In this document: piece by piece, positions 1-64,000 of the stretch
Layout: every line of letters starts with the position of its first letter
How positions within the stretch are numbered: the stretch's first letter is position 1
Origin: Paenibacillus swuensis
GTDB lineage: Bacteria; Bacillota; Bacilli; Paenibacillales; DY6
Length of the DNA: 64,000 nucleotides
Assembly: GCF_001644605.1 (NCBI RefSeq)
Contig: NZ_CP011388.1
Span: 1,202,501 to 1,266,500, forward strand
Reading direction: 5' to 3'
Notes under the pieces: generated by a model
Seen by the model: the letters and a program-made list of their open reading frames with translations, nothing else
What the model was told of the DNA's origin: nothing
Database searches by the model: none
Position numbers and translations under genes: made by a program

Positions 1-189
1 TTCGCTACAGCTACTTTTTATTTCTAACGAACTTCAGTGTTCTTATTACGCGCATTTCACTCACTTTTCCACGCTAACGAACCACAGACACGCTATTTCG
101 CAAAATACTCCCTTCCCATCATCACTTTAAACACTTTAGCGTTACTGGGGTTCTTCCCTCGTATTTAAGGGGTTTTCTCATAAATCCTC

Positions 190-489
190 ACTCATTCGCA
201 GGATATCATCGCTTTGAACAAACCAACATTGTAGGAATATGGGGCGATCAGCCTCGAAACATGAACTTGGGCATGCAGGAATAGAAGTCACGAATAGTGT
301 TTCCATATAGTGCACACTCCACTTGTCCCTTGGAGGCTTACCCTCCCATGTCTCAACGGGTCACTGCCCTTACATTCCTTCGTTATGCCTGTCCAAGGCG
401 TGGAGACCAGTCGCGTTTAGAAGATGGGTCAAAGCCCTTACGAATCCCACACTTGGTTCTCTATGCATTGTAAGATCCTGCGAATGAGT
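190..489 (-). ncRNA. Candidate structured RNA of the IS110 element (bridge-RNA position)
   Basis: A perfect 15-bp inverted repeat, ACTCATTCGCAGGAT at 190-204 and its complement at 475-489, brackets 270 bp of noncoding DNA downstream of the transposase. Shorter stems lie inside, for example around 335-355 (GGAGG...CCTCC). IS1111-type elements place their bridge RNA in the 3' noncoding end, and the location fits. Whether the outer repeat pairs as RNA, or is a recombination-site feature, cannot be told from sequence alone. No promoter was assigned and guide loops were not resolved. Confidence 0.45.
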
Positions 490-518
490 CAATATTCATA
501 GTGTTGCGTGTTCGTGAA

Positions 519-1748
519 TTAGGCTACTGCTTGGAAATGTAAATCCGAACGGTACGACTCACCGCGCTGAATCATGCCCACGATCATACGGGCAAGCTTG
601 CCAATGAGTTTAAACACCGACACCATTTTCTTCATCCCTTTGACTTTAACATTGTGTTCATGAAACCTTTTAAAGTCCGGGTGCTGTCGGATCAGGCATA
701 GCACTGCTAAAAAGAAATGTTTTCTTAAGGTTGCGTCTCCGCGTTTGGAAAGTTTAATTTGACCCTTATGCCTGCCGGATGTTGACTCCGCTAAATTAAG
801 ACCGGCTCGCCGCAGGAGTTGCTGTCCATGAGCATAAAGGCGAAGATCGCCCGCGCAGCCTATTATTGTTGCAATGGTCATGGAACCAAGCCCGTGAATG
901 CTCTGGAGCTGTTCCGTAAGGGGCAGAGACTCTAGCAACGTCTCCATGTGGAGTTCTATGGCATCAAGCGCGGCTACAGCTTCATCATACGCTTTCAACA
1001 AGCATTTTATTTCTAGGCGAGCTTCTTCAGGGACATTCGCTTTACCAATACTTCTCTGAGCAACGGACAGGAGTTCTGTCGCCTTGGCTACGCCACTTAC
1101 ACCTCCGACTCGCTTCATTCCTTGCTCGCGCCATGTATCTAATATCTGATCCGCCGAAATGTTTACCAGGTCAGAAGGCAAGGGATAAATACGGAGCGTG
1201 GCCAGTGAACGGAGGCGAGTCCAGTCGGGAAACACTTGACTGAACTCCGGGAAGTACAGGTCGATCCAACGCGTGATGCGATTTTTGTAAGTGACGGATT
1301 GCTTTACCCAGAACTCTCGCTGACTTACCATAGCCTTCATTTGTTCAAACGTGTCAGCTTGCGGGTTGTACTCCGTATAGTATCCTCTGCTGACCACATC
1401 GGCGATGACCAATGCGTCTTTAGGGTCGTTCTTGGAAGGGCTGTTGTCGCGGTTTTCCTTGTTGCGATGAGTCGTTACAGGATTGACCAGAACGACTTTC
1501 ACACCTTGCTCACGAAGCCAATGGGCGAGATTAAACCAGTAATGTCCTGTAGGTTCCAACCCGACAACAACATAGGAGAGCCCTTTCTTGGCCTGGACAT
1601 CCTTGACCCACCGAAGCAATCTCTCATACCCCTCCTGGGTATTGGTAAAAGCAAGATGACGAGGGGTAAGTGCCCGACCGCGGTAGTCCGTAATTTGAGC
1701 AGCGTGTGCATCTTTAGCAATGTCGATTCCAACGACAGCATGTTTCAT
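519..1748 (-). CDS. IS110-family transposase (DEDD recombinase)
   Basis: The 409-aa product beginning MKHAVVGIDIAK is a complete IS110/IS1111 recombinase. The N-terminal RuvC-like domain carries the first Asp in GIDIAK, a Glu in VGLEPTGHYW and the paired Asp residues in NDPKDALVIADV. The C-terminal Transposase_20 domain has the LQSIHGLGSMTIATIIG helix-hairpin segment and the AESTSGRHKG serine motif. An upstream in-frame ATG at 1799 would add 17 residues, but family members start at the GIDIAK segment, so 1748 is preferred. It should excise and integrate a circular intermediate guided by an element-encoded bridge RNA, as known for the family. It looks functional: no frameshift and all motifs present. 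Confidence 0.93.
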   Translation of the reverse strand: MKHAVVGIDIAKDAHAAQITDYRGRALTPRHLAFTNTQEGYERLLRWVKDVQAKKGLSYVVVGLEPTGHYWFNLAHWLREQGVKVVLVNPVTTHRNKENRDNSPSKNDPKDALVIADVVSRGYYTEYNPQADTFEQMKAMVSQREFWVKQSVTYKNRITRWIDLYFPEFSQVFPDWTRLRSLATLRIYPLPSDLVNISADQILDTWREQGMKRVGGVSGVAKATELLSVAQRSIGKANVPEEARLEIKCLLKAYDEAVAALDAIELHMETLLESLPLTEQLQSIHGLGSMTIATIIGCAGDLRLYAHGQQLLRRAGLNLAESTSGRHKGQIKLSKRGDATLRKHFFLAVLCLIRQHPDFKRFHEHNVKVKGMKKMVSVFKLIGKLARMIVGMIQRGESYRSDLHFQAVA

Positions 1749-1802
1749 GGTGATTCGTTCAATCCGTTGATTTGTTTGATCTTTTTTAGTAAAATTCATT
1801 AT

Positions 1803-1869
1803 GGAGCGCCTCCTGATGGGTTTTCTTAAGGGCTATGACCCCGTACACCCCCATCATACAAGGCGCTCC
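1803..1869 (-). promoter_or_regulatory. Hairpin upstream of the IS110 transposase
   Basis: GGAGCGCCT (1803-1811) pairs with AGGCGCTCC (1861-1869), and inside it GATGGG (1815-1820) pairs with CCCATC (1850-1855). It lies in the 5' leader of the transposase and may shield its translation or mark the left element end. Confidence 0.6.
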
Positions 1870-2599
1870 TGTTTTTTGTCCAAGCTCATTTCTTAGCTCA
1901 TACAGGAATGTTTAGAATCTAGAAGGCGATCATTTACCGCCAATAGCGTTGCTGGGGTTCCTTAGAGTTTTGTAGTGTTAGGATATTCGTTCCATGGTGC
2001 TCGGATGTCCGTGCTTCGCTACAGCTACTTTAAATTGTCCAACGAACTCCAGTGTTCTTATTACGCACATTTCGCTCACTTTTCCACGCTAACGAACCAC
2101 AGACACGCTATTTCGCAAAATACACCCTTCCCATCATCACTTTAAACACTTTAGCGTTGCTGGAGTTCCTTAGAATCTAGAAGGTGGTCATTTACCGCCA
2201 ATAGCGTTACTGGGGTTCTTTAGAGTTTTGTAGTGTTAGGATATTCGTTCCATGGTGCTCGGATGTCCGTGCTTCGCTACAGCTACTTTTTATTTCTAAC
2301 GAACTCCAGTGTTCTTATTACGCACATTTCGCTCACTTTTCCACGCTAACGAACCTCAGACACGCTAATTCGCAAAATACACCCTTCCCATCATCACTTT
2401 AAACACTTTAGCGTTGCTGGGATTCCTTAGAATCTATAAGGTGGTCTATTTACCGCCAATAGCGTTACTGGGGTTCTTTAGAGTTTTCCAACAAATATAA
2501 AATCATCTTGATCTAGATTTTCTTAGGATGAGTGACTGCGTTTATTGTGATTGGGGTATTATGCAATAACGGATCACTTTTCCCCGGTATATCAAGGGT

Positions 2600-3319
2600 T
2601 TATTGAGGGTTCGTCGTCCAGATGCCGGCCGATTTCAGAAACACCCGCTGCGGCAGCTTCAACGTAACCAGGATAAGCTCTGCCACATCTTCCGGCTGCA
2701 TCATCCGGTCCTCGTCGCCGATCTTCAAGCCGGCATTCACCGCGAGCTCCGTATTCACCGTACTCGGCGTGAGCGCGGTCACGCGGATGTTGGATTTGCG
2801 AACCTCCTGCATGAGCGATTCCGTAAAGCCCATCACGGCAAACTTGGAAGCACTGTAAGCCGAAGTGGTAGCCGCTCCCCGTTCTCCGGCCGTTGAAGCG
2901 ATGTTAATAATGCTCCCGCTTTCCTGTTCCAGCATCGTCGGCAATACCGCGCGTGTCATATAGTAAGTTCCCAACAAATTCGTCTGAATAATCTGTTCCC
3001 ATTGCTCCGGCTCCATATCCATCACCTTACCGAATTGGGCCATCCCCGCATTGTTGATAAGAATATCCAATCCGCCCAGCCGATCCCTTAACGCGGCTAC
3101 GGCGTTGTCCACCTCTGCGCGAACCGATACATCCGCGGTTTCATAGTGAACTTGAACCTGATACTCGGCTTTCAAAGCTTCAGCGAGGCTTTCCAGGTCA
3201 GATTGGCTTCTTGCCAGCAATCCCAGATGTACGCCTTCCTTGGCTAACGCTATAGCGGAAGCTTTACCGATGCCTTTGCCTGCACCCGTGATAATGGCGA
3301 CTTTTCCTTTGAGTTCCAT
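2600..3319 (-). CDS. SDR-family NAD(P)-dependent oxidoreductase (FabG-like)
   Basis: The 239-aa product is a classical short-chain dehydrogenase. The nucleotide-binding TGAGKGIG is at residues 11-18, the NNAG motif at 89-92, and the catalytic tetrad is Asn114, Ser142, Tyr155 and Lys159 (YSASK). The length matches 3-oxoacyl-ACP reductase-like SDRs, but the substrate cannot be inferred and the gene is not beside fatty-acid genes. The start at 3319 is chosen over 3325 because AGGAGG then lies 7 nt away, whereas it would abut the earlier ATG. It is cytoplasmic and monocistronic, divergent from the EcsC-like gene. Confidence 0.93.
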   Translation of the reverse strand: MELKGKVAIITGAGKGIGKASAIALAKEGVHLGLLARSQSDLESLAEALKAEYQVQVHYETADVSVRAEVDNAVAALRDRLGGLDILINNAGMAQFGKVMDMEPEQWEQIIQTNLLGTYYMTRAVLPTMLEQESGSIINIASTAGERGAATTSAYSASKFAVMGFTESLMQEVRKSNIRVTALTPSTVNTELAVNAGLKIGDEDRMMQPEDVAELILVTLKLPQRVFLKSAGIWTTNPQ

Positions 3320-3455
3320 GAACATTCCTCCTAGAATCGTATTCCGTTAAGCCGGCTGCATAGCCTGCACTTAGTATAAACCTCCTTCCCCGCGCAACCA
3401 AACATGCCTGAAATACGTAGGTCTGAGTAATACTATGATGTAAAGGGGGAATCCC

Positions 3456-4205
3456 ATGCTATACGAGGATCAAGTACGTGAAGAAGTTTCTCTTTGGGCC
3501 AAAAAACTATTCAAGCAGCCGGGCATGTTGGAGCAAGCGTCGAAGAAGCTCGGTATGAAAGTCAACAGCCTGATTCCGCAGAAAGCGCATGATGCCATAA
3601 CCGCCGCTGTGCGAACCATTGTGAAGACCACCCTGTTCGGCGCGGAATACACGCCCAAGCGTAAAGTGACCTTTACAACATTGGAGGAAGCCGACCGGCA
3701 AGCGAAGGATGCCATTTCCCTTTATCGCAAAATTGCCGCCGCCGAAGGCGCAGGTACAGGGGCCGGCGGGATTCTCATGAACGTCGTGGACTTCCCGGCT
3801 CTGATCGCCATCAAGATGAAATTTCTGTTCGAGCTCTCCCACATTTACGGATACAGCACAACGCCGTTCTCCGAGCGCATCTTCATCTTATCCGTGTTCC
3901 AGCTGGCCTACTCCGGCCCCACAGAGCGTCAGCGTATGTTCCAGCGGATTCGCAACTGGGAGACCGAGAAGCAGCAATGGTCTTCCGATGTAAACTATCA
4001 CAAGAACATGGATTGGGAAACATTCCAGAAAGAGTACCGGGACGCCATCGATTTCCGCAAAATGTTACAAATGATCCCCGGCATCGGCGCCGTCGCAGGC
4101 GCTTGGGCGAATTACAACATCCTTGAAGAGCTCGGCGAGACGGCTATGAACAGCTATCGGTTGCGGCGTTTGGCGGAAGCAACACAAAGACGGCCTGTTG
4201 AATGA
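3456..4205 (+). CDS. EcsC-family protein
   Basis: The 249-aa product resembles the EcsC family, named after the third gene of the Bacillus ecs transporter operon. Typical features are the central glycine-rich segment near GAGTGAGGILMNVVDFP, the following amphipathic helix, and the C-terminal IPGIGAVAGAWANYN loop. There is no signal peptide, and the biochemical function of the family is unknown. It stands alone with a GGGGG ribosome site, and no ecsA or ecsB genes are nearby, so a role in that transporter is not supported here. A strong terminator overlaps its stop codon. Confidence 0.88.
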   Translation: MLYEDQVREEVSLWAKKLFKQPGMLEQASKKLGMKVNSLIPQKAHDAITAAVRTIVKTTLFGAEYTPKRKVTFTTLEEADRQAKDAISLYRKIAAAEGAGTGAGGILMNVVDFPALIAIKMKFLFELSHIYGYSTTPFSERIFILSVFQLAYSGPTERQRMFQRIRNWETEKQQWSSDVNYHKNMDWETFQKEYRDAIDFRKMLQMIPGIGAVAGAWANYNILEELGETAMNSYRLRRLAEATQRRPVE

Positions 4206-4222
4206 GGGGCCGTCTTTGTTTA
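4185..4222 (+). terminator. Rho-independent terminator of the EcsC-like gene
   Basis: CAAAGACGGCC (4185-4195) pairs with GGCCGTCTTTG (4208-4218), followed by TTT. The stem overlaps the stop codon. Confidence 0.85.
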
Positions 4223-4255
4223 TCAATGTATGAAATAACATTCACACTATATTCC

Positions 4256-4291
4256 TTGACAAGAATATTCAATATGAGGTATATTTAGTCT
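4256..4291 (+). promoter_or_regulatory. Sigma-A-type promoter giving a probable leaderless ArsR mRNA
   Basis: TTGACA at 4256-4261 and TATATT at 4280-4285 are 18 bp apart. Transcription should begin at about 4291-4292, which is the ATG itself, and no ribosome site precedes it. The A+T-rich symmetric AATATTCAATATGAGGTATA between the boxes is a plausible operator for the ArsR protein (autorepression, inferred). Confidence 0.7.
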
Positions 4292-4627
4292 ATGAATACG
4301 ACACTCACCGCTTTAGCTGAACCCAACCGCTTGCAGATCGTCGAACTCTTGCGCGACGAACCTCTGTCCGTCGGGGAAATTGCCGAACGGCTCAACCTTC
4401 GCCAGCCGCAAGCTTCCAAGCATCTGAAGGTGCTCATGGAGGCCGGGCTCGTTGAAGTTCACCCCGTAGCCAATCGGCGGATCTACAAGCTTCGGCCCCA
4501 GCCTTTTCAAGAGCTGGATACATGGCTGGATGCCTTTCGCCGGACTTGGGAAGAGAGGTTCGACCGCCTGGACGACTACCTGCGGGAACTGCAAGAGAAA
4601 GATTCGAAGCCCGACACCCAAGATTAA
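4292..4627 (+). CDS. ArsR-family winged-helix transcriptional regulator
   Basis: The 111-aa protein has the ArsR winged helix: recognition helices near LSVGEIAERLNLRQPQASKH (residues 28-47) and the wing near VANRRIYKL. The usual metal-binding cysteine motif (CVC) is absent, so it is not a metal sensor. It precedes a double-AHSA1 gene by 90 bp, an arrangement common among metal-independent ArsR regulators that control a downstream SRPBCC gene. The C-terminal helix, rich in Arg, Glu and Asp, is probably for dimerisation. The start is set by the promoter (leaderless), as no Shine-Dalgarno sequence is visible. Confidence 0.92.
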   Translation: MNTTLTALAEPNRLQIVELLRDEPLSVGEIAERLNLRQPQASKHLKVLMEAGLVEVHPVANRRIYKLRPQPFQELDTWLDAFRRTWEERFDRLDDYLRELQEKDSKPDTQD

Positions 4628-4717
4628 CTTTGCCGCAATACCATGCGGTAACTCCGCATCCTGACAGGAGAGGAGGATCTCTGCCGATTAATTTATTTAT
4701 GAAGAGGAGGATTTATT

Positions 4718-5668
4718 TTGACCACTGAATTTGCTAATGAGAGTCATGCTGTCATGGAAGACAAGGCATTCGTCATGGAACGCCTGTTTAACGCCCCGCT
4801 CGAGCTGGTGTTTAAGGCCTTCACGGAACCGGAACATCTGGCGCGCTGGTGGGCGCCGCCGGGCTATTTCATTCCGTTATGCACTATTGATCTTGCTGCT
4901 CAAGGTATATGGCGTTACTCCATGCGTCCGGTGAACGGAACCCCCGAAGATGATCACTACGTTGAGGCCGTTTATCAGGAGGTTAAGCCGCTGGAATGTC
5001 TGGAGTACACAAACACGTTCGTGGATAAAGAAGGAAACACCGTTGCGGGGATGCCGACAATGCTCGTAACCGCAACATTCACGGAAATGGACGGCCAGAC
5101 AAAGCTCATCAACCGGGTGTCATTTGAAACCGATGCCGAGTTCCAAACAACAGTAGGTATGGGTATGATTCAAGGGACGACGCAAGCGTGGAGTAACTTG
5201 GACCAGCTTTTGCAAGAGATGCCTAGGGAAGTTGTCATTATGCGTAGGTTCCAAGCGCCTCGTGAGCTCGTGTTTAAAGCTTGGACAGATCCTGAGAATA
5301 TAGGCAAATGGTGGGGTCCGACAGGCTTTACCACCACTACGCACCATAGGGATGTAAGAACCGGCGGCAGTTGGCGCTATGTGATGCATGGTCCCGATGG
5401 CGTGGATTATGACAATTTAATCGAATATGTCGAGATTGCGAGTCCGAATCGACTCGTTTACAAGCACGGCACCGGCGCAGAGAACGATCCGCACCAGTTC
5501 CACGTCACGGTCACTTTTGCCGAAGTGGATGGTCAAACCAACCTTACGTTACGGACGTTGTTTAACACCGCTGAGCAACGGAAGATGGTCGTGGAACAAT
5601 TTGGCGCCATTGAAGGCGGCAAGCAGACATTGAACCGCTTGGCCGAATATTTGGAGCACAACGCTTGA
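4718..5668 (+). CDS. Tandem AHSA1/SRPBCC-domain protein
   Basis: The 316-aa product carries two copies of the AHSA1-like SRPBCC (START/Bet v1) fold, roughly residues 15-155 and 165-313. Each begins with the typical F.APRELVFKAWTDPE..KWW motif: FNAPLELVFKAFTEPEHLARWW, then FQAPRELVFKAWTDPENIGKWW (shown here in part). Such domains bind hydrophobic ligands. The fusion of two in one chain is less common than a single domain. Translation starts at TTG with GAGGAGG 7 nt upstream. It is probably co-transcribed with, or controlled by, the upstream ArsR gene. It ends in a strong terminator. Confidence 0.9.
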   Translation: MTTEFANESHAVMEDKAFVMERLFNAPLELVFKAFTEPEHLARWWAPPGYFIPLCTIDLAAQGIWRYSMRPVNGTPEDDHYVEAVYQEVKPLECLEYTNTFVDKEGNTVAGMPTMLVTATFTEMDGQTKLINRVSFETDAEFQTTVGMGMIQGTTQAWSNLDQLLQEMPREVVIMRRFQAPRELVFKAWTDPENIGKWWGPTGFTTTTHHRDVRTGGSWRYVMHGPDGVDYDNLIEYVEIASPNRLVYKHGTGAENDPHQFHVTVTFAEVDGQTNLTLRTLFNTAEQRKMVVEQFGAIEGGKQTLNRLAEYLEHNA

Positions 5669-5670
5669 TC

Positions 5671-5714
5671 AACAACACCACCCGAGAGGAATTCGCGGGT
5701 GGTGTTGTTTTTTG
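5671..5714 (+). terminator. Strong terminator after the AHSA1 gene
   Basis: A perfect 14-bp stem, AACAACACCACCCG (5671-5684) with its complement at 5696-5709, is followed by TTTT. Confidence 0.9.
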
Positions 5715-5735
5715 GAGTGGAGTCAGCCAGCTCCA

Positions 5736-5920
5736 GTAGTAGCGTTACCGCATCTAATGTGGGGAATGACCCTCCGCCGACATGCATTTGTAGCGATATC
5801 GCGCCTATTGCGGCTGGGTGCTAGGTTTGCAGCCTCAATCTGTTCCATTAGTAGCGATTTCGCACCTATGCTGTAATCTCCGCTCCGTAATCGAGCATTT
5901 GTAGCGATATCGCGCCTATG
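5736..5920. repeat. Short palindromic intergenic repeats (TAGCGATATCGCGCCTA type)
   Basis: Three clear copies, 5786-5811 (CATTTGTAGCGATATCGCGC...), 5845-5870 (GTAGCGATTTCGCACCTATG) and 5896-5920, plus a degenerate one at 5736-5757, are spaced 50-60 bp apart. The core GCGATATCGC is a perfect palindrome. A related unit (TGAGCGCAATCGCGCCAATG) sits after the AraC gene at 9242-9261. Confidence 0.75.
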
Positions 5921-5937
5921 TTGCTTGGATCAGGGGG

Positions 5938-6145
5938 TCATAGCAACGGCAATGGCAACGGCTGAGTCAACGGCTGAGTCAACGGGATATCCGGCATACA
6001 GGGGCTGAGGAGGAGTTTGAACTCCCCTTCAAGCTCCGCATTCTTCCTTGGAATGCGTTCTTGAAAGTCCCCCTGCCGGAAATTTCCCAGCACGACCCAT
6101 TGCTTAGGACCGAGAGCAGCAGAGTAGCTGTCTGACTTAACCCGT
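5938..6145 (-). pseudogene. Start-less open stretch, possible gene remnant
   Basis: Downstream of the GH36 gene on the same strand, about 65 codons read without a stop (segment includes KQWVVLGNFRQGDFQERIP and ends in an LTQPLTQP microsatellite). There is no in-frame ATG and a stop codon immediately precedes it. It has protein-like composition but no family I recognise. It could be the tail of a decayed gene or chance. Confidence 0.3.
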
Positions 6146-8263
6146 TACGCTACCTGGTGAAATTGAATATCGATAGAGGGCGAAGGAGATTGGCTCCGTC
6201 AACTGGAAGGTTCCCCTTCCTTCTTCGGCAATTAAATCCTCAAATTTAGCATCGCGACCCGCCTCCAACTGCCCTGTCGGCCCCTCCTGCTTCAACAAAC
6301 ATTGGAGCTTAAGACGTATGCGGCCCCCTGGCAGATCCCAAAGTTGCATCTGTGCAGCAGCCTTATCCGTACGCTCCCTGAAGAGGAGCAGATACCCCTC
6401 CTGGTCATTCAGCACAGACTGGAATCCTGTCCAACCCGTTCCGCTTGGCTCTTCACCGATGGGCATAATTCTTCCCGAATGGATTCTCTCCTGATGCAAC
6501 CGATAGGAGTTGATTGCCTGTTCCAACAGCTGTCGGCTCCCGCTGCCAAGTCCTCTCAATTCCATCCATGCCAGAGGATTAGCGAACATCGTCACTGCGA
6601 AGGAGTAGAGGATCCCGCAACTTGCCGGGGCAAGCGAATCGTCCCCGTACACTTCCTTATTGCGATCTACATTAAGAAACTCCATCTGAAACAGCTGTGC
6701 AGGGACATACCTCGCCAGCATCCACAAGTTGCGCAAGGTGAAGTGAGGATAGTACACTCCCCAGTCGGTATAGCGATTCTCTAGGAACAGTCCGCCGTAC
6801 TGAGTCTGACCGAAGTAGCCAAGTCTCACCTCATTCGTCGTATCCTGGTTAAAATACACATTCCCGCTCGTAGCCGTCAGCACGGTCTGCATCATGCTGA
6901 GCAGATTCCTCTCGCCCGTCTTCGACCTCAGTTGTATGCCATCCAGCTTGAAGTGTTCAATGCCGTAATCTCGATAAAGCGAGATCAACGTCTCCGCATC
7001 CGTTTCCCAAAGGCGATAGTCATCCCCCGCATCCGGGGAAAACCATAAGCCCAACCGTATTCCAAGCTCGCGGGCCTTCGCTGCGACAGGGTCAAGACCC
7101 CGTGGAAACCGCTCTTGGTGAACCGACCAGAAGTCCTCCTCATCCTCTGAATTGTAATAGCTTCCCCATCGTCCGCCAGGGTTCACGGAATTCATGGTTG
7201 TCCCTTGTTGCCAGCCGTCATCAATCTGCAAATGCGTGATACCAAGACTTGCTGCAATTTCCAACTCCTGCAGGATGAACAGCTCGTTCACCGCGCTGTC
7301 TCTGTTTCGGTCTCCCCAGGTATTGCTCATAATGAAGCAGTCCCGGTGGGGGATAAAGCTTCGGCGGAGCAGGTGATAATCACCTGTGACCTGCAGCCCT
7401 CCAAGCTCCGAACCATCATAGACTGCCAAGGCGGTCGAATAGCAGGAGATATACTGATCATCACCATCATTCTCCATTGTCAGGTTCGCATATTCCGCTT
7501 CACTAAGCCCTGACCCAGCCACGAACAGTTCTCTACCCCGCCATTCAAAGTCCGCTCCGGGGCTGCCCAGCTGGGCTTCAGAGGGAGGGCTCTCCTTGAT
7601 GATGAGCAAGCCGGAATTCCTTAAGCTGCTCCTGAGATACAACAGATTGCCTCGCAGCTTGCGCCGATCGTTCGGATATATTAGCCCTCGTTGTTCGCTA
7701 ACGAGATTATTATTCGTATCTGTCCGGTCGGTTATCGCTATGCAATGCCAAGCCGTATGAATATCCTTTAATGAAATATAGTCCACATAATGCGCAGGCA
7801 AGGCATGCCTCTCCGTGTTGTTAGTATCCAGCATAACTCCTCGGGTCTCGGAATTGTTCGTCTGACGGTCTAACCCTTCAGACTGCGCACGAGTACCACC
7901 CTTCTGTCTGCGCATGCGGAGCTCTTGCCGGATTATAGGGGTAGTAGGCGCAATGCGCACGAGCAACTGCCAAGCCTTCTCTCCACTGAAAAAAGATACC
8001 GTAACCGTAAGCTGACGTTCGCCTATACCCATGTCGTCCCAAGTGTCGCCTTGCACATGGACAGAACCGTCAGAAGCATAGGCATCCGAGATGCTGGTTA
8101 CTAGGAGCTCTCCATCCACCCATTCATTCCCATCGTTCTTGTTGGTTATGGACTGGGTATACCAATGACCGCCTTCAAGCCGCCATATTCGTTCCACTAG
8201 AGAATTGCCTACCGTAAGTAAACTTCCGTCCCATTCCCAATAGCAGTCTTCCAGTTTCATCAT
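6137..8263 (-). CDS. GH36-type alpha-galactosidase (intracellular)
   Basis: The 708-aa product is a glycoside hydrolase of clan GH-D, family 36 type. An N-terminal beta-sandwich precedes the (beta/alpha)8 barrel, recognised by SLGITHLQIDDGWQ, by LGIRLGLWFSP, and by HFKLDG, which holds the likely nucleophile Asp; the ENRYTDWG region occupies the acid/base strand. There is no signal peptide, so it acts in the cytoplasm on imported alpha-galactosides (inferred). The start at 8263 (MMKLEDCYW) follows GGGAG; a longer frame from 8332 would cover the promoter region and is rejected. It is divergent from an AraC regulator 102 bp away, its likely controller. The exact substrate is uncertain. Confidence 0.88.
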   Translation of the reverse strand: MMKLEDCYWEWDGSLLTVGNSLVERIWRLEGGHWYTQSITNKNDGNEWVDGELLVTSISDAYASDGSVHVQGDTWDDMGIGERQLTVTVSFFSGEKAWQLLVRIAPTTPIIRQELRMRRQKGGTRAQSEGLDRQTNNSETRGVMLDTNNTERHALPAHYVDYISLKDIHTAWHCIAITDRTDTNNNLVSEQRGLIYPNDRRKLRGNLLYLRSSLRNSGLLIIKESPPSEAQLGSPGADFEWRGRELFVAGSGLSEAEYANLTMENDGDDQYISCYSTALAVYDGSELGGLQVTGDYHLLRRSFIPHRDCFIMSNTWGDRNRDSAVNELFILQELEIAASLGITHLQIDDGWQQGTTMNSVNPGGRWGSYYNSEDEEDFWSVHQERFPRGLDPVAAKARELGIRLGLWFSPDAGDDYRLWETDAETLISLYRDYGIEHFKLDGIQLRSKTGERNLLSMMQTVLTATSGNVYFNQDTTNEVRLGYFGQTQYGGLFLENRYTDWGVYYPHFTLRNLWMLARYVPAQLFQMEFLNVDRNKEVYGDDSLAPASCGILYSFAVTMFANPLAWMELRGLGSGSRQLLEQAINSYRLHQERIHSGRIMPIGEEPSGTGWTGFQSVLNDQEGYLLLFRERTDKAAAQMQLWDLPGGRIRLKLQCLLKQEGPTGQLEAGRDAKFEDLIAEEGRGTFQLTEPISFALYRYSISPGSVTG

Positions 8264-8365
8264 CGGACACATCTCCCATGCTATAATATTGTTGCTAGAT
8301 ATAACTGTAATGGCTAGTGAGACCATATACAATCTGATAATATCGCGCTAAGGAGGTAAAATATT
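8264..8365. promoter_or_regulatory. Divergent promoter/operator region of GH36 and AraC genes
   Basis: On the minus strand TTACAG and TATTAT are 16 bp apart, a weak candidate promoter for GH36. Direct repeats TTGCTAG (8292-8298) and TGGCTAG (8311-8317) are 19 bp apart, about two helical turns, as often seen for AraC-type dimers. Assignment is tentative. Confidence 0.4.
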
Positions 8366-9235
8366 GTGCTCCGAATGAATGCACATCAGCTGCTTTACCC
8401 TAATCCTACTCCCGCTTATCTATGCCAGATTCATAGTCTGGGGAGCCAGACGGTTGAAGACGAGAACTATCGTTGGGATGGGAATTCCCGCGAGGGAGGC
8501 GGGTTTATCTTTCAGTACACACTAGCGGGGGAAGGAAGCTTCACGCTGGACAATCAGACGCTTCCTGTACGTCAGAACCAGGCCTTTCTTGTGCATGTGC
8601 CCGGCAATCATTCCTACCGCTACGATAAGCGGACGGGCGAGCCTTGGTCCTTCCTGTGGATTCGAATAGAATATGAACAATCTCAGCCCTATTATGAGCA
8701 TCTGCTTGCGCTGACTGGTCATGTCTTTCCTATTCAAGCCGAGTCTGAGCCCATTCGCAAGCTGAAGCAGCTATGTCTGGAGTTAAACAAGAAGAAGGAC
8801 AAATATGAAATCGCCTTGCAAGCGTATGAATGGATGCTGTGTTTCACGCGCTGGGCTTCGGGGGACGAACGGTTGCCCCATTGGCCTGAGCCTTATATAC
8901 GGGTCGCTGCGCGGATAGATCAACAATATGGCGAGCCGCTCAGTCTGGAGGAACTTGCTGCTGAAGCCGGTTTGTCCAAGCATTACTTCTGCAAGGCTTT
9001 TCGCAAGCTGACTGGGCTGACTCCCATGCAGTACCTGCGCAATAAGCGGATTGAACAGGCGGCTTATCTGCTCAGTAGCACAGACATTTCAATCGCTGAA
9101 ATTGCTGTACAGACGGGATTTGATAACACCAGTTACTTCGGCAAGGTATTCCGAAGCCTGGTCGGCCGCACACCGACGGACTATCGCGAGGACCGTATGC
9201 AAGCCCTCTCTGGCAGACTGCGGGTCATGCCTTGA
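8366..9235 (+). CDS. AraC-family transcriptional regulator of the GH36 locus
   Basis: The 289-aa protein has an N-terminal cupin sugar-binding domain (residues about 20-110, with the PVRQNQAFLVHVPGNHSY jelly-roll segment) and two C-terminal helix-turn-helix motifs (LSLEELAAEAGLSKHYFCKAF and ISIAEIAVQTGFDNTSYFGKVF, given in part). It starts at GTG with AAGGAGG at an ideal distance. The divergent position suggests it activates the alpha-galactosidase gene in response to an alpha-galactoside (inference). It is a soluble cytoplasmic one-component regulator. Confidence 0.93.
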   Translation: MLRMNAHQLLYPNPTPAYLCQIHSLGSQTVEDENYRWDGNSREGGGFIFQYTLAGEGSFTLDNQTLPVRQNQAFLVHVPGNHSYRYDKRTGEPWSFLWIRIEYEQSQPYYEHLLALTGHVFPIQAESEPIRKLKQLCLELNKKKDKYEIALQAYEWMLCFTRWASGDERLPHWPEPYIRVAARIDQQYGEPLSLEELAAEAGLSKHYFCKAFRKLTGLTPMQYLRNKRIEQAAYLLSSTDISIAEIAVQTGFDNTSYFGKVFRSLVGRTPTDYREDRMQALSGRLRVMP

Positions 9236-9277
9236 CCGCTAGTGAGCGCAATCGCGCCAATGGTGTTCGACTCAAAC

Positions 9278-9970
9278 CTACACCAGATTCATGCCGCTGG
9301 TCTTCTGCACAATCATTCGCTCCACCATGCCAGCGATGACCTCGCCCGCATCCTGTGGCGGCGTTCCGCCGCGGTGGATGTTGGAGATGACCTTGCGGTC
9401 GGCATCCGTTCTACCCGAACGTGGCAGGTAGCCCACATAAGCACTTAGCGATTCCGCCGTCACCAAGCCCGGGCGCTCTCCGATCAGTAACACAATTACT
9501 TCCGGCTGCAGCAAATCCCCGATCGCATTCATCAATCCGACCCTGCCTCCCTCGACATAGAAGGTCGTTCCCGTCAGCAGCTGACGGCGATGCAAGGCCT
9601 CCGTCAATGCCGGGAGCAGCACCGGAACGTTCGCTTCCACGCTCTCCGCGCTAAGTCCGTCCGACACGACAATCTGCACTTGCGCTCCTGCGACGCAGGA
9701 GGAGACTAAGCGAGCCGTGTCGTCGGGGTGCAGAAGCCGGCCAAGTTCCGGCCGCTTCAAATAAAGCTCCTTGTCCCCGGACTGCGTGCGCACAGTGAAC
9801 AATCCCACCCCCGCCAGGGTCTCCGCCGAGACCCTGCCGTAAACCGAATCGATGGCGGCCGCATGGTCCAGCCTCATCTTCAACATCGTGTGCGTCAGCG
9901 GCCGCGTACCCGCGCGACCCACACCGATCCGCGCCGGTGTGGAACGTTGCAGATCAGCTAGTTCGTCCAA
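9278..9970 (-). CDS. eutC: Ethanolamine ammonia-lyase small subunit
   Basis: The 230-aa product is EutC, the small subunit of the adenosylcobalamin-dependent lyase that splits ethanolamine into acetaldehyde and ammonia. Characteristic segments are ARIGVGRAGTRPLT near the start, DHAAAIDSVYG, and VSDGLSAESVEAN. Translation starts at TTG and overlaps the end of eutB by 17 bp (translational coupling), with GGGAGGGAG upstream. It is the last gene of the operon. No reactivase eutA and no microcompartment shell genes occur in this window. Confidence 0.95.
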   Translation of the reverse strand: MDELADLQRSTPARIGVGRAGTRPLTHTMLKMRLDHAAAIDSVYGRVSAETLAGVGLFTVRTQSGDKELYLKRPELGRLLHPDDTARLVSSCVAGAQVQIVVSDGLSAESVEANVPVLLPALTEALHRRQLLTGTTFYVEGGRVGLMNAIGDLLQPEVIVLLIGERPGLVTAESLSAYVGYLPRSGRTDADRKVISNIHRGGTPPQDAGEVIAGMVERMIVQKTSGMNLV

Positions 9971-11345
9971 GCTTGCTCCCTCCCCCGGTCCACAAAGCGG
10001 GATTCCCCGCCAGCGAAGTCAGCCGTCCGCCGCTCATCAGCCCGCGGGACTCCAACCAAGCCGCAAACTCCGCGGCAGGGCCAAGCCGCAGCAGCTCCCG
10101 CAGCGTGGCAATATCGTGATAGCTAAGTGACTGATAGTTCAGCATGCAATCATCAGCCATCGGCACACCAATCACGAAGTTTACACCCGCGGCGGCTAAC
10201 AGCACACCCATGTTATCCATATCATTCTGGTCTGCTCTCATATGGTTCGTGTAGCAGATATCCACGCCCATGGGTAAGCCGTGCATTTTGCCCATAAAGT
10301 GATCTTCCAAGCCTGCTCTTGTAATTTGCTTCCCGTCATACAGGTATTCCGGGCCGATAAAGCCGACCACCGTATTGACCAGAAATGGTTTATATTTGAG
10401 AATAAAACCATAGCACCGCGACTCCAGCGTCACCTGATCAATCCCGTGATGAGCATCGGAAGAGAGCTCTGAGCCTTGCCCTGTTTCGAAATACCACCGG
10501 TTCGGTCCTGACGCCGTGCCGCTAGCCCGGATCAAGGCATCCGCCTCATCCAGCAACGCTTCGCTGATGCCGAACGCCCGATTCCCGGCTTCCGTGCCCG
10601 CAATGCTCTGGAACAACATATCGGCGGGAGCGCCGGAGCGAATCGCTTGCATCTGTGTCGTCACATGAGACAGCACGCAATTCTGGGTCGGCACCTGCAT
10701 GTTATTCATCACATCTTTCGCCGCGCGCAACAGAATTTCCGTATTCTCCGCTGTGTCCATCACCGGATTAATGCCGATGACGGCGTCCCCGATGCCGTAG
10801 CTTAGCGCCTCATACAGGGAAGCCTTCATTCCTTCGGGGGAATCGGCCGGGTGATTGGGCTGCGCCCGGGAAGCCAGCGTCCCCTTGCGCCCGATTTCCG
10901 TGTTGCAGCGGGTGATAACCTCGATTTTCGCAGCCGCTTGAATCAGATCCAGATTGGACATGAGCTTGGTCACAGCCGCGATCATCTCACTGGTGAGACC
11001 CCGGGATAAGCGCAGCATGTCACTTCCGGACGTTGCAGAACTTAACAAGGACTCCCTCAACTCAGCAACAGACCACCCGCTCAACTCACGATAAACCTCT
11101 TCATCCACACTTGCCTCAATGACACGGGACACTTCATCCTGGTCCGGATCCAGCACGGGCTCGTTCCGAAGAACAGATAGATTCAACTCCGCCAACACAT
11201 ACTTGGCCGCTACCCGCTCCCGCTCGTCCGCCGCGGCGATTCCCGCTAACCTGTCGCCGGAACGGGCTTCATTCGCTTTCGCAAGCACCTCTTTAACACT
11301 GTGGAATCGATACGCCTGTCCCCCAATGACGGTTATAAGATTCAC
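9954..11345 (-). CDS. eutB: Ethanolamine ammonia-lyase large subunit
   Basis: The 463-aa product is EutB, the catalytic TIM-barrel subunit, of normal length for the family. Signature stretches are LMSNLDLIQAA, RCNTEIGRKGTLASRAQPNH and GIGDAVIGINPVMD. It starts at GTG with AGGAGGGG about 7 nt upstream. It lies only 26 bp downstream of the YesM-type kinase gene with no terminator between, so it is probably transcribed with the yesN-yesM pair. That neighbourhood is unusual, since eut genes normally sit with eutA, shell genes and the EutV/EutW system. The enzyme needs B12, and supply or reactivation must come from elsewhere. Confidence 0.96.
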   Translation of the reverse strand: MNLITVIGGQAYRFHSVKEVLAKANEARSGDRLAGIAAADERERVAAKYVLAELNLSVLRNEPVLDPDQDEVSRVIEASVDEEVYRELSGWSVAELRESLLSSATSGSDMLRLSRGLTSEMIAAVTKLMSNLDLIQAAAKIEVITRCNTEIGRKGTLASRAQPNHPADSPEGMKASLYEALSYGIGDAVIGINPVMDTAENTEILLRAAKDVMNNMQVPTQNCVLSHVTTQMQAIRSGAPADMLFQSIAGTEAGNRAFGISEALLDEADALIRASGTASGPNRWYFETGQGSELSSDAHHGIDQVTLESRCYGFILKYKPFLVNTVVGFIGPEYLYDGKQITRAGLEDHFMGKMHGLPMGVDICYTNHMRADQNDMDNMGVLLAAAGVNFVIGVPMADDCMLNYQSLSYHDIATLRELLRLGPAAEFAAWLESRGLMSGGRLTSLAGNPALWTGGGSKLGRTS

Positions 11346-11371
11346 GAGGCACCCCTCCTGGAAAAATGTAC

Positions 11372-13129
11372 TTATTCCTTATTCCCCGAACTCCGCGGAA
11401 ACTGAATCCTGACCGTTGTCCCGATTCCCGGCCGGCTATAAATCGCCACCCCGTAGTCCTCCCCATAATGAAGCCGGATGCGTTGATGCACATTGCGAAT
11501 GCCATAACCGACATCTACACTTTCTATAGGATGCAAAATCCGCCGGACGACACTCGGATGTATGCCGATGCCGTCATCAATGATTTTGAACACCACATCC
11601 GCCCCCGCAAGCTCCCCCACGATCCGAATATGGACACGGTCTTCAAACCGGGCATGTTCAAACACATTTTCGACAAAAGGCTGAAGAATGAGTTTAATCG
11701 TATTATATTGATCCAGCTCCGGTTCGATGTCATAACGGACGGCCACGCTGTCGCCATATTTGGTTCGTTGAATGTTGATGTAAGCCTCCACCTGCTCCAG
11801 CTCGCTGCGGATGGGAATCACGGTGCGGCCTTCGTTCAGCGATAACCGGTAGAATTTGGCCAGGTCAAGCACCATCTGTTGCTGCTTATCCAGTTGACCG
11901 AATTGTGCCAATCGGCTGATCGACGACAAGGTGTTATACAGGAAATGAGGGTTAATCTGGGCTTGAAGGGATTCCAATTCCGCTTCCTTCTTCTGAATCT
12001 TCGTAATATAGACTTCACGGATGAGATCCCCGATATTTTGCCCCATCTCGTTTAAGGATTCGGAGATTTCGGTGAACTCGTCCCGCCCTTTGAAATGTAT
12101 CCGTTTCTGAAAATCCCCCTGCTGAAAAAGGTCCAGCACCGTCACAATTTTATTCACCTTCTTGGCAAATAAACGCGAAACGAGGTACCCTGCGAACGAA
12201 AACAGCAGAATGGAGGCGAAACAGACGGCAAAGGTCCAGAATCGGACTTTGTCGGTGGCGCGCTCGGTCAGATTTTTCGGGACCCATGCCACGAGGTACC
12301 AATCTAGCCTTGGAATTTCCTCTCGTATTTCCAGCACATCCTCCGTCCCTCCAGGCAGCCTATCCCCCGCCAGCCATTTCGTTTGCCCCGAGGACGACAT
12401 GATGGTCCCTTTGGCATCGGTTATAAAGAGCGCCGTACCTTCCCCGATCTTGTCATAATCCACACTTTCCAGTAATGTCGTCAGACTTGTGCTGATCCGG
12501 ATAAAACCGCGCTCCTCCAGACGTATAGGCGAATTCGTGTCTACGATCCTCCTTAACAGCGAGATTCTTCCGTACCTCGCATCATCTTCGATCTGCTTCC
12601 ATTCCATGGTCTCGCCGTACTTTTCCTTTGGAAATCGCTTGTACCAGCTCTTATCCTGAATGCGCCTGATGTTGTACAGATCAAAGACAGATCGGCCAGC
12701 CCTTAACGGATCGGTATGATTGTGGTCCAGATAAATTTCCGGGAGCGCGGCATTATGCAGGTAAACGGACAACCAGATACTGTCATTAGCCGCTTCGATC
12801 GTCGTGTTCAGCTTAGGCAGCAAATATTTCGTTGTCACTTCATAGCTGGCCCAACCCTCCTCATAATGGCGCAGGTGCTTGGACAACGTGTCGTCGAGAT
12901 AAATCATGTTGGATATTCGGACGAGGTCATCGACTTTATACGTAATATTGTCTCTCATTTGTTGAATCGTGCCGGTATTGATTTCACGTGTCCGATCTTG
13001 AATGGAACCGACGAAAACCGCGTTCAACGCGTATCCCCCAAGCAAAATAAGTACGATAATAAACACGCTGTAGGAAAGCATAAGTCTGTAGCTGAAGGGT
13101 AGATAGTTGCGTGCGCCCGCTCTCCTCAT
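11372..13129 (-). CDS. YesM-type sensor histidine kinase
   Basis: The 585-aa membrane kinase has a transmembrane helix at residues about 18-40, an extracellular sensing region to about 295, a second helix at about 297-320, HAMP to about 375, and a His_kinase domain with the phospho-acceptor His395 in QINPHFLYNTL. A HATPase domain with DDGIGI and GYGIRNVHQRI follows. It forms a two-component pair with the response regulator just upstream: the two are 4 bp apart and its GGAGG ribosome site lies in the end of that gene. The stimulus is probably the ligand of the upstream transporter (inference), with eutBC as a further possible output. Confidence 0.95.
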   Translation of the reverse strand: MRRAGARNYLPFSYRLMLSYSVFIIVLILLGGYALNAVFVGSIQDRTREINTGTIQQMRDNITYKVDDLVRISNMIYLDDTLSKHLRHYEEGWASYEVTTKYLLPKLNTTIEAANDSIWLSVYLHNAALPEIYLDHNHTDPLRAGRSVFDLYNIRRIQDKSWYKRFPKEKYGETMEWKQIEDDARYGRISLLRRIVDTNSPIRLEERGFIRISTSLTTLLESVDYDKIGEGTALFITDAKGTIMSSSGQTKWLAGDRLPGGTEDVLEIREEIPRLDWYLVAWVPKNLTERATDKVRFWTFAVCFASILLFSFAGYLVSRLFAKKVNKIVTVLDLFQQGDFQKRIHFKGRDEFTEISESLNEMGQNIGDLIREVYITKIQKKEAELESLQAQINPHFLYNTLSSISRLAQFGQLDKQQQMVLDLAKFYRLSLNEGRTVIPIRSELEQVEAYINIQRTKYGDSVAVRYDIEPELDQYNTIKLILQPFVENVFEHARFEDRVHIRIVGELAGADVVFKIIDDGIGIHPSVVRRILHPIESVDVGYGIRNVHQRIRLHYGEDYGVAIYSRPGIGTTVRIQFPRSSGNKE

Positions 13130-13133
13130 GATT

Positions 13134-13958
13134 TTATTGCCTCCGGTATTCCAGAGGTGTCATACCATAAGCTTCCTTAAACTGCCTGCTGAAATAAGGG
13201 AGATAGCGGTACCCGACCCGATCGGCCACCTCATATATTTTGAGATTCGTATCTATAAGCAATTCACAGGCCTTTTCCAACCGCAATGCAATTAAATATT
13301 CGCTAAAATGTTTCCCGGTTTCCACTTTGAAGAGCTGACCCAGATAGTTGGGGGAGAATGAATATTCCTTGGCAACGTCCCGCAACGTAACATTGTCTTG
13401 CAGCCTCTCGCGTAAATCATCCACGATATTATGAATGAGCTTCCAATTCTTCGTATGCTTTCCGGCAGGCAGCAACTCAGAATCGCCATAGGATTGTCGG
13501 ATATCGCCTTCCGGGATGCGCAGCATCGCTTCGTTTCTTGCCAAGGGCATTATCTGCCCAAACGCCGCTTCACGTTTCCTTTCCTCATCGAGCGCATTCC
13601 GCACTTTAGCCAGGGAATCGATCAACTCCTGATCATCCATCGGCTTCAGGACGTACCCGGAAGCGTTCAGGGACAAGGCTTGTTTGGCATAATGAAAATC
13701 CTGATAGCCGCTCACGAATATAATCTTAATATCCTTCCACCGTTCCAAAGCTTTGCCGGCGAGCTCCAATCCGGTCATGTTGGGCATCCGGACGTCTGTG
13801 ACCAGAATGTCGATCTTCTCCGTCTCCAGCACTTTGCAAGCGGCAAATCCGTTGGTTACCCCGCCGACGACTTCCATCCCGAGCTCTTTCCAGGGAACGA
13901 AGGCTTTCATACCTTCTAAATCGAGCATTTCATCGTCCGCAAGCAACACTTTGTACAT
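13134..13958 (-). CDS. YesN-type response regulator with AraC DNA-binding domain
   Basis: The 274-aa product has an N-terminal receiver domain (acid pocket DDE, phospho-acceptor Asp55 in DILVTDVRMP, Lys in GYVLKPMD) and a C-terminal pair of AraC helix-turn-helix motifs (LRDVAKEYSFSPNYLGQLF and YEVADRVGYRYLPYFSRQF). It lacks the long middle linker of many YesN proteins and so is short for the family. The start at 13958 is preferred over GTG 13967, because AGAGGAG then lies at normal distance. It probably controls the transporter operon it sits in. Confidence 0.93.
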   Translation of the reverse strand: MYKVLLADDEMLDLEGMKAFVPWKELGMEVVGGVTNGFAACKVLETEKIDILVTDVRMPNMTGLELAGKALERWKDIKIIFVSGYQDFHYAKQALSLNASGYVLKPMDDQELIDSLAKVRNALDEERKREAAFGQIMPLARNEAMLRIPEGDIRQSYGDSELLPAGKHTKNWKLIHNIVDDLRERLQDNVTLRDVAKEYSFSPNYLGQLFKVETGKHFSEYLIALRLEKACELLIDTNLKIYEVADRVGYRYLPYFSRQFKEAYGMTPLEYRRQ

Positions 13959-14042
13959 GGAATCCACTCCTCTTTATGCCAAAATATCCTTCAGGGGTAT
14001 ACATAAAGTATACGCCCGAAGGACAGTAAGGGAAATGTCAGT

Positions 14043-15707
14043 TTAGGAATTGCCTGCGAGTTTCTTCACGTTATCCTGCCACTTCTGTGTCTTGAATGCG
14101 AGCAGCTTCTCGTACCCCGCGGTTTGCGCGTCTTTCTCCGCTTTGTCGAGAAGGGAAATGACTTCTTCATCCGTCTTCGCAAACAGCACTTTGGCTCTTG
14201 TCTCAAGATATATATCTTCTATACGTTGACGGATAATCCCCTCTTCACTCTCAGGCATCGGATCCAGGTTAATAAATTCGGTTCCGTCGGATTGCGTTTT
14301 CCACGTAATCTCATTCTGCCATCGGGTAGCCCAATTCTGTTTCTCCGGCGGGAGTGTGCTCTCGAATTTCGCTTTCGTCTTGTCAACGAAGACGGTATTG
14401 CCCAGCCAGTTCCAGTTGACTGTGGTCGATTGCAGCTTGGCGAGCTCCGAGGCTTCGCTCACATATTTATCCGTGAATTTAGGCGTGTAACCGTCCGCTT
14501 CCACTCCGTCCCAATACAATCCCGGAGGTCCCCACATGTTGACGCTCTGGCCTTCCGGACCGCTGAACCAATCCATGAACGCGAAGATGGCTTCAGGATT
14601 CTTGGCGGCTTGGGTTATGGTCATCACATTCCAGCCCAATTGCGTGTACGTACCCGGGAAGATCTTGTTCTTATCCAAGCCTTCCTTATGGATCGGCCAA
14701 ATCATCATATAACCGGCCTTCGGATCTTTAGCCGACAGCTCCGTATGCGCCTGCATTGCGATGTCTATGGGGCTTGCAGCGCCATAAACCGCTACGCGTC
14801 CTGTCATTACTTTCTCTTTCACCTGGTCGAGCGTTTGGGTCATCGCATCCTGCGTAATGAGCTTCTCACGGAATAATTTCGCCGTATATTGCATCGATTC
14901 ACGGAAGACCGGATCTGTAAAGATGGACGACAATTTATCGCCATCCGGCACCGCCCGAATCCCCGGAAACTTCTTGTCATTCTCACGGAAAGCGGAATAT
15001 AACACATCCAGCCCTTGGCCGTCTTTAGCCAAGTGCGGCTCGTATGGGGTTACGTCCGGGTACTTGCTTTTGACCAATTTCAGATAGTTGTAGAGATCGT
15101 CCGTCGTTTCCAGCTTCGGGGAACCTAGTTCTTCGTATATTTTCTTATTCACCGCATAACCGGCATTTCCGTTAGGCTGGCTCGTGTACCAATTCGGAAT
15201 CTGATAGAGCTTGCCGTCCTCGGAACGCAACATATTGATAGCGGCTTCGCCCATCCACTTCTTCAGATTAGGGTATTTGTCCAAATATTCATCCAGGGGC
15301 ACCAACATGCCGGCTTGACGGAGCTTCTCCATATCGGATCCGCGGTCCAGCCAGATCGTATCCGGCAATTCGTTCGTGGCGATCATCGTATTCAGCTTCT
15401 GGGCAGCGGCGCCGCCGGAATGGATCGCCGTAACGTTTACTTTCTTGTTATCTTTGATCCACTTCGATGAAGCGTCATCGCCCCATGGCGGCATCGTGTA
15501 CCAATCGTAATGACCATAGAAGCTGAATTCCAGCGTCTCTTTGCCTAACTCATACACGGAAGCGGCTTTAGGCTCATTGCCTCCTTGATTGCTGTTGCCG
15601 GCGTTGGCCGGCGTTTCCGCATTGTCGCCTCCGGTGCAGCCTGCCAGGAACGTAACCGCCGTGACTACAGATACCATTGCCGTTAACATTGATTTTCGGA
15701 ACGTCAT
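14043..15707 (-). CDS. Extracellular solute-binding lipoprotein (LipO/YtcQ type, CUT1 transporter)
   Basis: The 554-aa protein starts MTFRKSMLTAMV and has a lipoprotein signal ending in FLAGC, followed by an Asn/Gly-rich linker. The mature domain is a large family 1 solute-binding protein (WIKDNKKVNVTAI, TIWLDRGSDMEKLRQAGML, GYAVNKKIYEELG), the kind used for oligosaccharides with LplB/LplC permeases. The annotated start at 15707 has AAAGGGG upstream and yields a proper signal peptide; an in-frame extension to 15776 does not. It is anchored on the outer face of the membrane. Its ligand is not predictable from sequence. Confidence 0.93.
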   Translation of the reverse strand: MTFRKSMLTAMVSVVTAVTFLAGCTGGDNAETPANAGNSNQGGNEPKAASVYELGKETLEFSFYGHYDWYTMPPWGDDASSKWIKDNKKVNVTAIHSGGAAAQKLNTMIATNELPDTIWLDRGSDMEKLRQAGMLVPLDEYLDKYPNLKKWMGEAAINMLRSEDGKLYQIPNWYTSQPNGNAGYAVNKKIYEELGSPKLETTDDLYNYLKLVKSKYPDVTPYEPHLAKDGQGLDVLYSAFRENDKKFPGIRAVPDGDKLSSIFTDPVFRESMQYTAKLFREKLITQDAMTQTLDQVKEKVMTGRVAVYGAASPIDIAMQAHTELSAKDPKAGYMMIWPIHKEGLDKNKIFPGTYTQLGWNVMTITQAAKNPEAIFAFMDWFSGPEGQSVNMWGPPGLYWDGVEADGYTPKFTDKYVSEASELAKLQSTTVNWNWLGNTVFVDKTKAKFESTLPPEKQNWATRWQNEITWKTQSDGTEFINLDPMPESEEGIIRQRIEDIYLETRAKVLFAKTDEEVISLLDKAEKDAQTAGYEKLLAFKTQKWQDNVKKLAGNS

Positions 15708-15776
15708 GTCTCTGATTACCCCTTTCGATTCGTGATCATTTATGTTCAAGCTTACGCTTAAAACCGAATCCGGCAA

Positions 15777-16673
15777 CTATTCTTTCAGGGAACCCACCAA
15801 TACTCCCTTTACAAAATACTTCTGCAAAAATGGATAGACCGCGATAATCGGCACGGTCGCCACAATCATAGTCGCCATGGACAACGACTTCGTGGTGACG
15901 GATCTCATCTGGGACATGCGACCCTGCGCGGCCGAATCCATCTGTGACACTTGCTCTGACATAATATTCGAATTGAGAATCTGATTGAGCATCGTCTGAA
16001 TCGGGAGCAGCTTCTCATTGGAAATATAGATGCTGGGCAGAAACCAATCGTTCCAGTGATAGACCGCGGTGAACAAGGCAAGTGTCGCGATGACAGGTCC
16101 GGATAACGGAATGACGATCCGGAACAGTGTGCCCCAGTGACCGCAGCCGTCGATCTTTGCCGATTCCTCAAGCCCCGCGGGCAGCCCTTGAAAGAACGTT
16201 CGAAAGATAATCATATTCCACACCGATATTAACGACGGAATGATGAATACCCAGAACGAGTTCATCAGGTTTAACTCACGCATCAGCAGGAACGTGGGAA
16301 TTAATCCGCCGCTAAAGTACATGGTAATGATGCATACGACCATATAAAATTTACGGCCCATCAATTCTCTCTTCGATAACCCGTAAGCGAACACCGCGGT
16401 AAACAGAATCGACGTCAATGTGCCGACAACCGTCCGGATGACGGAAATCAGGAATCCGTTCAGCAACCTGGCGTCATTCAATACCACGCTGTAGTTCTCC
16501 AAGGTAAACGCTCTGGGCCAAAATGTAATTCCGCCTTTCGCGGTGTCCACGCCTTCATTAAGCGAGATGACGAGCGCGTTCCAGAACGGATAAAAGGTCG
16601 TGAAGGTTAGGAGCGCAAGCATGAAATAGATTGTAACGGTCATGATGCGGTCTCCATTAGTCAGACGAATCAT
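15777..16673 (-). CDS. ABC transporter permease, LplC-like (CUT1)
   Basis: The 298-aa membrane protein has six transmembrane segments and the BPD_transp_1 domain. The EAA loop that docks the ATPase reads EESAKIDGCGHWGTLFRIVI, and the C-terminus YFVKGVLVGSLKE is typical of LplC/YtcP proteins. It partners the LplB-like permease 34 bp upstream and the binding protein downstream. No ATPase gene is in the operon, so a shared MsmX-type ATPase elsewhere must energise it (known for this group, inferred here). Confidence 0.94.
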   Translation of the reverse strand: MIRLTNGDRIMTVTIYFMLALLTFTTFYPFWNALVISLNEGVDTAKGGITFWPRAFTLENYSVVLNDARLLNGFLISVIRTVVGTLTSILFTAVFAYGLSKRELMGRKFYMVVCIITMYFSGGLIPTFLLMRELNLMNSFWVFIIPSLISVWNMIIFRTFFQGLPAGLEESAKIDGCGHWGTLFRIVIPLSGPVIATLALFTAVYHWNDWFLPSIYISNEKLLPIQTMLNQILNSNIMSEQVSQMDSAAQGRMSQMRSVTTKSLSMATMIVATVPIIAVYPFLQKYFVKGVLVGSLKE

Positions 16674-16707
16674 AGGCAGGCCGCCTCCCCGAAAGGTATT
16701 GTGAATT

Positions 16708-17664
16708 CTACCATAAGCTGTTACCGGATCTGCGCGCGATGTAATTGGCCATGGTGAGAAGCCCCACGCTGATGACTGCTTTGAATAACCCCACGGCTGT
16801 AGCGTAAGAATAGCGGCTGTTCTTGATCCCTACCCGGTAGACATAGGTGTCAATTACGTCCGATACATCTCTTAATACCGGGTTAACGCCCAACAGGAGA
16901 ATATCGTCAAAACCTGCGTTCAACAGATTACCTATGGCCAAAATCATGAAGATTATAACGACAGGCATGATCGAGGGCAGTGTAATCAGGAACATTTGCT
17001 TAAACCGACTGGCTCCGTCCATCTGAGCCGCTTCATACAGATGAGGATCGATGCCTGCAATCGCTGCCAAATACACAATCGATCCGAAACCGATTTCTTT
17101 CCAAACCCCTGTGGTCACGATAATGGTCCAGAAATACTCCGGCAGGGACAGAAAGTTAATAGGTTCTTCGATAAGATTCAGCTTCTGGAACGCCATATTG
17201 ACACTGCCGTTATCCGTGGACAGCAAGGACATGACGAATCCGGCAACAATGACCCAAGACAGAAAGTGGGGAAGATAACTGACGGTTTGGACTACCCGCT
17301 TGAATGCCATATTCCTGACTTCATTCAGCATCAAGGCAAGCAGGATCGGCGCCGGAAATCCTATTCCGAATTTCAGCAGGGAGATCACAATCGTATTACG
17401 CATCACTTCACTAAACTCCGGGGATTGAAAAAACATCTCGAAGTGTTTAAATCCCACCCACGGGCTGTTCAGGAAGCCTTTAAAGATGCTGTAATCCTGA
17501 AATGCCATCAGTACCCCGTACATGGGAATATAACTGAAGACCAGGATAAGCAGCATGGCGGGCAGCACCATGAGTTGCAGGTCCAACTGTTTCATAAAGC
17601 GCAGGACCACACTCTGGCGTATAACTTTAGGCGGCGTTTTCTTCACTGTCGATAGTTGTGCCAT
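16708..17664 (-). CDS. ABC transporter permease, LplB-like (CUT1)
   Basis: The 318-aa membrane protein has six predicted helices and the LplB hallmark YIPMYGVLMAFQDYSIFKG, then WVGFKHFEMFF and the EAA loop YEAAQMDGASRFKQMFLITL. It is the first gene of a minus-strand unit that runs permease, permease, binding protein, YesN, YesM, eutB, eutC. AAGGAGA precedes the start. A cre-like operator lies 38 bp upstream. Confidence 0.94.
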   Translation of the reverse strand: MAQLSTVKKTPPKVIRQSVVLRFMKQLDLQLMVLPAMLLILVFSYIPMYGVLMAFQDYSIFKGFLNSPWVGFKHFEMFFQSPEFSEVMRNTIVISLLKFGIGFPAPILLALMLNEVRNMAFKRVVQTVSYLPHFLSWVIVAGFVMSLLSTDNGSVNMAFQKLNLIEEPINFLSLPEYFWTIIVTTGVWKEIGFGSIVYLAAIAGIDPHLYEAAQMDGASRFKQMFLITLPSIMPVVIIFMILAIGNLLNAGFDDILLLGVNPVLRDVSDVIDTYVYRVGIKNSRYSYATAVGLFKAVISVGLLTMANYIARRSGNSLW

Positions 17665-17701
17665 AGCCTTCTCCTTTGCTTACGGGATCGTTTTTATTGA
17701 T

Positions 17702-17715
17702 TGTAAGCGATTTCT
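17702..17715 (+). promoter_or_regulatory. Candidate cre (CcpA) site of the transporter/yesNM/eutBC unit
   Basis: TGTAAGCGATTTCT matches the cre pattern TGWAANCGNTNWCW at every fixed position. It lies between the operon start at 17664 and any upstream promoter, a position suited to catabolite repression by roadblock. No promoter could be assigned with certainty. Confidence 0.6.
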
Positions 17716-18079
17716 TAATGGACTGCTATCTGACAAAACAACGATAAATGATACATTTCAATTCAATTGTGCAAAGTGAAAGGTCAAGCCCGCTAACGAA
17801 CTGACACATACCCTATCCCGCTATGGTATCCGGCACAGAAGGCTGGTGGAGCACAATTAGGTAACCAATTTCCTTCGTGTGCAGTCTCCGCAACACACGA
17901 GAGTAAATGGTTACTTTATAGCTGAGATTACTTTGACGGCAACCGAATCTAGCGTAATTGGGGGGCACCTCAACGAAAACTGTTACCATCACGCGCTATA
18001 CTTTTCGATAAAATTTCATAGCGCGCAAAAAATGTCAGATGGGCGACCAACTGGATTATGCCGAGTACAATTCTGCAAC
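17716..18079. other. Intergenic region with two stem-loops, no gene seen
   Basis: It holds an imperfect 21-bp stem (17861-17881 with 17894-17914, 17 of 21 positions paired, 12-nt loop) and a second hairpin CGCGCTAT/ATAGCGCG (17992-17999/18018-18025). A single CTAACGAAC repeat module is at 17793-17801. The short open frames here lack ribosome sites and are not supported. Confidence 0.6.
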
Positions 18080-18119
18080 AAAAAACGGACCGTACCCGAC
18101 AAAAGTCAGCTACGGTCCG
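18080..18119 (-). terminator. Terminator of the beta-helix gene
   Basis: CGGACCGTA (18086-18094) pairs with TACGGTCCG (18111-18119); on the minus strand it is followed by TTTTTTG. Confidence 0.85.
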
Positions 18120-18124
18120 CTGCA

Positions 18125-20227
18125 TTATACAGAAGATTCAATGGGAATCTGAGGTCCGAATAAGGTAAAATCAATATCTTCCCAGCCCAGCTTGTAGGCG
18201 GGGGAAGAAGCCTCCAGGCGGTAATCGCCGTCTTGGGAATTCACAAAGCCCGGCGCACCAAGCAAAGATCGGGCATCATATTTCCCCCCGAGAAGCTCGC
18301 GCCACGCTTGCCAGGTGTATTCGTTGCCCCAGACCGGGTTGATGCCCGCCGGTTCCGCCGGCAACTCGCCGGCAATCCGGCAGGGCTCTCCGTTGCGCCA
18401 GAATACGTTGCGATCCGCCAGCAAGAACCGGTATGCGCTCCAGTTCACGAAGCAGTACAGATGACCGGAGTCGGACACGATGTTCTTCTCTACGACGATA
18501 TCCCGGGTATCCTCCCCCGCCATCTCTTGAGATCCTATGGCACACACGGCATCCGGATTGTCCACCATGAGATTATTCACGATGCGGTTTCCGATTCCCT
18601 TGGAGAAAATAGTCATCCAAAGCTTGCCGGTATTCGTGCTGTACAGATGGTCCAGCACATTGCCGCTCACTTCCACATCATCCGAGGCATCGTCCAGGTA
18701 AATGCCGAAGCCGAACGAGAAGTGAATTCCGCTATGGTGCAGACGGTTGCCTGTGATCCGGTTGCCGAGGCCGATTCCCCAGGATTCAATCATGCCCCCG
18801 TCTTGGCTGTCCGTCATCACATCCGAGATGTCGTTACAGCGCACATGGTTGTTTCGCGTGAACAGGAAATCCCAGTGATTCTCCCATGTGACCCCTTCGC
18901 CCCAGAGCGATGTTGGCATCATCCTGTACCTCAGGCCCTTCAGTGAAATGCCGTAACGGGGCATATGCGCGATGCGGTTATGGGCGATGTCGCACTCCCC
19001 GCACTGATAGAGCACGATCCCGCTGCCGTGACCGACAAGCTCGCCTCCGTGTTCTATCACGTTATGGGCGATGCTATGACCTTTGTTGACATACGGCGTC
19101 TCGGCTCCCGCGAAGTCCCCTTCGCCCGGCGCGAATCCCGATGCGTACACCGCCGTGTGCCCGACATGCCCGATATAGTTTCGGGTAATCGTGATTCGTT
19201 CCGCGCATCGATCGAGAAAGATGCCGCAGGATCCGGATGCGCGAATGATGCAGGAGTCGATTTCGACCGAAGCCGCGTTGCGGATGTAGATTAATCCGTT
19301 ACGATTCTCCTCTGGCTCGGCATTATCCATCCCAGGCTCACTCCGCATCATCCGGTGATCCGCAATGAAATCGGTGCAAGCCAGGGTCAGCCCGCGGAAG
19401 GATAGCCCCGATACGAGTCGATTCTCATCCTCCCCCTGGATTTCAACCAGACGTGTCAGCAGGGGCGCAACCACGGTCTGCTCATTCGGTGAACCGCGTT
19501 CAGGCCGGTAATATACCATGCTTTCCGCTTCACTGAAATGGAATTGGCCGGGTTCACGCAGAAAGTCCAGAGAGCCTTGCAGGTAATATCTCGATCCCTC
19601 CCCGATGCCCCAAGTGGCGGGCCGTGCGAGTTCAAGGAAGCGAGCGGTGTAATCTATGCTTCGTACGGGGATGGTTTCAGAAAACCAGTTCCATTCCCCC
19701 TCCCCCGGCCATACAAACACCTGAAGACCGGAAGAATCAACGGGTGTCGGCAGATCCCCTTCCCGATAAGCTATGCCTTCGCGCTCCCTGCCCGGGGAGG
19801 CACTCGTGGTATAGTATCCGACCGCCGGCAGCCTGGCTTTCGTAATCCGCTCCCCGTTGGCGTACAGCGTCTGAATTCGCGCGGAAGAAGGCACCGGCGT
19901 ACGCCAGATGCCATCCTGCCATAGCTCCCATTCCGTCAGCACCTTACCTCCAAGTAATACCGGCGCTTCGCCGGCCTCATTCCTATACTCAACCCGGCAT
20001 GCTCCCCCGCCGGTGTCCTCCCGTCCGAACCGCAACGGTTCCGTAAGCTCGTAAGTTCCGCCGCGCAAGCAGACGGTAATCTGGCCGGTGTGCCCGCTGC
20101 GAATGTATCCCCGCACCGCTTCCTGTGCCGCCTGAATCGTACGGAAAGGATGCAGCCGGCTTCCCGTCCCGGCATCGTCGCCCTCTTCAACGCTTACATA
20201 AATTTTCTTATCCATCGATTCAGTCAT
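18125..20227 (-). CDS. Right-handed parallel beta-helix protein, probable carbohydrate-active enzyme
   Basis: The 700-aa product begins with the KIYVSVEEGDDAGTGSRLHPFRTIQAAQEAV motif (given in part here: IYVSVEEGDD) used by pectate-lyase-like beta-helix proteins, followed by repeated coils such as ASVEIDSCIIRASGSCGIFL and CDIAHNRIAHMPRYGISLKG. The LYANGERITKARLP segment occurs in a group of large glycosidase-like helix proteins. There is no signal peptide, so it should act in the cytoplasm on imported sugars; a GH120-like or GH110-like hydrolase is possible but unproven. AAAGGGGG precedes the ATG. It is divergent from a second transporter operon and has its own terminator. Confidence 0.8.
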   Translation of the reverse strand: MTESMDKKIYVSVEEGDDAGTGSRLHPFRTIQAAQEAVRGYIRSGHTGQITVCLRGGTYELTEPLRFGREDTGGGACRVEYRNEAGEAPVLLGGKVLTEWELWQDGIWRTPVPSSARIQTLYANGERITKARLPAVGYYTTSASPGREREGIAYREGDLPTPVDSSGLQVFVWPGEGEWNWFSETIPVRSIDYTARFLELARPATWGIGEGSRYYLQGSLDFLREPGQFHFSEAESMVYYRPERGSPNEQTVVAPLLTRLVEIQGEDENRLVSGLSFRGLTLACTDFIADHRMMRSEPGMDNAEPEENRNGLIYIRNAASVEIDSCIIRASGSCGIFLDRCAERITITRNYIGHVGHTAVYASGFAPGEGDFAGAETPYVNKGHSIAHNVIEHGGELVGHGSGIVLYQCGECDIAHNRIAHMPRYGISLKGLRYRMMPTSLWGEGVTWENHWDFLFTRNNHVRCNDISDVMTDSQDGGMIESWGIGLGNRITGNRLHHSGIHFSFGFGIYLDDASDDVEVSGNVLDHLYSTNTGKLWMTIFSKGIGNRIVNNLMVDNPDAVCAIGSQEMAGEDTRDIVVEKNIVSDSGHLYCFVNWSAYRFLLADRNVFWRNGEPCRIAGELPAEPAGINPVWGNEYTWQAWRELLGGKYDARSLLGAPGFVNSQDGDYRLEASSPAYKLGWEDIDFTLFGPQIPIESSV

Positions 20228-20515
20228 TCAAATCAAACCCCCTTTAAGCTTATATTCCCATCGTGTCTCAGGAAAGGGGACAGCGCTACTATTCGATATA
20301 AAACTAAGTCATGTTGCTACTGTGGATTAAGCGATTTACTGTGCTGACTCCCAATATAAGCGCCCCAGTCCAGGTCATTTGATGTCAAAACATGAAACCG
20401 CATAATTCACAACGCCGTAGACAGTAATCCATGATTCCTGCTGTTTGCACCGGAGAAAGGATATGCCAAGATGATTTTATGAGCAGCAAGCAAGGCAAGA
20501 GACGGAGGAGATTGC
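20228..20515. other. Divergent intergenic region, beta-helix gene versus transporter operon 2
   Basis: About 290 bp without a gene. A weak cre-like ATTAAGCGATTTACTG is at 20326-20341. I could not assign promoters for either side. Confidence 0.5.
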
Positions 20516-21514
20516 ATGAGTAAATCAGACCCCGCGTTATCGCGGAAGATCGGAGACGGACTGGAAAGGGCGCACAAACCCGCCCCCAGGCCCGCCTCCT
20601 GGTTCGGTAAAGAATTAAGACATCTTCGAAAGAACCGGGAGTTGTTACTGCTGGCGCTGCCCGGCATCCTATTCAAATTCGTGATCGCCTACATTCCGAT
20701 GGTCGGGCTGATCCTCGCCTTTAAGTTCTATAGGTATGATCAAGGCATCTTCGGAAGCAAGTGGGTGGGGTTCAGCAATTTCGAGTTTCTGTTCAAGTCG
20801 CAGGATGCCGTTCGGGTCATCCGCAATACCCTGGCTTACAACTTCGTTTACATCATTCTCGGAACGGCGGTTGCCCTGTTGTTCGCCTTATTATTGAACG
20901 AGCTGAGCGGAAGGATGGTTAAGCTCTATCAGACGACAATGTTCTTGCCCTTCTTTATCTCATTCGTGCTGGTCGGTTATATCGCGAACTCCTTCCTGGA
21001 CCATGAGAACGGGTTTCTCAACAGCTTACTGCACACGTTTGGAATGGAACCCCGCAATTGGTATTTCGAAACCGGACCGTGGCTGTTCATCCTGCCGCTG
21101 GTCTCCGTGTGGAAAGGCGTAGGGTTCTCGACTCTTGTCTATTATGCCGGCATCACAGGCATTAACAGCGATTATTACGAGGCCGCCAAGCTCGACGGCG
21201 CCACCCGGATTCAGATGATGCTCCGGATCACACTCCCGCTGCTCAAGCCGCTGGTCATTATTTTGTTTATTCTTGGACTCGGCAACATCTTCCGCGGTGA
21301 TTTCGGCCTCCACTATTTTGTTCCGAATAATGTGGGTATGAACTACGGGACTACGGATATTATCGATACGTACATCTACCGCGCTTTAACGAAGATGGGC
21401 GATATTAATTCCGGAGCGGCGGTCGGCTTCCTTCAGTCCGTGCTGGGCTTGATTACCGTGGTTTCGGCCAACTATATCGTGCGAAGAATAGATAAAGACA
21501 ACGCCTTATTCTAA
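20516..21514 (+). CDS. ABC transporter permease, LplB-like (transporter 2)
   Basis: The 332-aa permease has an N-terminal basic cytoplasmic extension of about 40 residues, then the YIPMVGLILAFKFYRYDQG signature, six helices and the EAA loop YEAAKLDGATRIQMMLRITL. It opens a plus-strand operon of two permeases and a binding lipoprotein, with GGAGGAG upstream. A membrane-bound AraC regulator is convergent beyond the operon and is its probable partner. No ATPase gene is present. Confidence 0.94.
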   Translation: MSKSDPALSRKIGDGLERAHKPAPRPASWFGKELRHLRKNRELLLLALPGILFKFVIAYIPMVGLILAFKFYRYDQGIFGSKWVGFSNFEFLFKSQDAVRVIRNTLAYNFVYIILGTAVALLFALLLNELSGRMVKLYQTTMFLPFFISFVLVGYIANSFLDHENGFLNSLLHTFGMEPRNWYFETGPWLFILPLVSVWKGVGFSTLVYYAGITGINSDYYEAAKLDGATRIQMMLRITLPLLKPLVIILFILGLGNIFRGDFGLHYFVPNNVGMNYGTTDIIDTYIYRALTKMGDINSGAAVGFLQSVLGLITVVSANYIVRRIDKDNALF

Positions 21515-21532
21515 ACAAAGGAGATGCTTCGC

Positions 21533-22423
21533 ATGTCGAATACCCGCTCTAACAGGCTTGCCGGCTTGTTGATCAACGGCTTCTTCACCGTAGCCTGCCT
21601 GTTCATAGCGCTGCCGTTTATCCTTCTGATTATCGTATCCGTTACGTCCGAGAACAGCCTTGTTCAGAACGGCTACCAGTTCATTCCCAGCGAATTCAGC
21701 CTGGAGGCTTACCAGATTGTATTGAGCAAACCGGAAAGTTTGCTGAGAGGCTATGGTGTTACTATTTTGATAACCGTTGTGGGTACCCTGATCTCCCTGC
21801 TCCTTACCGCCATGACCGCTTATCCGATTTCCCGCAGCGACTTCCGCTACAACCGGCCCATTACGTTCTATATCTTCTTCACCATCCTGTTTAACGGGGG
21901 CATGATTCCGTTCTATATTCTGATGACCCAGTACCTGCACCTGAAGAACACCCTTGCCGCGCTCATCATTCCGACCGTTCTCAGCCCGTTTAATATTCTG
22001 ATCATGAAGGGCTTCCTGGACAAAATCTCGAAAGAGATTATAGAATCCGCGAAAGTGGACGGCTCCGGCGAATTCCGAATTTTCTTCCGCATCATTATGC
22101 CGCTGTCGACACCCGCGCTCGCAACGCTTGGGCTCTTCATCTCCTTCGGCTACTGGAACGAGTGGTTTTACGCGCTGCTGTTCGTCGATAACGATAAATA
22201 TGTTCCTCTGCAGCTATTGCTTGTACGCATTCTCTCCCAGATTGAATTTCTCGCGAACTCACCGATGGCGGAGGCGGCGAGCCGCATGCAATACGCCAAT
22301 TTCCCAACCCTCTCGGTACGGATGGCGATGGCCATTCTGGCCGGCGGACCTATGCTGGTTATATTTCCTTTTTTTCAAAAGTATTTTGTCAAAGGGATTA
22401 CGGTGGGTTCATTGAAAGGCTAA
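21533..22423 (+). CDS. ABC transporter permease, LplC-like (transporter 2)
   Basis: The 296-aa permease has six predicted helices, the FTILFNGGMIPFYILMTQYL segment and the EAA loop ESAKVDGSGEFRIFFRIIMP, ending FVKGITVGSLKG as LplC proteins do. The ATG at 21533 is chosen because AAAGGAG touches the earlier in-frame ATG at 21524. It lies 18 bp after the partner permease gene. Confidence 0.94.
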   Translation: MSNTRSNRLAGLLINGFFTVACLFIALPFILLIIVSVTSENSLVQNGYQFIPSEFSLEAYQIVLSKPESLLRGYGVTILITVVGTLISLLLTAMTAYPISRSDFRYNRPITFYIFFTILFNGGMIPFYILMTQYLHLKNTLAALIIPTVLSPFNILIMKGFLDKISKEIIESAKVDGSGEFRIFFRIIMPLSTPALATLGLFISFGYWNEWFYALLFVDNDKYVPLQLLLVRILSQIEFLANSPMAEAASRMQYANFPTLSVRMAMAILAGGPMLVIFPFFQKYFVKGITVGSLKG

Positions 22424-22519
22424 AGTGATGTTAGATCGGCAAGTTCACTTTATGGAGGAGGTGGGGCCTTTTTTTGCAAGCGAATACATGTATGGAATAC
22501 GATAACGGAGGGTTGTTCT

Positions 22520-24091
22520 ATGAAAATGAGACAAACAAATGTAATGAAACTGTGTGTTTTCCTTCTATGCCTGGCCCTGATCGCCGCTTGCTCCAACAAC
22601 GCAGGCAACAACAAGAACACGAACGGAGCCCAAACCGGGGAGAATACGAAAAGTACGACAACAAATGAACCGGTTAAAGAGGAAGAACCGACCGGAACGC
22701 CTGAGCTTCCTGAAGCGAAGCTTACGTTCTATTATCCAAGCAATCCGGCAGGAGCCGATCAGAAGACGGTGCAGGATGAGATCAATAAGTATCTCAAAGA
22801 AAAGATCAATGCCACCGTTGATTTGAAACCGCTCTCATTTGATGAATACGATACGAAGCTAAACGCGATGATGGCCGCCGGCGAAGCATTCGATCTCGCC
22901 TGGTCTTCCCGGTACTGGCTGCTTCCTTATCAGGGCAACGTCGACAAAGGGGCCTTCCTGGAGCTGACGGATGACATGATTAACCAGTATGCGCCGGAAG
23001 CGCGCAAGAACATTCCGGATAAATTCTGGCCGGATATGAAAGCCGTGGACGGCAAAGTGTACGGGTTCCCGATCTACCAGGTGGCCGCCAAGACGAAGAG
23101 CTTGATCATTCAGAAGCAGTACATTGATAAATATAAGCTGGATGTTTCCACCATTCAATCGTATAAGGATCTGGAACCTTTCCTTAAGCAGTTGAAGGAC
23201 AACGAGAAAGGCGTTATTCCTTTCGGCATGGCTCAGAACTCATGGGGCATTTATGTTGACAGAAATCGTGTCGGCGCGGACGGCCTGGCCGTTACTTATC
23301 AGAAGGACGATGCGACCTTCAAGAATCTCACGGAAATCCAGATGATCGAAGATAAGAAGGAATACTATGACACGATGCACGCTTGGTACAAAGCCGGTTA
23401 CATTAACAAGGACGCGCCGGTACTGAAGAACATCAATGACCTGAAAGCGAAAGGCAACGTAGCCGTCGGCATTGAGTTCACATCCAAACCGGGCGGGGAA
23501 GTTGATGAGAAGAACGTGAACGGCGGCAACGAAGTCGTGTACGTACCGATTTCAGACAGTTATTTCACAGGTATCTCCAGTGCGATGCATGTCATCAGTA
23601 AAACTTCCAAGAACCCGGAGCGCACGCTCATGTTAATTAACCTTCTCAATACGGATAAGTATCTCTACAACCTGATCTGCAACGGAATTGAAGGCAAGCA
23701 TTACACGAAGAAAGACGATCTGTATATGGAGCCGATTAAAGATTCGGGCTACGCTCCCAATGTGGATTGGGTATTCGGCAACCAGTTCAACGCGTTCCTG
23801 AAACCGGGCCAATCCCAGGACGTGTGGGAACGGACAGTCCAATTGAATGACAGCGCGCTTGTGGCAGAGTCTTACGGATTCTCTGTGAATCAAGAAAGCA
23901 TCAAGTCCGAGATTGCCAACGTTCAGGCGACCAAAGAGGAGTTCCAGCTCGCTTTGGAAACCGGCGCCGTAGATCCGAAGGATTTATTGCCTAAATTTAT
24001 TGATAAACTCAAAGCATCCGGACAGGACAAAATCGATAAAGAAGCCACCGCGCAATGGGAAGCGTTCCTGAAAGAGAAAGGTGTTAAATAG
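22520..24091 (+). CDS. Extracellular solute-binding lipoprotein (transporter 2)
   Basis: The 523-aa protein has a lipoprotein signal with lipobox LIAAC, an Asn/Thr-rich linker, and a family 1 solute-binding domain (LTFYYPSNPAGADQKTV, MMAAGEAFDLAWSSRYWLLP, KVYGFPIYQVAAKTKSLII). It delivers an unknown oligosaccharide to the two upstream permeases. It follows them by 96 bp with GGAGGG before the ATG, and a bidirectional terminator follows. The gap holds a weak stem (AAAGTGA/TCACTTT) that could buffer its mRNA. Confidence 0.93.
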   Translation: MKMRQTNVMKLCVFLLCLALIAACSNNAGNNKNTNGAQTGENTKSTTTNEPVKEEEPTGTPELPEAKLTFYYPSNPAGADQKTVQDEINKYLKEKINATVDLKPLSFDEYDTKLNAMMAAGEAFDLAWSSRYWLLPYQGNVDKGAFLELTDDMINQYAPEARKNIPDKFWPDMKAVDGKVYGFPIYQVAAKTKSLIIQKQYIDKYKLDVSTIQSYKDLEPFLKQLKDNEKGVIPFGMAQNSWGIYVDRNRVGADGLAVTYQKDDATFKNLTEIQMIEDKKEYYDTMHAWYKAGYINKDAPVLKNINDLKAKGNVAVGIEFTSKPGGEVDEKNVNGGNEVVYVPISDSYFTGISSAMHVISKTSKNPERTLMLINLLNTDKYLYNLICNGIEGKHYTKKDDLYMEPIKDSGYAPNVDWVFGNQFNAFLKPGQSQDVWERTVQLNDSALVAESYGFSVNQESIKSEIANVQATKEEFQLALETGAVDPKDLLPKFIDKLKASGQDKIDKEATAQWEAFLKEKGVK

Positions 24092-24104
24092 TCACGCATA
24101 ACAC

Positions 24105-24146
24105 AGAAGAAGGCTTCGCCGAGTCACGCGGCGAAGCCTTTCTTCT
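24105..24146. terminator. Bidirectional terminator between transporter 2 and its AraC regulator
   Basis: AAGGCTTCGCC (24110-24120) pairs with GGCGAAGCCTT (24130-24140), flanked by GAAGA and TCTTCTT. It can serve both converging genes. Confidence 0.85.
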
Positions 24147-24165
24147 TGTTCGTTGCCCCCTCCGC

Positions 24166-26517
24166 CTACTCCAGACTTTTCTTAAGTCTGTATTCCCGCG
24201 GCGTGACACCGAACTTCTTTTTGAACAGTTTAAAAAATGTGCTTTCGTTAAAAAATCCCACCAGCTCCATAATTTCTTTAATGCTGAAGCTCTTGGTTTC
24301 CAGATACTTCTGCGCATGCCTCAGACGCACTTCATTGAGATATTCGCCCACCGACATCAATTCGCTCTGCTTGAATTTTAAGCCCACATAAGCCGGCGTC
24401 ATATGCAGAATTGATGCAATGCCCTGAAGACTTAAATTGCGGTCCTTATAATTAACCTCCATGATTTCCTTGATCGCATCGGTAAGCGCCGAGTTCTTCT
24501 CATGGTCCGACTCAAGCAGTTTGTCATGAATCTCGGTACAGGCTTGCCCTAACAATTCTCTGATCTCTTCCATCGTTTCCTTCTCGAGCACCTGCCGGCT
24601 TAATGAGCTCAGGTCGACATACAGCGACACCACCCTGTTTTTGTTCAGATCCCGGACGGTCCCTTTCAGAATATCCACCACGTGCAGCATGCCATGAATG
24701 ATATGATCGTAATGGTAGCGCGACAATTGCTCCAGAATGTGATGTATCGCCTCCAGCATCCCGTTCAGATCGTTGGTCCGGATACTCTCAATCATCTTCT
24801 TCTCCAGATCCTCGGGGAAGGTGTATTCGTACTGCTCCATGTTGGATCTGACCCGCTCCGGTGTGAGAATGGCGTTGCTGCCGAACAGCATTTTGTACAT
24901 TGAATATTGGATTGCCCGGCCGTACCCCTCCGAAATGTCCTCGTACTCCCCGATCAGATCGCTAACCGTCATGGACAAAGACAGCTTGTAGTATCCGTTA
25001 ATCACCTCTTGAATACGTTGGAGAACAGGGATCAGCGGCGCGGTCTCTTGCCCGTTCAGGCTTTCCCCGCTTATCAGCATGACCACATGATCACTGCGCA
25101 TATCCGCGATTTCGCACCGGAACGGACTCGTTCGCATCATATCTTCGGCAATATTGTTAATGGCAAAATAGTACAGCAACCGCTGATTATAACTCACATT
25201 CCGCATAAAGCTGTGATAGCCGTCGATCTTCATAATAACGAGCCGGTAAGGTCCCTTTGGTTCTATATTCAACTGGTTATGCGCGATACTTTCGGCGAAT
25301 TGCCCCGGGGTGAAGGCCGGACTGCTGGCGATCAGGGTACGAAGATGATAATTCTTCACAATCGTCTTCTGCTTATCTTGTTCATTCGATACGTGATACA
25401 GCTTCTGAACCATCTGGCTGTACCTGTTGGCCGCATGCGACAGCTCATCCCGGCTGCCCGCTCTCTCTTCCCGCTCCTCGGCGGGGTCGATCCCCATCTG
25501 CGCAATCATCCTCTCGATGGGTTTATAGAGCTTATGCGCCATGAGAATGGAGACGATCACCGATAACAGGAGAAAGGCCGCGCTTAACAAGTGTGAGGTC
25601 GTTTTCATCTGTTGAATCGGTCCCAGCACATCTTCATAGGGTTGAACCGTGACCACTTTCCAAGAGGACACCTCGGTGTTCATGAACGTGATGAGGAAAT
25701 CGTCTTCGCCGCCCAAGGGGTTGGTGAAATAACCGAATTGCTCGGGAACTATCGAATTGCGCTTATGCAGCACCTGCTTCAATGCATCCAGATTGGAGAG
25801 CAGATGATCTCCCTGGCCGGATAAGATAACGTTGCCTGCTTCATCGACGATAAAAATACCTGACCTTTCGGGATGGGCAAAATCGTTGATCGACCGCATA
25901 TTCTCAATCAGCCACTCGGGCTTGATATTGAGGACCAGCGCGCTCTCGCGGGTGGCATTGTCAGGATAGTAGGTTTCGTATATGACGAGCGAGAAGAAGT
26001 CCACGGAACGTTCCCTACCGCTGAAATTCATAGGAAGCAGCTCCATTCTCGGCAGCTTTTCCTTCCGCTTCAGCAAGCGAACAAGCTCTTCGGACATCGC
26101 ATGATCCGGCTTGGACAGTCCAAGGTCGCCGACCGCGTAGGTCTCGTTCGCGTAACCGTTGTACACCATAATGGAGTGAAGAAAGGAGGAGAGGGTGTAG
26201 CTCTGATGGAGATCATTTACCGCTTGGATGACGGTCATGGGGTCAGGCTGCCGCATCGTCATCAAGGCTACAATTCGTTTCTCGGCATAGAGGTTGACCG
26301 CGAAGTTACTAATGATTTCTTTCATATAGGAAATGTTATTGTTGACTTGAGTCATGACCTTCCGGTTGGCTTCCTGCTGCATGGTGATGGCGCTTCGCTC
26401 GGCATTGTATTGTTGTGCCAGAGAAGAGGTGAGCAGCACCGCGAACATCAGCAGCGTCAGAGACAACAGCATTCGCAGAAGATACTTCTTGGACTTATAG
26501 GCCTGCAGCATACGCAT
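24166..26517 (-). CDS. Membrane-bound AraC-family regulator with extracellular sensor
   Basis: The 783-aa one-component regulator has a transmembrane helix at residues about 12-34, an extracellular Cache-like sensor to about 300, a second helix at about 305-328, a cytoplasmic linker, and a C-terminal AraC DNA-binding domain (LSLQGIASILHMTPAYVGLKF, IKEIMELVGFFNESTFFKLF). This architecture accompanies LplB/LplC transporters in paenibacilli. It is convergent to transporter operon 2 and resembles the second such regulator at 50712-52988. GGAGG precedes the ATG. A cre-like site lies just upstream. Confidence 0.92.
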   Translation of the reverse strand: MRMLQAYKSKKYLLRMLLSLTLLMFAVLLTSSLAQQYNAERSAITMQQEANRKVMTQVNNNISYMKEIISNFAVNLYAEKRIVALMTMRQPDPMTVIQAVNDLHQSYTLSSFLHSIMVYNGYANETYAVGDLGLSKPDHAMSEELVRLLKRKEKLPRMELLPMNFSGRERSVDFFSLVIYETYYPDNATRESALVLNIKPEWLIENMRSINDFAHPERSGIFIVDEAGNVILSGQGDHLLSNLDALKQVLHKRNSIVPEQFGYFTNPLGGEDDFLITFMNTEVSSWKVVTVQPYEDVLGPIQQMKTTSHLLSAAFLLLSVIVSILMAHKLYKPIERMIAQMGIDPAEEREERAGSRDELSHAANRYSQMVQKLYHVSNEQDKQKTIVKNYHLRTLIASSPAFTPGQFAESIAHNQLNIEPKGPYRLVIMKIDGYHSFMRNVSYNQRLLYYFAINNIAEDMMRTSPFRCEIADMRSDHVVMLISGESLNGQETAPLIPVLQRIQEVINGYYKLSLSMTVSDLIGEYEDISEGYGRAIQYSMYKMLFGSNAILTPERVRSNMEQYEYTFPEDLEKKMIESIRTNDLNGMLEAIHHILEQLSRYHYDHIIHGMLHVVDILKGTVRDLNKNRVVSLYVDLSSLSRQVLEKETMEEIRELLGQACTEIHDKLLESDHEKNSALTDAIKEIMEVNYKDRNLSLQGIASILHMTPAYVGLKFKQSELMSVGEYLNEVRLRHAQKYLETKSFSIKEIMELVGFFNESTFFKLFKKKFGVTPREYRLKKSLE

Positions 26518-26530
26518 GTGATTACCTCCA

Positions 26531-26544
26531 TTAAAGCGTTTACA
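26531..26544 (-). promoter_or_regulatory. Candidate cre site before the membrane AraC regulator
   Basis: On the minus strand TGTAAACGCTTTAA differs from TGWAANCGNTNWCA at one position. It ends 13 bp before the start codon, overlapping the leader next to the GGAGG site. Confidence 0.55.
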
Positions 26545-26621
26545 TAGTTCCCTGGATTTAGTATCTCACAGAAATTGGATGGTCTCCACTATGAATTTTA
26601 CGTAATCCTTTGCCATATGGG

Positions 26622-26671
26622 TAAAAAAAAGACCATCCGTTGTCGTCGCAGCTAACAACAACAGGATGGTC
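26622..26671 (-). terminator. Terminator of the transglutaminase-like gene
   Basis: GACCATCC (26631-26638) pairs with GGATGGTC (26664-26671), with an inner GTTGT/ACAAC stem; the minus strand continues TTTTTTTT. Confidence 0.88.
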
Positions 26672-26689
26672 CTACACATGGCGTCCGCT

Positions 26690-27490
26690 TTAATAAAATT
26701 TAACCGTCTTATATTGGGAAGCCGCCTTGAACAGCGTTGGTGTCTTGCCGTGTTGTACATAGGCCGCATCGTAAGTGGTGTCCACCGTCTGCCACTTGTT
26801 ATCAATATATACTTCGTTCCAAGCATGGTACGTGGCAGGGGCATCGGCATGGTACCCTTTCACGACCTTGGTGGGAAGCCCCGCGCTTCGGGCCATAGCC
26901 GCGAACAAGGTCGCGAAATCGTAGCAGATCCCCTTGGAGGATTTATAAATCTCATCTACCTCCGGCGTGTATTTCGAGGAAACGGTTTTCGCTTCAAGTG
27001 TGTCATACTTTATATTTTTGGTGATATATGTGTATATGGCTTTTAGTTTAGCTTGATCGGTTTCGGCGCGTAAGGTCAATTCACGTGCTTTAATCACAGC
27101 TGACGTGCTATTCGACCAGTTGATCAAGGAGATGGATTGCAGGAATACGTCGTTACCGACCCCCTGCTTCAGTGTGAGCTCTTCTTGGGTAATAACTTTA
27201 TATTTAGTATCGCTTACCGATTGCGCGATCAGCACCTTATATACCCCGTCCCCTAACTGCAGCGGATATTGGGCTCCCGGGCTCATTCTGTAGTCGTAGC
27301 TGACTTTCCCCTTCGTAACACGGATGATCGTTTCCCGATCCGGAGATTGTTCATAGTTTACCCTTAACACACCTTTAGTCAAAGCTTCGCTGTCGAATAG
27401 TGTCATGGACGACGCGGCCGCCACGGAACCGAAGGGAGCCAAAAGACCCAAAACTATAACAAACATCGATCTCCATACCCATTTAGACAC
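26690..27490 (-). CDS. Secreted transglutaminase-like (papain-fold) protein
   Basis: The 266-aa protein has an N-terminal signal peptide (residues 1-25, ending SVAAA) and a C-terminal transglutaminase-like domain with Cys189 in KGICYDF, His222 in YHAWNEV and Asp237 in VDTTYD. Such proteins act as proteases, amidases or cross-linkers outside the cell. A GTG start with GGGGGAG is used. Its leader is a cyclic-di-GMP-I riboswitch. The neighbouring upstream genes encode a sortase and an LPKTG adhesin, so it may act on the cell surface or biofilm matrix (inference). Confidence 0.9.
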   Translation of the reverse strand: MSKWVWRSMFVIVLGLLAPFGSVAAASSMTLFDSEALTKGVLRVNYEQSPDRETIIRVTKGKVSYDYRMSPGAQYPLQLGDGVYKVLIAQSVSDTKYKVITQEELTLKQGVGNDVFLQSISLINWSNSTSAVIKARELTLRAETDQAKLKAIYTYITKNIKYDTLEAKTVSSKYTPEVDEIYKSSKGICYDFATLFAAMARSAGLPTKVVKGYHADAPATYHAWNEVYIDNKWQTVDTTYDAAYVQHGKTPTLFKAASQYKTVKFY

Positions 27491-27497
27491 AAAAAAA

Positions 27498-27610
27498 CTC
27501 CCCCTTCGGTAACTGGCTGTCTTTTTAGTAGAATTCTACTAAGGAAGACCCTTTAGTTTTGCGTCTTTAGCTTTCGCTAAATTTGCCTTTATCGGTGAAA
27601 GCACCTTATT
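27498..27610 (-). promoter_or_regulatory. Cyclic-di-GMP-I (GEMM-I) riboswitch
   Basis: Read on the minus strand, the leader contains AAAGGCAAATTTAGC, a GAAA tetraloop, GCTAAAGACGCAAAAC, then AAAGGGTC, a palindromic P3 hairpin (27525-27542), AGCCAGTTACCGAAGG. These are the conserved blocks of the GEMM-I aptamer in order. P1 can form between CUUUC (27597-27601) and GAAGG (27503-27507), the latter overlapping the GGGGGAG ribosome site (27498-27504). Control is therefore probably at translation; the sign (on or off) is not settled. No rho-independent terminator is evident. Confidence 0.9.
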
Positions 27611-27654
27611 TATTAATCTAAATGTACTATAGGATCGACAGCTTGTATATAGAC

Positions 27655-28341
27655 TTACGACCTATGATTTGGAATTATTTGTCCTTTCAGAATGAGTCTA
27701 TGGGTCGGATTTTTCATAGGATGGCACGTAACCAGCGTAATTTCGCGTAAATTCTCCTTTCCTTTCAGCACCCCAACCTCTTCGGGAAGCACAATCTCCT
27801 TGCTTGTCAGTTTATATCGAAATTTCTCTTTTCCCGTGTCGACTTCAACTACATCACCGATCTTCATCTCGCCTAACCGGTTAAAATTCTTTCCGTATGT
27901 ACGGTTACGATGACCTGCAATGGCGTAATTGCCGATTTGGCCGGCTTTACCGGTGTTGGCAATGCTGGCGACTGACCGTGACAAGTTTTGTTTCGTAGCG
28001 TTGGTCAGGATTGGCAAGTTCAGATCAATTTTGTTGATGATCAAGACGCCCTCGACGTTCTTTAACTTTACTTCAGCCGCGGGCGGTTTTTTCTGTGACG
28101 GGGCAGGCTGCGCTGTCATTGGCTTCGTTGCGGCAGAATCACTGTCGTCCGGTGGAAGATCGGCCTGCTCCACAATATCTTCTACCGTCGTCTCCAGAGC
28201 GATCTGTTGCATGTTCTGTTGCCATTGTTCCAAGATCCGATTCTGTTGATACGTCTCGTACCGGTCTTTAACAGCGGGATAGAGCAAGATCATAAATCCC
28301 GTCAGAATGATGAATGCCGCAAGTAATTTCTGTCTCAACAT
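27655..28341 (-). CDS. Sortase (probably class D)
   Basis: The 228-aa enzyme has an N-terminal membrane anchor (residues 7-22), a Pro/Gln-rich spacer and a sortase barrel with catalytic His144 (AGHRNRTYG), Cys206 (TLVTCHP) and Arg215 (THRLIL). Sortases cut LPXTG-type signals and attach the protein to peptidoglycan. Its dedicated substrate is very likely the LPKTG adhesin encoded 66 bp upstream on the same strand. AAGGGAG precedes the ATG at 7 nt. The class assignment rests on overall motif style only. Confidence 0.93.
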   Translation of the reverse strand: MLRQKLLAAFIILTGFMILLYPAVKDRYETYQQNRILEQWQQNMQQIALETTVEDIVEQADLPPDDSDSAATKPMTAQPAPSQKKPPAAEVKLKNVEGVLIINKIDLNLPILTNATKQNLSRSVASIANTGKAGQIGNYAIAGHRNRTYGKNFNRLGEMKIGDVVEVDTGKEKFRYKLTSKEIVLPEEVGVLKGKENLREITLVTCHPMKNPTHRLILKGQIIPNHRS

Positions 28342-28359
28342 AATTAACTCCCTTCATAC

Positions 28360-28396
28360 AAAATGGAAGCGAGCCTCGTAAGGTCTCGCTTCCAAT
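28360..28396 (-). terminator. Hairpin between adhesin and sortase genes (leaky terminator or processing stem)
   Basis: TGGAAGCGAG (28364-28373) pairs with CTCGCTTCCA (28385-28394), followed on the minus strand only by ATTTTG. The short T-run suggests partial read-through into the sortase gene. Confidence 0.6.
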
Positions 28397-28407
28397 GGTC
28401 ATGTTCT

Positions 28408-30147
28408 TTAGCGCTTGACGAGAACTTTCCGTCTAAGTACTGCGAAGCCCAACAGGATCACGGCTACACCGAGAGCTTGCGTCTTCCATGGACTGGCTTC
28501 GCCGGTCTTAGGAAGCATCGGTGCAATCGTTTCATCGGGAACGGCCGTTCCCAAAGGAACGTCTACATCTGTTTCAATGATGTCTACATCCTCCGGAGGA
28601 TCAACACGGACCGGTTCCGTAGGTACCTCTATGTTTCCGGTTGGCGTCACATCCGGTACCGGCGTTAATTCGATCGGCGGTACCGTCGTCGGTGGTATCG
28701 TAGTTGGTGGCACCGTCGTTGGCGGATCCGTTGGCGGATTCGTCGGCGGTGGGTTTGTCGTCGGCGGATCCGTTGGCGGCGGATTCGTCGGTGGTGGATC
28801 TGTTGGCGGCGGATTCGTCGGCGGTGGATCTGTTGGCGGCGGATTCGTCGGCGGTGGATCTGTCGGCGGTGGATCTGTCGGCGGTGGATCCGTCGGCGGC
28901 AATTTAGCATTTGTTATCGTTTTGCAATAACATGTCGTAGCGGATACATCAATAGTAAAGAGATGCTCCGTCGGATCTAACTTGTAGCCGGCCGGCGCTG
29001 TTTTCTCAATGAGTACATAGGCGCCGGTAATCAGCTTCTTAAATACAGCCTTCCCGACCGAATCCGTGGTCAGTGTATTCACCAGAGTCCGTTCCGCGTC
29101 AGATACGCGGTAAAGCTCGAAACTCGCTCCGCTGAGCAACAACGAAGGGTCGGCTTCATCGACTTTCTGGATGGTAAGCTTCCCATTCGCCCCTGACGGA
29201 TCAAATGCAGCTGTGACTGTAAGCGGGGCGGACCCATTCTCATCCCAGTCTACACGGGCTTGATTCACATATTCGACGTTGCCTGGAACTACAGGCCCGC
29301 TTAACCAGTCTTCATCGAAATAGGTCGCGTAACTGACGGTATGCGGGCCCGAAATCGGAGACTGCAGAGTAAGGTCGAAACCGTCGGTTGCCGCAGGTGT
29401 AACGGATTCGCGCAGTACCAGATTATACGCTGCCGGCGCGCCTCCATCTGCAGTGACCGTCAGCGATCCCGGCACGAACTGAAGTCCGCCCTGCGTAAAC
29501 GTATCCTGCAGGTAGACGTTGGACATGATCTTGCTGTCCCCGTTCAGCTTGACGGTCCAGACCACGGTTTGAGCCGCGGCATCTACAGCGCCAGCCCGTT
29601 TGCTGATAATCACCTGGTCGATCTCGCGTCCAGACACATCCTTATACGTGTTGGAATACACCGAGTTGATCACCATCGTCGTGCCGGTCACGCGTTGAAC
29701 GGCGGCTGTTTTATACTCTATTTTGAAAGCTGATGTAACATCCTGATGGAATTGCACATGAAAACCAGTCTGACCTGCTGCTGTTGTGGGAGTCACGGTG
29801 TACTCGGATGAAGCCAGTACTGTACCTTTCACTTCAAATCCGCCTGAATTAAACGTAATCGGGTACACTTGAAGAGAATTTGGAACTAGCTGCTGCGTAT
29901 CTGGAAATAAATCTGTCAAAATGGCATCCGCAGCAGGAACATCCTTCTGATTGTAGTTATACTTGATCGCCCAAGAAATCGTCTGCGTCGCCGCGTCATA
30001 ATTCGTGGAATCCTTGCTCAGGAACTTCTGGCTACCGACTTCAGCCGCTTGCGCGCCCGACTGCCCTAGTAACCCCGTAACGTTAACCAACAGTGTCATA
30101 AACATAATCGTGACCAGCAACGCGCTTACCTTTTTACGAAGAATCAT
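28408..30147 (-). CDS. LPKTG-anchored adhesin with collagen-binding-type and SpaA-like domains
   Basis: The 579-aa surface protein has a signal peptide (residues 1-34), a region of about 290 residues resembling the collagen-binding/adhesin Ig-like domains (IEYKTAAVQRVTGTTMVINSV, WTVKLNG), a SpaA/prealbumin-like domain (GKLTIQKVDE...GASFELYRV...IEKTAPAGYKL), a Pro/Thr/Asp-rich stalk of PPTDPPPTNP repeats, and a C-terminal LPKTG, hydrophobic helix and RRKVLVKR tail. The SpaA-like domain probably carries an isopeptide bond. The start at 30147 is chosen because the upstream frame lacks a signal; AAGGAG lies 12 nt away. It is sorted by the adjacent sortase. Confidence 0.9.
   Translation of the reverse strand: MILRKKVSALLVTIMFMTLLVNVTGLLGQSGAQAAEVGSQKFLSKDSTNYDAATQTISWAIKYNYNQKDVPAADAILTDLFPDTQQLVPNSLQVYPITFNSGGFEVKGTVLASSEYTVTPTTAAGQTGFHVQFHQDVTSAFKIEYKTAAVQRVTGTTMVINSVYSNTYKDVSGREIDQVIISKRAGAVDAAAQTVVWTVKLNGDSKIMSNVYLQDTFTQGGLQFVPGSLTVTADGGAPAAYNLVLRESVTPAATDGFDLTLQSPISGPHTVSYATYFDEDWLSGPVVPGNVEYVNQARVDWDENGSAPLTVTAAFDPSGANGKLTIQKVDEADPSLLLSGASFELYRVSDAERTLVNTLTTDSVGKAVFKKLITGAYVLIEKTAPAGYKLDPTEHLFTIDVSATTCYCKTITNAKLPPTDPPPTDPPPTDPPPTNPPPTDPPPTNPPPTDPPPTNPPPTDPPTTNPPPTNPPTDPPTTVPPTTIPPTTVPPIELTPVPDVTPTGNIEVPTEPVRVDPPEDVDIIETDVDVPLGTAVPDETIAPMLPKTGEASPWKTQALGVAVILLGFAVLRRKVLVKR
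28700..28910 (-). repeat. Coding microsatellite for the PPTDPPPTN stalk
   Basis: Near-identical 15-30 bp units (GGCGGATCCGTTGGCGGC type on the plus strand) encode the proline-rich stalk of the adhesin. Such tracts can change length by slippage. Confidence 0.8.
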
Positions 30148-30293
30148 TGACGGACATCTCTCCTTCTCCCATATCAATACTTTATCCCCAGCTTTAACTA
30201 AAATGCCTGTACAATATATTAACATATTTTAGAAGATTAGAATCTAGAACTAGTTAAATCTACTATATTATTACAATAGTTCTTATATTTAGA

Positions 30294-30330
30294 CAAAAAA
30301 TGACCTCACCTATATCTCAGGTGAAGCCAT
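30294..30330 (-). terminator. Terminator of the gerK-nagZ operon
   Basis: ATGACCTCACCT (30300-30311) pairs with AGGTGAAGCCAT (30319-30330) with one mismatch; TTTTTTG follows on the minus strand. Confidence 0.85.
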
Positions 30331-30342
30331 TTCAACCTAATA

Positions 30343-31635
30343 TTATGGATGCAAATCTAATACCTTCGAGATTTTGCGATTGATTTCGCTGACATTCACA
30401 GGTTCCGTCTTCTGATCAGCCAAGCCATATTTATGTTTTAATTTCAAAATACGGTACACCCGCTCGTCCACCATCCGTTCCGTGAGCACACCGGATTGCA
30501 TCCCCTGCTTCAACGCCTCAAGCACCCGTTTCTGCATTGTATAGTCATGACCGATTAACACGATATCGCTCCCTGCCTGCACGGATTGCAGAGCTGCCTT
30601 GCCGATCTCATGATGCTTGACGATCCCGCCCATGGTCATATCGTCCGTGATGACGACGCCCTTAAACTTAAGCTTCTCCCTTAATAGCCCCGTAATCATC
30701 TTCTTTGACAGGGATGCAGGAGCCTTGGAATCCACCTTAGGCAGCAGTAAATGTGCCACCATCACAACATCGGCCTGATGTTGAATCGCATCCGCGAAAG
30801 GCCGGATCTCAAACGCCTCAAGCTCCTCAAGACTCTTGTTCACGACAGGCAGTTCAAGATGAGAATCCACCGACGTATCTCCATGCCCGGGGAAATGTTT
30901 GATGACGGGCACCACGCCTTTAGAGCTGATGCCTTTCATCGCCTGGCTCCCGTGACGGATCACTTTCTCTACAGTCGTACCGAAGGAGCGCTGGCCAATG
31001 ACCGGATTGTCAGGGTTACTGTTAATGTCGAGCACCGGCGCGAAGTCCATATTGAAGCCAAGCGAAGCTACTTCTTCACCGATGGCTTGATGGATCGCAT
31101 ACGTATAGTTCGGGTCATCGTATCGGCTGATATCCGCGGCGGCGGGCGTTTCTGTGAATTCGCGCGGCATGCGGCTTACCAAACCGCCCTCCTGATCCAG
31201 GCTGAGCCATAATGGCACCCCATGATTGCGGTTCATCTGCTTGAGCTGATTCAGTAAACCCAATGTCTGCTTGGCATTGTTGATATTGTCCTTGTACAAA
31301 ATAAATCCGCCCACATGATACTTGTTCATCATCTCTTCTGCATCCGATTGAGCTGTTGCTCCCTTCAAACCGACAAGCACCATCTGTCCGAGTTTTTGCT
31401 CCGTGGTCATCCCCGCGAGTTGCTCCTGAACAGGATCCTTCACCTCCGGAACCGAAGGAGCTTGCGGCGTTTGTGGATCTTCGGGCGCTTGGGGCGTCGG
31501 GGGCTTCTGCGGAATTGGCGAAGCCGGAGAAGTTGACGGCGGTTGGGGAACAGGTTCCGCTTGCTGCTGTCCGCATGAAGTGAGCACGAATGCGAGAGCT
31601 ATTTGGAATACGATACATTTACATTTGGTTTCCAT
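30343..31635 (-). CDS. nagZ: GH3 beta-N-acetylhexosaminidase lipoprotein (NagZ-like)
   Basis: The 430-aa product starts METKCKCIVF with lipobox LTSC, then a Pro/Gln/Ser linker and a GH3 barrel. NagZ hallmarks are LSLDQEGGLVSRMP, KHFPGHGDTSVDSH (catalytic His and Asp on a loop) and GVVITDDMTMGGI with the nucleophile Asp. It removes N-acetylglucosamine from muropeptide fragments outside the cell. The start at 31635 has AAAGGAG upstream and lies 23 bp after gerKB, so it is probably the fourth gene of the germination operon. It lacks the long C-terminal domain of the Bacillus subtilis enzyme. Confidence 0.9.
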   Translation of the reverse strand: METKCKCIVFQIALAFVLTSCGQQQAEPVPQPPSTSPASPIPQKPPTPQAPEDPQTPQAPSVPEVKDPVQEQLAGMTTEQKLGQMVLVGLKGATAQSDAEEMMNKYHVGGFILYKDNINNAKQTLGLLNQLKQMNRNHGVPLWLSLDQEGGLVSRMPREFTETPAAADISRYDDPNYTYAIHQAIGEEVASLGFNMDFAPVLDINSNPDNPVIGQRSFGTTVEKVIRHGSQAMKGISSKGVVPVIKHFPGHGDTSVDSHLELPVVNKSLEELEAFEIRPFADAIQHQADVVMVAHLLLPKVDSKAPASLSKKMITGLLREKLKFKGVVITDDMTMGGIVKHHEIGKAALQSVQAGSDIVLIGHDYTMQKRVLEALKQGMQSGVLTERMVDERVYRILKLKHKYGLADQKTEPVNVSEINRKISKVLDLHP

Positions 31636-31658
31636 GTGTTGGTGAACTCCTTTCTCCA

Positions 31659-32750
31659 TTATCCTTGTACGCGGATATTCCTCTGAACCAAAGCCGTAAT
31701 CCAAAGTAACAACGGGATCCCGACCATAATAATCGGAAAAATATAAGGCACAGCCACTTTAATGGGGAAAAACACGGATACTTCGATGTAATTGCGCGGT
31801 AAGAGGGCCAGCGGCAACCCGAGTATAGTGAACACGACTGCATATGTTCTCCACTTCCCGGTTCCCGTCCACTGAGCTGTACCGTAACTAACGGCGAACA
31901 AATAGATGGATAGCTTCAGGAAGATACTCATAATCCAGATGGCCACGACGATCGCGTCCAAACTTTCGATAATCCCCGCCACTGATATGGAACGAACCAG
32001 CATTAATAAAGGGTAAGGGAAGCTTTGGGTTACATTCGGACCAAAAACCATGAGTGTCGCAACAATCGAGACCACAAATCCCGCACCGGCTAACAGAACC
32101 CCTCCGATCCCGTGCTTCATCACGAATTCTCGTTTGCTCACGAATGAAATTAACATAATGACCAAGAAACAGTCTCCCAGGAAAGGAGCGCCCATCAATG
32201 AACCTTGTAAAAGGGTAAACCCGTTATGATCCTTTAGAACAGGCAGCAGCCTCTCGGCATTTAAATTATTAAAGGATAACAAGATCGGCAAGAAAATCCC
32301 CGCTATAATAACGGGTCCCAGAAATTCACTCATACGGCCGATTACACTTAACCCGGACAAAGTAGAATACAGCACCACGGATGCCATCAGCATAATAATG
32401 ATAGAAACCGGCGTCTCAGGCAAAATCGTACCAATCATGAACGTGGTAAATTGACGCAGAATTGCAACGTAGACTACGAACCAATAGAGCAGATACAACA
32501 ATACCATACCTCCGCCGAGCCATGGGCCAAGCATTATTCTTACAAAATCGATAAAGGTTTTCTCCGGATACATCAAACTTAATTTGACATTAATAAATAC
32601 GGTCACTATCCCTAGCAGAACGGTAATCATTGCCGATATCCAAGCGTCCTGTCCGGAAATCCGGACGGTGGCCGATGATGTAAGCAGAATCGCCATGACC
32701 ACTTGCATGCTTGTGATCATCCAGAACAATTGTCTGCAGCTTATAGACAT
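31659..32750 (-). CDS. gerKB: Spore germination receptor B subunit (amino-acid permease-like)
   Basis: The 363-aa protein has ten predicted membrane helices and belongs to the GerAB/GerKB endospore germination permeases, related to APC transporters. It should sit in the inner spore membrane and bind the germinant. It is the third gene of an A-C-B operon, the order known for gerK in Bacillus subtilis, starting 10 bp after gerKC. The ribosome site is poor (AAAGAGAG at a long distance), suggesting coupling to gerKC translation. Confidence 0.93.
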   Translation of the reverse strand: MSISCRQLFWMITSMQVVMAILLTSSATVRISGQDAWISAMITVLLGIVTVFINVKLSLMYPEKTFIDFVRIMLGPWLGGGMVLLYLLYWFVVYVAILRQFTTFMIGTILPETPVSIIIMLMASVVLYSTLSGLSVIGRMSEFLGPVIIAGIFLPILLSFNNLNAERLLPVLKDHNGFTLLQGSLMGAPFLGDCFLVIMLISFVSKREFVMKHGIGGVLLAGAGFVVSIVATLMVFGPNVTQSFPYPLLMLVRSISVAGIIESLDAIVVAIWIMSIFLKLSIYLFAVSYGTAQWTGTGKWRTYAVVFTILGLPLALLPRNYIEVSVFFPIKVAVPYIFPIIMVGIPLLLWITALVQRNIRVQG

Positions 32751-32760
32751 TACGTTTACG

Positions 32761-33933
32761 TCACTCTCTTTCCTGTTCGATCTTGTCTGTAAGTTGGTTT
32801 ATATTTGAGATCCCCGGTGTATGAATTACAGTGTCGATTTCCACCGTTACAGGCATGTCCGAGAAGATCCGCTCCCAATTCCTTTTCTCTTTCTTCCATT
32901 GTTCGGGATAGGCTTTATGAAATTCCCGGGCGAATCCGAAGATGTCCGCGCTGTATTTCTTTTGACCCTCGCGAATGATTTGTGTTACTTCTTGTTGTAT
33001 CTTCTTATTAAACCAAGGTTCCGCTTTCTTCAGATTGTCCTTAGTGCTCATGAAATCTAACGAATTGGAGCTTTCCGCGATATCCGCATTGACTTTAATC
33101 CGAAGGTGCATGCTCCATACTCCTTTATGAATTCGGGGAAAATAATGCAGGTAACTCCTTGTTAACTTTAAACTAGTCTGGCCCTTTTCATCTTCATACA
33201 GGACAGTCATATTTCGCTCGAATTTACGATTCTCAAACCATTCCAAGCTTTCCCAATCCTTTTTTTCCAAAAAACCTAATAGCTTTCGATTTTTTATGAC
33301 CGCGCAACCTCTTACCATAATAATATTAAACTCTTGTCCTGAAACGCTGGAGGCGGTTGTTCCGGCTATAGGCAACAGAAAGGAATTCGATTCCCCCGAT
33401 ATCTTCTCTTCGACTTTAAAGACGGTCGAGTATTGGAGCGGTTTCTTCTGAGACAACTTAATCATGGTTTCATAGGAGTTGGGGTCGGTCAGGGATAACA
33501 ACAAATCTTTAGCTTTCCCCCTGCAGACAAACAAGTTGGACTGCTCTCTGGGATCAATGTCCCGAAACAGAAAGTCCATAATATGATTCATCCCTCTCCT
33601 GGAAGCCTCTTCTCCTACGATGTAAGCTTTCGCATGTCCCCAGAAGAAGGATCTGGGCAATTCCCTCTGCAAAGATGTCAGCGCCGCAGACACATTCTCC
33701 CCTACGCGCGAAATGGAGTGGATCCTCCCTTCACCCCCGCCTCCGCCTTCTCCGGCTGTTGGGTTCGGGATGAACACTTGCACGGTGAGTTCAACTTGAT
33801 CCCCTTCTTTGACGTCAATGCCCGCGGCAATAATCAACGCCATGTCATTAACTTCCCTCCTGTCCCAACAGCCGCTAAGAAGTATACTAAACAAAAGAAA
33901 AGGGAGGACACGGGAGATATACATACGCGACAT
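32761..33933 (-). CDS. gerKC: Spore germination receptor C subunit, Ger(x)C lipoprotein
   Basis: The 390-aa lipoprotein has lipobox LLSGC followed by WDRREVNDMALI, the invariant start of Ger(x)C proteins, and the full three-domain C subunit length. A glycine-rich GEGGGGGEGR loop follows the first strand. It is lipid-anchored on the outer face of the inner spore membrane and assembles with the A and B subunits. AAGGAAGGA precedes the ATG. Confidence 0.95.
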   Translation of the reverse strand: MSRMYISRVLPFLLFSILLSGCWDRREVNDMALIIAAGIDVKEGDQVELTVQVFIPNPTAGEGGGGGEGRIHSISRVGENVSAALTSLQRELPRSFFWGHAKAYIVGEEASRRGMNHIMDFLFRDIDPREQSNLFVCRGKAKDLLLSLTDPNSYETMIKLSQKKPLQYSTVFKVEEKISGESNSFLLPIAGTTASSVSGQEFNIIMVRGCAVIKNRKLLGFLEKKDWESLEWFENRKFERNMTVLYEDEKGQTSLKLTRSYLHYFPRIHKGVWSMHLRIKVNADIAESSNSLDFMSTKDNLKKAEPWFNKKIQQEVTQIIREGQKKYSADIFGFAREFHKAYPEQWKKEKRNWERIFSDMPVTVEIDTVIHTPGISNINQLTDKIEQERE

Positions 33934-33966
33934 CGAAATCCTTCCTTCCTTTTGAAAGTATATATA

Positions 33967-35472
33967 TCAGTTCGATCTTCGCTTTCGGTTGGAGTTACTG
34001 TAGTATGACGGTCTCTTCTTCATCTTGTTGAAGGGAGCACGAATGAGGACATCCTTTAATTCCTGGAGTCTAAGCGGTCCGAGCGGCGCCATATACGGCA
34101 CACCGAATGATTGCAATCCGCACAGATGGGTTATGATCGCTAGCAAACACAACATCATGCCGAACAGTCCAAACATCCCGGACAGAATCATGATGGGGAA
34201 ACGCAATATTCGCAGAGCGAAGCTTGCCGAATATTGGGGAAGCATAAATGAAGAGATCCCCGTAATCGCCACGACCATGACCATAGGGGCGGAAACCAAA
34301 CCTGCCTGGATGGCGGCTTGTCCGATAACAAGCGCTCCGACGATGCTTACGGCGGAGCCAACCTGCTTGGGCAGACGGATTCCCGCTTCTCTTAAGGCTT
34401 CGAAGGTAACCTCCATAATCAGCGCTTCAAGTAAGGCAGGGAACGGGATTTCCTCGCGGGACTGAGCAATCCTTAGCAACAACGTGGTCGGTAGCATTTC
34501 TTGATGAAAGGTAAGAATCGCCACATAGGAAGAAGGTGCCAGCAATGCGATAAAGAAAAACAGGTAACGCAACCAGCGAATAAAGGTGCCTGTCATGAAG
34601 CGCTGGTAGTAGTCCTCAGGCGATTGCATCAGAGAAACCATAGTCGTAGGAGCAATGAGCGCAATCGGTGTATTTTCTGTCAAGACCACAACCCTGCCTT
34701 CCAGCATTGACGCGACGGCAACATCCGGACGCTCCGTTGTCTGCAATTGAGGGAATGGGGAATAGTTGGTGTCTTCGATCAGCTCCTCAATCATGCCGCT
34801 TTCCACTACACCGTCGAGGACCTCGCTTTGCAGCCGTTTCTGGATCAACTCAACGATACCCGGCTTCACAATTCCTTCTATGTAGGCGATAGTCACAGTG
34901 ACCTTAGAATACACGCCTACATCTACAGAGACGATTTTCAGTGCGGGCGTACGAAGTCTTCTGCGCAGCAGCGAAAGATTCACGCTTAACACTTCCGTAA
35001 ACCCTTCCCTCGGTCCCCTCACGACGGACTCTGCTTGAGGCTCTTCTATGGCTCTTTTCTCGAACTGAACAAGCTGGAAGGCCCGGCCTTCGCTCAAGTT
35101 GTCCATGAACATGACCGGTTTCCCTGAAGTTAGAGCATCTATGGTTTGGATGTAGGTGCTGGTTCTGATATACGGGGCTGACGTAAGTTCCTCGAGTGCT
35201 TCCAAGTGATGTGCCGGGGTATGGATTCCCTTAAGTGGACGGATCAGTTGCGTATCCATCAGTTCTTTGTCCGCCAAGCCGTCAAAATACATGATTACGA
35301 CATGATCATCATGACCGGTTTTAAATCGATAAGTCTGCAGATCTGAGCAATGTTCGAAGAATCGGTTGATATTTGTAATATTGGTTTCAAGCTCACTGTG
35401 CAGATTATTATGAAGAAGATGAACCAGCTGGGGATCAGACGTATAGCCCGTGTCATACGCTTGTTTATTCAT
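33967..35472 (-). CDS. gerKA: Spore germination receptor A subunit
   Basis: The 501-aa protein has a soluble N-terminal region of about 250 residues, then five to six membrane helices and a basic C-terminus (KKRPSYYSNSNRKRRSN), as GerAA/GerKA proteins do. Motifs include DNLSEGRAFQLVQFEKRA and FPALLEALIMEVTFEALREAGIRLP (given in part). It opens the gerK operon behind a sigma-G-like promoter. The ATG at 35472 is preferred over 35481, where the AGGG ribosome site would abut the codon. Confidence 0.95.
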   Translation of the reverse strand: MNKQAYDTGYTSDPQLVHLLHNNLHSELETNITNINRFFEHCSDLQTYRFKTGHDDHVVIMYFDGLADKELMDTQLIRPLKGIHTPAHHLEALEELTSAPYIRTSTYIQTIDALTSGKPVMFMDNLSEGRAFQLVQFEKRAIEEPQAESVVRGPREGFTEVLSVNLSLLRRRLRTPALKIVSVDVGVYSKVTVTIAYIEGIVKPGIVELIQKRLQSEVLDGVVESGMIEELIEDTNYSPFPQLQTTERPDVAVASMLEGRVVVLTENTPIALIAPTTMVSLMQSPEDYYQRFMTGTFIRWLRYLFFFIALLAPSSYVAILTFHQEMLPTTLLLRIAQSREEIPFPALLEALIMEVTFEALREAGIRLPKQVGSAVSIVGALVIGQAAIQAGLVSAPMVMVVAITGISSFMLPQYSASFALRILRFPIMILSGMFGLFGMMLCLLAIITHLCGLQSFGVPYMAPLGPLRLQELKDVLIRAPFNKMKKRPSYYSNSNRKRRSN

Positions 35473-35504
35473 CGCTCTCATCCCTATCTCAGTTCAGATG
35501 TGCT

Positions 35505-35533
35505 TAGTATGGAATGATTTAGAAAAATTATCC
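35505..35533 (-). promoter_or_regulatory. Candidate sigma-G promoter of the gerK operon
   Basis: On the minus strand GGATA (35529-35533) and CATACTA (35505-35511) are separated by 17 bp, matching GNATR-N17/18-CATNNTA. The predicted leader is about 25 nt. Forespore sigma-G control is known for germination receptor operons. Confidence 0.65.
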
Positions 35534-35544
35534 TGTTTTCGATG

Positions 35545-35594
35545 ACAAAAAAAAAGATCACCTGCTGTCATTGAGGACAGTCGCCGTGATCTTC
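35545..35594 (-). terminator. Terminator of the HxlR gene, overlapping its 3' end
   Basis: AAGATCAC (35554-35561) pairs with GTGATCTT (35586-35593), with inner CTGTC/GACAG; the minus strand continues with nine T. Confidence 0.85.
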
Positions 35595-35945
35595 TTCATG
35601 TTTAGTATGATGTTCCGGACAATCTCCATCCGATTCCGGGAGCCAATGGACAGACCACTTGAACAGCTCCTCCAGAACCGGAGTCATGGCAATGCCTTTA
35701 TCCGTCAGAGAGTATTCAATACGAACCGGACTTTCCGGGTATACATCTCTGCGTACCAGCCCTTCGTGCTCCAGTTCCCTTAATCGCTCCGACAAGACCT
35801 TGTGGCTCAGGTTAGGCAACGCTTGATCAATATTTATAAACCGCTGAGGTCCCTGTAACAGCTGGTGTATAATTAAGGCGCTCCATCGCTTGCTCAGCAG
35901 TTCAACACCCTTCTCAAATTGCGGACATCGGGGCATGAATTCCAT
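35568..35945 (-). CDS. HxlR-family winged-helix regulator
   Basis: The 125-aa protein has the HxlR core: WSALIIHQLLQGPQRFINID, LSHKVLSERLRELEHEGLV and the wing VRIEYSLTDKG. A single Cys near the N-terminus (PRCPQF) is at the position used for redox sensing in YodB/HypR relatives, and the His/Cys/Glu-rich tail (CPEHHTKHEEDHGDCP) could bind metal. It is divergent from a DoxX gene and probably represses both. GAGGTGA lies 6 nt before the ATG. Confidence 0.92.
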   Translation of the reverse strand: MEFMPRCPQFEKGVELLSKRWSALIIHQLLQGPQRFINIDQALPNLSHKVLSERLRELEHEGLVRRDVYPESPVRIEYSLTDKGIAMTPVLEELFKWSVHWLPESDGDCPEHHTKHEEDHGDCPQ

Positions 35946-36026
35946 CGTTCATCACCTCAAAATAAAACATATACTCTATTGTAACATGTTGTTGTACCAT
36001 ATACTTATTAAAAGTAATAAAGTTAC

Positions 36027-36072
36027 TTGACGATACTGTGACAATGGTTTATATTGGTTACATAAAGTAACC
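36027..36072 (+). promoter_or_regulatory. doxX promoter with palindromic operator
   Basis: TTGACG (36027-36032) and TATATT (36050-36055) are 17 bp apart. The perfect inverted repeat GGTTACATAAAGTAACC (36056-36072) immediately follows, covering the start point, with further AGTTACTT and AGTAACT half sites nearby. It is a likely HxlR operator. Confidence 0.7.
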
Positions 36073-36117
36073 TTCTAATCATTAGTAACTATTAAAGAAA
36101 GCAGAGGTGTCCTGTTT

Positions 36118-36501
36118 ATGAAATGGGTAACACGTATTGTTCAAGGATTAATCGCATTGGCCTTCATCATGTCCGGATTCCTCAAATTGGCCGGTGACGC
36201 CATGCAGGTCAAGTCGTTCACCGAAGACTACAATTACGGACTCACGATGATGTACCTTGTGGGCGCTGTGGAAGTGCTGGCGGGCATCGGACTCATCATC
36301 GGATACTGGAAGCCCCGCATCGCGGTCTACTCCGCAATTGTTGTGGCAATCATCATGGCGGGAGCGGTATTCTCCATTCTGAGCGCCGGTCAAGGCTTGG
36401 GATTAGCCATGGTGCCTTTGATATTCCTGTTGCTGGCCATACTTGTAGCTGTCCGATATTCGAAAGAACCAACACGCAACGGAACGACTCTAACCCGTTA
36501 A
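36118..36501 (+). CDS. DoxX-family membrane protein
   Basis: The 127-aa protein has four predicted transmembrane helices and the DoxX pattern (IALAFIMSGFLKLAGD, GAVEVLAGIGLIIGYW). DoxX proteins are often induced by thiol or quinone stress; the molecular role is unknown. It is divergent from the HxlR regulator, a frequent pairing for YodB-like control. AGAGG lies about 11 nt before the ATG. Confidence 0.9.
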   Translation: MKWVTRIVQGLIALAFIMSGFLKLAGDAMQVKSFTEDYNYGLTMMYLVGAVEVLAGIGLIIGYWKPRIAVYSAIVVAIIMAGAVFSILSAGQGLGLAMVPLIFLLLAILVAVRYSKEPTRNGTTLTR

Positions 36502-36548
36502 CCGAAGAACAACCTGCAAATACACTTCGAATTAGGAAGGAAATATAA

Positions 36549-36635
36549 ATGCCTGGTTTTAACGAAATGGAGCCCCATAGTAACACTTCACAATATGAAG
36601 TGTTACTATGGGGCTTTCTCTTGCCAGATCGTTAG
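36549..36635 (+). CDS. Doubtful 28-aa open frame read through the doxX terminator
   Basis: ATG at 36549 with GGAAGGAAA upstream opens 28 codons (MPGFNEMEPHSNTSQYEVLL and on to a TAG). It runs through the perfect 20-bp terminator stem, so the codons are dictated by the hairpin. Probably not a gene; recorded because of the good ribosome site. Confidence 0.15.
   Translation: MPGFNEMEPHSNTSQYEVLLWGFLLPDR
36571..36619 (+). terminator. Very strong terminator after doxX
   Basis: A perfect 20-bp stem, 36571-36590 with 36596-36615, 5-nt loop, is followed by TTCTC. Confidence 0.8.
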
Positions 36636-36841
36636 GCCGTCCCATTATAATAGAGGGATCCGGTTTGGAAAGGCGGCGCTGTTGTGCTGGAAATTATATT
36701 GCACGGAGTGATATTGGGGTTTGGATTTATTTTGTCATCTGGGCCGTCGCCGTGTATATGGGATTCCAAATTTTTGTTTAAAATTGCTAGTTTTAGGGTT
36801 AAATAGAGAGGAAGTGAAAACCCGAGGAGGTTGGACGATTC
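36620..36841. other. Intergenic region before the manganese catalase gene
   Basis: About 220 bp. A GTG-initiated 40-codon hydrophobic frame at about 36682 (LEIILHGVILGFGFILSS) has no good ribosome site and is not called. No promoter was assigned. Confidence 0.4.
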
Positions 36842-37744
36842 ATGTTTACACGTATGGATGAGATTATGATCGAAATTCCGGAAGTCAACAAACCGGATCC
36901 GAATGGCGCTGCGGCGGTACAAGAACTGCTGGGCGGGAAATTCGGGGAAATGTCAACGTTAAACAATTACCTCTATCAATCTTTTAATTTCCGTTCCAAA
37001 GAGAAACTGAAACCTTTCTACGACCTGGTGATGAGCATCACGGCGGAAGAGCTGGGTCATGTGGAACTCGTGTCGCATGCCATCAACAAGTGTTTGAGAG
37101 GTTCATCTGAATATAAAGAACCGGACAAGACTCCGTTGGAGACGGTTAAGGATGCGCGTCTGTCCTATCATTATCTGGCCGGAGCGCAAGGCGCCATGCC
37201 GTTCGATTCCATGGGCAATCCTTGGACAGGGGCCAATGTATTTAACAGCGGCAACCTTGTGGAAGACTTGCTTCATAACTTCTTCCTGGAGTGCGGTGCC
37301 CGTACCCACAAGATGAAAGTATACGAGATGACGGATCATCCTGCCGCTCGTGAGGTTGTCGGCTTCCTGCTGGTACGCGGCGGCGTTCACGTTGTGGCCT
37401 ATGCGAAGGCGCTGGAAATTGCCACAGGCGTCAATGTGACGAAGCTTGTGCCGATTCCTAACCTGAGCAACAAGCAATTTAACGAATCCCGCAAGTACGA
37501 GGATAAGGGCGTACATACGAAGCTCTATACTTGGAGCCAGAAGGATTTCAGCGCGATCGATCAAATCTGGAAGGGTACTCACCCGGAAGACGGTCTTGAG
37601 CTGGAAGTAATCCAAGGCGCGCCTAAAGGCTTTCCGATTCCGGAAGCGCCCCCTGTCGAAGAAGAATTCGCGCCGGGCATCTCAGCGGAAGACTTTAAGG
37701 CGATTGCGAAGCGGTTGAAGATGGCGGGTAATATTTCGGATTAA
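36842..37744 (+). CDS. Manganese catalase family protein
   Basis: The 300-aa protein belongs to the di-manganese catalases, close to the CotJC/YjqC spore-associated group. The four-helix bundle supplies the metal ligands: GEMSTLNNYLYQSFNF, ITAEELGHVELV, and the later ECGARTHKMKVYEMTDHP with EVVGFLLVRGGVHVVAYAKAL (last two in part). It converts hydrogen peroxide to water and oxygen. GAGGAGG precedes the ATG. It is monocistronic and followed by a terminator. Confidence 0.93.
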   Translation: MFTRMDEIMIEIPEVNKPDPNGAAAVQELLGGKFGEMSTLNNYLYQSFNFRSKEKLKPFYDLVMSITAEELGHVELVSHAINKCLRGSSEYKEPDKTPLETVKDARLSYHYLAGAQGAMPFDSMGNPWTGANVFNSGNLVEDLLHNFFLECGARTHKMKVYEMTDHPAAREVVGFLLVRGGVHVVAYAKALEIATGVNVTKLVPIPNLSNKQFNESRKYEDKGVHTKLYTWSQKDFSAIDQIWKGTHPEDGLELEVIQGAPKGFPIPEAPPVEEEFAPGISAEDFKAIAKRLKMAGNISD

Positions 37745-37759
37745 AATATTCAAGAAGAA

Positions 37760-37786
37760 GACGACCCCGTGATCGGGGTCGTATTT
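37760..37786 (+). terminator. Terminator of the manganese catalase gene
   Basis: ACGACCCCG (37761-37769) pairs with CGGGGTCGT (37774-37782), then ATTTG. Confidence 0.8.
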
Positions 37787-37816
37787 GTGGTTCCATAGAT
37801 CTTTAGTGTAAACTAA

Positions 37817-38248
37817 CTAATCCGATGAAGCTACACCCACGAAGCTTTCCGGACCTACCCGAGTAGGAATGACCGCAAGACCTCCGGGAATGCTTACAAA
37901 TGCCTGATAGATAAAGAATCCCGGAGCTGGAGGAACGTCCGCTGCAACCGCAGTCATTACACTTGTTGTAAGCAATAGGGTTCCGACAGGAATCGTCTGG
38001 GTTGCGGAATAGATTAAAATCGCATCTTCATCCACATTTCTGAATATTGTAATCGTAACCGGCACCAGAACAGCTACCACTGCGCTTAATGTGACGGTAG
38101 CGGTGAGCTCCACCCGCGGATTAGCGCCTGACAATGTCATATCCAGACCCAAAGTTCCGAATAATGCAGGTGTTGTGCTCGCCGGAATAGAAATGGAACT
38201 CGCATAACTCGCATTTTGTGAAATCTGAGTGTCTAGTATAATCCCCAT
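37817..38248 (-). CDS. Unknown 143-aa protein, candidate spore surface component
   Basis: The product (starting MGIILDTQISQNASYASS) is rich in Ala, Val, Thr, Ser and Pro with alternating hydrophobic residues typical of all-beta folds, and has no signal peptide or membrane helix. I do not recognise the family. It resembles in composition the C-terminal jelly-roll modules of exosporium proteins. The start at 38248 has AGGAGG 9 nt upstream, and a sigma-K-like promoter precedes it, so expression in the late mother cell is inferred. It lies divergent from the GH116 gene. Confidence 0.6.
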   Translation of the reverse strand: MGIILDTQISQNASYASSISIPASTTPALFGTLGLDMTLSGANPRVELTATVTLSAVVAVLVPVTITIFRNVDEDAILIYSATQTIPVGTLLLTTSVMTAVAADVPPAPGFFIYQAFVSIPGGLAVIPTRVGPESFVGVASSD

Positions 38249-38277
38249 GTATAAATACCTCCTAACTAATCTACTAT

Positions 38278-38304
38278 TACTATATGAAATGTGAAGTATA
38301 TCGT
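38278..38304 (-). promoter_or_regulatory. Candidate sigma-K promoter
   Basis: On the minus strand CATATAGTA (38278-38286) matches the -10 pattern CATANNNTA, with AC (38303-38304) 16 bp upstream as the short -35. It places the start about 20 nt before the 38248 ATG. Confidence 0.55.
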
Positions 38305-38357
38305 TCTGGTTCATAGTGGAAGTTTTATAGAATAAAGGTGAAAAGAGGATTTGTGTT

Positions 38358-40964
38358 ATGGGAAACGTTTATACTGGGAGCCAAACAAGGGAAATTTCAT
38401 TCCCTCTGGGCGGCATCGGAACCGGAAGCATAGGCTTTGCCGGCAATGGTCGACTGATGGATTGGGAAATATTCAATTCGCCCAACAAGCGGAGCTTCAA
38501 TGGTTATAGCCATTTCGCCGTCAAGGCGGAAGCGGCAGGACAGTTGCTAGACGCTCGCGTGCTCAACGGGGATTTTCCTTCACCGTATATGGGGCAGCCG
38601 GTGCGGGGAGGGCCTCTGCATAGCGGATACGGTTACGGTCCGGAGAATAATACGATGGCGGGAATGCCTCATTTCCGCACACACTCCTTCCAGGGCGAAT
38701 TCCCGCTGGCAAGCATGGCGTTTACAGATGAACATTTTCCCGGCACGGTTCATCTGAAAGCTTTGAATCCTTTTATTCCGCTAAACGACAAGGATTCCAG
38801 CTTGCCCTGCGCTATGTTCGAGGTTGAATTTCACAACCCGCTCAATTATGAAATCACGTACACGGCAGCCTTAACAGCGTCCAATCCGAAGGCTGGCGAG
38901 CGCGTTGTAAATCGGTATTCCAAAGATCGTTCCGTGCATCTCCTCAAATTCGGTACCGCGTCTTACGAAAGCTCCGACCCTTTATTCGGGGATTTAACCA
39001 TAGCTACTGACGCTAGTACTGTGAGCTACCATGAGTTCTGGTATCGAGGCGGTTGGTGTGACAACCTGGAGATGTACTGGCGGGATTTCGCGAAAGCCGG
39101 TCCGCTCACAAACCGGCATTATGATTCCGAGCTGCCTCCCCACTCCAGGCACAAGGACAACGGCACTCTGGCTGCCCATATAACGATCCCTCCAGGCGGT
39201 AAAGGACGAATTCGTTTCGTACTGGCATGGCATTTCCCTAACGTATACAACTCTTGGAATCCTGAACCGGGAGAGCGAACCGTTTGGAGAAACTATTACG
39301 CCACGCAATACGCGGATTCGGCGGCCGTAGCGATTTACACCTTCACGCATTGGGACCGGTTGCTCGGGGATACGGAGCTGTTTCGTGATGCGCTGTTCAA
39401 CTCCACTTTACCGGAGGAAGTTATTGAGGCGGTGTCCGCAAATCTATCCGTGTTAAATTCGGCAACTTGCCTGCGTCTAACGGATGGGTCTTTCTACGCT
39501 TTCGAAGGGTGCATAGAGGACGTCGGCTCCTGCGAAGGTTCCTGTACGCATGTCTGGAATTATGCATATGCCTTGCCCTTCTTGTTTCCTTCCCTCGAGC
39601 GTTCCATGCGCGATCTGGATTTCCGCTATAATCGCAGAGCCGACGGAGGCATGGCATTCAGGCTCATGCTCCCTCCCGGTCGGGATTCAGAGCCATTCCG
39701 GGCTTGCGTGGACGGGCAAATGGGAGGCATCATCAAGGCTTACCGCGATTGGAAAATCTCTGGTAACGACGATTGGTTGCGCAGTAACTGGGCTGCGATC
39801 AGCAGTTCTTTGGAATTTGCCTGGAGCCCGGACAATCCGGATCTTTGGGATGCGGACCGAGACGGCGTCATTGACGGGCGCCAGCATCATACACTGGATA
39901 TGGAGCTCTTTGGTCCCAACGCCTGGCTGAACGGATTCTACTTAGCCGCTTTGAAAGCCGCCTCGGCGATGGCTTCCCACCTTAACGATGCGGCCAAAGC
40001 GGCCGATTACGGCGAACTGTTTCGGAGAGGAAAAACCTGGACGGATCAACATCTGTTCAACGGCCGCTACTACGGGCAAAAAATAAATTTAAACGATCGC
40101 CGTTGGTTGGAACGTTATGACAAAGGCGATTCGTTATTTGGAGAGGACGCGACGGCCGCCTACTGGAATGAAGAAGTCGGTGAAATCAAATATCAAATCG
40201 GTGAAGGCTGCGGCATCGATCAAGTCGTCGCCCAATGGCATGCGAATCTCTGCGGATTAGGCGAAATCTTTGACCGGGACCAGACGAGAAGCGCGCTGAA
40301 ACAGCTCTATCTCCATAATTTTAAAGCGAATATGCGCGAGGAAGCGAATGCCTGGCGATTGTTCTCGCTTAACGATGAAGGCGGTCTGGTTATCTGCTCA
40401 TGGCCGGAGGGCAGCGTTCGTCCCGCTGTTCCGCTGACGTATGCTTCGGAGACAATGACGGGATTTGAATATCAGGCGGCCAGCCATATGATTCAGGAAG
40501 GGATGCTGGAGGAAGGCCTCCGGATCGTTCGTGCCGTTCGCGAGCGCTATGACGGGGAGAAGCGTAATCCATGGAACGAGATGGAGTGCGGCAGCAACTA
40601 TGCCCGCGCGATGGCCAGTTATGCTTTATTGCTTGCCTATAGCGGATTTTCATTCGATATGACAAAAGGCGAAATCGGCTTCCGTCCGGTCATTCAACCC
40701 TCAGAAGGATTTCGGACATTCTGGTCGGTCGACGGCGCATGGGGAACGTTCGAGCTATCGGAATCCTCGGGTGCGTTAAAGGTAGCCGCAGGAAGTCTTA
40801 CATTAACGAAGCTAGGTTTGCCAGAATCATGGACCGGCCCGAAATTGGCGGCTTCCCTGGAAGGGCATACCCTACACCTGATCCGTAAAGAAGAAGGTGG
40901 TATACGTTTTGCTGGACCCATTACTATATGTACAGATCAAGCGCTGATGTGGACGCAAGATTGA
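38358..40964 (+). CDS. GH116 glycosidase (GBA2-like beta-glucosidase/xylosidase)
   Basis: The 868-aa enzyme is a GH116 member. The N-terminal beta-sandwich opens with ISFPLGGIGTGSIGFAGNGRL, and the C-terminal (alpha/alpha)6 barrel has the likely nucleophile Glu383 in FYAFEGC and the acid/base Asp514 in HHTLDMELFGPNAW. CTHVWNYAYALPFLFP is also family typical. There is no signal peptide, so it should hydrolyse imported beta-glucosides or xylosides in the cytoplasm. AGAGGA precedes the ATG. It is monocistronic, with no clear terminator. Exact sugar specificity is not predictable. Confidence 0.93.
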   Translation: MGNVYTGSQTREISFPLGGIGTGSIGFAGNGRLMDWEIFNSPNKRSFNGYSHFAVKAEAAGQLLDARVLNGDFPSPYMGQPVRGGPLHSGYGYGPENNTMAGMPHFRTHSFQGEFPLASMAFTDEHFPGTVHLKALNPFIPLNDKDSSLPCAMFEVEFHNPLNYEITYTAALTASNPKAGERVVNRYSKDRSVHLLKFGTASYESSDPLFGDLTIATDASTVSYHEFWYRGGWCDNLEMYWRDFAKAGPLTNRHYDSELPPHSRHKDNGTLAAHITIPPGGKGRIRFVLAWHFPNVYNSWNPEPGERTVWRNYYATQYADSAAVAIYTFTHWDRLLGDTELFRDALFNSTLPEEVIEAVSANLSVLNSATCLRLTDGSFYAFEGCIEDVGSCEGSCTHVWNYAYALPFLFPSLERSMRDLDFRYNRRADGGMAFRLMLPPGRDSEPFRACVDGQMGGIIKAYRDWKISGNDDWLRSNWAAISSSLEFAWSPDNPDLWDADRDGVIDGRQHHTLDMELFGPNAWLNGFYLAALKAASAMASHLNDAAKAADYGELFRRGKTWTDQHLFNGRYYGQKINLNDRRWLERYDKGDSLFGEDATAAYWNEEVGEIKYQIGEGCGIDQVVAQWHANLCGLGEIFDRDQTRSALKQLYLHNFKANMREEANAWRLFSLNDEGGLVICSWPEGSVRPAVPLTYASETMTGFEYQAASHMIQEGMLEEGLRIVRAVRERYDGEKRNPWNEMECGSNYARAMASYALLLAYSGFSFDMTKGEIGFRPVIQPSEGFRTFWSVDGAWGTFELSESSGALKVAAGSLTLTKLGLPESWTGPKLAASLEGHTLHLIRKEEGGIRFAGPITICTDQALMWTQD

Positions 40965-41203
40965 GCGAAGGCTACCCTATTTTATTGATTAGGCAAAAGA
41001 AGACTTCGTTGTTCGAGAATTTTTAACGAATCCTGCGAGCGCTTAGAGCTATAAATGAGCTCATATGGAATTCTAACGAACCCGGCTGACGCTTAGGCGA
41101 CGCAAAGACCTATAAATCAGGACCATATGCCGGCTAAGCGTATTTACGGTTCGTTAGATTGTTAAAGCAGTTATTTCGCGCGGCTAAGAGTTACCAGGAT
41201 TCG
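40965..41203. repeat. Cluster of CTAACGAAC palindromic repeats
   Basis: Two direct modules, TTAACGAATCCTGCGAGCGC at 41033 and CTAACGAACCCGGCTGACGC at 41073, each run to GCTTAG and then CTATAAAT..CATATG. Two inverted modules follow (CTAAGCGTATTTACGGTTCG at 41134 to GTTAG, and CTAAGAG...ATTCGTTAG ending at 41208). The modules match those inside the 258-bp repeats at the left end. The last module overlaps the 3' end of the next gene slightly. Confidence 0.75.
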
Positions 41204-43117
41204 TTAGAAGTCCCGTTGTTTCCGCATCTCCTTCTGCACTTGCCGCAACGCCTTCTTCGACCCGCGCTCCATATCGTGCTGGAATTTCCGGTCCTTATAG
41301 CTCGTGAACAGCGTGTTCAGGTCATAGCCTGCCGGGTACAACTCGCTTGCCCGCAGTTCCAGGCGAATCCGCTTGGCATGCACCTCCACGAGCTGCCCTT
41401 CATGCAGCACCGTCAGGTGGTTGAAGCTGTCTCGGCCCTTGTAGACAATCGCGGTTTCGTCCAGCTCCAACAATCGTACCCGGTCGCCCATCCCGTACTC
41501 CTCCAGCACAGCTTCCGATTCATTCTGCAGCGCCTCTGTCGGCTTCTTCACCACTTTGCTGTCATGCAGACGCTCCAGCCGATAATCCTTGCTCTCCATA
41601 TACAACTTCGCCCGCTCTAAAACCGCCTCCTTCAACTCCATCCGCTTCGAAATCCACAGCGCGTTGCTCTCGCCCGATTGCCCGATCAACAGCTTATATT
41701 GCGGCTCCAACGTCTCGTTATCGAAGGCCATGGCCGCGTTCATGAAGTCCGGATGCCGTTCCGAGAATTCCTTAATCTCGCCGTAATGCGTGGTCGCAAC
41801 CGTCATACAGCCCATATGGTAAAACTCTTCCAGAATCGCGATAGCCAACGCCGCGCCCTCATTGGGTTCCGTTCCGCTGCCGATTTCATCGAACAACAGC
41901 AACGTATTCCGATTTGCTTGGCGCATAATCTCAGCTATATTCTTCATATGGGACGAAAAGGTGCTAAGCGCATTCTCCAAACTCTGATTATCTCCGATAT
42001 CTACGAATATACGATCAAACACAGCTACTTTGGTGGACGCATCCCCCGCGATGTGGAATCCGGACATCACCGCGAGCGCGATTAGCCCAATCGTCTTCAA
42101 CACCACCGTCTTGCCCCCTGCGTTCGGACCGGTAATGACCAGACTGCGATAACTCTCCCCAATGGCAAAATCCAGCGGAACCGCGCTTCCAGACAGCAAC
42201 GGATGTCTGCAACGGACCAGCTTCGTTACGCCATGGTCGTTCACATTCGGCGCGATCCCGTCCATGCTTTTACTAAACTTCCCTTTGGCAAAAATCATAT
42301 CGTACAAGCTGATCAGATCAATATTAACCGTCATCGGCTGGGCCTGGTTCGCGACTAAATCCGACAGCGCCGACAGAATCTGAAGCTCCTCCATCCCTTC
42401 CTCCGCCTTGAGACCGGACAGCTCGGCATTATATTTGGCCACGGATAGCGGCTCAATAAACACGGTCGATCCCTTGGAAGACATTTCGACAATCGTTCCG
42501 GCCACTTGATGCTTATAGGCGGCTTTGATGGGGATGGTGAAACGATCATTTTTTCGGCTGACAAAAAACTCCTGAATAACCTCCTTGTTCGCGCTGTTCT
42601 TCATAAATTTCTGCAGCTGCTCCTCAATCTTCGCCTCGGTGATATCGATATGCTTGCGAATCCGCTTCAGCTCTTTGCTGGCCCCAGAATCCACCCGATT
42701 TCCTTTAATGGCATGGTGAATGGCATCTTCAATGTCCGGAAAATCAGCCATAGAATAGGCATAAGCACTCAACTTTGGAGCGTAAAATTCCTTCTCAGTC
42801 ATGAACTTCTTCACTTTACGGCATCCCCGCAGGAAATCCGCAATGGCGATCAGTTCGGACGGATCCAGCACCATCCCTTTGTCCAGCTTCTCCATCATGG
42901 ATTCGATGTTCGAGATGCCCAGCAGCGGCACATGCCCCTCGGTATCCAGAATCGCGCGGGCCTCCGATGTTTCATGGAGACGTTGCTTCACCACTTTGAG
43001 ATTGGAGCTCGGTTCCAGCTGATCGATCAACCTTTTGCCCAGACTGCTTACGCAATAGCTTTGGACAAGCGCCTTCAGTTCGTTATATTGTAATTTGTCC
43101 TTTGTACTTGGATTCAT
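41204..43117 (-). CDS. MutS2-type ATPase lacking the Smr nuclease domain
   Basis: The 637-aa protein is a MutS2-family ATPase: clamp and lever helices, then Walker A GPNAGGKT (330-337), Walker B LLLFDEIGSGTEP (Asp410-Glu411) and the signature THYGEIKEF. It continues into a KOW-like segment (GMGDRVRLLELDETAIV) but ends in a basic tail without the Smr domain that gives canonical MutS2 (about 785 aa) its nuclease activity. It is therefore a shortened paralogue, perhaps acting in ribosome rescue or recombination control without cutting. AGGAG lies 11 nt from the ATG; an intrinsic terminator lies 36 nt upstream of the start. Confidence 0.88.
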   Translation of the reverse strand: MNPSTKDKLQYNELKALVQSYCVSSLGKRLIDQLEPSSNLKVVKQRLHETSEARAILDTEGHVPLLGISNIESMMEKLDKGMVLDPSELIAIADFLRGCRKVKKFMTEKEFYAPKLSAYAYSMADFPDIEDAIHHAIKGNRVDSGASKELKRIRKHIDITEAKIEEQLQKFMKNSANKEVIQEFFVSRKNDRFTIPIKAAYKHQVAGTIVEMSSKGSTVFIEPLSVAKYNAELSGLKAEEGMEELQILSALSDLVANQAQPMTVNIDLISLYDMIFAKGKFSKSMDGIAPNVNDHGVTKLVRCRHPLLSGSAVPLDFAIGESYRSLVITGPNAGGKTVVLKTIGLIALAVMSGFHIAGDASTKVAVFDRIFVDIGDNQSLENALSTFSSHMKNIAEIMRQANRNTLLLFDEIGSGTEPNEGAALAIAILEEFYHMGCMTVATTHYGEIKEFSERHPDFMNAAMAFDNETLEPQYKLLIGQSGESNALWISKRMELKEAVLERAKLYMESKDYRLERLHDSKVVKKPTEALQNESEAVLEEYGMGDRVRLLELDETAIVYKGRDSFNHLTVLHEGQLVEVHAKRIRLELRASELYPAGYDLNTLFTSYKDRKFQHDMERGSKKALRQVQKEMRKQRDF

Positions 43118-43152
43118 CTATGCATTCTCCTCTTTTATGACCAAAATAAACG

Positions 43153-43180
43153 CAAAAAAAGCTGCAGGAAACCCGCAGCT
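43153..43180 (-). terminator. Intrinsic terminator in the mutS2-like leader
   Basis: AGCTGCAGG (43160-43168) and CCCGCAGCT (43172-43180) form a 9-bp stem with a 3-nt loop; TTTTTTT follows on the minus strand. Only 36 nt separate it from the mutS2-like ATG. Confidence 0.88.
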
Positions 43181-43193
43181 CATTACACTCCAT

Positions 43194-43310
43194 TTACATG
43201 ACGGTATAGATAGAGAAAGCCAGCCGCCGACGGTGGACAAAGGTCCTTCGCCTCGGTATACTTCCTCTGTTTGAGTCATGTTTTATGATGTATTTCGCAG
43301 GGTTCTTCAT
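43194..43310 (-). CDS. Possible 38-aa basic small protein or attenuator leader peptide
   Basis: An open frame MKNPAKYIIKHDSNRGSIPR and on (Arg-rich, 38 codons) ends 14 nt before the terminator above. A promoter-like TTCAAC-N17-TAATAA lies upstream at about 43387-43415. No clear ribosome site precedes the ATG. The DNA in this stretch can also fold (GGAC..GTCC inside CCGA..TCGG), so it may instead be a structured RNA leader of the mutS2-like gene. Confidence 0.3.
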   Translation of the reverse strand: MKNPAKYIIKHDSNRGSIPRRRTFVHRRRLAFSIYTVM

Positions 43311-43515
43311 GGGTAACTTAAATAAATCTACGATATAGGCTTTTTTTGCATACGTAAATAAAATCCGCTTCGCCTATAGTCTAGAATTATTATTTCTTAA
43401 GTTATACCTGTTGAAAACCTGCTACACTCATAAAACACCTCGTAGGGAATGTGTCTTGCATTGAAATCTGATGATGTAAGTTAGGATAACCCATCCCGCG
43501 CGGGAAGTAAAGTGT
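43311..43515. other. Intergenic region upstream of the mutS2-like leader
   Basis: Contains the inverted repeat TATAGGC/GCCTATA (43334-43340/43372-43378) and the palindrome CCCGCGCGGG near 43495-43504. No gene is visible. Confidence 0.5.
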
Positions 43516-43857
43516 CTACAGAACGCTGGCCGCCTCTCCGACCCAAGTAACCAGCTGCGCGGAATCGAATCTGTCCCCCTTACGCAACTTTAGCGTCTTC
43601 CGTTCCGGAGGACCGTCGAACATGCTTTCCGGCAACTCCAGTCCGGTTGCATTAAAGATGGTAAAGCTGACCGCATCCTTGGATGTCGAGATGACGGCGG
43701 CGTATTTACCATTTTTCAGAAAATGCGGCTTCTTATACTGAATGCGTTCCTGCACATCCGGTATGGCCCGGTGGACCAGCTCGCGTAAACTCGTTGACAG
43801 TTCCAGTTGCCAAGGTTCCTTTAGTGCTTCAATAAATTCGGTTACTTCGTTACTCAT
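43516..43857 (-). CDS. DUF1801-domain protein
   Basis: The 113-aa protein matches the DUF1801 (YdhG/YjdI-like) fold: IPDVQERIQYKKPHFLKNG followed by YAAVISTSKDAVSFTIFNA and the C-terminal LKLRKGDRFD. Function is unknown; relatives often neighbour VOC and YciI genes, as here. It lies 24 bp downstream of a VOC gene on the same strand and is probably co-transcribed. GGAGCG-like ribosome site precedes the ATG. Confidence 0.85.
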   Translation of the reverse strand: MSNEVTEFIEALKEPWQLELSTSLRELVHRAIPDVQERIQYKKPHFLKNGKYAAVISTSKDAVSFTIFNATGLELPESMFDGPPERKTLKLRKGDRFDSAQLVTWVGEAASVL

Positions 43858-43881
43858 ATTTAATACGCTCCTTTTACTCCG

Positions 43882-44304
43882 TTAGTTGGTTTGATTGGGA
43901 TTGCCTGTACTCGGCTGGGCAGTGATCATCCAAGATACGCCGTATTGATCCGAAAGCTCTCCATAGAGCATTCCCCAAGGCTGCAGTTCTAGAGGGTATT
44001 TCACATTGCCGCCAACCGCCAGCTTCGTGAAGGCTTCATTGGCTTCAGAATCTGTTTCGTACGTTACACTTAGTGAAATGCCGCGTCCTTGCGTAAACGG
44101 TTCAAATGAATCAGCCATGAGTAGTGAATTTCCTCCGGCAACAACCAGGCTCAAATGCATAACTTTGTCCTTAAACTCATGTTGTGCTCCCATTTGTTCG
44201 TGTGTCATGACGGACAGAATCTCTCCTCCGAGTGATTCTATGTAGAACTTGGCTTGCGCTCTTGCATCCTCTGACATAAGATAAGGGTTTACTTGTGCTC
44301 CCAT
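43882..44304 (-). CDS. VOC-family protein (PhnB/glyoxalase-like)
   Basis: The 140-aa product starting MGAQVNPYLMSEDARAQA is a PhnB-like VOC protein with the paired beta-alpha-beta-beta-beta modules (YIESLGGEILSVMTHEQMG; GGNVKYPLELQPWGMLYGEL; DQYGVSWMI). The metal ligands of true glyoxalases are not all evident, and the substrate is unknown. The start at 44304 matches the family N-terminus; longer in-frame starts exist at 44325 and 44385. It probably forms a unit with the DUF1801 gene. Confidence 0.87.
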   Translation of the reverse strand: MGAQVNPYLMSEDARAQAKFYIESLGGEILSVMTHEQMGAQHEFKDKVMHLSLVVAGGNSLLMADSFEPFTQGRGISLSVTYETDSEANEAFTKLAVGGNVKYPLELQPWGMLYGELSDQYGVSWMITAQPSTGNPNQTN

Positions 44305-44425
44305 ATTTCTCAACAACCTTTCCATTATGTTTTGTCCTACTAATAAATACGACGAATGACTACTGGTGAAATCGACAGAGGGCATAATATAAATCTATAT
44401 TTTTTTTCAAAATATTCTTAAAGCT

Positions 44426-45694
44426 TTAATTCAATTGTGCAAATTCACACTCAGCAGCCCGGTTCCATAAAAGCGCCCGTTCACGCTCATTCCGCGTCAA
44501 CGCCGCGGCGCGTTCAAATTCAACGCGCGCTTCATCGTACCTCCCCAGCTTGACCAACAAATCACCACGCACGCTCGGCAGCAAATGATATTCCTTCAAC
44601 GAGGGCACCGCATAGAGCTCGTCGATGATTTGCAGACCGAAGGCCGGTCCGAAAGCCATGGATATCGCGACCGCCCGGTTTAACTCCACGATCGGGGACG
44701 GACTCACTGTGGATAGCGCCTCATACAGAGCCGCAATCTTGATCCAATCCGTCTCCGCGACACTCGCCGCCTGCGCATGGCAAGCCGAGATGGAGGCTTG
44801 CAGCGCGTAGGGACCCAGCGGCTGGCCAAGTTTGCGGCATCGCTCCAATGCGCTTAATCCGCGGCGGATAAGGAGTTGATCCCATTTGGCCCTATTTTGA
44901 TCCATGAGGAGAACAGGTTCTCCCTTAGCGTTAACACGCGTCTTCATCCGGGAAGATTGAATTTCCATGAGGGCGACCAGCCCGTGGATTTCCGGCACCC
45001 GTGGAGCGATCTCCGCCAGCACCCTTCCCAATCGCAGCGCCTCCTGGCACAACAGCGGACGGGTCCAATGTTCACCGGAAGTTGCCGAGTAGCCTTCGTT
45101 AAACATCAGGTAAATCACCTCGAATACAGCGGACAAGCGATCCCGCAGCAGCTCCTTTCCCACCGGCACTTCAAAAGGAACCTTTGCGGCACTGAGCGTT
45201 CTCTTCGCCCGGACAATGCGCTGAGCAATGGTCGTTTCGGCCGCCAGGAACGAACGAGCGATTTCATCGGTCGTCAACCCGCATAAGAGGCGCAACGTCA
45301 AGGCAACGCGGGCATCCTGGGATAACACCGGATGGCAGGTCATGAAGATCAGGCGAAGGAGATCGTCGCCAATCTCCCCGTCCAATGCCGAATCGATGTC
45401 ATCTTCGGTATATAAATCCGCACCATGCCCAATCTCCGCGTATTTCTGGTCACGCAGCTTGTTCCTGCGGATCCCGTCGATGGCGCGCCGCTTCGCCGTC
45501 GTCATCAACCATGCCGCCGGGTTGTCCGGGATGCCCGTCTCCGGCCATCGATCCAGAGCGATCACCAACGCATCCTGCGCAAGATCCTCGGCTACACCCA
45601 CATCCCGGACTATACGCGTTAATGCGGCGATCAGTTTAGCTGATTCCATTCGCCATATGGCATCAATGGTACGATGTGTTTGGTGCAGACTCAC
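44426..45694 (-). CDS. ECF42-type RNA polymerase sigma factor with C-terminal extension
   Basis: The 422-aa protein has sigma region 2 (VGVAEDLAQDALVIALDRWP, PAAWLMTTAKRRAID) and region 4 (LTTDEIARSFLAAETTIAQR), then a long C-terminal domain of about 230 residues with TPR-like helices, including FNEGYSATSGEHWTR. This layout with a DGPF/YciI partner defines group ECF42. No anti-sigma gene is nearby; the C-terminal extension is thought to regulate activity in this group. It starts at GTG, overlapping the yciI-like stop codon (GTGA). It probably directs its own operon through the TGTCGA promoter at 47044-47072. Confidence 0.93.
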   Translation of the reverse strand: MSLHQTHRTIDAIWRMESAKLIAALTRIVRDVGVAEDLAQDALVIALDRWPETGIPDNPAAWLMTTAKRRAIDGIRRNKLRDQKYAEIGHGADLYTEDDIDSALDGEIGDDLLRLIFMTCHPVLSQDARVALTLRLLCGLTTDEIARSFLAAETTIAQRIVRAKRTLSAAKVPFEVPVGKELLRDRLSAVFEVIYLMFNEGYSATSGEHWTRPLLCQEALRLGRVLAEIAPRVPEIHGLVALMEIQSSRMKTRVNAKGEPVLLMDQNRAKWDQLLIRRGLSALERCRKLGQPLGPYALQASISACHAQAASVAETDWIKIAALYEALSTVSPSPIVELNRAVAISMAFGPAFGLQIIDELYAVPSLKEYHLLPSVRGDLLVKLGRYDEARVEFERAAALTRNERERALLWNRAAECEFAQLN

Positions 45695-46125
45695 GCTTTT
45701 CTCTGCGCCTCCAACTGTTCACGAAGGGCTGCATCTTTCGCCAACGTCTCGGGATTGTCCACCAAGTCCTCCATCTCATATACCTGTCTGAGCTCAATCT
45801 CGCCTTGCCCGAAGCCGTGCGGGTCCGGCATACGCATCGCCCATTCAACGGCTTCCTCCCTGGACTTGACCTCAATTAACGTATAGCCCGCGATCATTTC
45901 TTTAGCCTCCGTAAAGGGGCCGTCCATGATCTTCGGTTTGCCTCCCGGTTCCGGATAGGAAATCCGGATGCCGCCGGAGCTTGGCATCAATCCGTCCGCA
46001 GCGAGCAGCACGCCGGCTTTGACCAGTTCTTCGTTATACTTTTGCATCGCGTCGATCAGCTCTTGGCTTGGCGGTTGGCCCGCCTCTGAATCCGTTGTCG
46101 CTTTCACAATCATCATAAATCTCAT
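45691..46125 (-). CDS. YciI/DGPF-domain protein, ECF42 partner
   Basis: The 144-aa protein has the YCII fold with the MDGPFTEAKE motif that names DGPF proteins, and the N-terminal RFMMIVKATTDSEAG. The function is unknown; its genes accompany ECF42 sigma factors across bacteria. TAAGGAGGA precedes the ATG. It lies between the hydrolase gene and the sigma factor gene, overlapping the latter by 4 bp, which indicates coupled translation. Confidence 0.93.
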   Translation of the reverse strand: MRFMMIVKATTDSEAGQPPSQELIDAMQKYNEELVKAGVLLAADGLMPSSGGIRISYPEPGGKPKIMDGPFTEAKEMIAGYTLIEVKSREEAVEWAMRMPDPHGFGQGEIELRQVYEMEDLVDNPETLAKDAALREQLEAQRKA

Positions 46126-46137
46126 GTCTGTTCCTCC

Positions 46138-47001
46138 TTATTTAGTTAACTTATTATCCGTGGTGAAAAAAGCGGTAAGCTCAACCGAAATCATCTTGGC
46201 ATGGATCTTCTTGGTGTGGCCTAATCCTTTTTTACTCACTAACTGCGCGTTCGGGAGTGTGTTGGCAAGCGCCTGAGCAGCATGCCGCAAGGATGCCGGG
46301 CTTTCCGTGCCTTCCATGACTAACGTGGGCATGGTAACCGTTCGCCACAACGCCGCAGGCAAAGCTTTGCCCTCCATAAAGCCATCCAGTAAGGTTGCGT
46401 CATACGGCAGCGTATGGGCGACGGCCATTAGATTCGCCCACACGCCCGGCATCATACGCATCATAGTGACAATGAAGGCTGGCGCTCCCATGCCCTGGGT
46501 CATGAAATATTTAATGGCGTCCGCCCGGCGATCGTTTGCGATGAGCTCTGTTACCTGGGCCCGGAAGTCGTCCGGCGGTTTGCGATCCGAAGGATTCACC
46601 ACGAACGGAGGCTCATGCAAGGCCAGTTGCGTGATGTGGAGTCCCTTCGCGGCGGCTTGCAGGGCAAGGGCCGCGCCGGAGGATAAGCCCCATACCTTCG
46701 CCGAGCCGCCCGCTTCTTCGATGAGGGCACCCAAATCTTCAATTTCGCGCTCGACCGCATAAGGTTGAGTGTCTCCGCTATCCCCGCGTCCGCGGCGGTC
46801 GTAGGTGTAGACCGTAAACTGCTCTTTCAACTGTTCCGCTAATTGGACAAGCCCCGGGAAAAGCCGGTAACTGAATGCGCCTGCGACCAGGATGAGGGCC
46901 GGTCCTTGACCTATCCGGTCATAAGCAATGCGGGTTCCGTCTTTGGATATGACGGTGTACGTGGTTTGTTTCGCTTGTTTATCCATTTGGTGTGCCGGCA
47001 T
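46138..47001 (-). CDS. Alpha/beta hydrolase, first gene of the ECF42 operon
   Basis: The 287-aa product has the hydrolase fold: oxyanion strand LILVAGAFSY, YTYDRRGRGDSG, nucleophile elbow GLSSG (Ser107) and a C-terminal GLGHTKKIH with the likely catalytic His. The substrate is unknown. The start at 47001 has GAAGGA 6 nt upstream; a longer frame to 47082 would run across the promoter and is rejected. It lies 12 bp upstream of the YciI gene in one operon. Confidence 0.9.
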   Translation of the reverse strand: MPAHQMDKQAKQTTYTVISKDGTRIAYDRIGQGPALILVAGAFSYRLFPGLVQLAEQLKEQFTVYTYDRRGRGDSGDTQPYAVEREIEDLGALIEEAGGSAKVWGLSSGAALALQAAAKGLHITQLALHEPPFVVNPSDRKPPDDFRAQVTELIANDRRADAIKYFMTQGMGAPAFIVTMMRMMPGVWANLMAVAHTLPYDATLLDGFMEGKALPAALWRTVTMPTLVMEGTESPASLRHAAQALANTLPNAQLVSKKGLGHTKKIHAKMISVELTAFFTTDNKLTK

Positions 47002-47043
47002 GTCGATTCCTTCTTTCTTACTGTTTTTTTGCTTTCTATATCC

Positions 47044-47072
47044 ACGACGAACGGGATGTGACAACATCGACA
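47044..47072 (-). promoter_or_regulatory. ECF42-type promoter of the hydrolase-yciI-sigma operon
   Basis: On the minus strand TGTCGA (47067-47072) and CGTCGT (47044-47049) are 17 bp apart, matching the TGTCGA / CG(A/T)C pattern I know for ECF42 targets. This implies autoregulation. Confidence 0.75.
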
Positions 47073-47090
47073 AGTTTCCCAAAATATAAT

Positions 47091-47276
47091 TTAATTTTTT
47101 TTCAACATTTCCCTATGATCTTTGAGATCCGCTTCCAAGGCTAGGATTCTTGGATCTTGCTGCAGATTCTCCGACTCCGTGTTTTGAACCGGTTCAACCT
47201 CGTCCTCCCTAACTATTGCCTCCACCTCTGTTTCCACATCCACCGGCTTGAATCCTGCAATGCAGTCTTTGCGCAT
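47091..47276 (-). CDS. Unknown 61-aa acidic protein, putative ECF42 regulon member
   Basis: The product MRKDCIAGFKPVDVETEVEA and on is strongly acidic in the middle and ends in a charged, probably coiled-coil helix (RILALEADLKDHREMLKKN). It has no signal, membrane helix or recognised family. It is supported by a strong ribosome site (GGGAGG, about 9 nt from the ATG) and by an ECF42-like promoter just upstream. It ends 18 bp before the second, stronger ECF42 promoter. A role in the sigma factor's stress response or in its control is inference only. Confidence 0.7.
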   Translation of the reverse strand: MRKDCIAGFKPVDVETEVEAIVREDEVEPVQNTESENLQQDPRILALEADLKDHREMLKKN

Positions 47277-47338
47277 AATCGATTTCCTCCCTCACTCGTA
47301 TGAGACGTGTTCCCGCTTTAGGTTCTGTCTCTAATTAA

Positions 47339-47367
47339 ACTACGAACGGGATCCAACGAAATCGACA
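47339..47367 (-). promoter_or_regulatory. Second ECF42-like promoter, upstream of the 61-aa gene
   Basis: TGTCGA (47362-47367) and CGTAGT (47339-47344) are 17 bp apart on the minus strand, and both promoters share the upstream CCCGTTCGT context. The -10 differs at one position from CGTC. Confidence 0.6.
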
Positions 47368-47502
47368 AACGGACACCTACTTCTGTTTCTTCATTAATGA
47401 GTTGCTTGCTCAACTGCTAAGTACTAAATGTGTTTCAGCTCCGATGCTGGGTTATCCCGAAGAATCAGGCGAAAATAATTTCCGTTCTTTTCAAAAAATC
47501 AC

Positions 47503-47555
47503 TTGTAATAAGAACATTTGTTTGGTATTATATGACATATACAGAACGTTTGTTC
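47503..47555 (+). promoter_or_regulatory. Promoter with two LexA (SOS) boxes
   Basis: TTGTAA (47503-47508) and TATTAT (47526-47531) are 17 bp apart. GAACATTTGTTT (47512-47523) fills the spacer and GAACGTTTGTTC (47544-47555), a perfect GAAC-N4-GTTC dyad, lies over the transcript start. This is the layout of Gram-positive LexA-repressed promoters. Confidence 0.75.
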
Positions 47556-47583
47556 CTATATTGCGTAAGGGGGGGTGAGGATT

Positions 47584-48495
47584 GTGTCTACTCATGTAGT
47601 AACTTTCGATCAATTTAAGCGCAAATATCATGATGAAGCTTCATGTGTTCCCATCCTGATCTCAACCAAATGGCCCAACGGTTACCGCTGTCCACGTTGT
47701 GATTGCGTTGATGCCTATGTTATCACTACACGTCGGCTACCTCTGTATGAATGCCGCAACTGCAAGTATCAAGCTTCTCTTCTCGTGGGGACGATTATGC
47801 AAGGAAGCCGCACCTTACTTCATAAATGGTTTCAAGCTTTATTTCTCATCGCTAACCCCTCAGGTTCAATTAACGCGGTGCAACTATCAACCATCATTCA
47901 AGTCACGTATAAGACGGCCTGGTTAATCCTACACAAACTTCGCCATGCCATTCAGCAAGGAGATGCGCAGCAGCTACTCACAGGGCTTGTCGAAGTCATC
48001 TCTGCTGAATACAATCCGTGCAATTTTCATATTAAAGGTTTTAAGACGATCCGGAACGAGCAGCCATTTGTTGGGGGAGCTTCTCTTAACTTTTATGGTG
48101 AGGTTTCCTATGTCAAGCTGAAGCATGTTTTTATGCCGAAACATCATCCGAACAAAGAGCTTAGCTATTGGGATTATTCCAACTTCATTGAGACTCATGT
48201 AAGTAGTTCTGTCCGAGTTCCTTTTATTCATTACGGTTCCAAAAAATATAACGCATGCGACACCTTAAATATCATTTGTGATTCTGTTCCTGTTAGAATA
48301 AACGAGCGATATTACGGAGTAAGCGACAAGCATTTACAATCGTATCTGGATGAAGTATCCTATCGCATTAATTATTCACTGAAACCAAACCGTGCGGTGT
48401 CGAAATTATTTCGGCTGTTCATTGATACTCCTGCTGTTACTTATAAACAACTCATTTCACGCAAACCGATGTGCTTACATTTACAGGTTGCCTAA
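47584..48495 (+). CDS. IS1595-family transposase-like protein with degenerate active site
   Basis: The 303-aa product has the IS1595 N-terminal zinc ribbon (CPRCDCVDAY...CRNCKY) and the following helical region (VTYKTAWLILHKLRHAI), and ends with YYGVSDKHLQSYLDEVSYRIN as in the family. The catalytic segments are altered: the usual VEVDETYIGG reads VEVISAEYNPCN, and the TDGW-type second Asp region reads FIHYGSKKYNA, so neither Asp is present. The segment around the third catalytic site is also shortened. The frame is intact. It is probably unable to transpose alone and may be a DNA-binding derivative. GTG 47584 is preferred over 47575 because of the GGGGG spacing. Confidence 0.75.
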   Translation: MSTHVVTFDQFKRKYHDEASCVPILISTKWPNGYRCPRCDCVDAYVITTRRLPLYECRNCKYQASLLVGTIMQGSRTLLHKWFQALFLIANPSGSINAVQLSTIIQVTYKTAWLILHKLRHAIQQGDAQQLLTGLVEVISAEYNPCNFHIKGFKTIRNEQPFVGGASLNFYGEVSYVKLKHVFMPKHHPNKELSYWDYSNFIETHVSSSVRVPFIHYGSKKYNACDTLNIICDSVPVRINERYYGVSDKHLQSYLDEVSYRINYSLKPNRAVSKLFRLFIDTPAVTYKQLISRKPMCLHLQVA

Positions 48496-48691
48496 CTCAC
48501 GGACAAACATTTTTTACAATTCATCTTTCCTTCTCTAAACATCTTTACTTCTATTAACACATTAACTCTCATTTTCCAGTTATCACTTCATTGCTTTCTT
48601 CTATCACATCACATCACATCATCACATCACATCACATCATAAAAGCATAAAGCAAATCACATTACACCACATCACACCACACCACTGAGCG
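48496..48691. repeat. G-poor tail with (ATCAC)n microsatellite inside the IS1595-like element
   Basis: Between the stop codon and the right inverted repeat the plus strand is almost free of G. It includes a run of ATCAC/ATCATC units at about 48603-48640 and ACACC units at 48661-48685. No gene is present. Confidence 0.75.
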
Positions 48692-48794
48692 TTCGGGATA
48701 ACCCAGCATTCCAGTTCAAATAGGTAAACGAACACCCCACCTAAAGAAATGTAAACCCTAGTGAATCACCCAAATTTTATATACTTTCTATCAC

Positions 48795-48830
48795 AAAAAA
48801 AAGCCCAACACACGATCATGTCGGGTCTTT
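48795..48830 (-). terminator. Terminator of the chemoreceptor gene
   Basis: AAGCCCAACA (48801-48810) pairs imperfectly with TGTCGGGTCTT (48819-48829); the minus strand continues with eight T. Confidence 0.7.
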
Positions 48831-48836
48831 CCAGCT

Positions 48837-50522
48837 CTACACTTTAAATTCAGCAAGCAGTTGCTTCAATTGGGCGGCCATCGCCGTCATGTTCTTCGCT
48901 GCGCTCGAAATTTCATCGATAGAGGCATACTGCTGCTCCGTGGCTGCGGCCGTTTCCTGAGTAATTTCCGCGCCTTTCATCGCCGCGGCAACGCCAATAG
49001 CGGTCATGCCGGCAATTCGGTGGCTGCTATCCGAAGTTTGTTCCATGGAATTCGAGATGTAAGCCACCTGCTGCGCAATCTGTTGCAGCGATTCATCAAT
49101 AGCCTCGAATGCTGAAGTAACCTGCTTGACCTGCGTCAATCCGAGTTCAACGGTTTGCAGGCCTGCTTCCATCCCCTCGCGCACTTGCCCCGTCTCTTCT
49201 TGCACCTGTTTCACAAGGTGCTCGATCTCGGCGGCGGAAAGGGCTGATCTTTCAGCAAGCTTGCGAACCTCGCTGGCGACAACGGCAAACCCTCTTCCCA
49301 TATCGCCTGCTCGGGCAGCTTCAATCGAAGCGTTCAGCGCCAACAAATTGGTCTGCCCCGCAATCTCGTTGATGACACTCACAATCGAGCCAATCTCCTG
49401 TGATCGCTCATTGAGACCTTGAATGGCGGTAACCGTATCCTGGACTGTTGTATAGACTTGTCCCATCTGAAGCAGGACATTACGAGATAGTTCCACGCCT
49501 GTTCCGGAGGTCAAGACAGTTTGATCGGACAGAACCGCAACTTCCCCGCTGTGATGTCCAATCGATTTCACCGATTCCGAAATTTCATCCATAGCGGAAG
49601 AAATATCCGACATCTGGGTCAGTTGGGTCTCCGCGGAAGAAGCCAGTTCTTGCGTGGCTTCGGCGATCTGCACCGTCGCGGCGGACATTTCGGATGCGTT
49701 CATGGACAGGGCTTGGGACGAAGTCGCTACATACGCTGCTGTTTGTTGAGCATCCGTCACAATGGATCTCAAGTTCCGCATCATCTGGTTGAATGAGGAT
49801 GCAAGCTCGCTTACTTCATCCTTCCCCTTGACTGTGATCTCGGAAGTCAGATCGGCTCCGCCTTCGGCAATTCGGCTTAACTGCCGTCCTACAAGTTGTA
49901 ATGGTTTCATCGCTCTGTAAAGCAGATAACCAATCAGAACGGCGAAACTAATCACACCGGCGGCCACAATCTGCATCATCAGATGAACGACATCACTGGA
50001 TTGTTGGATCGCTGCGCTCTTCTCGCTTAACCCTGCTTCTTTCTTCTTCAAATAATCCGAGAGGATCGGATCCAGCTCCTTGCGCGCCGACCGTTCTTCG
50101 CCAAAGTGCGTGGAGCGCGCCAAAGCTGCATCCTTCTTGTCGTAGGCCTCGAGCACCTTTCCGCTGGCTTCGAGAAATGTATTGTAATTGCCCTGAATCT
50201 TGGCAAGGACGGTTTTGTCCATATCGGGTAAATCCATGGCGTTCAACGTCTTCAACATCCCTTCAACGTCTGCGCGTTTATCGGCAATGCCTTCCTTGTA
50301 GGAGGATTCTCCCACCAATAAATACGCCCGTTCGTCGTTGGACCATCCGGCTAACCTGAATTGAATGGATTTGACCAGAAACCGAACCTGTTCCTCATCG
50401 GCTATTAAATTCTCATAACGTTTCTCGGTTTTATTGCTCTGATTCATCGAGACAAAGACGTAAATCACCAGAACAAGAGCGAGCAGGGAGATGGAAACAA
50501 TCATTTTCGTAATAATTTTCAT
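48837..50522 (-). CDS. Methyl-accepting chemotaxis protein
   Basis: The 561-aa chemoreceptor has a helix at residues 5-27, a four-helix-bundle-type periplasmic-side sensor (4HB_MCP, about 30-185), a second helix at about 188-208, HAMP to about 265 and a long cytoplasmic signalling domain whose hairpin tip reads [21 protein letters not shown]. It senses an unknown ligand and controls CheA at the cell pole. No ribosome site of note. It stands alone, divergent from the AraC regulator. Confidence 0.95.
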
Positions 50523-50711
50523 AGGTTGGCCTCCAAAAGCAGGATGGGGAATATATCAATATATATCTATATATTTCGACATTTTTCGAGCAAGAATGTA
50601 TAGCAGTCCGTTAATAGTGAGCTTTATCGGAAAAGTAATGATGCTTTTTCCCGGGATATCTGATATCTTTTCTAGCAGGTATATGTATTTAAGGAAGGAT
50701 GACCAGGTTTG
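50523..50711. other. Divergent intergenic region, chemoreceptor versus AraC regulator
   Basis: Very A+T-rich (ATATATCAATATATATC) with the palindrome GATATCTGATATC near 50658. Promoters not resolved. Confidence 0.4.
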
Positions 50712-52988
50712 ATGAAATGGAACTCGAAGAAAGATAAATCATTTTACACCAGCCTGTTTACCCTGCTCACCGTTACCATCGTCGCCACCATTATTATCCT
50801 TTCGACGATTCTATATTTGAATTTTGAAGGAATCGTCGCGAAACAGACCTATGAGCATACGCTCCGGAACTTGGAGCAAACGTCGCAGGATGCTTCCGTC
50901 ATGGCGGTAACCGCGTCTTCTTTTGCCAAACAAATTTACAACGATGTGCAAGTCACCCGGCTTCTGAACAATATCGCCGCCGATCCCGTCGACCTGTTCA
51001 ATCTCATCAGCCAGTTGAATGCCTACCGGGCGACCTCTCCGTTCATTGATTCCATCTATATATATAACGCGAAGTTGAAGACGTTCTATATCAGCTCCGA
51101 CTTGTCTACCGCGCTGGGAGAAAGCACGGAGGAGGAAGTGGTGGACAGGGAAGTCGTGGATATGGTTCATCACTTGGACCGCTACCAGCCGCTCATGCCC
51201 ATTCCGCGCCAAATGCGGATCGATAACAAAGCGAACCCGATGGAGAAGAAGCGCGACATGTACACGTTTCTGCTCTTCGACACGCTTACGAATAAACCCA
51301 GGCAGAATACGGTCATTGTGAATGTGTCAGAGACGCAACTGCATAAGAAGATTGACGGGATGCTGACGCAATCAGAAAGCAATACGTTCATCATCGACGG
51401 CAGCGGACACCTGATGTCCAATAGCTGGAAGTATCCTATTTTGTCTGACATCTCCAACAAACCTTTCGTAAACACCATCATACGGCAGCCCTCCTCTTCC
51501 GGTTATGTAAGGGAAAAGGTGGACGGCGTAGATTCGTTCATCTCGTTTACACAGCCCGACAGCCTGGGATGGCGCTATATCCGGATCATGCCCTATCACG
51601 AGGTGATGGAACGGATTGAGAGCATGCGCTGGAAGACGATCACGATTGCCGCCTCCATCCTGCTTCTGGGGTTGCTGATCTCTTATCTGTTATCGCGCAG
51701 GCTGTTTCACAAAGTCGATCGAAAGTTAGCGCAGCTGAGCGAGCTGGAGAAGGAGCGACGGGACAGTCTCCATATGTTGCGGCAGGAATATATGAGAAAT
51801 GTGCTTCTTGGCTGGGAGAAATGCCTGCCGGAACGGAGCGGGGAGCAGTTTGCACGCTATAACATCCCTCTTCGGACAGACAGGCCCGTGGCGATGGCGC
51901 TACTGAAAATCGACCATTATCATGACTTTACGGAACGTTATAACAACGAAGACCGCAAGCTTTATAAGTTTGCGATCATGAATATAGCGCAGGAAGTATT
52001 GTCAGGTGACACGGACGTCTTCGCGGTAGACATAGGTGAAGACCGAATCGCCGTTATACTGGGCGGAGCCGCCCTGCATGCGGATGATGCTGCGCAAAGA
52101 CTGATGGGGGACGTAAAGAAGCTGCAGTTCTCTGTGAAAGATTGGCTCAAAATGTCGGTTTCCGTCGTTTGCAGCGGACCTGCGGAGAAGCTGGAGAGTC
52201 TTCACTCTTTATACAACCAGGTGTTGTCGGCTTCATATCACAGGCTGTTCTATGGTCATGAATGCATCATTGACGCCGAAAAGGTGGAGAGCTACAAGAG
52301 CAAGAAATATGTCTATCCGCAAGCCAGAGAGAAACAGCTGATCGACGAGCTCATGCTCGGCCGCATGGAGGAAGTGAAACGGCAATTCAGGGCAATCATG
52401 GAAGAAACCGCGGACTATTCTTTCGTCTCGTTCCAGCTGGCTTTCTCCCAATTGTCTCTTGCAGTGAACAATACGATTTCCACGATCAGTCAATACTCGT
52501 TTCCATCCGAAGAACTGGAATTGCAGCCGATTCATACGGTTGTGAACGACCAGGTAGAGACGCTTGAAGAGATTGTTAAGCGCTTCTATGAGCTGTTTGA
52601 TACACTGGCTGCGAAACTCGAAGAGAAGCGAAAGTCCAAGCATGATGACTTGGTACAGGGCATCACGCAGATCGTCGACTCCCGATACAGAGATCCCGAC
52701 TTATCTTTGGACAAAATTGCGGAAGAATTAGGGTTATCCGCCACCTATCTAGGCCGAATTTATAAGCAGCACACCATGAAGACCATTCTTGGTTACATCA
52801 GTGAAGTACGGATGAGCCAAGCGAGGGAGCTGCTTCTTCTCACAGATGATTCGGTTGGCGATATTGCGGAACAGATCGGGTTTGCGAACGGGCCGTATTT
52901 CTTTAAGGCCTTTAAGAAAGCCAATGGAATTACACCCGCGGAATACCGCAAACATGTCAGACAGCAACAAGATTCGTCAGAAGCGTAG
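50712..52988 (+). CDS. Membrane-bound AraC-family regulator (transporter 3)
   Basis: The 758-aa regulator has a helix at residues about 15-37, an extracellular Cache-like sensor to about 305 and a second helix at about 310-330, then a cytoplasmic linker and an AraC domain (LSLDKIAEELGLSATYLGRIY, VGDIAEQIGFANGPYFFKAF). It is paralogous to 24166-26517. It precedes transporter operon 3, its likely target, in the same direction but is separated from it by a strong terminator. An in-frame TTG at 50709 is an alternative start. Confidence 0.92.
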   Translation: MKWNSKKDKSFYTSLFTLLTVTIVATIIILSTILYLNFEGIVAKQTYEHTLRNLEQTSQDASVMAVTASSFAKQIYNDVQVTRLLNNIAADPVDLFNLISQLNAYRATSPFIDSIYIYNAKLKTFYISSDLSTALGESTEEEVVDREVVDMVHHLDRYQPLMPIPRQMRIDNKANPMEKKRDMYTFLLFDTLTNKPRQNTVIVNVSETQLHKKIDGMLTQSESNTFIIDGSGHLMSNSWKYPILSDISNKPFVNTIIRQPSSSGYVREKVDGVDSFISFTQPDSLGWRYIRIMPYHEVMERIESMRWKTITIAASILLLGLLISYLLSRRLFHKVDRKLAQLSELEKERRDSLHMLRQEYMRNVLLGWEKCLPERSGEQFARYNIPLRTDRPVAMALLKIDHYHDFTERYNNEDRKLYKFAIMNIAQEVLSGDTDVFAVDIGEDRIAVILGGAALHADDAAQRLMGDVKKLQFSVKDWLKMSVSVVCSGPAEKLESLHSLYNQVLSASYHRLFYGHECIIDAEKVESYKSKKYVYPQAREKQLIDELMLGRMEEVKRQFRAIMEETADYSFVSFQLAFSQLSLAVNNTISTISQYSFPSEELELQPIHTVVNDQVETLEEIVKRFYELFDTLAAKLEEKRKSKHDDLVQGITQIVDSRYRDPDLSLDKIAEELGLSATYLGRIYKQHTMKTILGYISEVRMSQARELLLLTDDSVGDIAEQIGFANGPYFFKAFKKANGITPAEYRKHVRQQQDSSEA

Positions 52989-52998
52989 AGGATCAAGG

Positions 52999-53040
52999 TA
53001 AGGCTTTAGCCCGGTATGAGCGGGTTAAAGCCTTTTTTTG
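52999..53040 (+). terminator. Terminator after the AraC regulator
   Basis: AAGGCTTTAGCCCG (52999-53012) pairs with CGGGTTAAAGCCTT (53020-53033), then TTTTT. Confidence 0.9.
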
Positions 53041-53052
53041 CATGCATAACGG

Positions 53053-53120
53053 CGGGAAAAGTGAATGAGTTCGCAAAAGTGCAGTCCCCGGATGTCGCAT
53101 TATTATAGCTACATCGGGGA
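53053..53120 (+). promoter_or_regulatory. Operator/promoter region of transporter operon 3
   Basis: Direct repeats GGGAAAAGTGAATG (53054-53067) and CGCAAAAGTGCAG (53072-53084) lie 18 bp apart, then an inverted repeat TCCCCGGATGT/ACATCGGGGA (53085-53095/53111-53120) brackets TATTATAG. The AAAAGTG motif recurs before the GH30 gene. Confidence 0.5.
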
Positions 53121-53208
53121 TGAGAAGTTGTGGGTGCGGTCCGCCGGATTTATATTGAGAATGCAACAGAAACGCTGTCTGAAACACGTACCAAGGAGGC
53201 CATCATGC

Positions 53209-54123
53209 ATGCATACTTTTCTATTTGAGCTTAGACGCAACAAAGTTTTATTCTTCATGCTGCTTCCGACCCTGGTGTTTTTTCTGATTTTCAGTTACTT
53301 CCCCATGGTCGGCATTTATTACGCATTCACCCAATACAGCTTCGAGGGGGGCTTGTTCGGAAGCAAATTTGTAGGGATGAAAAATTTTGAGTTTCTCTAT
53401 AAATCCGGCGTGCTTTGGAATTTAACGAAAAATACGGTGTTATACAATTTGGCCTTTATTATTCTGGGCAACATCTTGCAGTTGATCAGCGCGATTTTTC
53501 TGGCGCAGATTCCGGGGAAATTGTTCAAGAAAACAACGCAGTCTCTTATCTTTCTCCCTTATTTTATTTCATGGGTACTGGTAGGGGCGTTCGTGTACAA
53601 CCTGTTCAATATTGATACCGGTGTGATTAACTCGCTTCTGGCACAGCTGCATTTGCCCGCTTACGATTTCTACATGAGTACGGCGCCTTGGAAATACATC
53701 ATCGTCGGGTTTAATCTCTGGAAGGGGATCGGCTACGGCATGATCATCTATCTGGCCGCGATTATGAGTATAAGCGAGGAGTATTACGAGGCGGCCAAGA
53801 TCGACGGCGCCAACATTTTTACACAGACCCGACATATCACGTTACCGCTGCTGATGCCTACTTTTGTAATGCTGATCCTGTTCAGCCTTGGCGGCATTTT
53901 GAAAGGACAATTCGATCTGTTTTATCAGATTATAGGCAACAACGGTTTGCTGTTCGAAGCGACGGATATTATCGATACCTACGTATTCCGGTCATTGGCG
54001 GTCAACTTCAATATCGGTATGGGAACGGCGGCCGGGCTTTATCAATCCCTGTTCGGCTTCGTGCTCATCCTAACCGTGAATTACATTATCAAAAAAACCC
54101 GCGAAGACTACGCGTTGTTCTAA
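53209..54123 (+). CDS. ABC transporter permease, LplB-like (transporter 3)
   Basis: The 304-aa permease has six helices, YFPMVGIYYAFTQYSFEGG, and the EAA loop YEAAKIDGANIFTQTRHITL. The start at 53209 is chosen because AAGGAGG lies 9 nt upstream and the protein then begins like its family; a longer frame to 53065 covers the operator region. It begins a plus-strand operon of two permeases and a binding lipoprotein without an ATPase. Confidence 0.94.
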   Translation: MHTFLFELRRNKVLFFMLLPTLVFFLIFSYFPMVGIYYAFTQYSFEGGLFGSKFVGMKNFEFLYKSGVLWNLTKNTVLYNLAFIILGNILQLISAIFLAQIPGKLFKKTTQSLIFLPYFISWVLVGAFVYNLFNIDTGVINSLLAQLHLPAYDFYMSTAPWKYIIVGFNLWKGIGYGMIIYLAAIMSISEEYYEAAKIDGANIFTQTRHITLPLLMPTFVMLILFSLGGILKGQFDLFYQIIGNNGLLFEATDIIDTYVFRSLAVNFNIGMGTAAGLYQSLFGFVLILTVNYIIKKTREDYALF

Positions 54124-54132
54124 GGAGGAGCT

Positions 54133-55023
54133 ATGAGAACTTTCAAAACCGAACCGTCAACCATCGTCTTTAATCTCATAGGATACGTCCTGCTGACGCT
54201 TCTCGCGCTGTTCTGCATCACCCCGTTCTGGCTTATGGTCAGCGGTTCCTTTTCGGACGAAATGGACATTGTGAGCAGAGGGTTCCAGATCATACCGGAC
54301 AACTTTTCCTGGGAAGCCTATAAATCGGTGTTTCAGACGCCCGAACAGATTTACCGCGCTTATGGCGTCACCGTTGGGCTCACTGTGGTCGGATCGCTAT
54401 TGGGTCTGTTCCTAACGTCAATGGCCGGGTTCGTCCTTTCGCGACAGGAGTTCAAATATCGGAATTCCTTCTCGTTCTTCATCTATTTCACCACACTGTT
54501 CAGCGGAGGCCTGATTCCATGGTACATCCTGATGGTGAATCAACTGCATTTAAAGGACAGCTATCTCGCTTTGCTGTTACCGCCGTTGTTAAGCGCGTGG
54601 AACATTATTTTGATGAAAAATTTCATGAAATCCATTCCCGATTCCATTGTGGAATCCGCCAAAATCGACGGGGCGGGCGAGTTCTACATTTATTGGAAGC
54701 TGATTCTTCCGCTCTCCACACCGGGGCTCGCCACCATCGGCCTGTTCCTGGCGCTAAGCTACTGGAATGACTGGTTTCTGGCGAACATTTTCATCACCTC
54801 TCCGGAGAAGTACCCGCTGCAGTTTCTGTTATACAAGATTCTCGCCAGCGCGGCTGTCCTTCAAACGAACGCAGCGAACTACGTGTCCGCTAATGTGACG
54901 CCGCCTACAGAAACACTGAAGATGGCTGTAGCCGTTGTGGCAACGGGCCCCATCGTATTGCTGTACCCTTTTGTACAGAGATATTTCGTAAAAGGACTTA
55001 CGATCGGCGCCGTGAAGGGCTGA
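54133..55023 (+). CDS. ABC transporter permease, LplC-like (transporter 3)
   Basis: The 296-aa permease has six helices, FTTLFSGGLIPWYILMVNQL, the EAA loop ESAKIDGAGEFYIYWKLILP and the FVKGLTIGAVKG end. It starts 9 bp after the partner gene, with AAGGAGGAG covering the junction. It forms the translocation path for an oligosaccharide with the LplB-like subunit. Confidence 0.94.
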   Translation: MRTFKTEPSTIVFNLIGYVLLTLLALFCITPFWLMVSGSFSDEMDIVSRGFQIIPDNFSWEAYKSVFQTPEQIYRAYGVTVGLTVVGSLLGLFLTSMAGFVLSRQEFKYRNSFSFFIYFTTLFSGGLIPWYILMVNQLHLKDSYLALLLPPLLSAWNIILMKNFMKSIPDSIVESAKIDGAGEFYIYWKLILPLSTPGLATIGLFLALSYWNDWFLANIFITSPEKYPLQFLLYKILASAAVLQTNAANYVSANVTPPTETLKMAVAVVATGPIVLLYPFVQRYFVKGLTIGAVKG

Positions 55024-55099
55024 TGTTCACTGTTGGTTAGATTCGGCTATTGCCGGCTGACATAGTTTTGCGCTTAAATGAAAAAAGGAGGAGTCAACG

Positions 55100-56683
55100 A
55101 TGAAAAGAAACAGGGGAACGTGGCTGAAACTCTCCATGGTGCTCACACTGGCGGTAACATTGCTAGCCGGATGCAGCGGATCCAATGAGGGAGCTCAAGG
55201 CAACAACGCGAATGCAGGAAACGGATCGACAACTGCGAATCAGCAGGATCCAAGCAAACCGGACACATCAGAGAAAGTCGAGCTGGTCTGGTACCTGGTA
55301 GGGGACGCTCATAAAGATCAGGAGCAGATCGTGGCCGAATGGAACAAGATGCTCGAGAAAGACTTGAACACGACGGTTAAGCTTAACTTTACAACTTGGA
55401 ACGACTGGGCTACGAAGTACAACCTTCTCCTCACTTCCGGCGAGAAAGTGGATATGATGTTTGCTTCGCAGTGGGCCGACTTCTACCGCTTGGCGAAACA
55501 GGGCGCGTTCCTGGACGTGAAGGACATGTTGCCGAAATACGCTCCGGATACGTGGAATCAAATTCCCAAAGAGAACTGGGCTGACGTAACCATTGACGGC
55601 AAAATTCTTGCGATCCCAAGCACATACAATGAGTATGCTCCGGACGGCTGGGTTTACCGCGAAGACTGGCGCAAAGAGCTGGGCACGCCTGAAATCAAGG
55701 ATTTGGCTTCCATTGAAGCTTATCTGGATGCGGTGAAAACGAAGAAGAATGTAACGCCGATTAACGGGATTGCATTTGATAACGTATTTAAATTGTTCCG
55801 ATTCAGCCACGATTACCAGCCTTACATTAACGAGTTCAGCCCTATTGCATCAACTTCATATGACAATCCGCGCGACATTATCAATTATGTGGAAACACCT
55901 GAATACGAAGCATGGGTCAAGAAAATGAAAGACTGGCAACAAAAAGGATACTGGACCAGCAACTCGCTTTCCTCAAAGCAAGAAGCAGGCGATCTCATAA
56001 AAACAGGCCAAGGCGCCGTTTATTGGAGAAATCCATCCGCTGCCGGCGGGTTCATTAACGAAATTAAGGCTAAGAAGCTGAACATGGAAATCGGTTACTT
56101 CCCGTTCACACGTTTCCACAACTATGCGGTTCCCACTTTGTCGATTACAAACGGGATGGCTATTCCTAAAAATGCGGCAAATCCGGAGCGCGCTTTAATG
56201 GTGCTGGATAAATTAAGAAATGATCCGAAATACTTTAACCTGATGACTTATGGTATTGAAGGACGTCACTGGGCTAAAGGCAAGGATGAGAAGCACATTG
56301 TAGTTCCTGCGCCAGGTGTGGATTTGAACGAAGTGCCGCGCTATGACATTGCAAGCTGGGGCTGGCGTTTTGAGCCCAACATGAAGAAAGAGGACGGCGG
56401 CTGGGAAGGCCTGGACAAGCTGAACGAAGAGTTCAAGGCAATCAGCAGACCGAACACGCTGAGTTCCATCACGCTGGATTTCGAACCGGTAAGCGCGGAA
56501 TTAGCCGCCGTAAATCAGCTGGTTGAACAATATGGACGGCCGTTGATGCTCGGTTTGGTTAAAGATGTGGATCAGAAGCTGAAAGAGTACCGCGAGAAAC
56601 TGAAAGCGGCTGGTATTGATAAGCTTAAGGAATATGTAAAAACAGAGGTAGATAAACAGTTAACCGCTAAAGGTGTTCAATAA
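55100..56683 (+). CDS. Extracellular solute-binding lipoprotein (transporter 3)
   Basis: The 527-aa protein has a lipoprotein signal with lipobox LLAGC and an Asn/Gly/Ser linker. The family 1 solute-binding domain (VELVWYLVGDAHKDQEQIV, KVDMMFASQWADFYRLAKQG, GINGIAFDNVFKLF) follows. Its similarity to the transporter 2 protein is clear in layout but not in detail, so a different sugar is likely. AAAGGAGGAG precedes the ATG. A terminator ends the operon 44 bp later. The GH30 gene downstream probably supplies its ligand. Confidence 0.93.
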   Translation: MKRNRGTWLKLSMVLTLAVTLLAGCSGSNEGAQGNNANAGNGSTTANQQDPSKPDTSEKVELVWYLVGDAHKDQEQIVAEWNKMLEKDLNTTVKLNFTTWNDWATKYNLLLTSGEKVDMMFASQWADFYRLAKQGAFLDVKDMLPKYAPDTWNQIPKENWADVTIDGKILAIPSTYNEYAPDGWVYREDWRKELGTPEIKDLASIEAYLDAVKTKKNVTPINGIAFDNVFKLFRFSHDYQPYINEFSPIASTSYDNPRDIINYVETPEYEAWVKKMKDWQQKGYWTSNSLSSKQEAGDLIKTGQGAVYWRNPSAAGGFINEIKAKKLNMEIGYFPFTRFHNYAVPTLSITNGMAIPKNAANPERALMVLDKLRNDPKYFNLMTYGIEGRHWAKGKDEKHIVVPAPGVDLNEVPRYDIASWGWRFEPNMKKEDGGWEGLDKLNEEFKAISRPNTLSSITLDFEPVSAELAAVNQLVEQYGRPLMLGLVKDVDQKLKEYREKLKAAGIDKLKEYVKTEVDKQLTAKGVQ

Positions 56684-56726
56684 ATTAATACGATCCGGGC
56701 AATACGGAAGATTGGTAAGGCAAGGC

Positions 56727-56775
56727 AACCCTGGCGGCTGTGTTCTTCGGAGCGCGGCTGCCGGGGTTTTCTTTC
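56727..56775 (+). terminator. Terminator of transporter operon 3
   Basis: AACCCTGGCGGC (56727-56738) pairs with GCTGCCGGGGTT (56757-56768) with mismatches, then TTC TTT. Confidence 0.8.
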
Positions 56776-56804
56776 GTATGATCAACAGCTCTTAAGCAGG
56801 CATA

Positions 56805-56842
56805 TCGCAAAAGTAGAGGGCGGCCAGTTTGAAAAAGTGGAG
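56805..56842 (+). promoter_or_regulatory. AAAAGT direct repeats before the GH30 gene
   Basis: TCGCAAAAGTAGAG (56805-56818) and GAAAAAGTGGAG (56831-56842) are direct repeats 24 bp apart and match the pair before transporter operon 3. Confidence 0.45.
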
Positions 56843-56931
56843 CAAAGTCAGGAATGGACAGTTGATCGGAAGCGGATCGGCGGGCTAATGTCTAAGTGCA
56901 AGACAACACACTTTTGAAGGAGGAATTGTTA

Positions 56932-58827
56932 ATGAGGAAGAAGGCGTTCAAGTGTCTGGCGGTGGCTTTATGCATGGGGTTGTTACAGCAGCCGATGATG
57001 GTGCCGAAGGCGTCTGCCGCGGGTGAAAGTGTAAGCGTTTACCTGACAACGGCGGATAAAAGCAATCTGCTGACGGCCAAGCCGTCCATGAACTTTCAGG
57101 CGGACAGCGGCTCCAATGCCACAACGATTGACGTGAACCCGAGTGTAACGTATCAGTCGTTTGACGGGGCCGGGGCTGCCATGACCGGTTCATCCGCCTA
57201 TTTGGTGCAACAGAAGATGAACGCCACGCAGAGAGAAACATTAATGAACGACTTGTTTGGGTCCAGCGGCATCGGCATCAGTCTCCTCCGCCACACGATC
57301 GGGGCCTCCGACTTTAACCCTGACGGCAGTTGGACATATAATGACGCGCCGGTCGGCGAAATGGATTATAACCTGACCCGCTTCTCCATTGCCAAAGATG
57401 CGGATGTCATTGCCGCTATGAAAGGCGCCATGGCTAAGAACAGCGCGCTTAAAGTCATGGGAAGCCCCTGGTCGGCTCCTGCCTGGATGAAAGTGAACGA
57501 CCAGCTGCACGGTTCCTATCTGAAATATTGGGACAATGGGGTGTATACATCCTATGCGAATTATTTCGTTAAATACCTGCAGGCCTATCAAGCGCAAGGC
57601 GTTCCCGTATATGCCATCACGGTTCAGAACGAGCCGGATTACGCCACTACCGGGTATCCCTCGATGAGCATGGGCCCGTCCGAGCAAGGTAATTTTATTA
57701 AGAACTATTTAGCGCCGGCTTTGAACAACAATCAGTTAAATACGAAGATCATCGGCTTCGACCACAACTGGGATAAATCCTGGTACCCGGACCAGCTGTT
57801 GGCTGATGCGGACGTGCGCAACGTGATCGACGGAACCGCATGGCACTGCTATGGAGGCGACACCAGCGCTCAATCGACGATTCATGATAAATACCCGACC
57901 GAAAATATTTACTTCACGGAGTGCTCCGGCGGAGGATGGGCGACAAACTTCGGCGATAATATGCAATGGTTCATGACGAACATCATAATCGGAACGGCCC
58001 GGAACTGGGCAAAGACAACGCAAACCTGGAATCTGGCGCTGGATCAGAACGACGGTCCGATTAACGGCGGATGCCCCAACTGCCGCGGAGTCGTCACCAT
58101 CGATTCGAACACAGGAAATTATACGCGAAATGAGGAGTATTACGCGCTTGGTCACCTGACGAAATTCGTGAAACCGGGTGCGGTGCGTATTCAGACCAAT
58201 AATTTCAGCGGAGGCATTGAGAACGTGGCGTTCCGCAATCCGGACGGCACCATCGCCTTGCTGGCTGTCAACAACAGCGGGTCCCAGAATACGTTCAAGG
58301 TGCGCTGGAACGGCCAAAAGATCGAGTACACCTTGCCGGCCAAAGGCTCCGTTACGCTTCAATGGCCAGGAGGCACAGGCAGCAGCTTCAGCAACCCGGT
58401 TCTGAATGCGGGCTTCGAGACAGGCAGCCTGTCGAACTGGAGCGAGTGGCATCCGGCGGGTCAGCCGCTGGCGCACAACGTAGACTCGGGAGGCCAGCAT
58501 AACGGCACGTATAAGCTGGTGCACTACCAAGGAGGAGCTTACAAGCAACTCACCTCCCAGCAAGTGAATTTGCCTAACGGAACATACAAGGTTTCCGCCT
58601 GGGCGCGGTCCGGCGGCGGACAGAACACGATGCACTTGTATGCCAACGGATACGGCGGCAATGAGGTTACAGCCTCCATCGGAGGCTCGGCTGTAAGCAG
58701 CTGGACCAAGTACGAGACGCCATCCTTCACAGTCACCAACGGAACCGTAAATATCGGGGTGTGGACGGATGCGAACGGCGGTAATTGGTCGGTGTTTGAC
58801 GATTTTGAACTGATTAAAGTTAATTAG
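56932..58827 (+). CDS. Secreted GH30 glycoside hydrolase with C-terminal carbohydrate-binding domain
   Basis: The 631-aa enzyme has a signal peptide (about residues 1-30, ending KASAA) and a GH30 catalytic domain (about 65-490) with acid/base Glu234 in TVQNEPDY and nucleophile Glu330 in YFTECSGG. A C-terminal CBM-like beta-sandwich (about 495-631, NPVLNAGFETGSLSNWSEW) follows. Family members include endo-beta-1,6-glucanases, glucosylceramidases and xylanases; the FDGAGAAMTGSSA start suits the glucanase/glucosidase subfamilies. ATG at 56932 has AAGGAGG 8 nt upstream. Product sugars probably enter through transporter 3. Confidence 0.93.
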   Translation: MRKKAFKCLAVALCMGLLQQPMMVPKASAAGESVSVYLTTADKSNLLTAKPSMNFQADSGSNATTIDVNPSVTYQSFDGAGAAMTGSSAYLVQQKMNATQRETLMNDLFGSSGIGISLLRHTIGASDFNPDGSWTYNDAPVGEMDYNLTRFSIAKDADVIAAMKGAMAKNSALKVMGSPWSAPAWMKVNDQLHGSYLKYWDNGVYTSYANYFVKYLQAYQAQGVPVYAITVQNEPDYATTGYPSMSMGPSEQGNFIKNYLAPALNNNQLNTKIIGFDHNWDKSWYPDQLLADADVRNVIDGTAWHCYGGDTSAQSTIHDKYPTENIYFTECSGGGWATNFGDNMQWFMTNIIIGTARNWAKTTQTWNLALDQNDGPINGGCPNCRGVVTIDSNTGNYTRNEEYYALGHLTKFVKPGAVRIQTNNFSGGIENVAFRNPDGTIALLAVNNSGSQNTFKVRWNGQKIEYTLPAKGSVTLQWPGGTGSSFSNPVLNAGFETGSLSNWSEWHPAGQPLAHNVDSGGQHNGTYKLVHYQGGAYKQLTSQQVNLPNGTYKVSAWARSGGGQNTMHLYANGYGGNEVTASIGGSAVSSWTKYETPSFTVTNGTVNIGVWTDANGGNWSVFDDFELIKVN

Positions 58828-58839
58828 ACTCCGTAATAG

Positions 58840-58887
58840 AAAACAGCGTCAATCCAGGAAGAGTAACATACTCCTGAATTGACGCTG
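58840..58887 (-). terminator. Terminator of the VOC gene (shared convergent stem)
   Basis: CAGCGTCAATCCAGGA (58844-58859) pairs with TCCTGAATTGACGCTG (58872-58887) with one mismatch. T-run is only on the minus strand (TTTTC). Confidence 0.75.
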
Positions 58888-58926
58888 CATTGTTAAGCTA
58901 AACAACTGTAACCGTAGTTTTGCAGT

Positions 58927-59304
58927 TTATTTGGTCTCCATAACCGCGAAGTAATTTCCTTCATTGTCCGCAAAATTGAATACTCTGCCCGTAGGCATGT
59001 TTACAATCTCACCGACCGTAATACTTTTCTCTACCAGATTTTGATACAGGCTGTCCAGATCCTCCGAGAAGAACAATAACGAAGGGGTACCCAGGTTCAG
59101 CTCAGGCTGCATCTTGCTGATCAGTTCCTTATTGTGGAGCACGATACTCGTTTGCGCTTCACCCGTTGGAGCAATAACATACCATTTCATGTCGCCCATC
59201 GAATGCTCATTAACCAAGGTGAATCCTACTTGCTCGGTCCAAAATTTCATACAAGCTTCCTGATCGTTAACATATAACATAACCTGACCGACTTTGTTAA
59301 TCAT
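58927..59304 (-). CDS. VOC-family (glyoxalase/bleomycin resistance-like) protein
   Basis: The 125-aa protein starts MINKVGQVMLYVNDQEA, the usual YdfO/VOC N-terminus, with FWTEQVGFTLVNEHSMGDM and a C-terminal VFNFADNEGNYFAVME carrying a Glu typical of VOC metal sites. Function unknown; relatives handle dicarbonyls or antibiotics. GGAGG lies 7 nt before the ATG at 59304. A TetR remnant lies immediately upstream on the same strand, suggesting a formerly paired regulator and effector. Confidence 0.88.
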   Translation of the reverse strand: MINKVGQVMLYVNDQEACMKFWTEQVGFTLVNEHSMGDMKWYVIAPTGEAQTSIVLHNKELISKMQPELNLGTPSLLFFSEDLDSLYQNLVEKSITVGEIVNMPTGRVFNFADNEGNYFAVMETK

Positions 59305-59409
59305 CCTCAAGCCTCCATTATTTATGAAGTTATTATACTCCGAATTTATTAAACTATTTGTTGCCAATTATACTATATTAGAATCTACAGTTAAGTACAA
59401 TGATTTGTT

Positions 59410-59640
59410 TTATGTATTTAGTGGTCGTATATTTCTTACACCATTCAACAAATGGGAAAGAACGGACATCGCTCCCTCCATCGACTGACCGTCATCAGAA
59501 CGTTGTGCGATCCACAAGGCGGATTCATTCAGAGCAAGTGGGTCATCGCATCCAAAGGTAACGGCTTCAAATCCCCTTGCTGCTGCATGATTTGTAATTG
59601 TTCGCGCAAGTGGCGCATGGAATTCTCCTCATCCATTTGG
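59410..59640 (-). pseudogene. TetR-family regulator remnant (C-terminal part, frameshifted)
   Basis: On the minus strand one frame reads MDEENSMRHLREQLQIMQQQ, GDLKPLPLDAMTHL and then stops. A shift of frame continues with ALNESALWIAQRSDDG and SVLSHLLNGVRNIRPLNT to a TAA. Together they resemble the C-terminal ligand domain of TetR regulators, but the typical LSG residues at the junction and the whole N-terminal DNA-binding domain are missing. It is a dead fragment left of the lipoprotein gene. Confidence 0.65.
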
Positions 59641-59658
59641 TAAGCGATTCACGCATGC

Positions 59659-60291
59659 TTACTTGGACCGCAAAGTAAAAATCACAGCCCATTCCAGCCT
59701 GTTCATCGCTTCCGGGGAAAAGTCGCCCGTGATCATATGATCTTTGCTCGTCGCTTGCACCCCCCACACATGCACGGTTTCATCGGCGCTGAATGTGACA
59801 GGGTTATAATTCTGCATGAGACCCCGCATCTTTAACTTAGCATCCCGGGGAACGCTGTAGGTCATGAGTGCCGACCCGGAATCGCGGTACGTACCGATCT
59901 TGATTCGCTCTTCATCTTCCTTGCCGATGACCGTCTCCATAGAAATGATGACCTCTACCTCCCGGACAGCCTGCTCGTTTGAGCTGAAAAATACATCGCC
60001 CACCGAACCCGCACCCCGGAGCTTCTTCCCATTTTGCCAGATATCGATGTCGAGTTGAAGATTTGGTTTGGCGCCTTCGTAACTTAACTTAAATGCTCCG
60101 GACATCGCGCCCAGAAAAGGCTGAAATTTCGCGGACTCCCCTTTAAATAACTCAACCGGTGTTAAAGTAATGGTTGTAGAATCTGTGCGAATATCATCCG
60201 GATCAGGAACAGGTTTCTGATTCTGCCTTTCGCCCCCAAAGCAACCGGAGAAAACCAGCATGATTAACAACACGCCTATGTATCTCATCAT
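59659..60291 (-). CDS. Lipoprotein of unknown function
   Basis: The 210-aa product starts MMRYIGVLLIMLVF with lipobox FSGC, then a Pro/Asp-rich linker and a beta-rich domain with several KLSYEGAKPNLQLDIDIWQN-like strands. No family recognised. It should be anchored on the outer face of the membrane. The ATG at 60291 has AAGGGG 8 nt upstream; a GTG at 60300 touches that site. It is monocistronic and divergent from the isochorismatase gene. The Cys of the signal is the only cysteine. Confidence 0.75.
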   Translation of the reverse strand: MMRYIGVLLIMLVFSGCFGGERQNQKPVPDPDDIRTDSTTITLTPVELFKGESAKFQPFLGAMSGAFKLSYEGAKPNLQLDIDIWQNGKKLRGAGSVGDVFFSSNEQAVREVEVIISMETVIGKEDEERIKIGTYRDSGSALMTYSVPRDAKLKMRGLMQNYNPVTFSADETVHVWGVQATSKDHMITGDFSPEAMNRLEWAVIFTLRSK

Positions 60292-60388
60292 CCAAAACAC
60301 CCCTTATCTCGCAAAAATTCACTGTTCATATCACTACAGATAGATTACTATATAAGTTAAATATTGGATATAGGAAGAGGGATAGAGG

Positions 60389-60883
60389 ATGAAATTAGCA
60401 CTGTTAATTATTGATATGCAAAAAGGTCTTCTGCAGGACCATGCCGACCCGGCGCAGATTCACAAAGCATGCGTGCATATCAATCATGTCGCGAGCCTTC
60501 TGCGGTCGAAAAACCAACCTGTTATTCATGTACAGGATGTGGAAGGCTCCGCGGATCTGAACGACGAATCTCTCGCTATCATCAATGAAATTCAAGTGGA
60601 ACCGGGAGATCTGAACATTAAGAAAGAGGCTTCCAACTCTTTTTGGAATACCGAACTGGAGCAGTTGTTGAACAAGCATGAGGTGGGATTGGTAATCGTG
60701 GCGGGCTTTGCGGCTGAGCATTGTGTGCTGTTTACTTATAACGGAGCGAGGGAACGCGGTTTCAAAACGGTAATTCTGCATAACGGAATCGTAGCTGAAC
60801 AACGTGAAACCATAGGCGCCATGTATCGGGATCGGAATTTGGTGTCTTATCCGGCGGTAGAGTTTATGGTGGGGGAGAAGTGA
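60389..60883 (+). CDS. Isochorismatase-like cysteine hydrolase
   Basis: The 164-aa enzyme has the isochorismatase-like hydrolase triad: Asp9 in LLIIDMQKG, Lys79 in NIKKEASNSF and Cys112 in FAAEHCVLF. Members act on nicotinamide, isochorismate or small amides; the substrate here is unknown. It is cytoplasmic, monocistronic, with GAGGGATAGAGG before the ATG. A strong terminator follows. Confidence 0.93.
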   Translation: MKLALLIIDMQKGLLQDHADPAQIHKACVHINHVASLLRSKNQPVIHVQDVEGSADLNDESLAIINEIQVEPGDLNIKKEASNSFWNTELEQLLNKHEVGLVIVAGFAAEHCVLFTYNGARERGFKTVILHNGIVAEQRETIGAMYRDRNLVSYPAVEFMVGEK

Positions 60884-60888
60884 AAAAT

Positions 60889-60921
60889 AAACGGCAGCCA
60901 TTAATCGGGCTGCCGTTTGTT
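60889..60921 (+). terminator. Terminator of the isochorismatase-like gene
   Basis: AAACGGCAGCC (60889-60899) pairs with GGCTGCCGTTT (60908-60918). Confidence 0.88.
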
Positions 60922-60956
60922 CATTGTGTTTCTACGTGAAGTCTGGCCGCATATCA

Positions 60957-62918
60957 TTACTGGCTAAATTGCAGTTCGTAAGCCAAATCCGCCGTGCTTG
61001 TGCCGCCTTCATAATAACCTTGGCTTGCGGAATCGGCGGCGCTCTGTTGTGCTCTACCGGTTGTGCCGCCGGACATCTGCGCTCTGAGGTAGTACGTTGA
61101 CCCCGACGTGACACTAACTGGCGTGTTAAAATCCGCCGTTACTTTACCTGTCGAACGCGTCGTTAATATGGCGGTGCCAATGACCGGCCCCTGGATGGAT
61201 CCGCTCCGGAGCTGCACCGTGATATCGGCATCATTGGCTTCCTGCATCCATAACGATACTTGATTTAAAGTACTCCCTGAAGCAACGAACGATTCTCCCG
61301 CCCATTTACCTCCGAACAGCGGGTTATACTCGGACCCGATGCCCGGTCTGGACAATGTCTCTCCCGCGGCAACAAACACGACGTCCCGGTAATAATTGCT
61401 GTTCAGATAGGATTGTGCAGGCATACTTCCGGTCGTAGCGGTGAATACCCCGCTACCCGTATTCGTAATCAGATTACCTTGCGTTACCGAACTGACAAAC
61501 ACGTTGTTTCTAGCGGCATACCAGCCATCAGAGCTGGTAGATACGGCAACAATATAGTTCTTATATGCCGTGGTGCTTACAGGTTCGGGCAGCGAAAACG
61601 ATTTCCAACCCGCTGTGCCTGCGGTTATGTTCCAATTGTAAGGGCCTGCCACCACGCTGCCCGTATCGGCGTCCCAGATTCGGACAGTGTGATTACCGCC
61701 TTCCGATGCGGTCGTATATACTCGAACCTTCGTTATCAATCCCGGGACATTCGTCTGAAATTTCGTACCTAATTCATATGGCCCGTCATCGCTGAACACG
61801 TTAGGCGTCTGGGTACCGAGAATGGTCTGCTCTCCCGGTTGAGGAACAGGCGCATCACTGAACGTCACATCCTTGGCAAGTACGGAAGTACCATATCCCG
61901 CGACGAACAGTCGAGCAGTCTGCCCCGTTATCCATTGAGTATCCTTGCCGTTAGAATCAGCTCCGATTCCCATGAGCCCTTTATACGGTCTCCAGCCCTC
62001 GCTGCCATAAGAATAGAATGTCTCGGGCACCGACCAATTCATCGTCGATAAATCCGAAGTATACGCAATATCATACTTGCAGCCGCTTAAATCCGAATGT
62101 CCTGAAGCCACCCAAGTGCTTACATTATTGAAGATGATAATATATTTATTGAGATACGTATTCCATGAAATCGACGGCGCGGCATATAACGTATTTGATT
62201 CATTCCCTAGAATCGGACTCTGCAGACCTCCGATGCCCGGCTGACTCCAGCTTCCGTTGTACCACTTCTGCCACTTTCCCGGACCGTAGTCATTCACCGG
62301 AGCGCGGGCCGCGTACAAGCCCGACCAGTTATCAAAGCTCTGATGATAGAACATATAATAGTAGTCGCCGTCCTGAATCAGTCCGGCATCCATACAACCA
62401 TCATTGCTTAAAGAGGCGTCAACTGTGCATAGATCACCCTCGTAGGTCCAGTTTCTAAGGGTCGGATCCGTCGTACTGGCTAACCCCATTTTGACCAGAT
62501 GATGGTGACCGGGATGAGCCCCGTAGTCATATTCAATATGAACGATCGCCACAAATTTATTGTCACTATCGCGTCTAAAGATGTGGTAAAGCCAATATTG
62601 TGCGTCTCCGCCTGGAAATCCATTATAGGACAAGGTCTGATTGCCCGTTAAGGCCATCGTCTCCGGCGTAGTGCCCGAGAATACGCGATTGTTGTTATTG
62701 TTATTCTCAATACGCCAGTACTTGCCGGTCTGTTCGTCCCAGTAATACCCTATATTTCCGTCGACATATCCGAGTTGAGAAGAATAATCGACGGCGGCAG
62801 GCGACGTGGTCCACCCGAAATCCGGATTGGCGGCTGCCGGAGCTGTAGGTACACAAAGCAACAATAAGCTGACTGTAATAAAACAAACGAACCTGGACAT
62901 CCATCGGGTACTGAACAT
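60957..62918 (-). CDS. Secreted beta-propeller glycosidase-like protein with DUF4082 domain
   Basis: The 653-aa protein has a signal peptide (residues 1-33, ending APAAA), an N-terminal domain of about 340 residues with beta-propeller features seen in GH43/GH117-type enzymes (DAGLIQDGDYYYMFYHQSF, APSISWNTYLNKYIIIFNN), a DUF4082 domain (NVFSDDGPYELGTKF...KVRVYTTASEGGNHT) and a final beta-sandwich. Catalytic acids of GH43 were not identified with confidence, so enzymatic function is unproven. The start at 62918 has GGAG 8 nt upstream. It follows the GH39 gene by 32 bp in the same direction. Confidence 0.75.
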   Translation of the reverse strand: MFSTRWMSRFVCFITVSLLLLCVPTAPAAANPDFGWTTSPAAVDYSSQLGYVDGNIGYYWDEQTGKYWRIENNNNNNRVFSGTTPETMALTGNQTLSYNGFPGGDAQYWLYHIFRRDSDNKFVAIVHIEYDYGAHPGHHHLVKMGLASTTDPTLRNWTYEGDLCTVDASLSNDGCMDAGLIQDGDYYYMFYHQSFDNWSGLYAARAPVNDYGPGKWQKWYNGSWSQPGIGGLQSPILGNESNTLYAAPSISWNTYLNKYIIIFNNVSTWVASGHSDLSGCKYDIAYTSDLSTMNWSVPETFYSYGSEGWRPYKGLMGIGADSNGKDTQWITGQTARLFVAGYGTSVLAKDVTFSDAPVPQPGEQTILGTQTPNVFSDDGPYELGTKFQTNVPGLITKVRVYTTASEGGNHTVRIWDADTGSVVAGPYNWNITAGTAGWKSFSLPEPVSTTAYKNYIVAVSTSSDGWYAARNNVFVSSVTQGNLITNTGSGVFTATTGSMPAQSYLNSNYYRDVVFVAAGETLSRPGIGSEYNPLFGGKWAGESFVASGSTLNQVSLWMQEANDADITVQLRSGSIQGPVIGTAILTTRSTGKVTADFNTPVSVTSGSTYYLRAQMSGGTTGRAQQSAADSASQGYYEGGTSTADLAYELQFSQ

Positions 62919-62950
62919 GAACTCATCTCCGTTCCTTGGATTCATTTCGC

Positions 62951-64000
62951 TTACTTCTGTTGCCTCGTGATCCGGATGGAATATACGCCGAATGGCTCGG
63001 CCGTGAGCCTAAAAATCGCATCTTCTCCCGCCATGCCGCAAGCCAGCAAATCAGGCGCAACCCATCCATCCTTCTTTATCACCTCCTTAACCGTAGTTGC
63101 ATCCAAACGTGTCATGGCAACCTGGCCGCCTTTCATCCAATCCTTCTTTATTGCAACTTCAACATCATGGGGACGGGGATCGTCGAAGTTATAATTCCAG
63201 ACAAGGATAACGTAAGCCTCTTCCTGTTCCACCGCCAGCATCCCCACATCGCCGGTATCCTCCGCGGTTCCCGCCCCCTGCACAGGCAGTTGCTCTCCTA
63301 GCATTTCTTGAAACATGGTGTAAGCATAATAATGCGGCCTGGCTTCGTTAGCTGCGCTGAAGAGTGCCCAATTATGTGACATCCGGTTCCAGTGATCATC
63401 CATGAAGGCAATCCCCTTATCACTCATCCAGCCCGAAAATTGCGAAACATCGCAACCGGTATCCTTGAGATGATAGAAGTTGGAACGATCCACGCCCATA
63501 TCCAGAAACACTTGCAGAGTGGCTATTAGATGCGCGCAGCGGAGTGTAGGATAATCCGCCAGCATCCGCTCCGTCCGCTCCCCTTCCTCCCCCCAATGGC
63601 GCATGTTCCACTCGTTCACGATCGTCTCCACATGCAGTTGGGGGTATTTCTCGATTTCGTTCAACGCTGTCCGAATCTGATGCCTCATCTCGTCCGGATA
63701 GGCCGTATAATAATGCCACGATACAAAATCCACCCGAACACCCTCATCCACACAATATTTTAGCCAGACCGCCAGAATGGGATCCTGACTGTAAGCCAGT
63801 GCGGGGCCGCCCACCCTGACCGTAGGATCAGCCGACAGAATCGCTTCCACCGTCTTGGCGTAATACATGCAGTAATCCTCAGGTGTGAACAATCCCGGGC
63901 AGCCCCCTTCTTCACCTAAATCCGGTTCGTTGAATATTTCCCAATACCTAATCGTCCAGCCCAACTCCTGATTGTAATGTTGCACCATCTTGCGAATGAG
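62951..64000 (-). CDS. GH39-type glycoside hydrolase (partial, 5' end beyond window)
   Basis: The visible 349 residues belong to a GH39 (beta-xylosidase/iduronidase-type) enzyme. The acid/base Glu is in YWEIFNEPDLG and the likely nucleophile Glu in VETIVNEWNMRHWG, followed by the C-terminal beta-sandwich. The reading frame is open to position 64000, so the start and the front of the barrel are missing. The partial product shows no signal peptide region. It probably opens an operon with the secreted propeller protein downstream. Confidence 0.9.
   Translation of the reverse strand, partial: LIRKMVQHYNQELGWTIRYWEIFNEPDLGEEGGCPGLFTPEDYCMYYAKTVEAILSADPTVRVGGPALAYSQDPILAVWLKYCVDEGVRVDFVSWHYYTAYPDEMRHQIRTALNEIEKYPQLHVETIVNEWNMRHWGEEGERTERMLADYPTLRCAHLIATLQVFLDMGVDRSNFYHLKDTGCDVSQFSGWMSDKGIAFMDDHWNRMSHNWALFSAANEARPHYYAYTMFQEMLGEQLPVQGAGTAEDTGDVGMLAVEQEEAYVILVWNYNFDDPRPHDVEVAIKKDWMKGGQVAMTRLDATTVKEVIKKDGWVAPDLLACGMAGEDAIFRLTAEPFGVYSIRITRQQK

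Follow-up and report, generated by a model that had tools for sequence, protein, structure and literature searches.

What does a cyclic di-GMP (c-di-GMP) riboswitch control when it precedes the gene of a secreted transglutaminase-fold enzyme, and that gene has those of a sortase and a wall-anchored adhesin as neighbours? Such a locus occurs in Paenibacillus swuensis, within a 64,000-nucleotide stretch of DNA that was analysed as a whole (hereafter, the window). The original prediction was of a sessile/motile switch acting through this enzyme, here called TGL. Precedents exist for c-di-GMP acting on adhesin release. In Pseudomonas fluorescens, LapG, a transglutaminase-like protease with a C-H-D triad, frees the adhesin LapA at low c-di-GMP (PMC3032545). 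In Clostridioides difficile, class I c-di-GMP switches act as "off" switches, and among them is that of zmpI, encoding PPEP-1, which cleaves the sortase-anchored CD2831 (PMC6200980).

Results

The leader of TGL is a c-di-GMP-I aptamer

An RNA search of the whole window with Rfam yielded one structured RNA, at 27504-27596 on the minus strand, assigned to RF03167 (c-di-GMP-I-GGC; 64.9 bits, E 4.5e-13, gathering score 59). The parent model RF01051 gave 75.2 bits at the same site (gathering score 35), and our own model R1 gave 89.1 bits. These covariance scores bear out the initial reading of the leader as a GEMM-I aptamer, an identity that we regard as near certain. The bases that we take, by Vc2 numbering, to be equivalent to the contact positions G20, A47 and C92 are present in the window aptamer and invariant across the 24 sequences of alignment A2. 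An A20 instead of G20 in such aptamers would point to cGAMP as the ligand. The GGC variant was rejected as a separate ligand class, because RF01051 outscores RF03167 and all three contact positions hold the canonical base; from its sequence, the window copy is predicted to bind c-di-GMP.

The genome (5.0 Mb) contains five c-di-GMP-I aptamers, including this one, and encodes 11 GGDEF and 7 EAL domains. The Rfam scan of the window found no second aptamer for the sortase or the adhesin, and riboswitch control of these two genes there was rejected for that reason. All features are listed in Table 1.

Table 1. Features of the TGL locus in window coordinates (all on the minus strand; SD, Shine-Dalgarno)
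Feature	Position	Basis or remark
TGL, secreted Transglut_core enzyme, 266 aa	26690..27490	PF01841, 1.2e-26
TGL catalytic codons C189; H222; D237	26924-26926; 26825-26827; 26780-26782	
CUCCCUUCGG within the ORF, complementary to SD and P1 3' strand	27429..27438	Minimum-energy fold
First codons UCUAAAUG, complement of CAUUUAGA in the leader (27617-27624)	27480..27487	Forced-aptamer fold
SD GGGGGAG, fused with P1 3' strand	27498..27504	Sequence
c-di-GMP-I aptamer: P1, P2 with GAAA tetraloop, P3	27503..27597	RF03167, RF01051, model R1, alignment A2
Local hairpin GGUG-CUUU-CACC	27594..27605	CGGUG..CACCG in closest relatives
Anti-SD GCUUUC, 5' side of P1	27597..27602	Pairs with GGGAGU of ribosome site
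Sortase, general sortase family	27655..28341	PF04203, 1.4e-28; upstream of TGL, same strand
Adhesin with LPKTG wall anchor: Collagen_bind and SpaA domains, Pro-rich stalk	28408..30147	PF05737, PF17802, TIGR01167
LPKTG sortase motif of adhesin	28501..28515	Sequence, TIGR01167
VPLG motif in adhesin, 15 residues ahead of LPKTG	28549..28560	Candidate recognition/cleavage site

TGL is a secreted enzyme with a transglutaminase fold

TGL carries a Sec-type signal peptide. Its only Pfam matches are PF01841 and PF04473, the former at 93.5 bits against a cut-off of 23, which together with the C-H-D triad places it in this superfamily. The triad was kept in 17 of the 17 relatives compared, so that the description of a secreted protein with intact Cys189-His222-Asp237 stands. 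The name "transglutaminase" does not fare as well: it is a fold label only, and the fold serves true transglutaminases as well as other amidases. With the AlphaFold model of TGL (pLDDT 80), Foldseek matched transglutaminase-like proteases, including LapG and 3isr, a putative cysteine protease; further matches were human TG2, TG3 and factor XIII, and PeiP (8z4f). The likeness to LapG is in fold only, as the LapG family profile (BTLCP, DUF920) found no match on TGL in the Pfam scan. No HEXXH zinc site occurs in the 266 residues, which sets TGL apart from the PPEP zinc endopeptidases. TglA of Streptococcus pyogenes (9crn) was considered as a functional lead and dropped, and a role as a defence gene found no PADLOC match.

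The ribosome site lies in a conserved, coevolving extension of P1

As first noticed, the aptamer runs into the ribosome site: the 3' end of P1 continues into GGGGGAG (27504-27498), 7 nt ahead of the GTG at 27490. The same fusion, CCGAA(A/G)GGAG, is common to 79 relatives, and the anti-SD of relatives stands in the same register. Among 29 representatives of less than 60% identity, the mean anti-SD:SD pairing energy was -8.73 kcal/mol versus -7.54 kcal/mol for permuted partners, and none of 20,000 permutations matched the observed value (p<5e-5); with 13 representatives of less than 50% identity, p was 0.013. Because the SD sits in a conserved P1 extension with a coevolving anti-SD, c-di-GMP should, in all likelihood, switch TGL synthesis off. 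This sign, at first left to lacZ fusions, can thus be predicted from sequence. The local hairpin probably competes with P1 when the ligand is absent; by eye, its counterpart in loci L103 and L104 has other letters, GUUGACUUUUCAAC. In several tandem loci the upstream aptamers terminate in GCTTTTTTT, which is terminator-like.

Folding of the window leader itself gave a less simple picture. The SD is partly paired in the free fold too, its accessibility drops rather than rises when the aptamer is forced, and the free and forced-aptamer folds lie only about 0.4-5 kcal/mol apart, a gap that varies with the length of the transcript. In the forced fold, pairing of UCUAAAUG with CAUUUAGA would extend the aptamer-bound stem across the start codon. 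This pairing of the start codon with the far 5' leader was rejected as a switch: it makes 8 bp in the window, but its coevolution in the family has a p of 0.56.

The in-ORF CUCCCUUCGG is possibly an extra sequestering arm, or a product of chance. The full-leader minimum-energy fold pairs the SD and P1 3' strand with it, which would suit an ON switch in the window genome, CUCCCUUCGG hiding the SD without ligand and aptamer folding freeing it. Striking as it is in the window, this complement has a codon-shuffle p of only 0.047, and the relatives show no clear conservation of it (median p 0.48); it was rejected as the switch. The loss of SD accessibility in the forced fold also speaks against an ON switch, and the anti-SD within P1 argues for OFF across the family; we consider the ON reading quite improbable. 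The OFF sign is nevertheless less sure in the window genome than in the family, owing to the partly paired SD of the free fold and to possible in-ORF sequestration.

The riboswitch-TGL unit is conserved across Bacillota

The 80 nearest TGL relatives across Bacillota were compared. An aptamer stands at the same position in 79 of them, single in 47 and tandem in 32; the one locus without it, L090, appears to come from a chimeric MAG contig. None was present at 13 paralogue loci or at four loci of long distant homologues. A sortase gene accompanies TGL in 67 of the 80 loci, mostly directly upstream, and at least 35 of the 80 neighbourhoods, which were truncated, hold an LPxTG protein. By sequence comparison, the riboswitch-TGL unit is a conserved module whose position is near-universal. 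It occurs in Paenibacillus, Brevibacillus, Tissierella, Alkaliphilus and others, among soil and gut Gram-positives. This comparison lends strong support to the part of the original prediction in which a c-di-GMP-I riboswitch acts on a surface enzyme that is linked with a sortase and adhesin.

The arrangement had been thought not to be described, which was too strong a claim, since a 2025 survey of Bacillota reported an enrichment of COG1305 genes downstream of tandem c-di-GMP-I riboswitches (PMC12452182). Those genes very likely belong to the same family as TGL, with its 32 tandem loci. The survey entry is one row of an enrichment table, with no sortase/adhesin cassette, expression platform, sign, substrate motif or mechanism.

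A short motif ahead of the anchor accompanies TGL

The two upstream neighbours of TGL are a sortase and an adhesin, as predicted. The sortase scored 99.6 bits with PF04203 (cut-off 26.6) and 82.8 with TIGR01076 (cut-off 39.35); the profiles of classes C (119.2 vs 160), D (64 vs 165) and E (95.8 vs 160) all remained below cut-off. The adhesin qualifies as an LPXTG wall-anchored protein (TIGR01167, 22.1 bits against 15.9). Only its start was moved, from 30225 in the listed ORF to about 30147, which better matches a ribosome site and signal peptide.

In 17/17 genomes with TGL and 0/52 without, LPxTG proteins have a motif [VIT]P[LKRTAQ]G no more than 80 residues ahead of the anchor, a contrast to be read with the relaxed motif class having been set partly after inspection of the data and the genomes being related. 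The stricter [VI]PLG occurred in 20 of 38 LPxTG proteins from TGL genomes versus 0 of 72 from the others (by genome, 13/17 versus 0/52). [VIL]PxG lies near the anchor in 36 of 37 TGL-linked adhesins, and within one genus (g49) a variant of the motif is present in genomes with TGL and absent from those without. We found no literature linking LPXTG and VPLG; the association of the motif with TGL is new in the present analysis. We propose the motif as a candidate cleavage site of TGL.

Since TGL and sortase co-occur in most loci, the association is confounded between TGL and the sortase pathway. The motif might then serve the co-inherited sortase or wall passage, the adhesin link being coincidental and TGL targeting another protein or a wall component, such as peptidoglycan stem peptides in the manner of the endoisopeptidase PeiP, to which Foldseek matched it. 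Three genomes (g43) whose divergent TGL has the riboswitch, and neither a sortase neighbour nor the motif, would also agree with such a target. Against it, Bacilli without TGL have LPxTG proteins that lack the motif, and in three loci (L097, L120, L127) TGL adjoins an adhesin that has the motif or something close to it, although no local sortase was detected there. We judge this explanation rather unlikely.

Discussion

The reading that we favour, with modest confidence that it is correct, is that TGL is a secreted cysteine protease of transglutaminase fold whose translation the c-di-GMP-I riboswitch controls, and that it sheds the sortase-anchored adhesin at low c-di-GMP. At high c-di-GMP the aptamer would fold and P1 close, the GCUUUC:GGGAGU extension would bury the SD, no TGL would be made, and the adhesin would remain on the wall. 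At low c-di-GMP, P1 would open and free the ribosome site; TGL would be made and secreted, and would cut the stalk of the adhesin close to the wall, the probable site being VPLG just ahead of LPxTG. The adhesin would be shed and the cell would leave the surface. Proteolysis of the adhesin, and the place of the cut, are what we infer.

TGL could instead be a transglutaminase in the strict sense and cross-link the adhesin or proteins of the wall; c-di-GMP would then tune matrix stiffness and not release. PF01841 does include transglutaminases, the human enzymes are among the Foldseek matches, and the adhesins have Collagen_bind and SpaA-type domains. An OFF switch, however, would yield a cross-linker in the motile state, contrary to expectation; the anchor-adjacent motif, in which neither Gln nor Lys is conserved, suits cutting; and the best solved relatives include LapG and putative cysteine proteases. 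Cross-linking thus seems unlikely to us. An adhesin-releasing protease appears to fit TGL better, a preference that we base on the OFF sign and on the LapG and PPEP-1 precedents.

Among the closest known systems are PPEP-1 (ZmpI)/CD2831 of C. difficile (PMC6200980, PMC11460543) and PPEP-2 of Paenibacillus alvei. Like the proposed TGL, PPEP-1 is secreted, is switched OFF by a class I c-di-GMP riboswitch and cleaves a sortase-anchored adhesin of collagen-binding type. However, PPEPs are zinc proteases acting at Pro-Pro bonds, whereas TGL has a transglutaminase-like C-H-D triad and VPLG as its candidate site. The LapG/LapA/LapD system shares with the proposed one a transglutaminase-fold C-H-D cysteine enzyme, an adhesin encoded nearby and a block of release by c-di-GMP. 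It differs in that LapG, a DUF920 member, is controlled post-translationally by the receptor LapD, whereas TGL is under RNA control and its adhesin is sortase-anchored. In Bacillus thuringiensis, a c-di-GMP riboswitch likewise acts on a Gram-positive collagen-binding surface protein, CbpA (PMC7423583), but there it precedes the adhesin gene, and in the window it precedes the gene of the enzyme beside the adhesin. The TGL module would be a convergent counterpart, in Gram-positives, of LapG/LapA and PPEP-1/CD2831.

More tentatively, and as something that we hold to be short of probable, the module may represent an as yet undescribed, Bacillota-wide shedding system made of a sortase, an LPxTG adhesin with a [VIT]PxG cleavage tag and a tag-specific transglutaminase-fold protease whose translation c-di-GMP shuts by way of the riboswitch joined to its ribosome site. 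The module is a concrete and widespread candidate for how Gram-positives other than C. difficile leave surfaces at falling c-di-GMP, with an enzyme, a control RNA, a predicted sign and a short motif as the candidate place of cutting. It also offers a testable function for the riboswitch-linked COG1305 family, so far seen only in an enrichment table. If the proposal of a shedding system is true, c-di-GMP would act on adhesin release by a third independent route, in addition to Lap and PPEP, and the code that matches protease to substrate could be read from sequence.

The riboswitch locus in the window

On the minus strand of the window, a gene for a Collagen_bind/SpaA adhesin ending in LPKTG is followed by a sortase gene, a c-di-GMP-I aptamer and a gene encoding a secreted 266-aa Transglut_core protein (PF01841, hereafter TGL), as the original prediction placed them. 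The predicted GEMM-I leader also held up against covariance models: the parent model, RF01051, scores it at 75.2 bits (cut-off 35), and RF03167 (64.9 bits, E 4.5e-13) is the sole Rfam RNA family in the 64 kb. The equivalents of G20, A47 and C92 (Vc2 numbering) are invariant in 24 aligned aptamers, and this favours c-di-GMP over cGAMP as the predicted ligand. Since the genome holds 11 GGDEF and 7 EAL domains and five c-di-GMP-I aptamers, c-di-GMP is presumably made by the organism.

Coordinates of the features discussed, counted within the window or within each locus (L)
Location	Coordinates	Strand	Feature
Window	26690-27490	minus	TGL
Window	27504-27596	minus	RF03167 aptamer
Window	27602-27597		anti-SD
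Window	27429-27438		in-ORF complement of the SD
Window	28343-28402		hairpin, adhesin-sortase gap
Window	30343-31704	minus	glycoside hydrolase family 3 gene (PF00933)
L041, outside window	6595-6690		c-di-GMP-I aptamer; nearest downstream gene, SLH-domain protein
L042, outside window	6412-6508	minus	c-di-GMP-I aptamer; nearest downstream gene, PilZ protein
L043, outside window	5787-5876	minus	c-di-GMP-I aptamer; nearest downstream gene, past a gap, GNAT-domain protein
L044, outside window	6460-6549		c-di-GMP-I aptamer; nearest downstream gene, large VWA/TIG protein
L046, relative	8936-9022	minus	second aptamer, 5' of sortase
L056, relative	7673-7773		second aptamer, 5' of sortase
L090, metagenome contig	5820-6060		sortase-TGL junction, riboswitch missing
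L120, relative	3521-3616		aptamer-like element, 5' of adhesin
L299, genome G141	~4140-4935		TGL split across frames

A scan limited to consensus matching found no promoter-like or terminator-like site between the sortase and TGL genes, and a terminator-like sequence 3' of TGL, so the riboswitch may work within an operon, setting the TGL level apart from that of the adhesin. The adhesin-sortase gap contains a hairpin (GGAAGCGAG...CTCGCTTCC, then ATTTTG), possibly a weak terminator reducing sortase and TGL relative to the adhesin. The glycoside hydrolase gene sits just 5' of the adhesin gene and is encoded in the same orientation.

Conservation of the cassette

Across the order's other families, each of the 16 nearest orthologues carries one or two c-di-GMP-I aptamers immediately 5' of TGL. 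Scanning 84,980 species genomes gave 370 relatives; among the best 80 of these, the aptamer lies directly 5' of TGL in 79 (47 single, 32 tandem), including Paenibacillus, Brevibacillus, Tissierella, Alkaliphilus, Syntrophomonas, Desulforamulus and other Bacillota. The only exception, L090, where the sortase frame runs into the TGL start, is probably a misassembly or a deletion. Six additional members of the small-TGL family also carry the aptamer, which was found at 0 of 13 loci of longer PF01841 paralogues and 0 of 4 of long distant homologues. The split TGL of G141, a possible pseudogene, has in-frame TGA codons and keeps two aptamers.

Of the same best 80 loci, 67 include a sortase gene, which is mostly in the same orientation and 0.8-1.15 kb upstream, and 35 include an LPxTG protein, although many contigs stop a few hundred bases downstream. 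Independent neighbourhoods within the order are arranged as adhesin-sortase-TGL, sortase-TGL-adhesin or TGL-adhesin-sortase. In two relatives (L046, L056) the sortase gene has on its 5' side a second aptamer with a T-rich stretch after it, and may thus be under the same signal. At L120 a weak (31-bit) aptamer-like element stands directly 5' of an LPKTG adhesin, beside a riboswitch-controlled TGL; substrate and enzyme are perhaps oppositely controlled there.

Sign of control

In all 79 aptamer-bearing relatives, the 3' strand of the closing stem P1 (CCGAAAG) runs on into the Shine-Dalgarno (SD) sequence (CCGAAAGGAGAG...AUG), and the 5' side carries a matching anti-SD (by clade GCUUUC, ACUUUC, AACUCUC or GAUAAAGCU) able to pair with it in the same register; in the window, GCUUUC is opposite GGGAGU. 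Among 29 representatives below 60% identity, mean pairing was -8.73 kcal/mol versus -7.54 when permuted, the true value being reached in 0 of 20,000 permutations; with 13 representatives below 50% identity, p was 0.013. Judged from this fusion and the coevolving anti-SD, the aptamer state would shut the ribosome site. The upstream aptamer of several tandems ends in GCTTTTTTT, as a terminator would. Both features imply that c-di-GMP would switch TGL off; class I switches of C. difficile are "off" as a rule (PMC6200980). Folding of the window alone suggests this sign less cleanly than the family does: mean SD accessibility in short transcripts drops from ~0.4 to 0.23 on forcing the aptamer, and in a longer free transcript the SD can also be buried by an in-ORF complement (codon shuffle p 0.047, marginal; not clearly conserved).

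A candidate substrate motif

In nearly all TGL-linked adhesins, LPxTG is preceded at a distance of 5-80 residues by [VI]PLG or a near variant (in the window, VPLG 15 residues N-terminal to LPKTG), and 36 of 37 have [VIL]PxG within 120 residues. LPxTG proteins were then gathered from additional genomes, and strict [VI]PLG was scored in their last 80 residues. It occurred in 20/38 proteins from genomes with TGL versus 0/72 from genomes without (13/17 versus 0/52 genomes, p 6e-11), and relaxed [VIT]P[LKRTAQ]G in 30/38 versus 0/72 (17/17 versus 0/52 genomes), p-values that overstate certainty because the relaxed class was partly shaped by the data it was scored on, the window and G081 adhesins served for discovery as well as for testing, and the genomes are related. 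In relatives without TGL, the homologous stalk domains miss the second, anchor-proximal motif copy. Within genus g49, VP[AT]G is found in two genomes with TGL (G081, G183) and is absent from four without (G203, G232, G257, G273). The motif could also belong to the co-inherited sortase route; on the sequence comparisons, we regard it as a candidate substrate code of TGL. Divergent 266-aa TGLs of genus g43 (L296-L298) keep the riboswitch without a sortase neighbour, and the LPxTG proteins of these three genomes have no motif. Do these enzymes act on a different substrate?

Relation to known systems

The TGL triad, C189/H222/D237, is invariant. Structures matched by an AlphaFold model (mean pLDDT 80) are transglutaminase-fold enzymes; among them are LapG, TgpA, S. 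pyogenes TglA, the endoisopeptidase PeiP and 3isr, a putative cysteine protease. As overall TM-scores are low, this supports the fold, not family membership. LapG, a transglutaminase-like C-H-D protease, frees LapA at low c-di-GMP (PMC3032545). Sortase-anchored CD2831 is cleaved by PPEP-1/ZmpI, whose gene is controlled by a class I riboswitch (PMC6200980, PMC11460543). The genetic setting and predicted OFF sign of TGL mirror both of these proven adhesin-release systems, and by analogy we infer that TGL may be a protease.

A 2025 survey (PMC12452182) lists an enrichment of COG1305 transglutaminase-like genes downstream of tandem c-di-GMP-I riboswitches among Bacillota, so the bare pairing is already known. 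A search of open-access literature found no paper joining c-di-GMP, transglutaminase, sortase and adhesin, and none with both LPXTG and VPLG. The conserved cassette, the OFF platform fused to the ribosome site and the linear motif appear to be new, and we rate the system as a variant of c-di-GMP-gated adhesin release.

Follow-up and report, generated by a model that had tools for sequence, protein, structure and literature searches.

Gene content and promoter sites of the locus

The window, that is, the whole 64,000-nucleotide stretch of Paenibacillus swuensis DNA analysed here, encodes a sigma factor (44426-45694) flanked by further genes on the same, minus strand. YciI1, an intact DGPF copy matching PF03795 (YCII; 45691-46125), lies directly upstream of the sigma factor gene and is preceded by an alpha/beta hydrolase gene (Abhydrolase_6; 46138-47001, start ATG at 47001) and by a 61-codon ORF, here termed MINI (47091-47276). 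Downstream are a gene of the VOC/3-dmu-9_3-mt family (43882-44304, with a probable start at 44304 in an ORF that opens at 44385) and a DUF1801 gene (43516-43857). MINI is preceded by an ECF42-type promoter-like site with the pattern TGTCGA-N17-CGTAGT (P1, 47339-47367), read on the minus strand from 47367 to 47339 as TGTCGATTTCGTTGGATCCCGTTCGTAGT. The MINI ATG is 91 nt past the start of this site, and a GGAGG sequence is followed by 9 nt and then the ATG. The earlier note had reported this promoter, ribosome site and gene, all of which were located at the positions it gave, together with a TGTCGA-N17-CGTCGT site ahead of the hydrolase-YciI-sigma operon, which was recovered at 47072-47044 (P2). 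A third site near the sigma factor gene, absent from that note, has the same pattern as P2 and lies ahead of the VOC and DUF1801 genes (P3, minus strand, 44377-44349). Upstream of P1, as a neighbour outside the locus proper, is an IS1595-family element on the plus strand (47433-48720) with 36-nt imperfect inverted repeats; the genome holds eight further near-full-length copies (85-94% identity) and many fragments, and short CATCA/CACAT-rich repeats occur within the element, 3' of the transposase gene (48600-48680).

The sigma factor matches the models for sigma-70 regions 2 and 4 (PF04542 and PF08281, both above cut-off) and carries a C-terminal extension of about 250 aa with a DUF6596 domain (residues 186-286, 121 bits) and a TPR_2 match (residues 376-402) that is below the family cut-off. 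Features of ECF42 factors, namely an extended C-terminus of about 200 aa that contains TPR repeats, a neighbouring YCII/DGPF gene and TGTCG(A)...CGTC target promoters, are found here as the long TPR-like extension, YciI1 directly upstream and three sites at the locus; the ECF42 name rests on these features and the sigma regions, not on a group-profile score. According to the available sections of a review (PMC8999054), the TPR-rich extension is required for the activity of ECF42 factors, and its binding partner has not been identified, with the conserved YCII protein suspected. Targets of RpoE10 have TGTCG...CGTC promoters and include glyoxalase-like genes, as stated in the accessible part of PMC6180224.

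Genome-wide, the promoter pattern has 9 matches versus 10 for the reversed control, so the count gives the motif no significance and its support comes from position and comparison. Three of the nine matches, each ahead of a gene, share a strand and fall in a stretch of about 3 kb around the sigma factor gene, and at least one promoter-like site was detected in 104 of 108 homologous sigma loci (described below). The motif is credible because it is clustered at this locus and recurrent in related ones. At least two sites lie upstream of the sigma factor gene in other loci as well (for example, L030, L031, L041 and L109). A fourth TGTCGA-N17-CGTCGT site in the P. swuensis genome, distant from the locus (G000:C1:2239797-2239825), stands shortly before a DoxX_2 gene (PF13564), which on this basis is probably a further target of the sigma factor. 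One homologous locus (L055, about 7237-8251) has a tandem duplication of promoter and VOC gene, with the two promoter sites identical.

P1 differs from P2 and P3 in its -10 element. Among 195 promoter-like sites in the 108 homologous loci, CGTA occurs once at -10; this sole other case is a TGTCGA-N17-CGTAGT site before a RibD_C (reductase-like) gene, 3100 nt upstream of the sigma factor gene in L095. A CGTTGT site occupies a similar place in L037. CGTA is thus rare but does occur, and P1 may be weak without being dead; recognition by the sigma factor probably persists. The MINI stop codon is separated from P2 by 18 bases, and no terminator-like site was found between the MINI ORF and the hydrolase operon, so a transcript from P1 should run into hydrolase-YciI1-sigma.

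MINI derives from a second DGPF gene

The 61-aa product of MINI has a net charge of about -7.4, nearly all of it in residues 1-40. It has no match among the Pfam and NCBIfam models, and a search of the genome with PF03795 returned YciI1 only. Scanning genome contigs with the 61-aa protein turned up a single relative, from Paenibacillus sp. Root444D2 (L002, the same place as L003); the hydrolase gene of that locus (L002:3041-3851) is split into two frames by a frameshift or sequencing error. Against 392 genomes of the order, 17 genomes match at E values up to 0.1, its own included. Searches of two families gave matches in 9 of 104 and 17 of 394 genomes, which are partly shared with the order search and include both of the matches dropped as chance, a 942-aa coiled-coil frame (L012) and a ParB-like frame (L018). 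The other 14 matching loci all encode full-length YciI/DGPF proteins, each with a TGTCG...CGT site upstream (14/14). Homologues next to other ECF42-type sigma genes, the search that the earlier note had called for, therefore exist, the first 14 true ones standing behind TGTCGA...CGT; its suggestion of a small acidic partner other than DGPF gives way, since these relatives are full-length YciI/DGPF proteins and MINI is an internally deleted copy.

Around the matches found with MINI, the usual order is promoter-hydrolase-YciI1-sigma-promoter-YciI2-(VOC)-DUF1801, in which YciI2 is a second YciI-like gene. A YciI-like gene follows the sigma factor gene in 21 of 24 such loci, and in 19 of those 21 a promoter-like site lies 86-124 nt before its start. 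The 61-aa protein scores 25.7 bits against a profile of 46 full-length YciI2 sequences, all from loci that had been located via the sigma gene and not via the remnant; of 20,000 shuffles, the highest-scoring reached 12.8 bits. This score rules out a chance ORF; a new protein family is ruled out by the homologues, which are YciI/DGPF proteins. Aligned with the 144-aa L002 protein, MINI reads as MR, a 72-column gap, KDCIAGFKPVDVETEVEAI, an 11-column gap and the remaining residues up to the C-terminus. Relative to YciI2 it lacks two blocks, one of about 72 codons following codon 2 and an internal one of about 11 codons, each an in-frame loss, and the DGPF region is among the deleted parts; what is kept comprises the start MR, the YCII core fragment IAGF-PVDV-TE-EAI and the C-terminal tail. 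Profile score and alignment show that MINI descends from a YciI2 gene: as aligned, it is such a gene of about 144 codons that two in-frame deletions have reduced to 61. Little of the apparent novelty is left, MINI being a shortened DGPF gene within a locus of an established type.

YciI1 is retained and YciI2 is labile across homologous loci

So that the remnant would not bias the sample, loci were collected by their sigma protein, giving 108 loci at 64-85% identity in genomes of the order; left out were the P. swuensis genome itself, five partial matches (G225 twice, G205 twice and G112) and 22 matches at 32-34% identity. YciI1 lies directly upstream of the sigma factor gene in 104 of the 108. 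A YciI-like gene is present within 1.6 kb downstream of the sigma factor gene in 63 and absent from 45, several of the stretches being cut by contig ends (for example, L096, L100, L104, L141 and L171). A promoter-like site lies within 160 nt before 39 of these 63 genes, at a distance from the start of 49-137 nt (median 96) compared with 91 nt in MINI. The promoter, leader length and ribosome site of MINI are those of YciI2 genes.

In the window, the slot downstream of the sigma factor gene is occupied by VOC-DUF1801 behind P3 and YciI2 is absent there; the remnant is found on the upstream side of the hydrolase gene. A profile search of all frames in the 108 loci and the window, many of the stretches ending about 3.2 kb upstream of the sigma factor gene or at contig ends, revealed no YciI2-like frame outside the two usual slots other than the window's own; descent of MINI from a different gene upstream of the hydrolase was rejected on this result. 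The same 61-codon remnant was found in no second genome among those searched, in which its genus and family are represented by its own genome alone. The YciI2 slot is labile elsewhere, being split by a frameshift in L163 and lacking the tail in L094. In L096 (G338), the YciI2 gene, which lies about 1280-1650 nt past the sigma start, encodes 90 aa after an in-frame loss of about 54 codons, as read from one assembly unchecked against reads.

Unequal wear of core and tail

The retained segments of MINI were scored against 55 reference proteins (47 sigma-anchored and 8 from loci found with MINI). Few references score lower than MINI in the core fragment (4/55) or the middle segment (1/55), whereas 44 of 55 score lower in the tail. 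The tail-minus-core contrast of 2.06 in MINI is higher than in any of the references (mean 0.15, sd 0.58, maximum 1.96; n = 55). Permutation over 58 columns gave p 0.003 for this contrast, a value too favourable to the tail because the middle segment aligns uncertainly and it was the tail that led to the remnant. The three known internal deletions (two in MINI, one in L096) are all in frame, which would occur by chance about once in 27; counted after the fact, this is a weak hint.

Full-length YciI2, modelled with AlphaFold2 on a three-sequence alignment (mean pLDDT 61.6), is predicted as E-H-E-E-E-H-E followed by a tail helix at residues 125-143. The model of the 61-aa protein (mean pLDDT 63.6) has helices at residues 33-39 and 42-60, the latter with pLDDT of about 85-87, and no strand. 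Alignment and model agree that the ferredoxin-like core with its DGPF region is missing, and on the predicted structure the remnant cannot form the YCII fold.

Interpretation of the remnant

From the sequence comparisons, we consider that the 61-aa ORF is probably a relic of the second DGPF gene of the locus, YciI2, still transcribed from P1. The YciI2 gene would have moved upstream of the hydrolase and lost its fold, such that its product today would be no more than an acidic, unfolded peptide bearing a single helix. It would keep its promoter and tail helix, though probably not its original job, and P1, its transcript entering hydrolase-YciI1-sigma, would act as an extra autoregulatory promoter. 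The YciI2 homology, the YciI2-like distance from promoter to start, the empty usual slot, the lability of that slot, YciI1 as the sole PF03795 gene of the genome, the worn core, the strandless model and the lack of a terminator before the operon make a relic the most likely reading. Against it stand the in-frame nature of both deletions and a tail as family-like as in intact members; a tail kept while the core is worn counts against a relic, since plain decay would not favour the tail.

The same unequal wear leaves room for a working tail peptide. MINI might be a functional mini-protein whose tail helix binds the target of the full-length YciI2 tail, perhaps the TPR-like sigma extension or YciI1, as a sigma-induced competitor or modulator. 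This is unlikely, although the tail-core contrast, the two in-frame deletions and the intact promoter and ribosome site of MINI are consistent with it, as are the independent in-frame loss in L096, where promoter, start and tail are likewise kept, and the suspicion of a YCII partner for the ECF42 extension in the review cited above. YciI2 is missing from many sigma loci in which YciI1 is kept, which indicates that sigma function does not depend on the tail; the MINI form occurs in no other locus, its -10 was seen once in 195 sites, and the uncertain middle alignment inflates the contrast. The earlier note had proposed an output or modulator of the sigma factor: promoter type, sigma link and membership of the regulon are supported, but the absence of YciI2 from 45 loci, with YciI1 kept in 104 of 108, speaks against the modulator role. 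A more specific version, which we regard as quite unlikely, is that YciI2 ends in a helix that forms a separable module binding the TPR-like ECF42 extension (or YciI1), and that at least two lineages (that of the window and that of L096) made sigma-induced mini-DGPF competitors retaining this module by separate in-frame deletions, giving built-in feedback on the sigma factor.

Selection might instead act on P1 alone, with the ORF a translated leader and the promoter a second, tunable autoregulatory start of the sigma operon. P1 is co-directional with the operon, the short terminator-free gap to P2 would permit readthrough, and multiple sites upstream of the sigma factor gene recur in other loci; however, this reading leaves the better-kept tail unexplained and sits poorly with the unusual -10 of P1, and we judge it very unlikely. 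Recruitment to the regulon of a small acidic coiled-coil protein that is unrelated or arose de novo, the reading in line with the earlier note, is extremely improbable. It fits the lack of Pfam and NCBIfam matches but is refuted by the alignment with full-length YciI2, to which both retained pieces are directly homologous.

With MINI read as a YciI2 relic, what looked like an orphan small protein tells of change at an ECF42 locus: beside the sigma factor, YciI1 is nearly always kept, and loss, relocation or shortening of the second copy is frequent. This conservation pattern points to YciI1, rather than YciI2 or the remnant, as the partner of the TPR-rich ECF42 extension, and so bears on the question, named in the available sections of PMC8999054, of which protein that extension binds. 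Were the tail module active, DGPF proteins shortened in this way would offer a natural means of probing the interaction with the extension.

Comparison with known systems

MINI shares with YciI2 of Paenibacillus sp. Root444D2 (L002:5770-6204) the start MR, the IAGY/F-DV-E-EA fragment, the C-terminal helix DPRILALEADL-D--MLK and an ECF42-type promoter about 90-100 nt upstream. It differs in having lost about 83 of 144 codons, in having no predicted YCII fold and in its position upstream of the hydrolase rather than downstream of the sigma factor gene. The shortened L096 gene resembles MINI in its in-frame internal deletion and in keeping promoter, start, an IAGY-like fragment and tail; in contrast to MINI, its deletion has other bounds, it is still downstream of the sigma factor gene and its remaining core is well kept. 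The only PDB sequence match to full-length YciI2 is PA1349 (PDB 1s7i; E 0.0037), which is also, weakly, its nearest solved fold (E 0.0043, low TM-score); the region matched by full-length YciI2 is gone from MINI, apart from one short piece. A literature search covering few subscription journals returned no report of ECF42 loci with a shortened DGPF protein, and the available parts of PMC8999054 and PMC6180224 describe none for the known loci of Streptomyces venezuelae (Sven_0747/Sven_4377), Pseudomonas putida (ECF-10) and Sinorhizobium meliloti (RpoE10). As described in those parts, these loci have in common with the window a TPR-rich C-terminal extension, a YCII neighbour and TGTCG...CGTC promoters.
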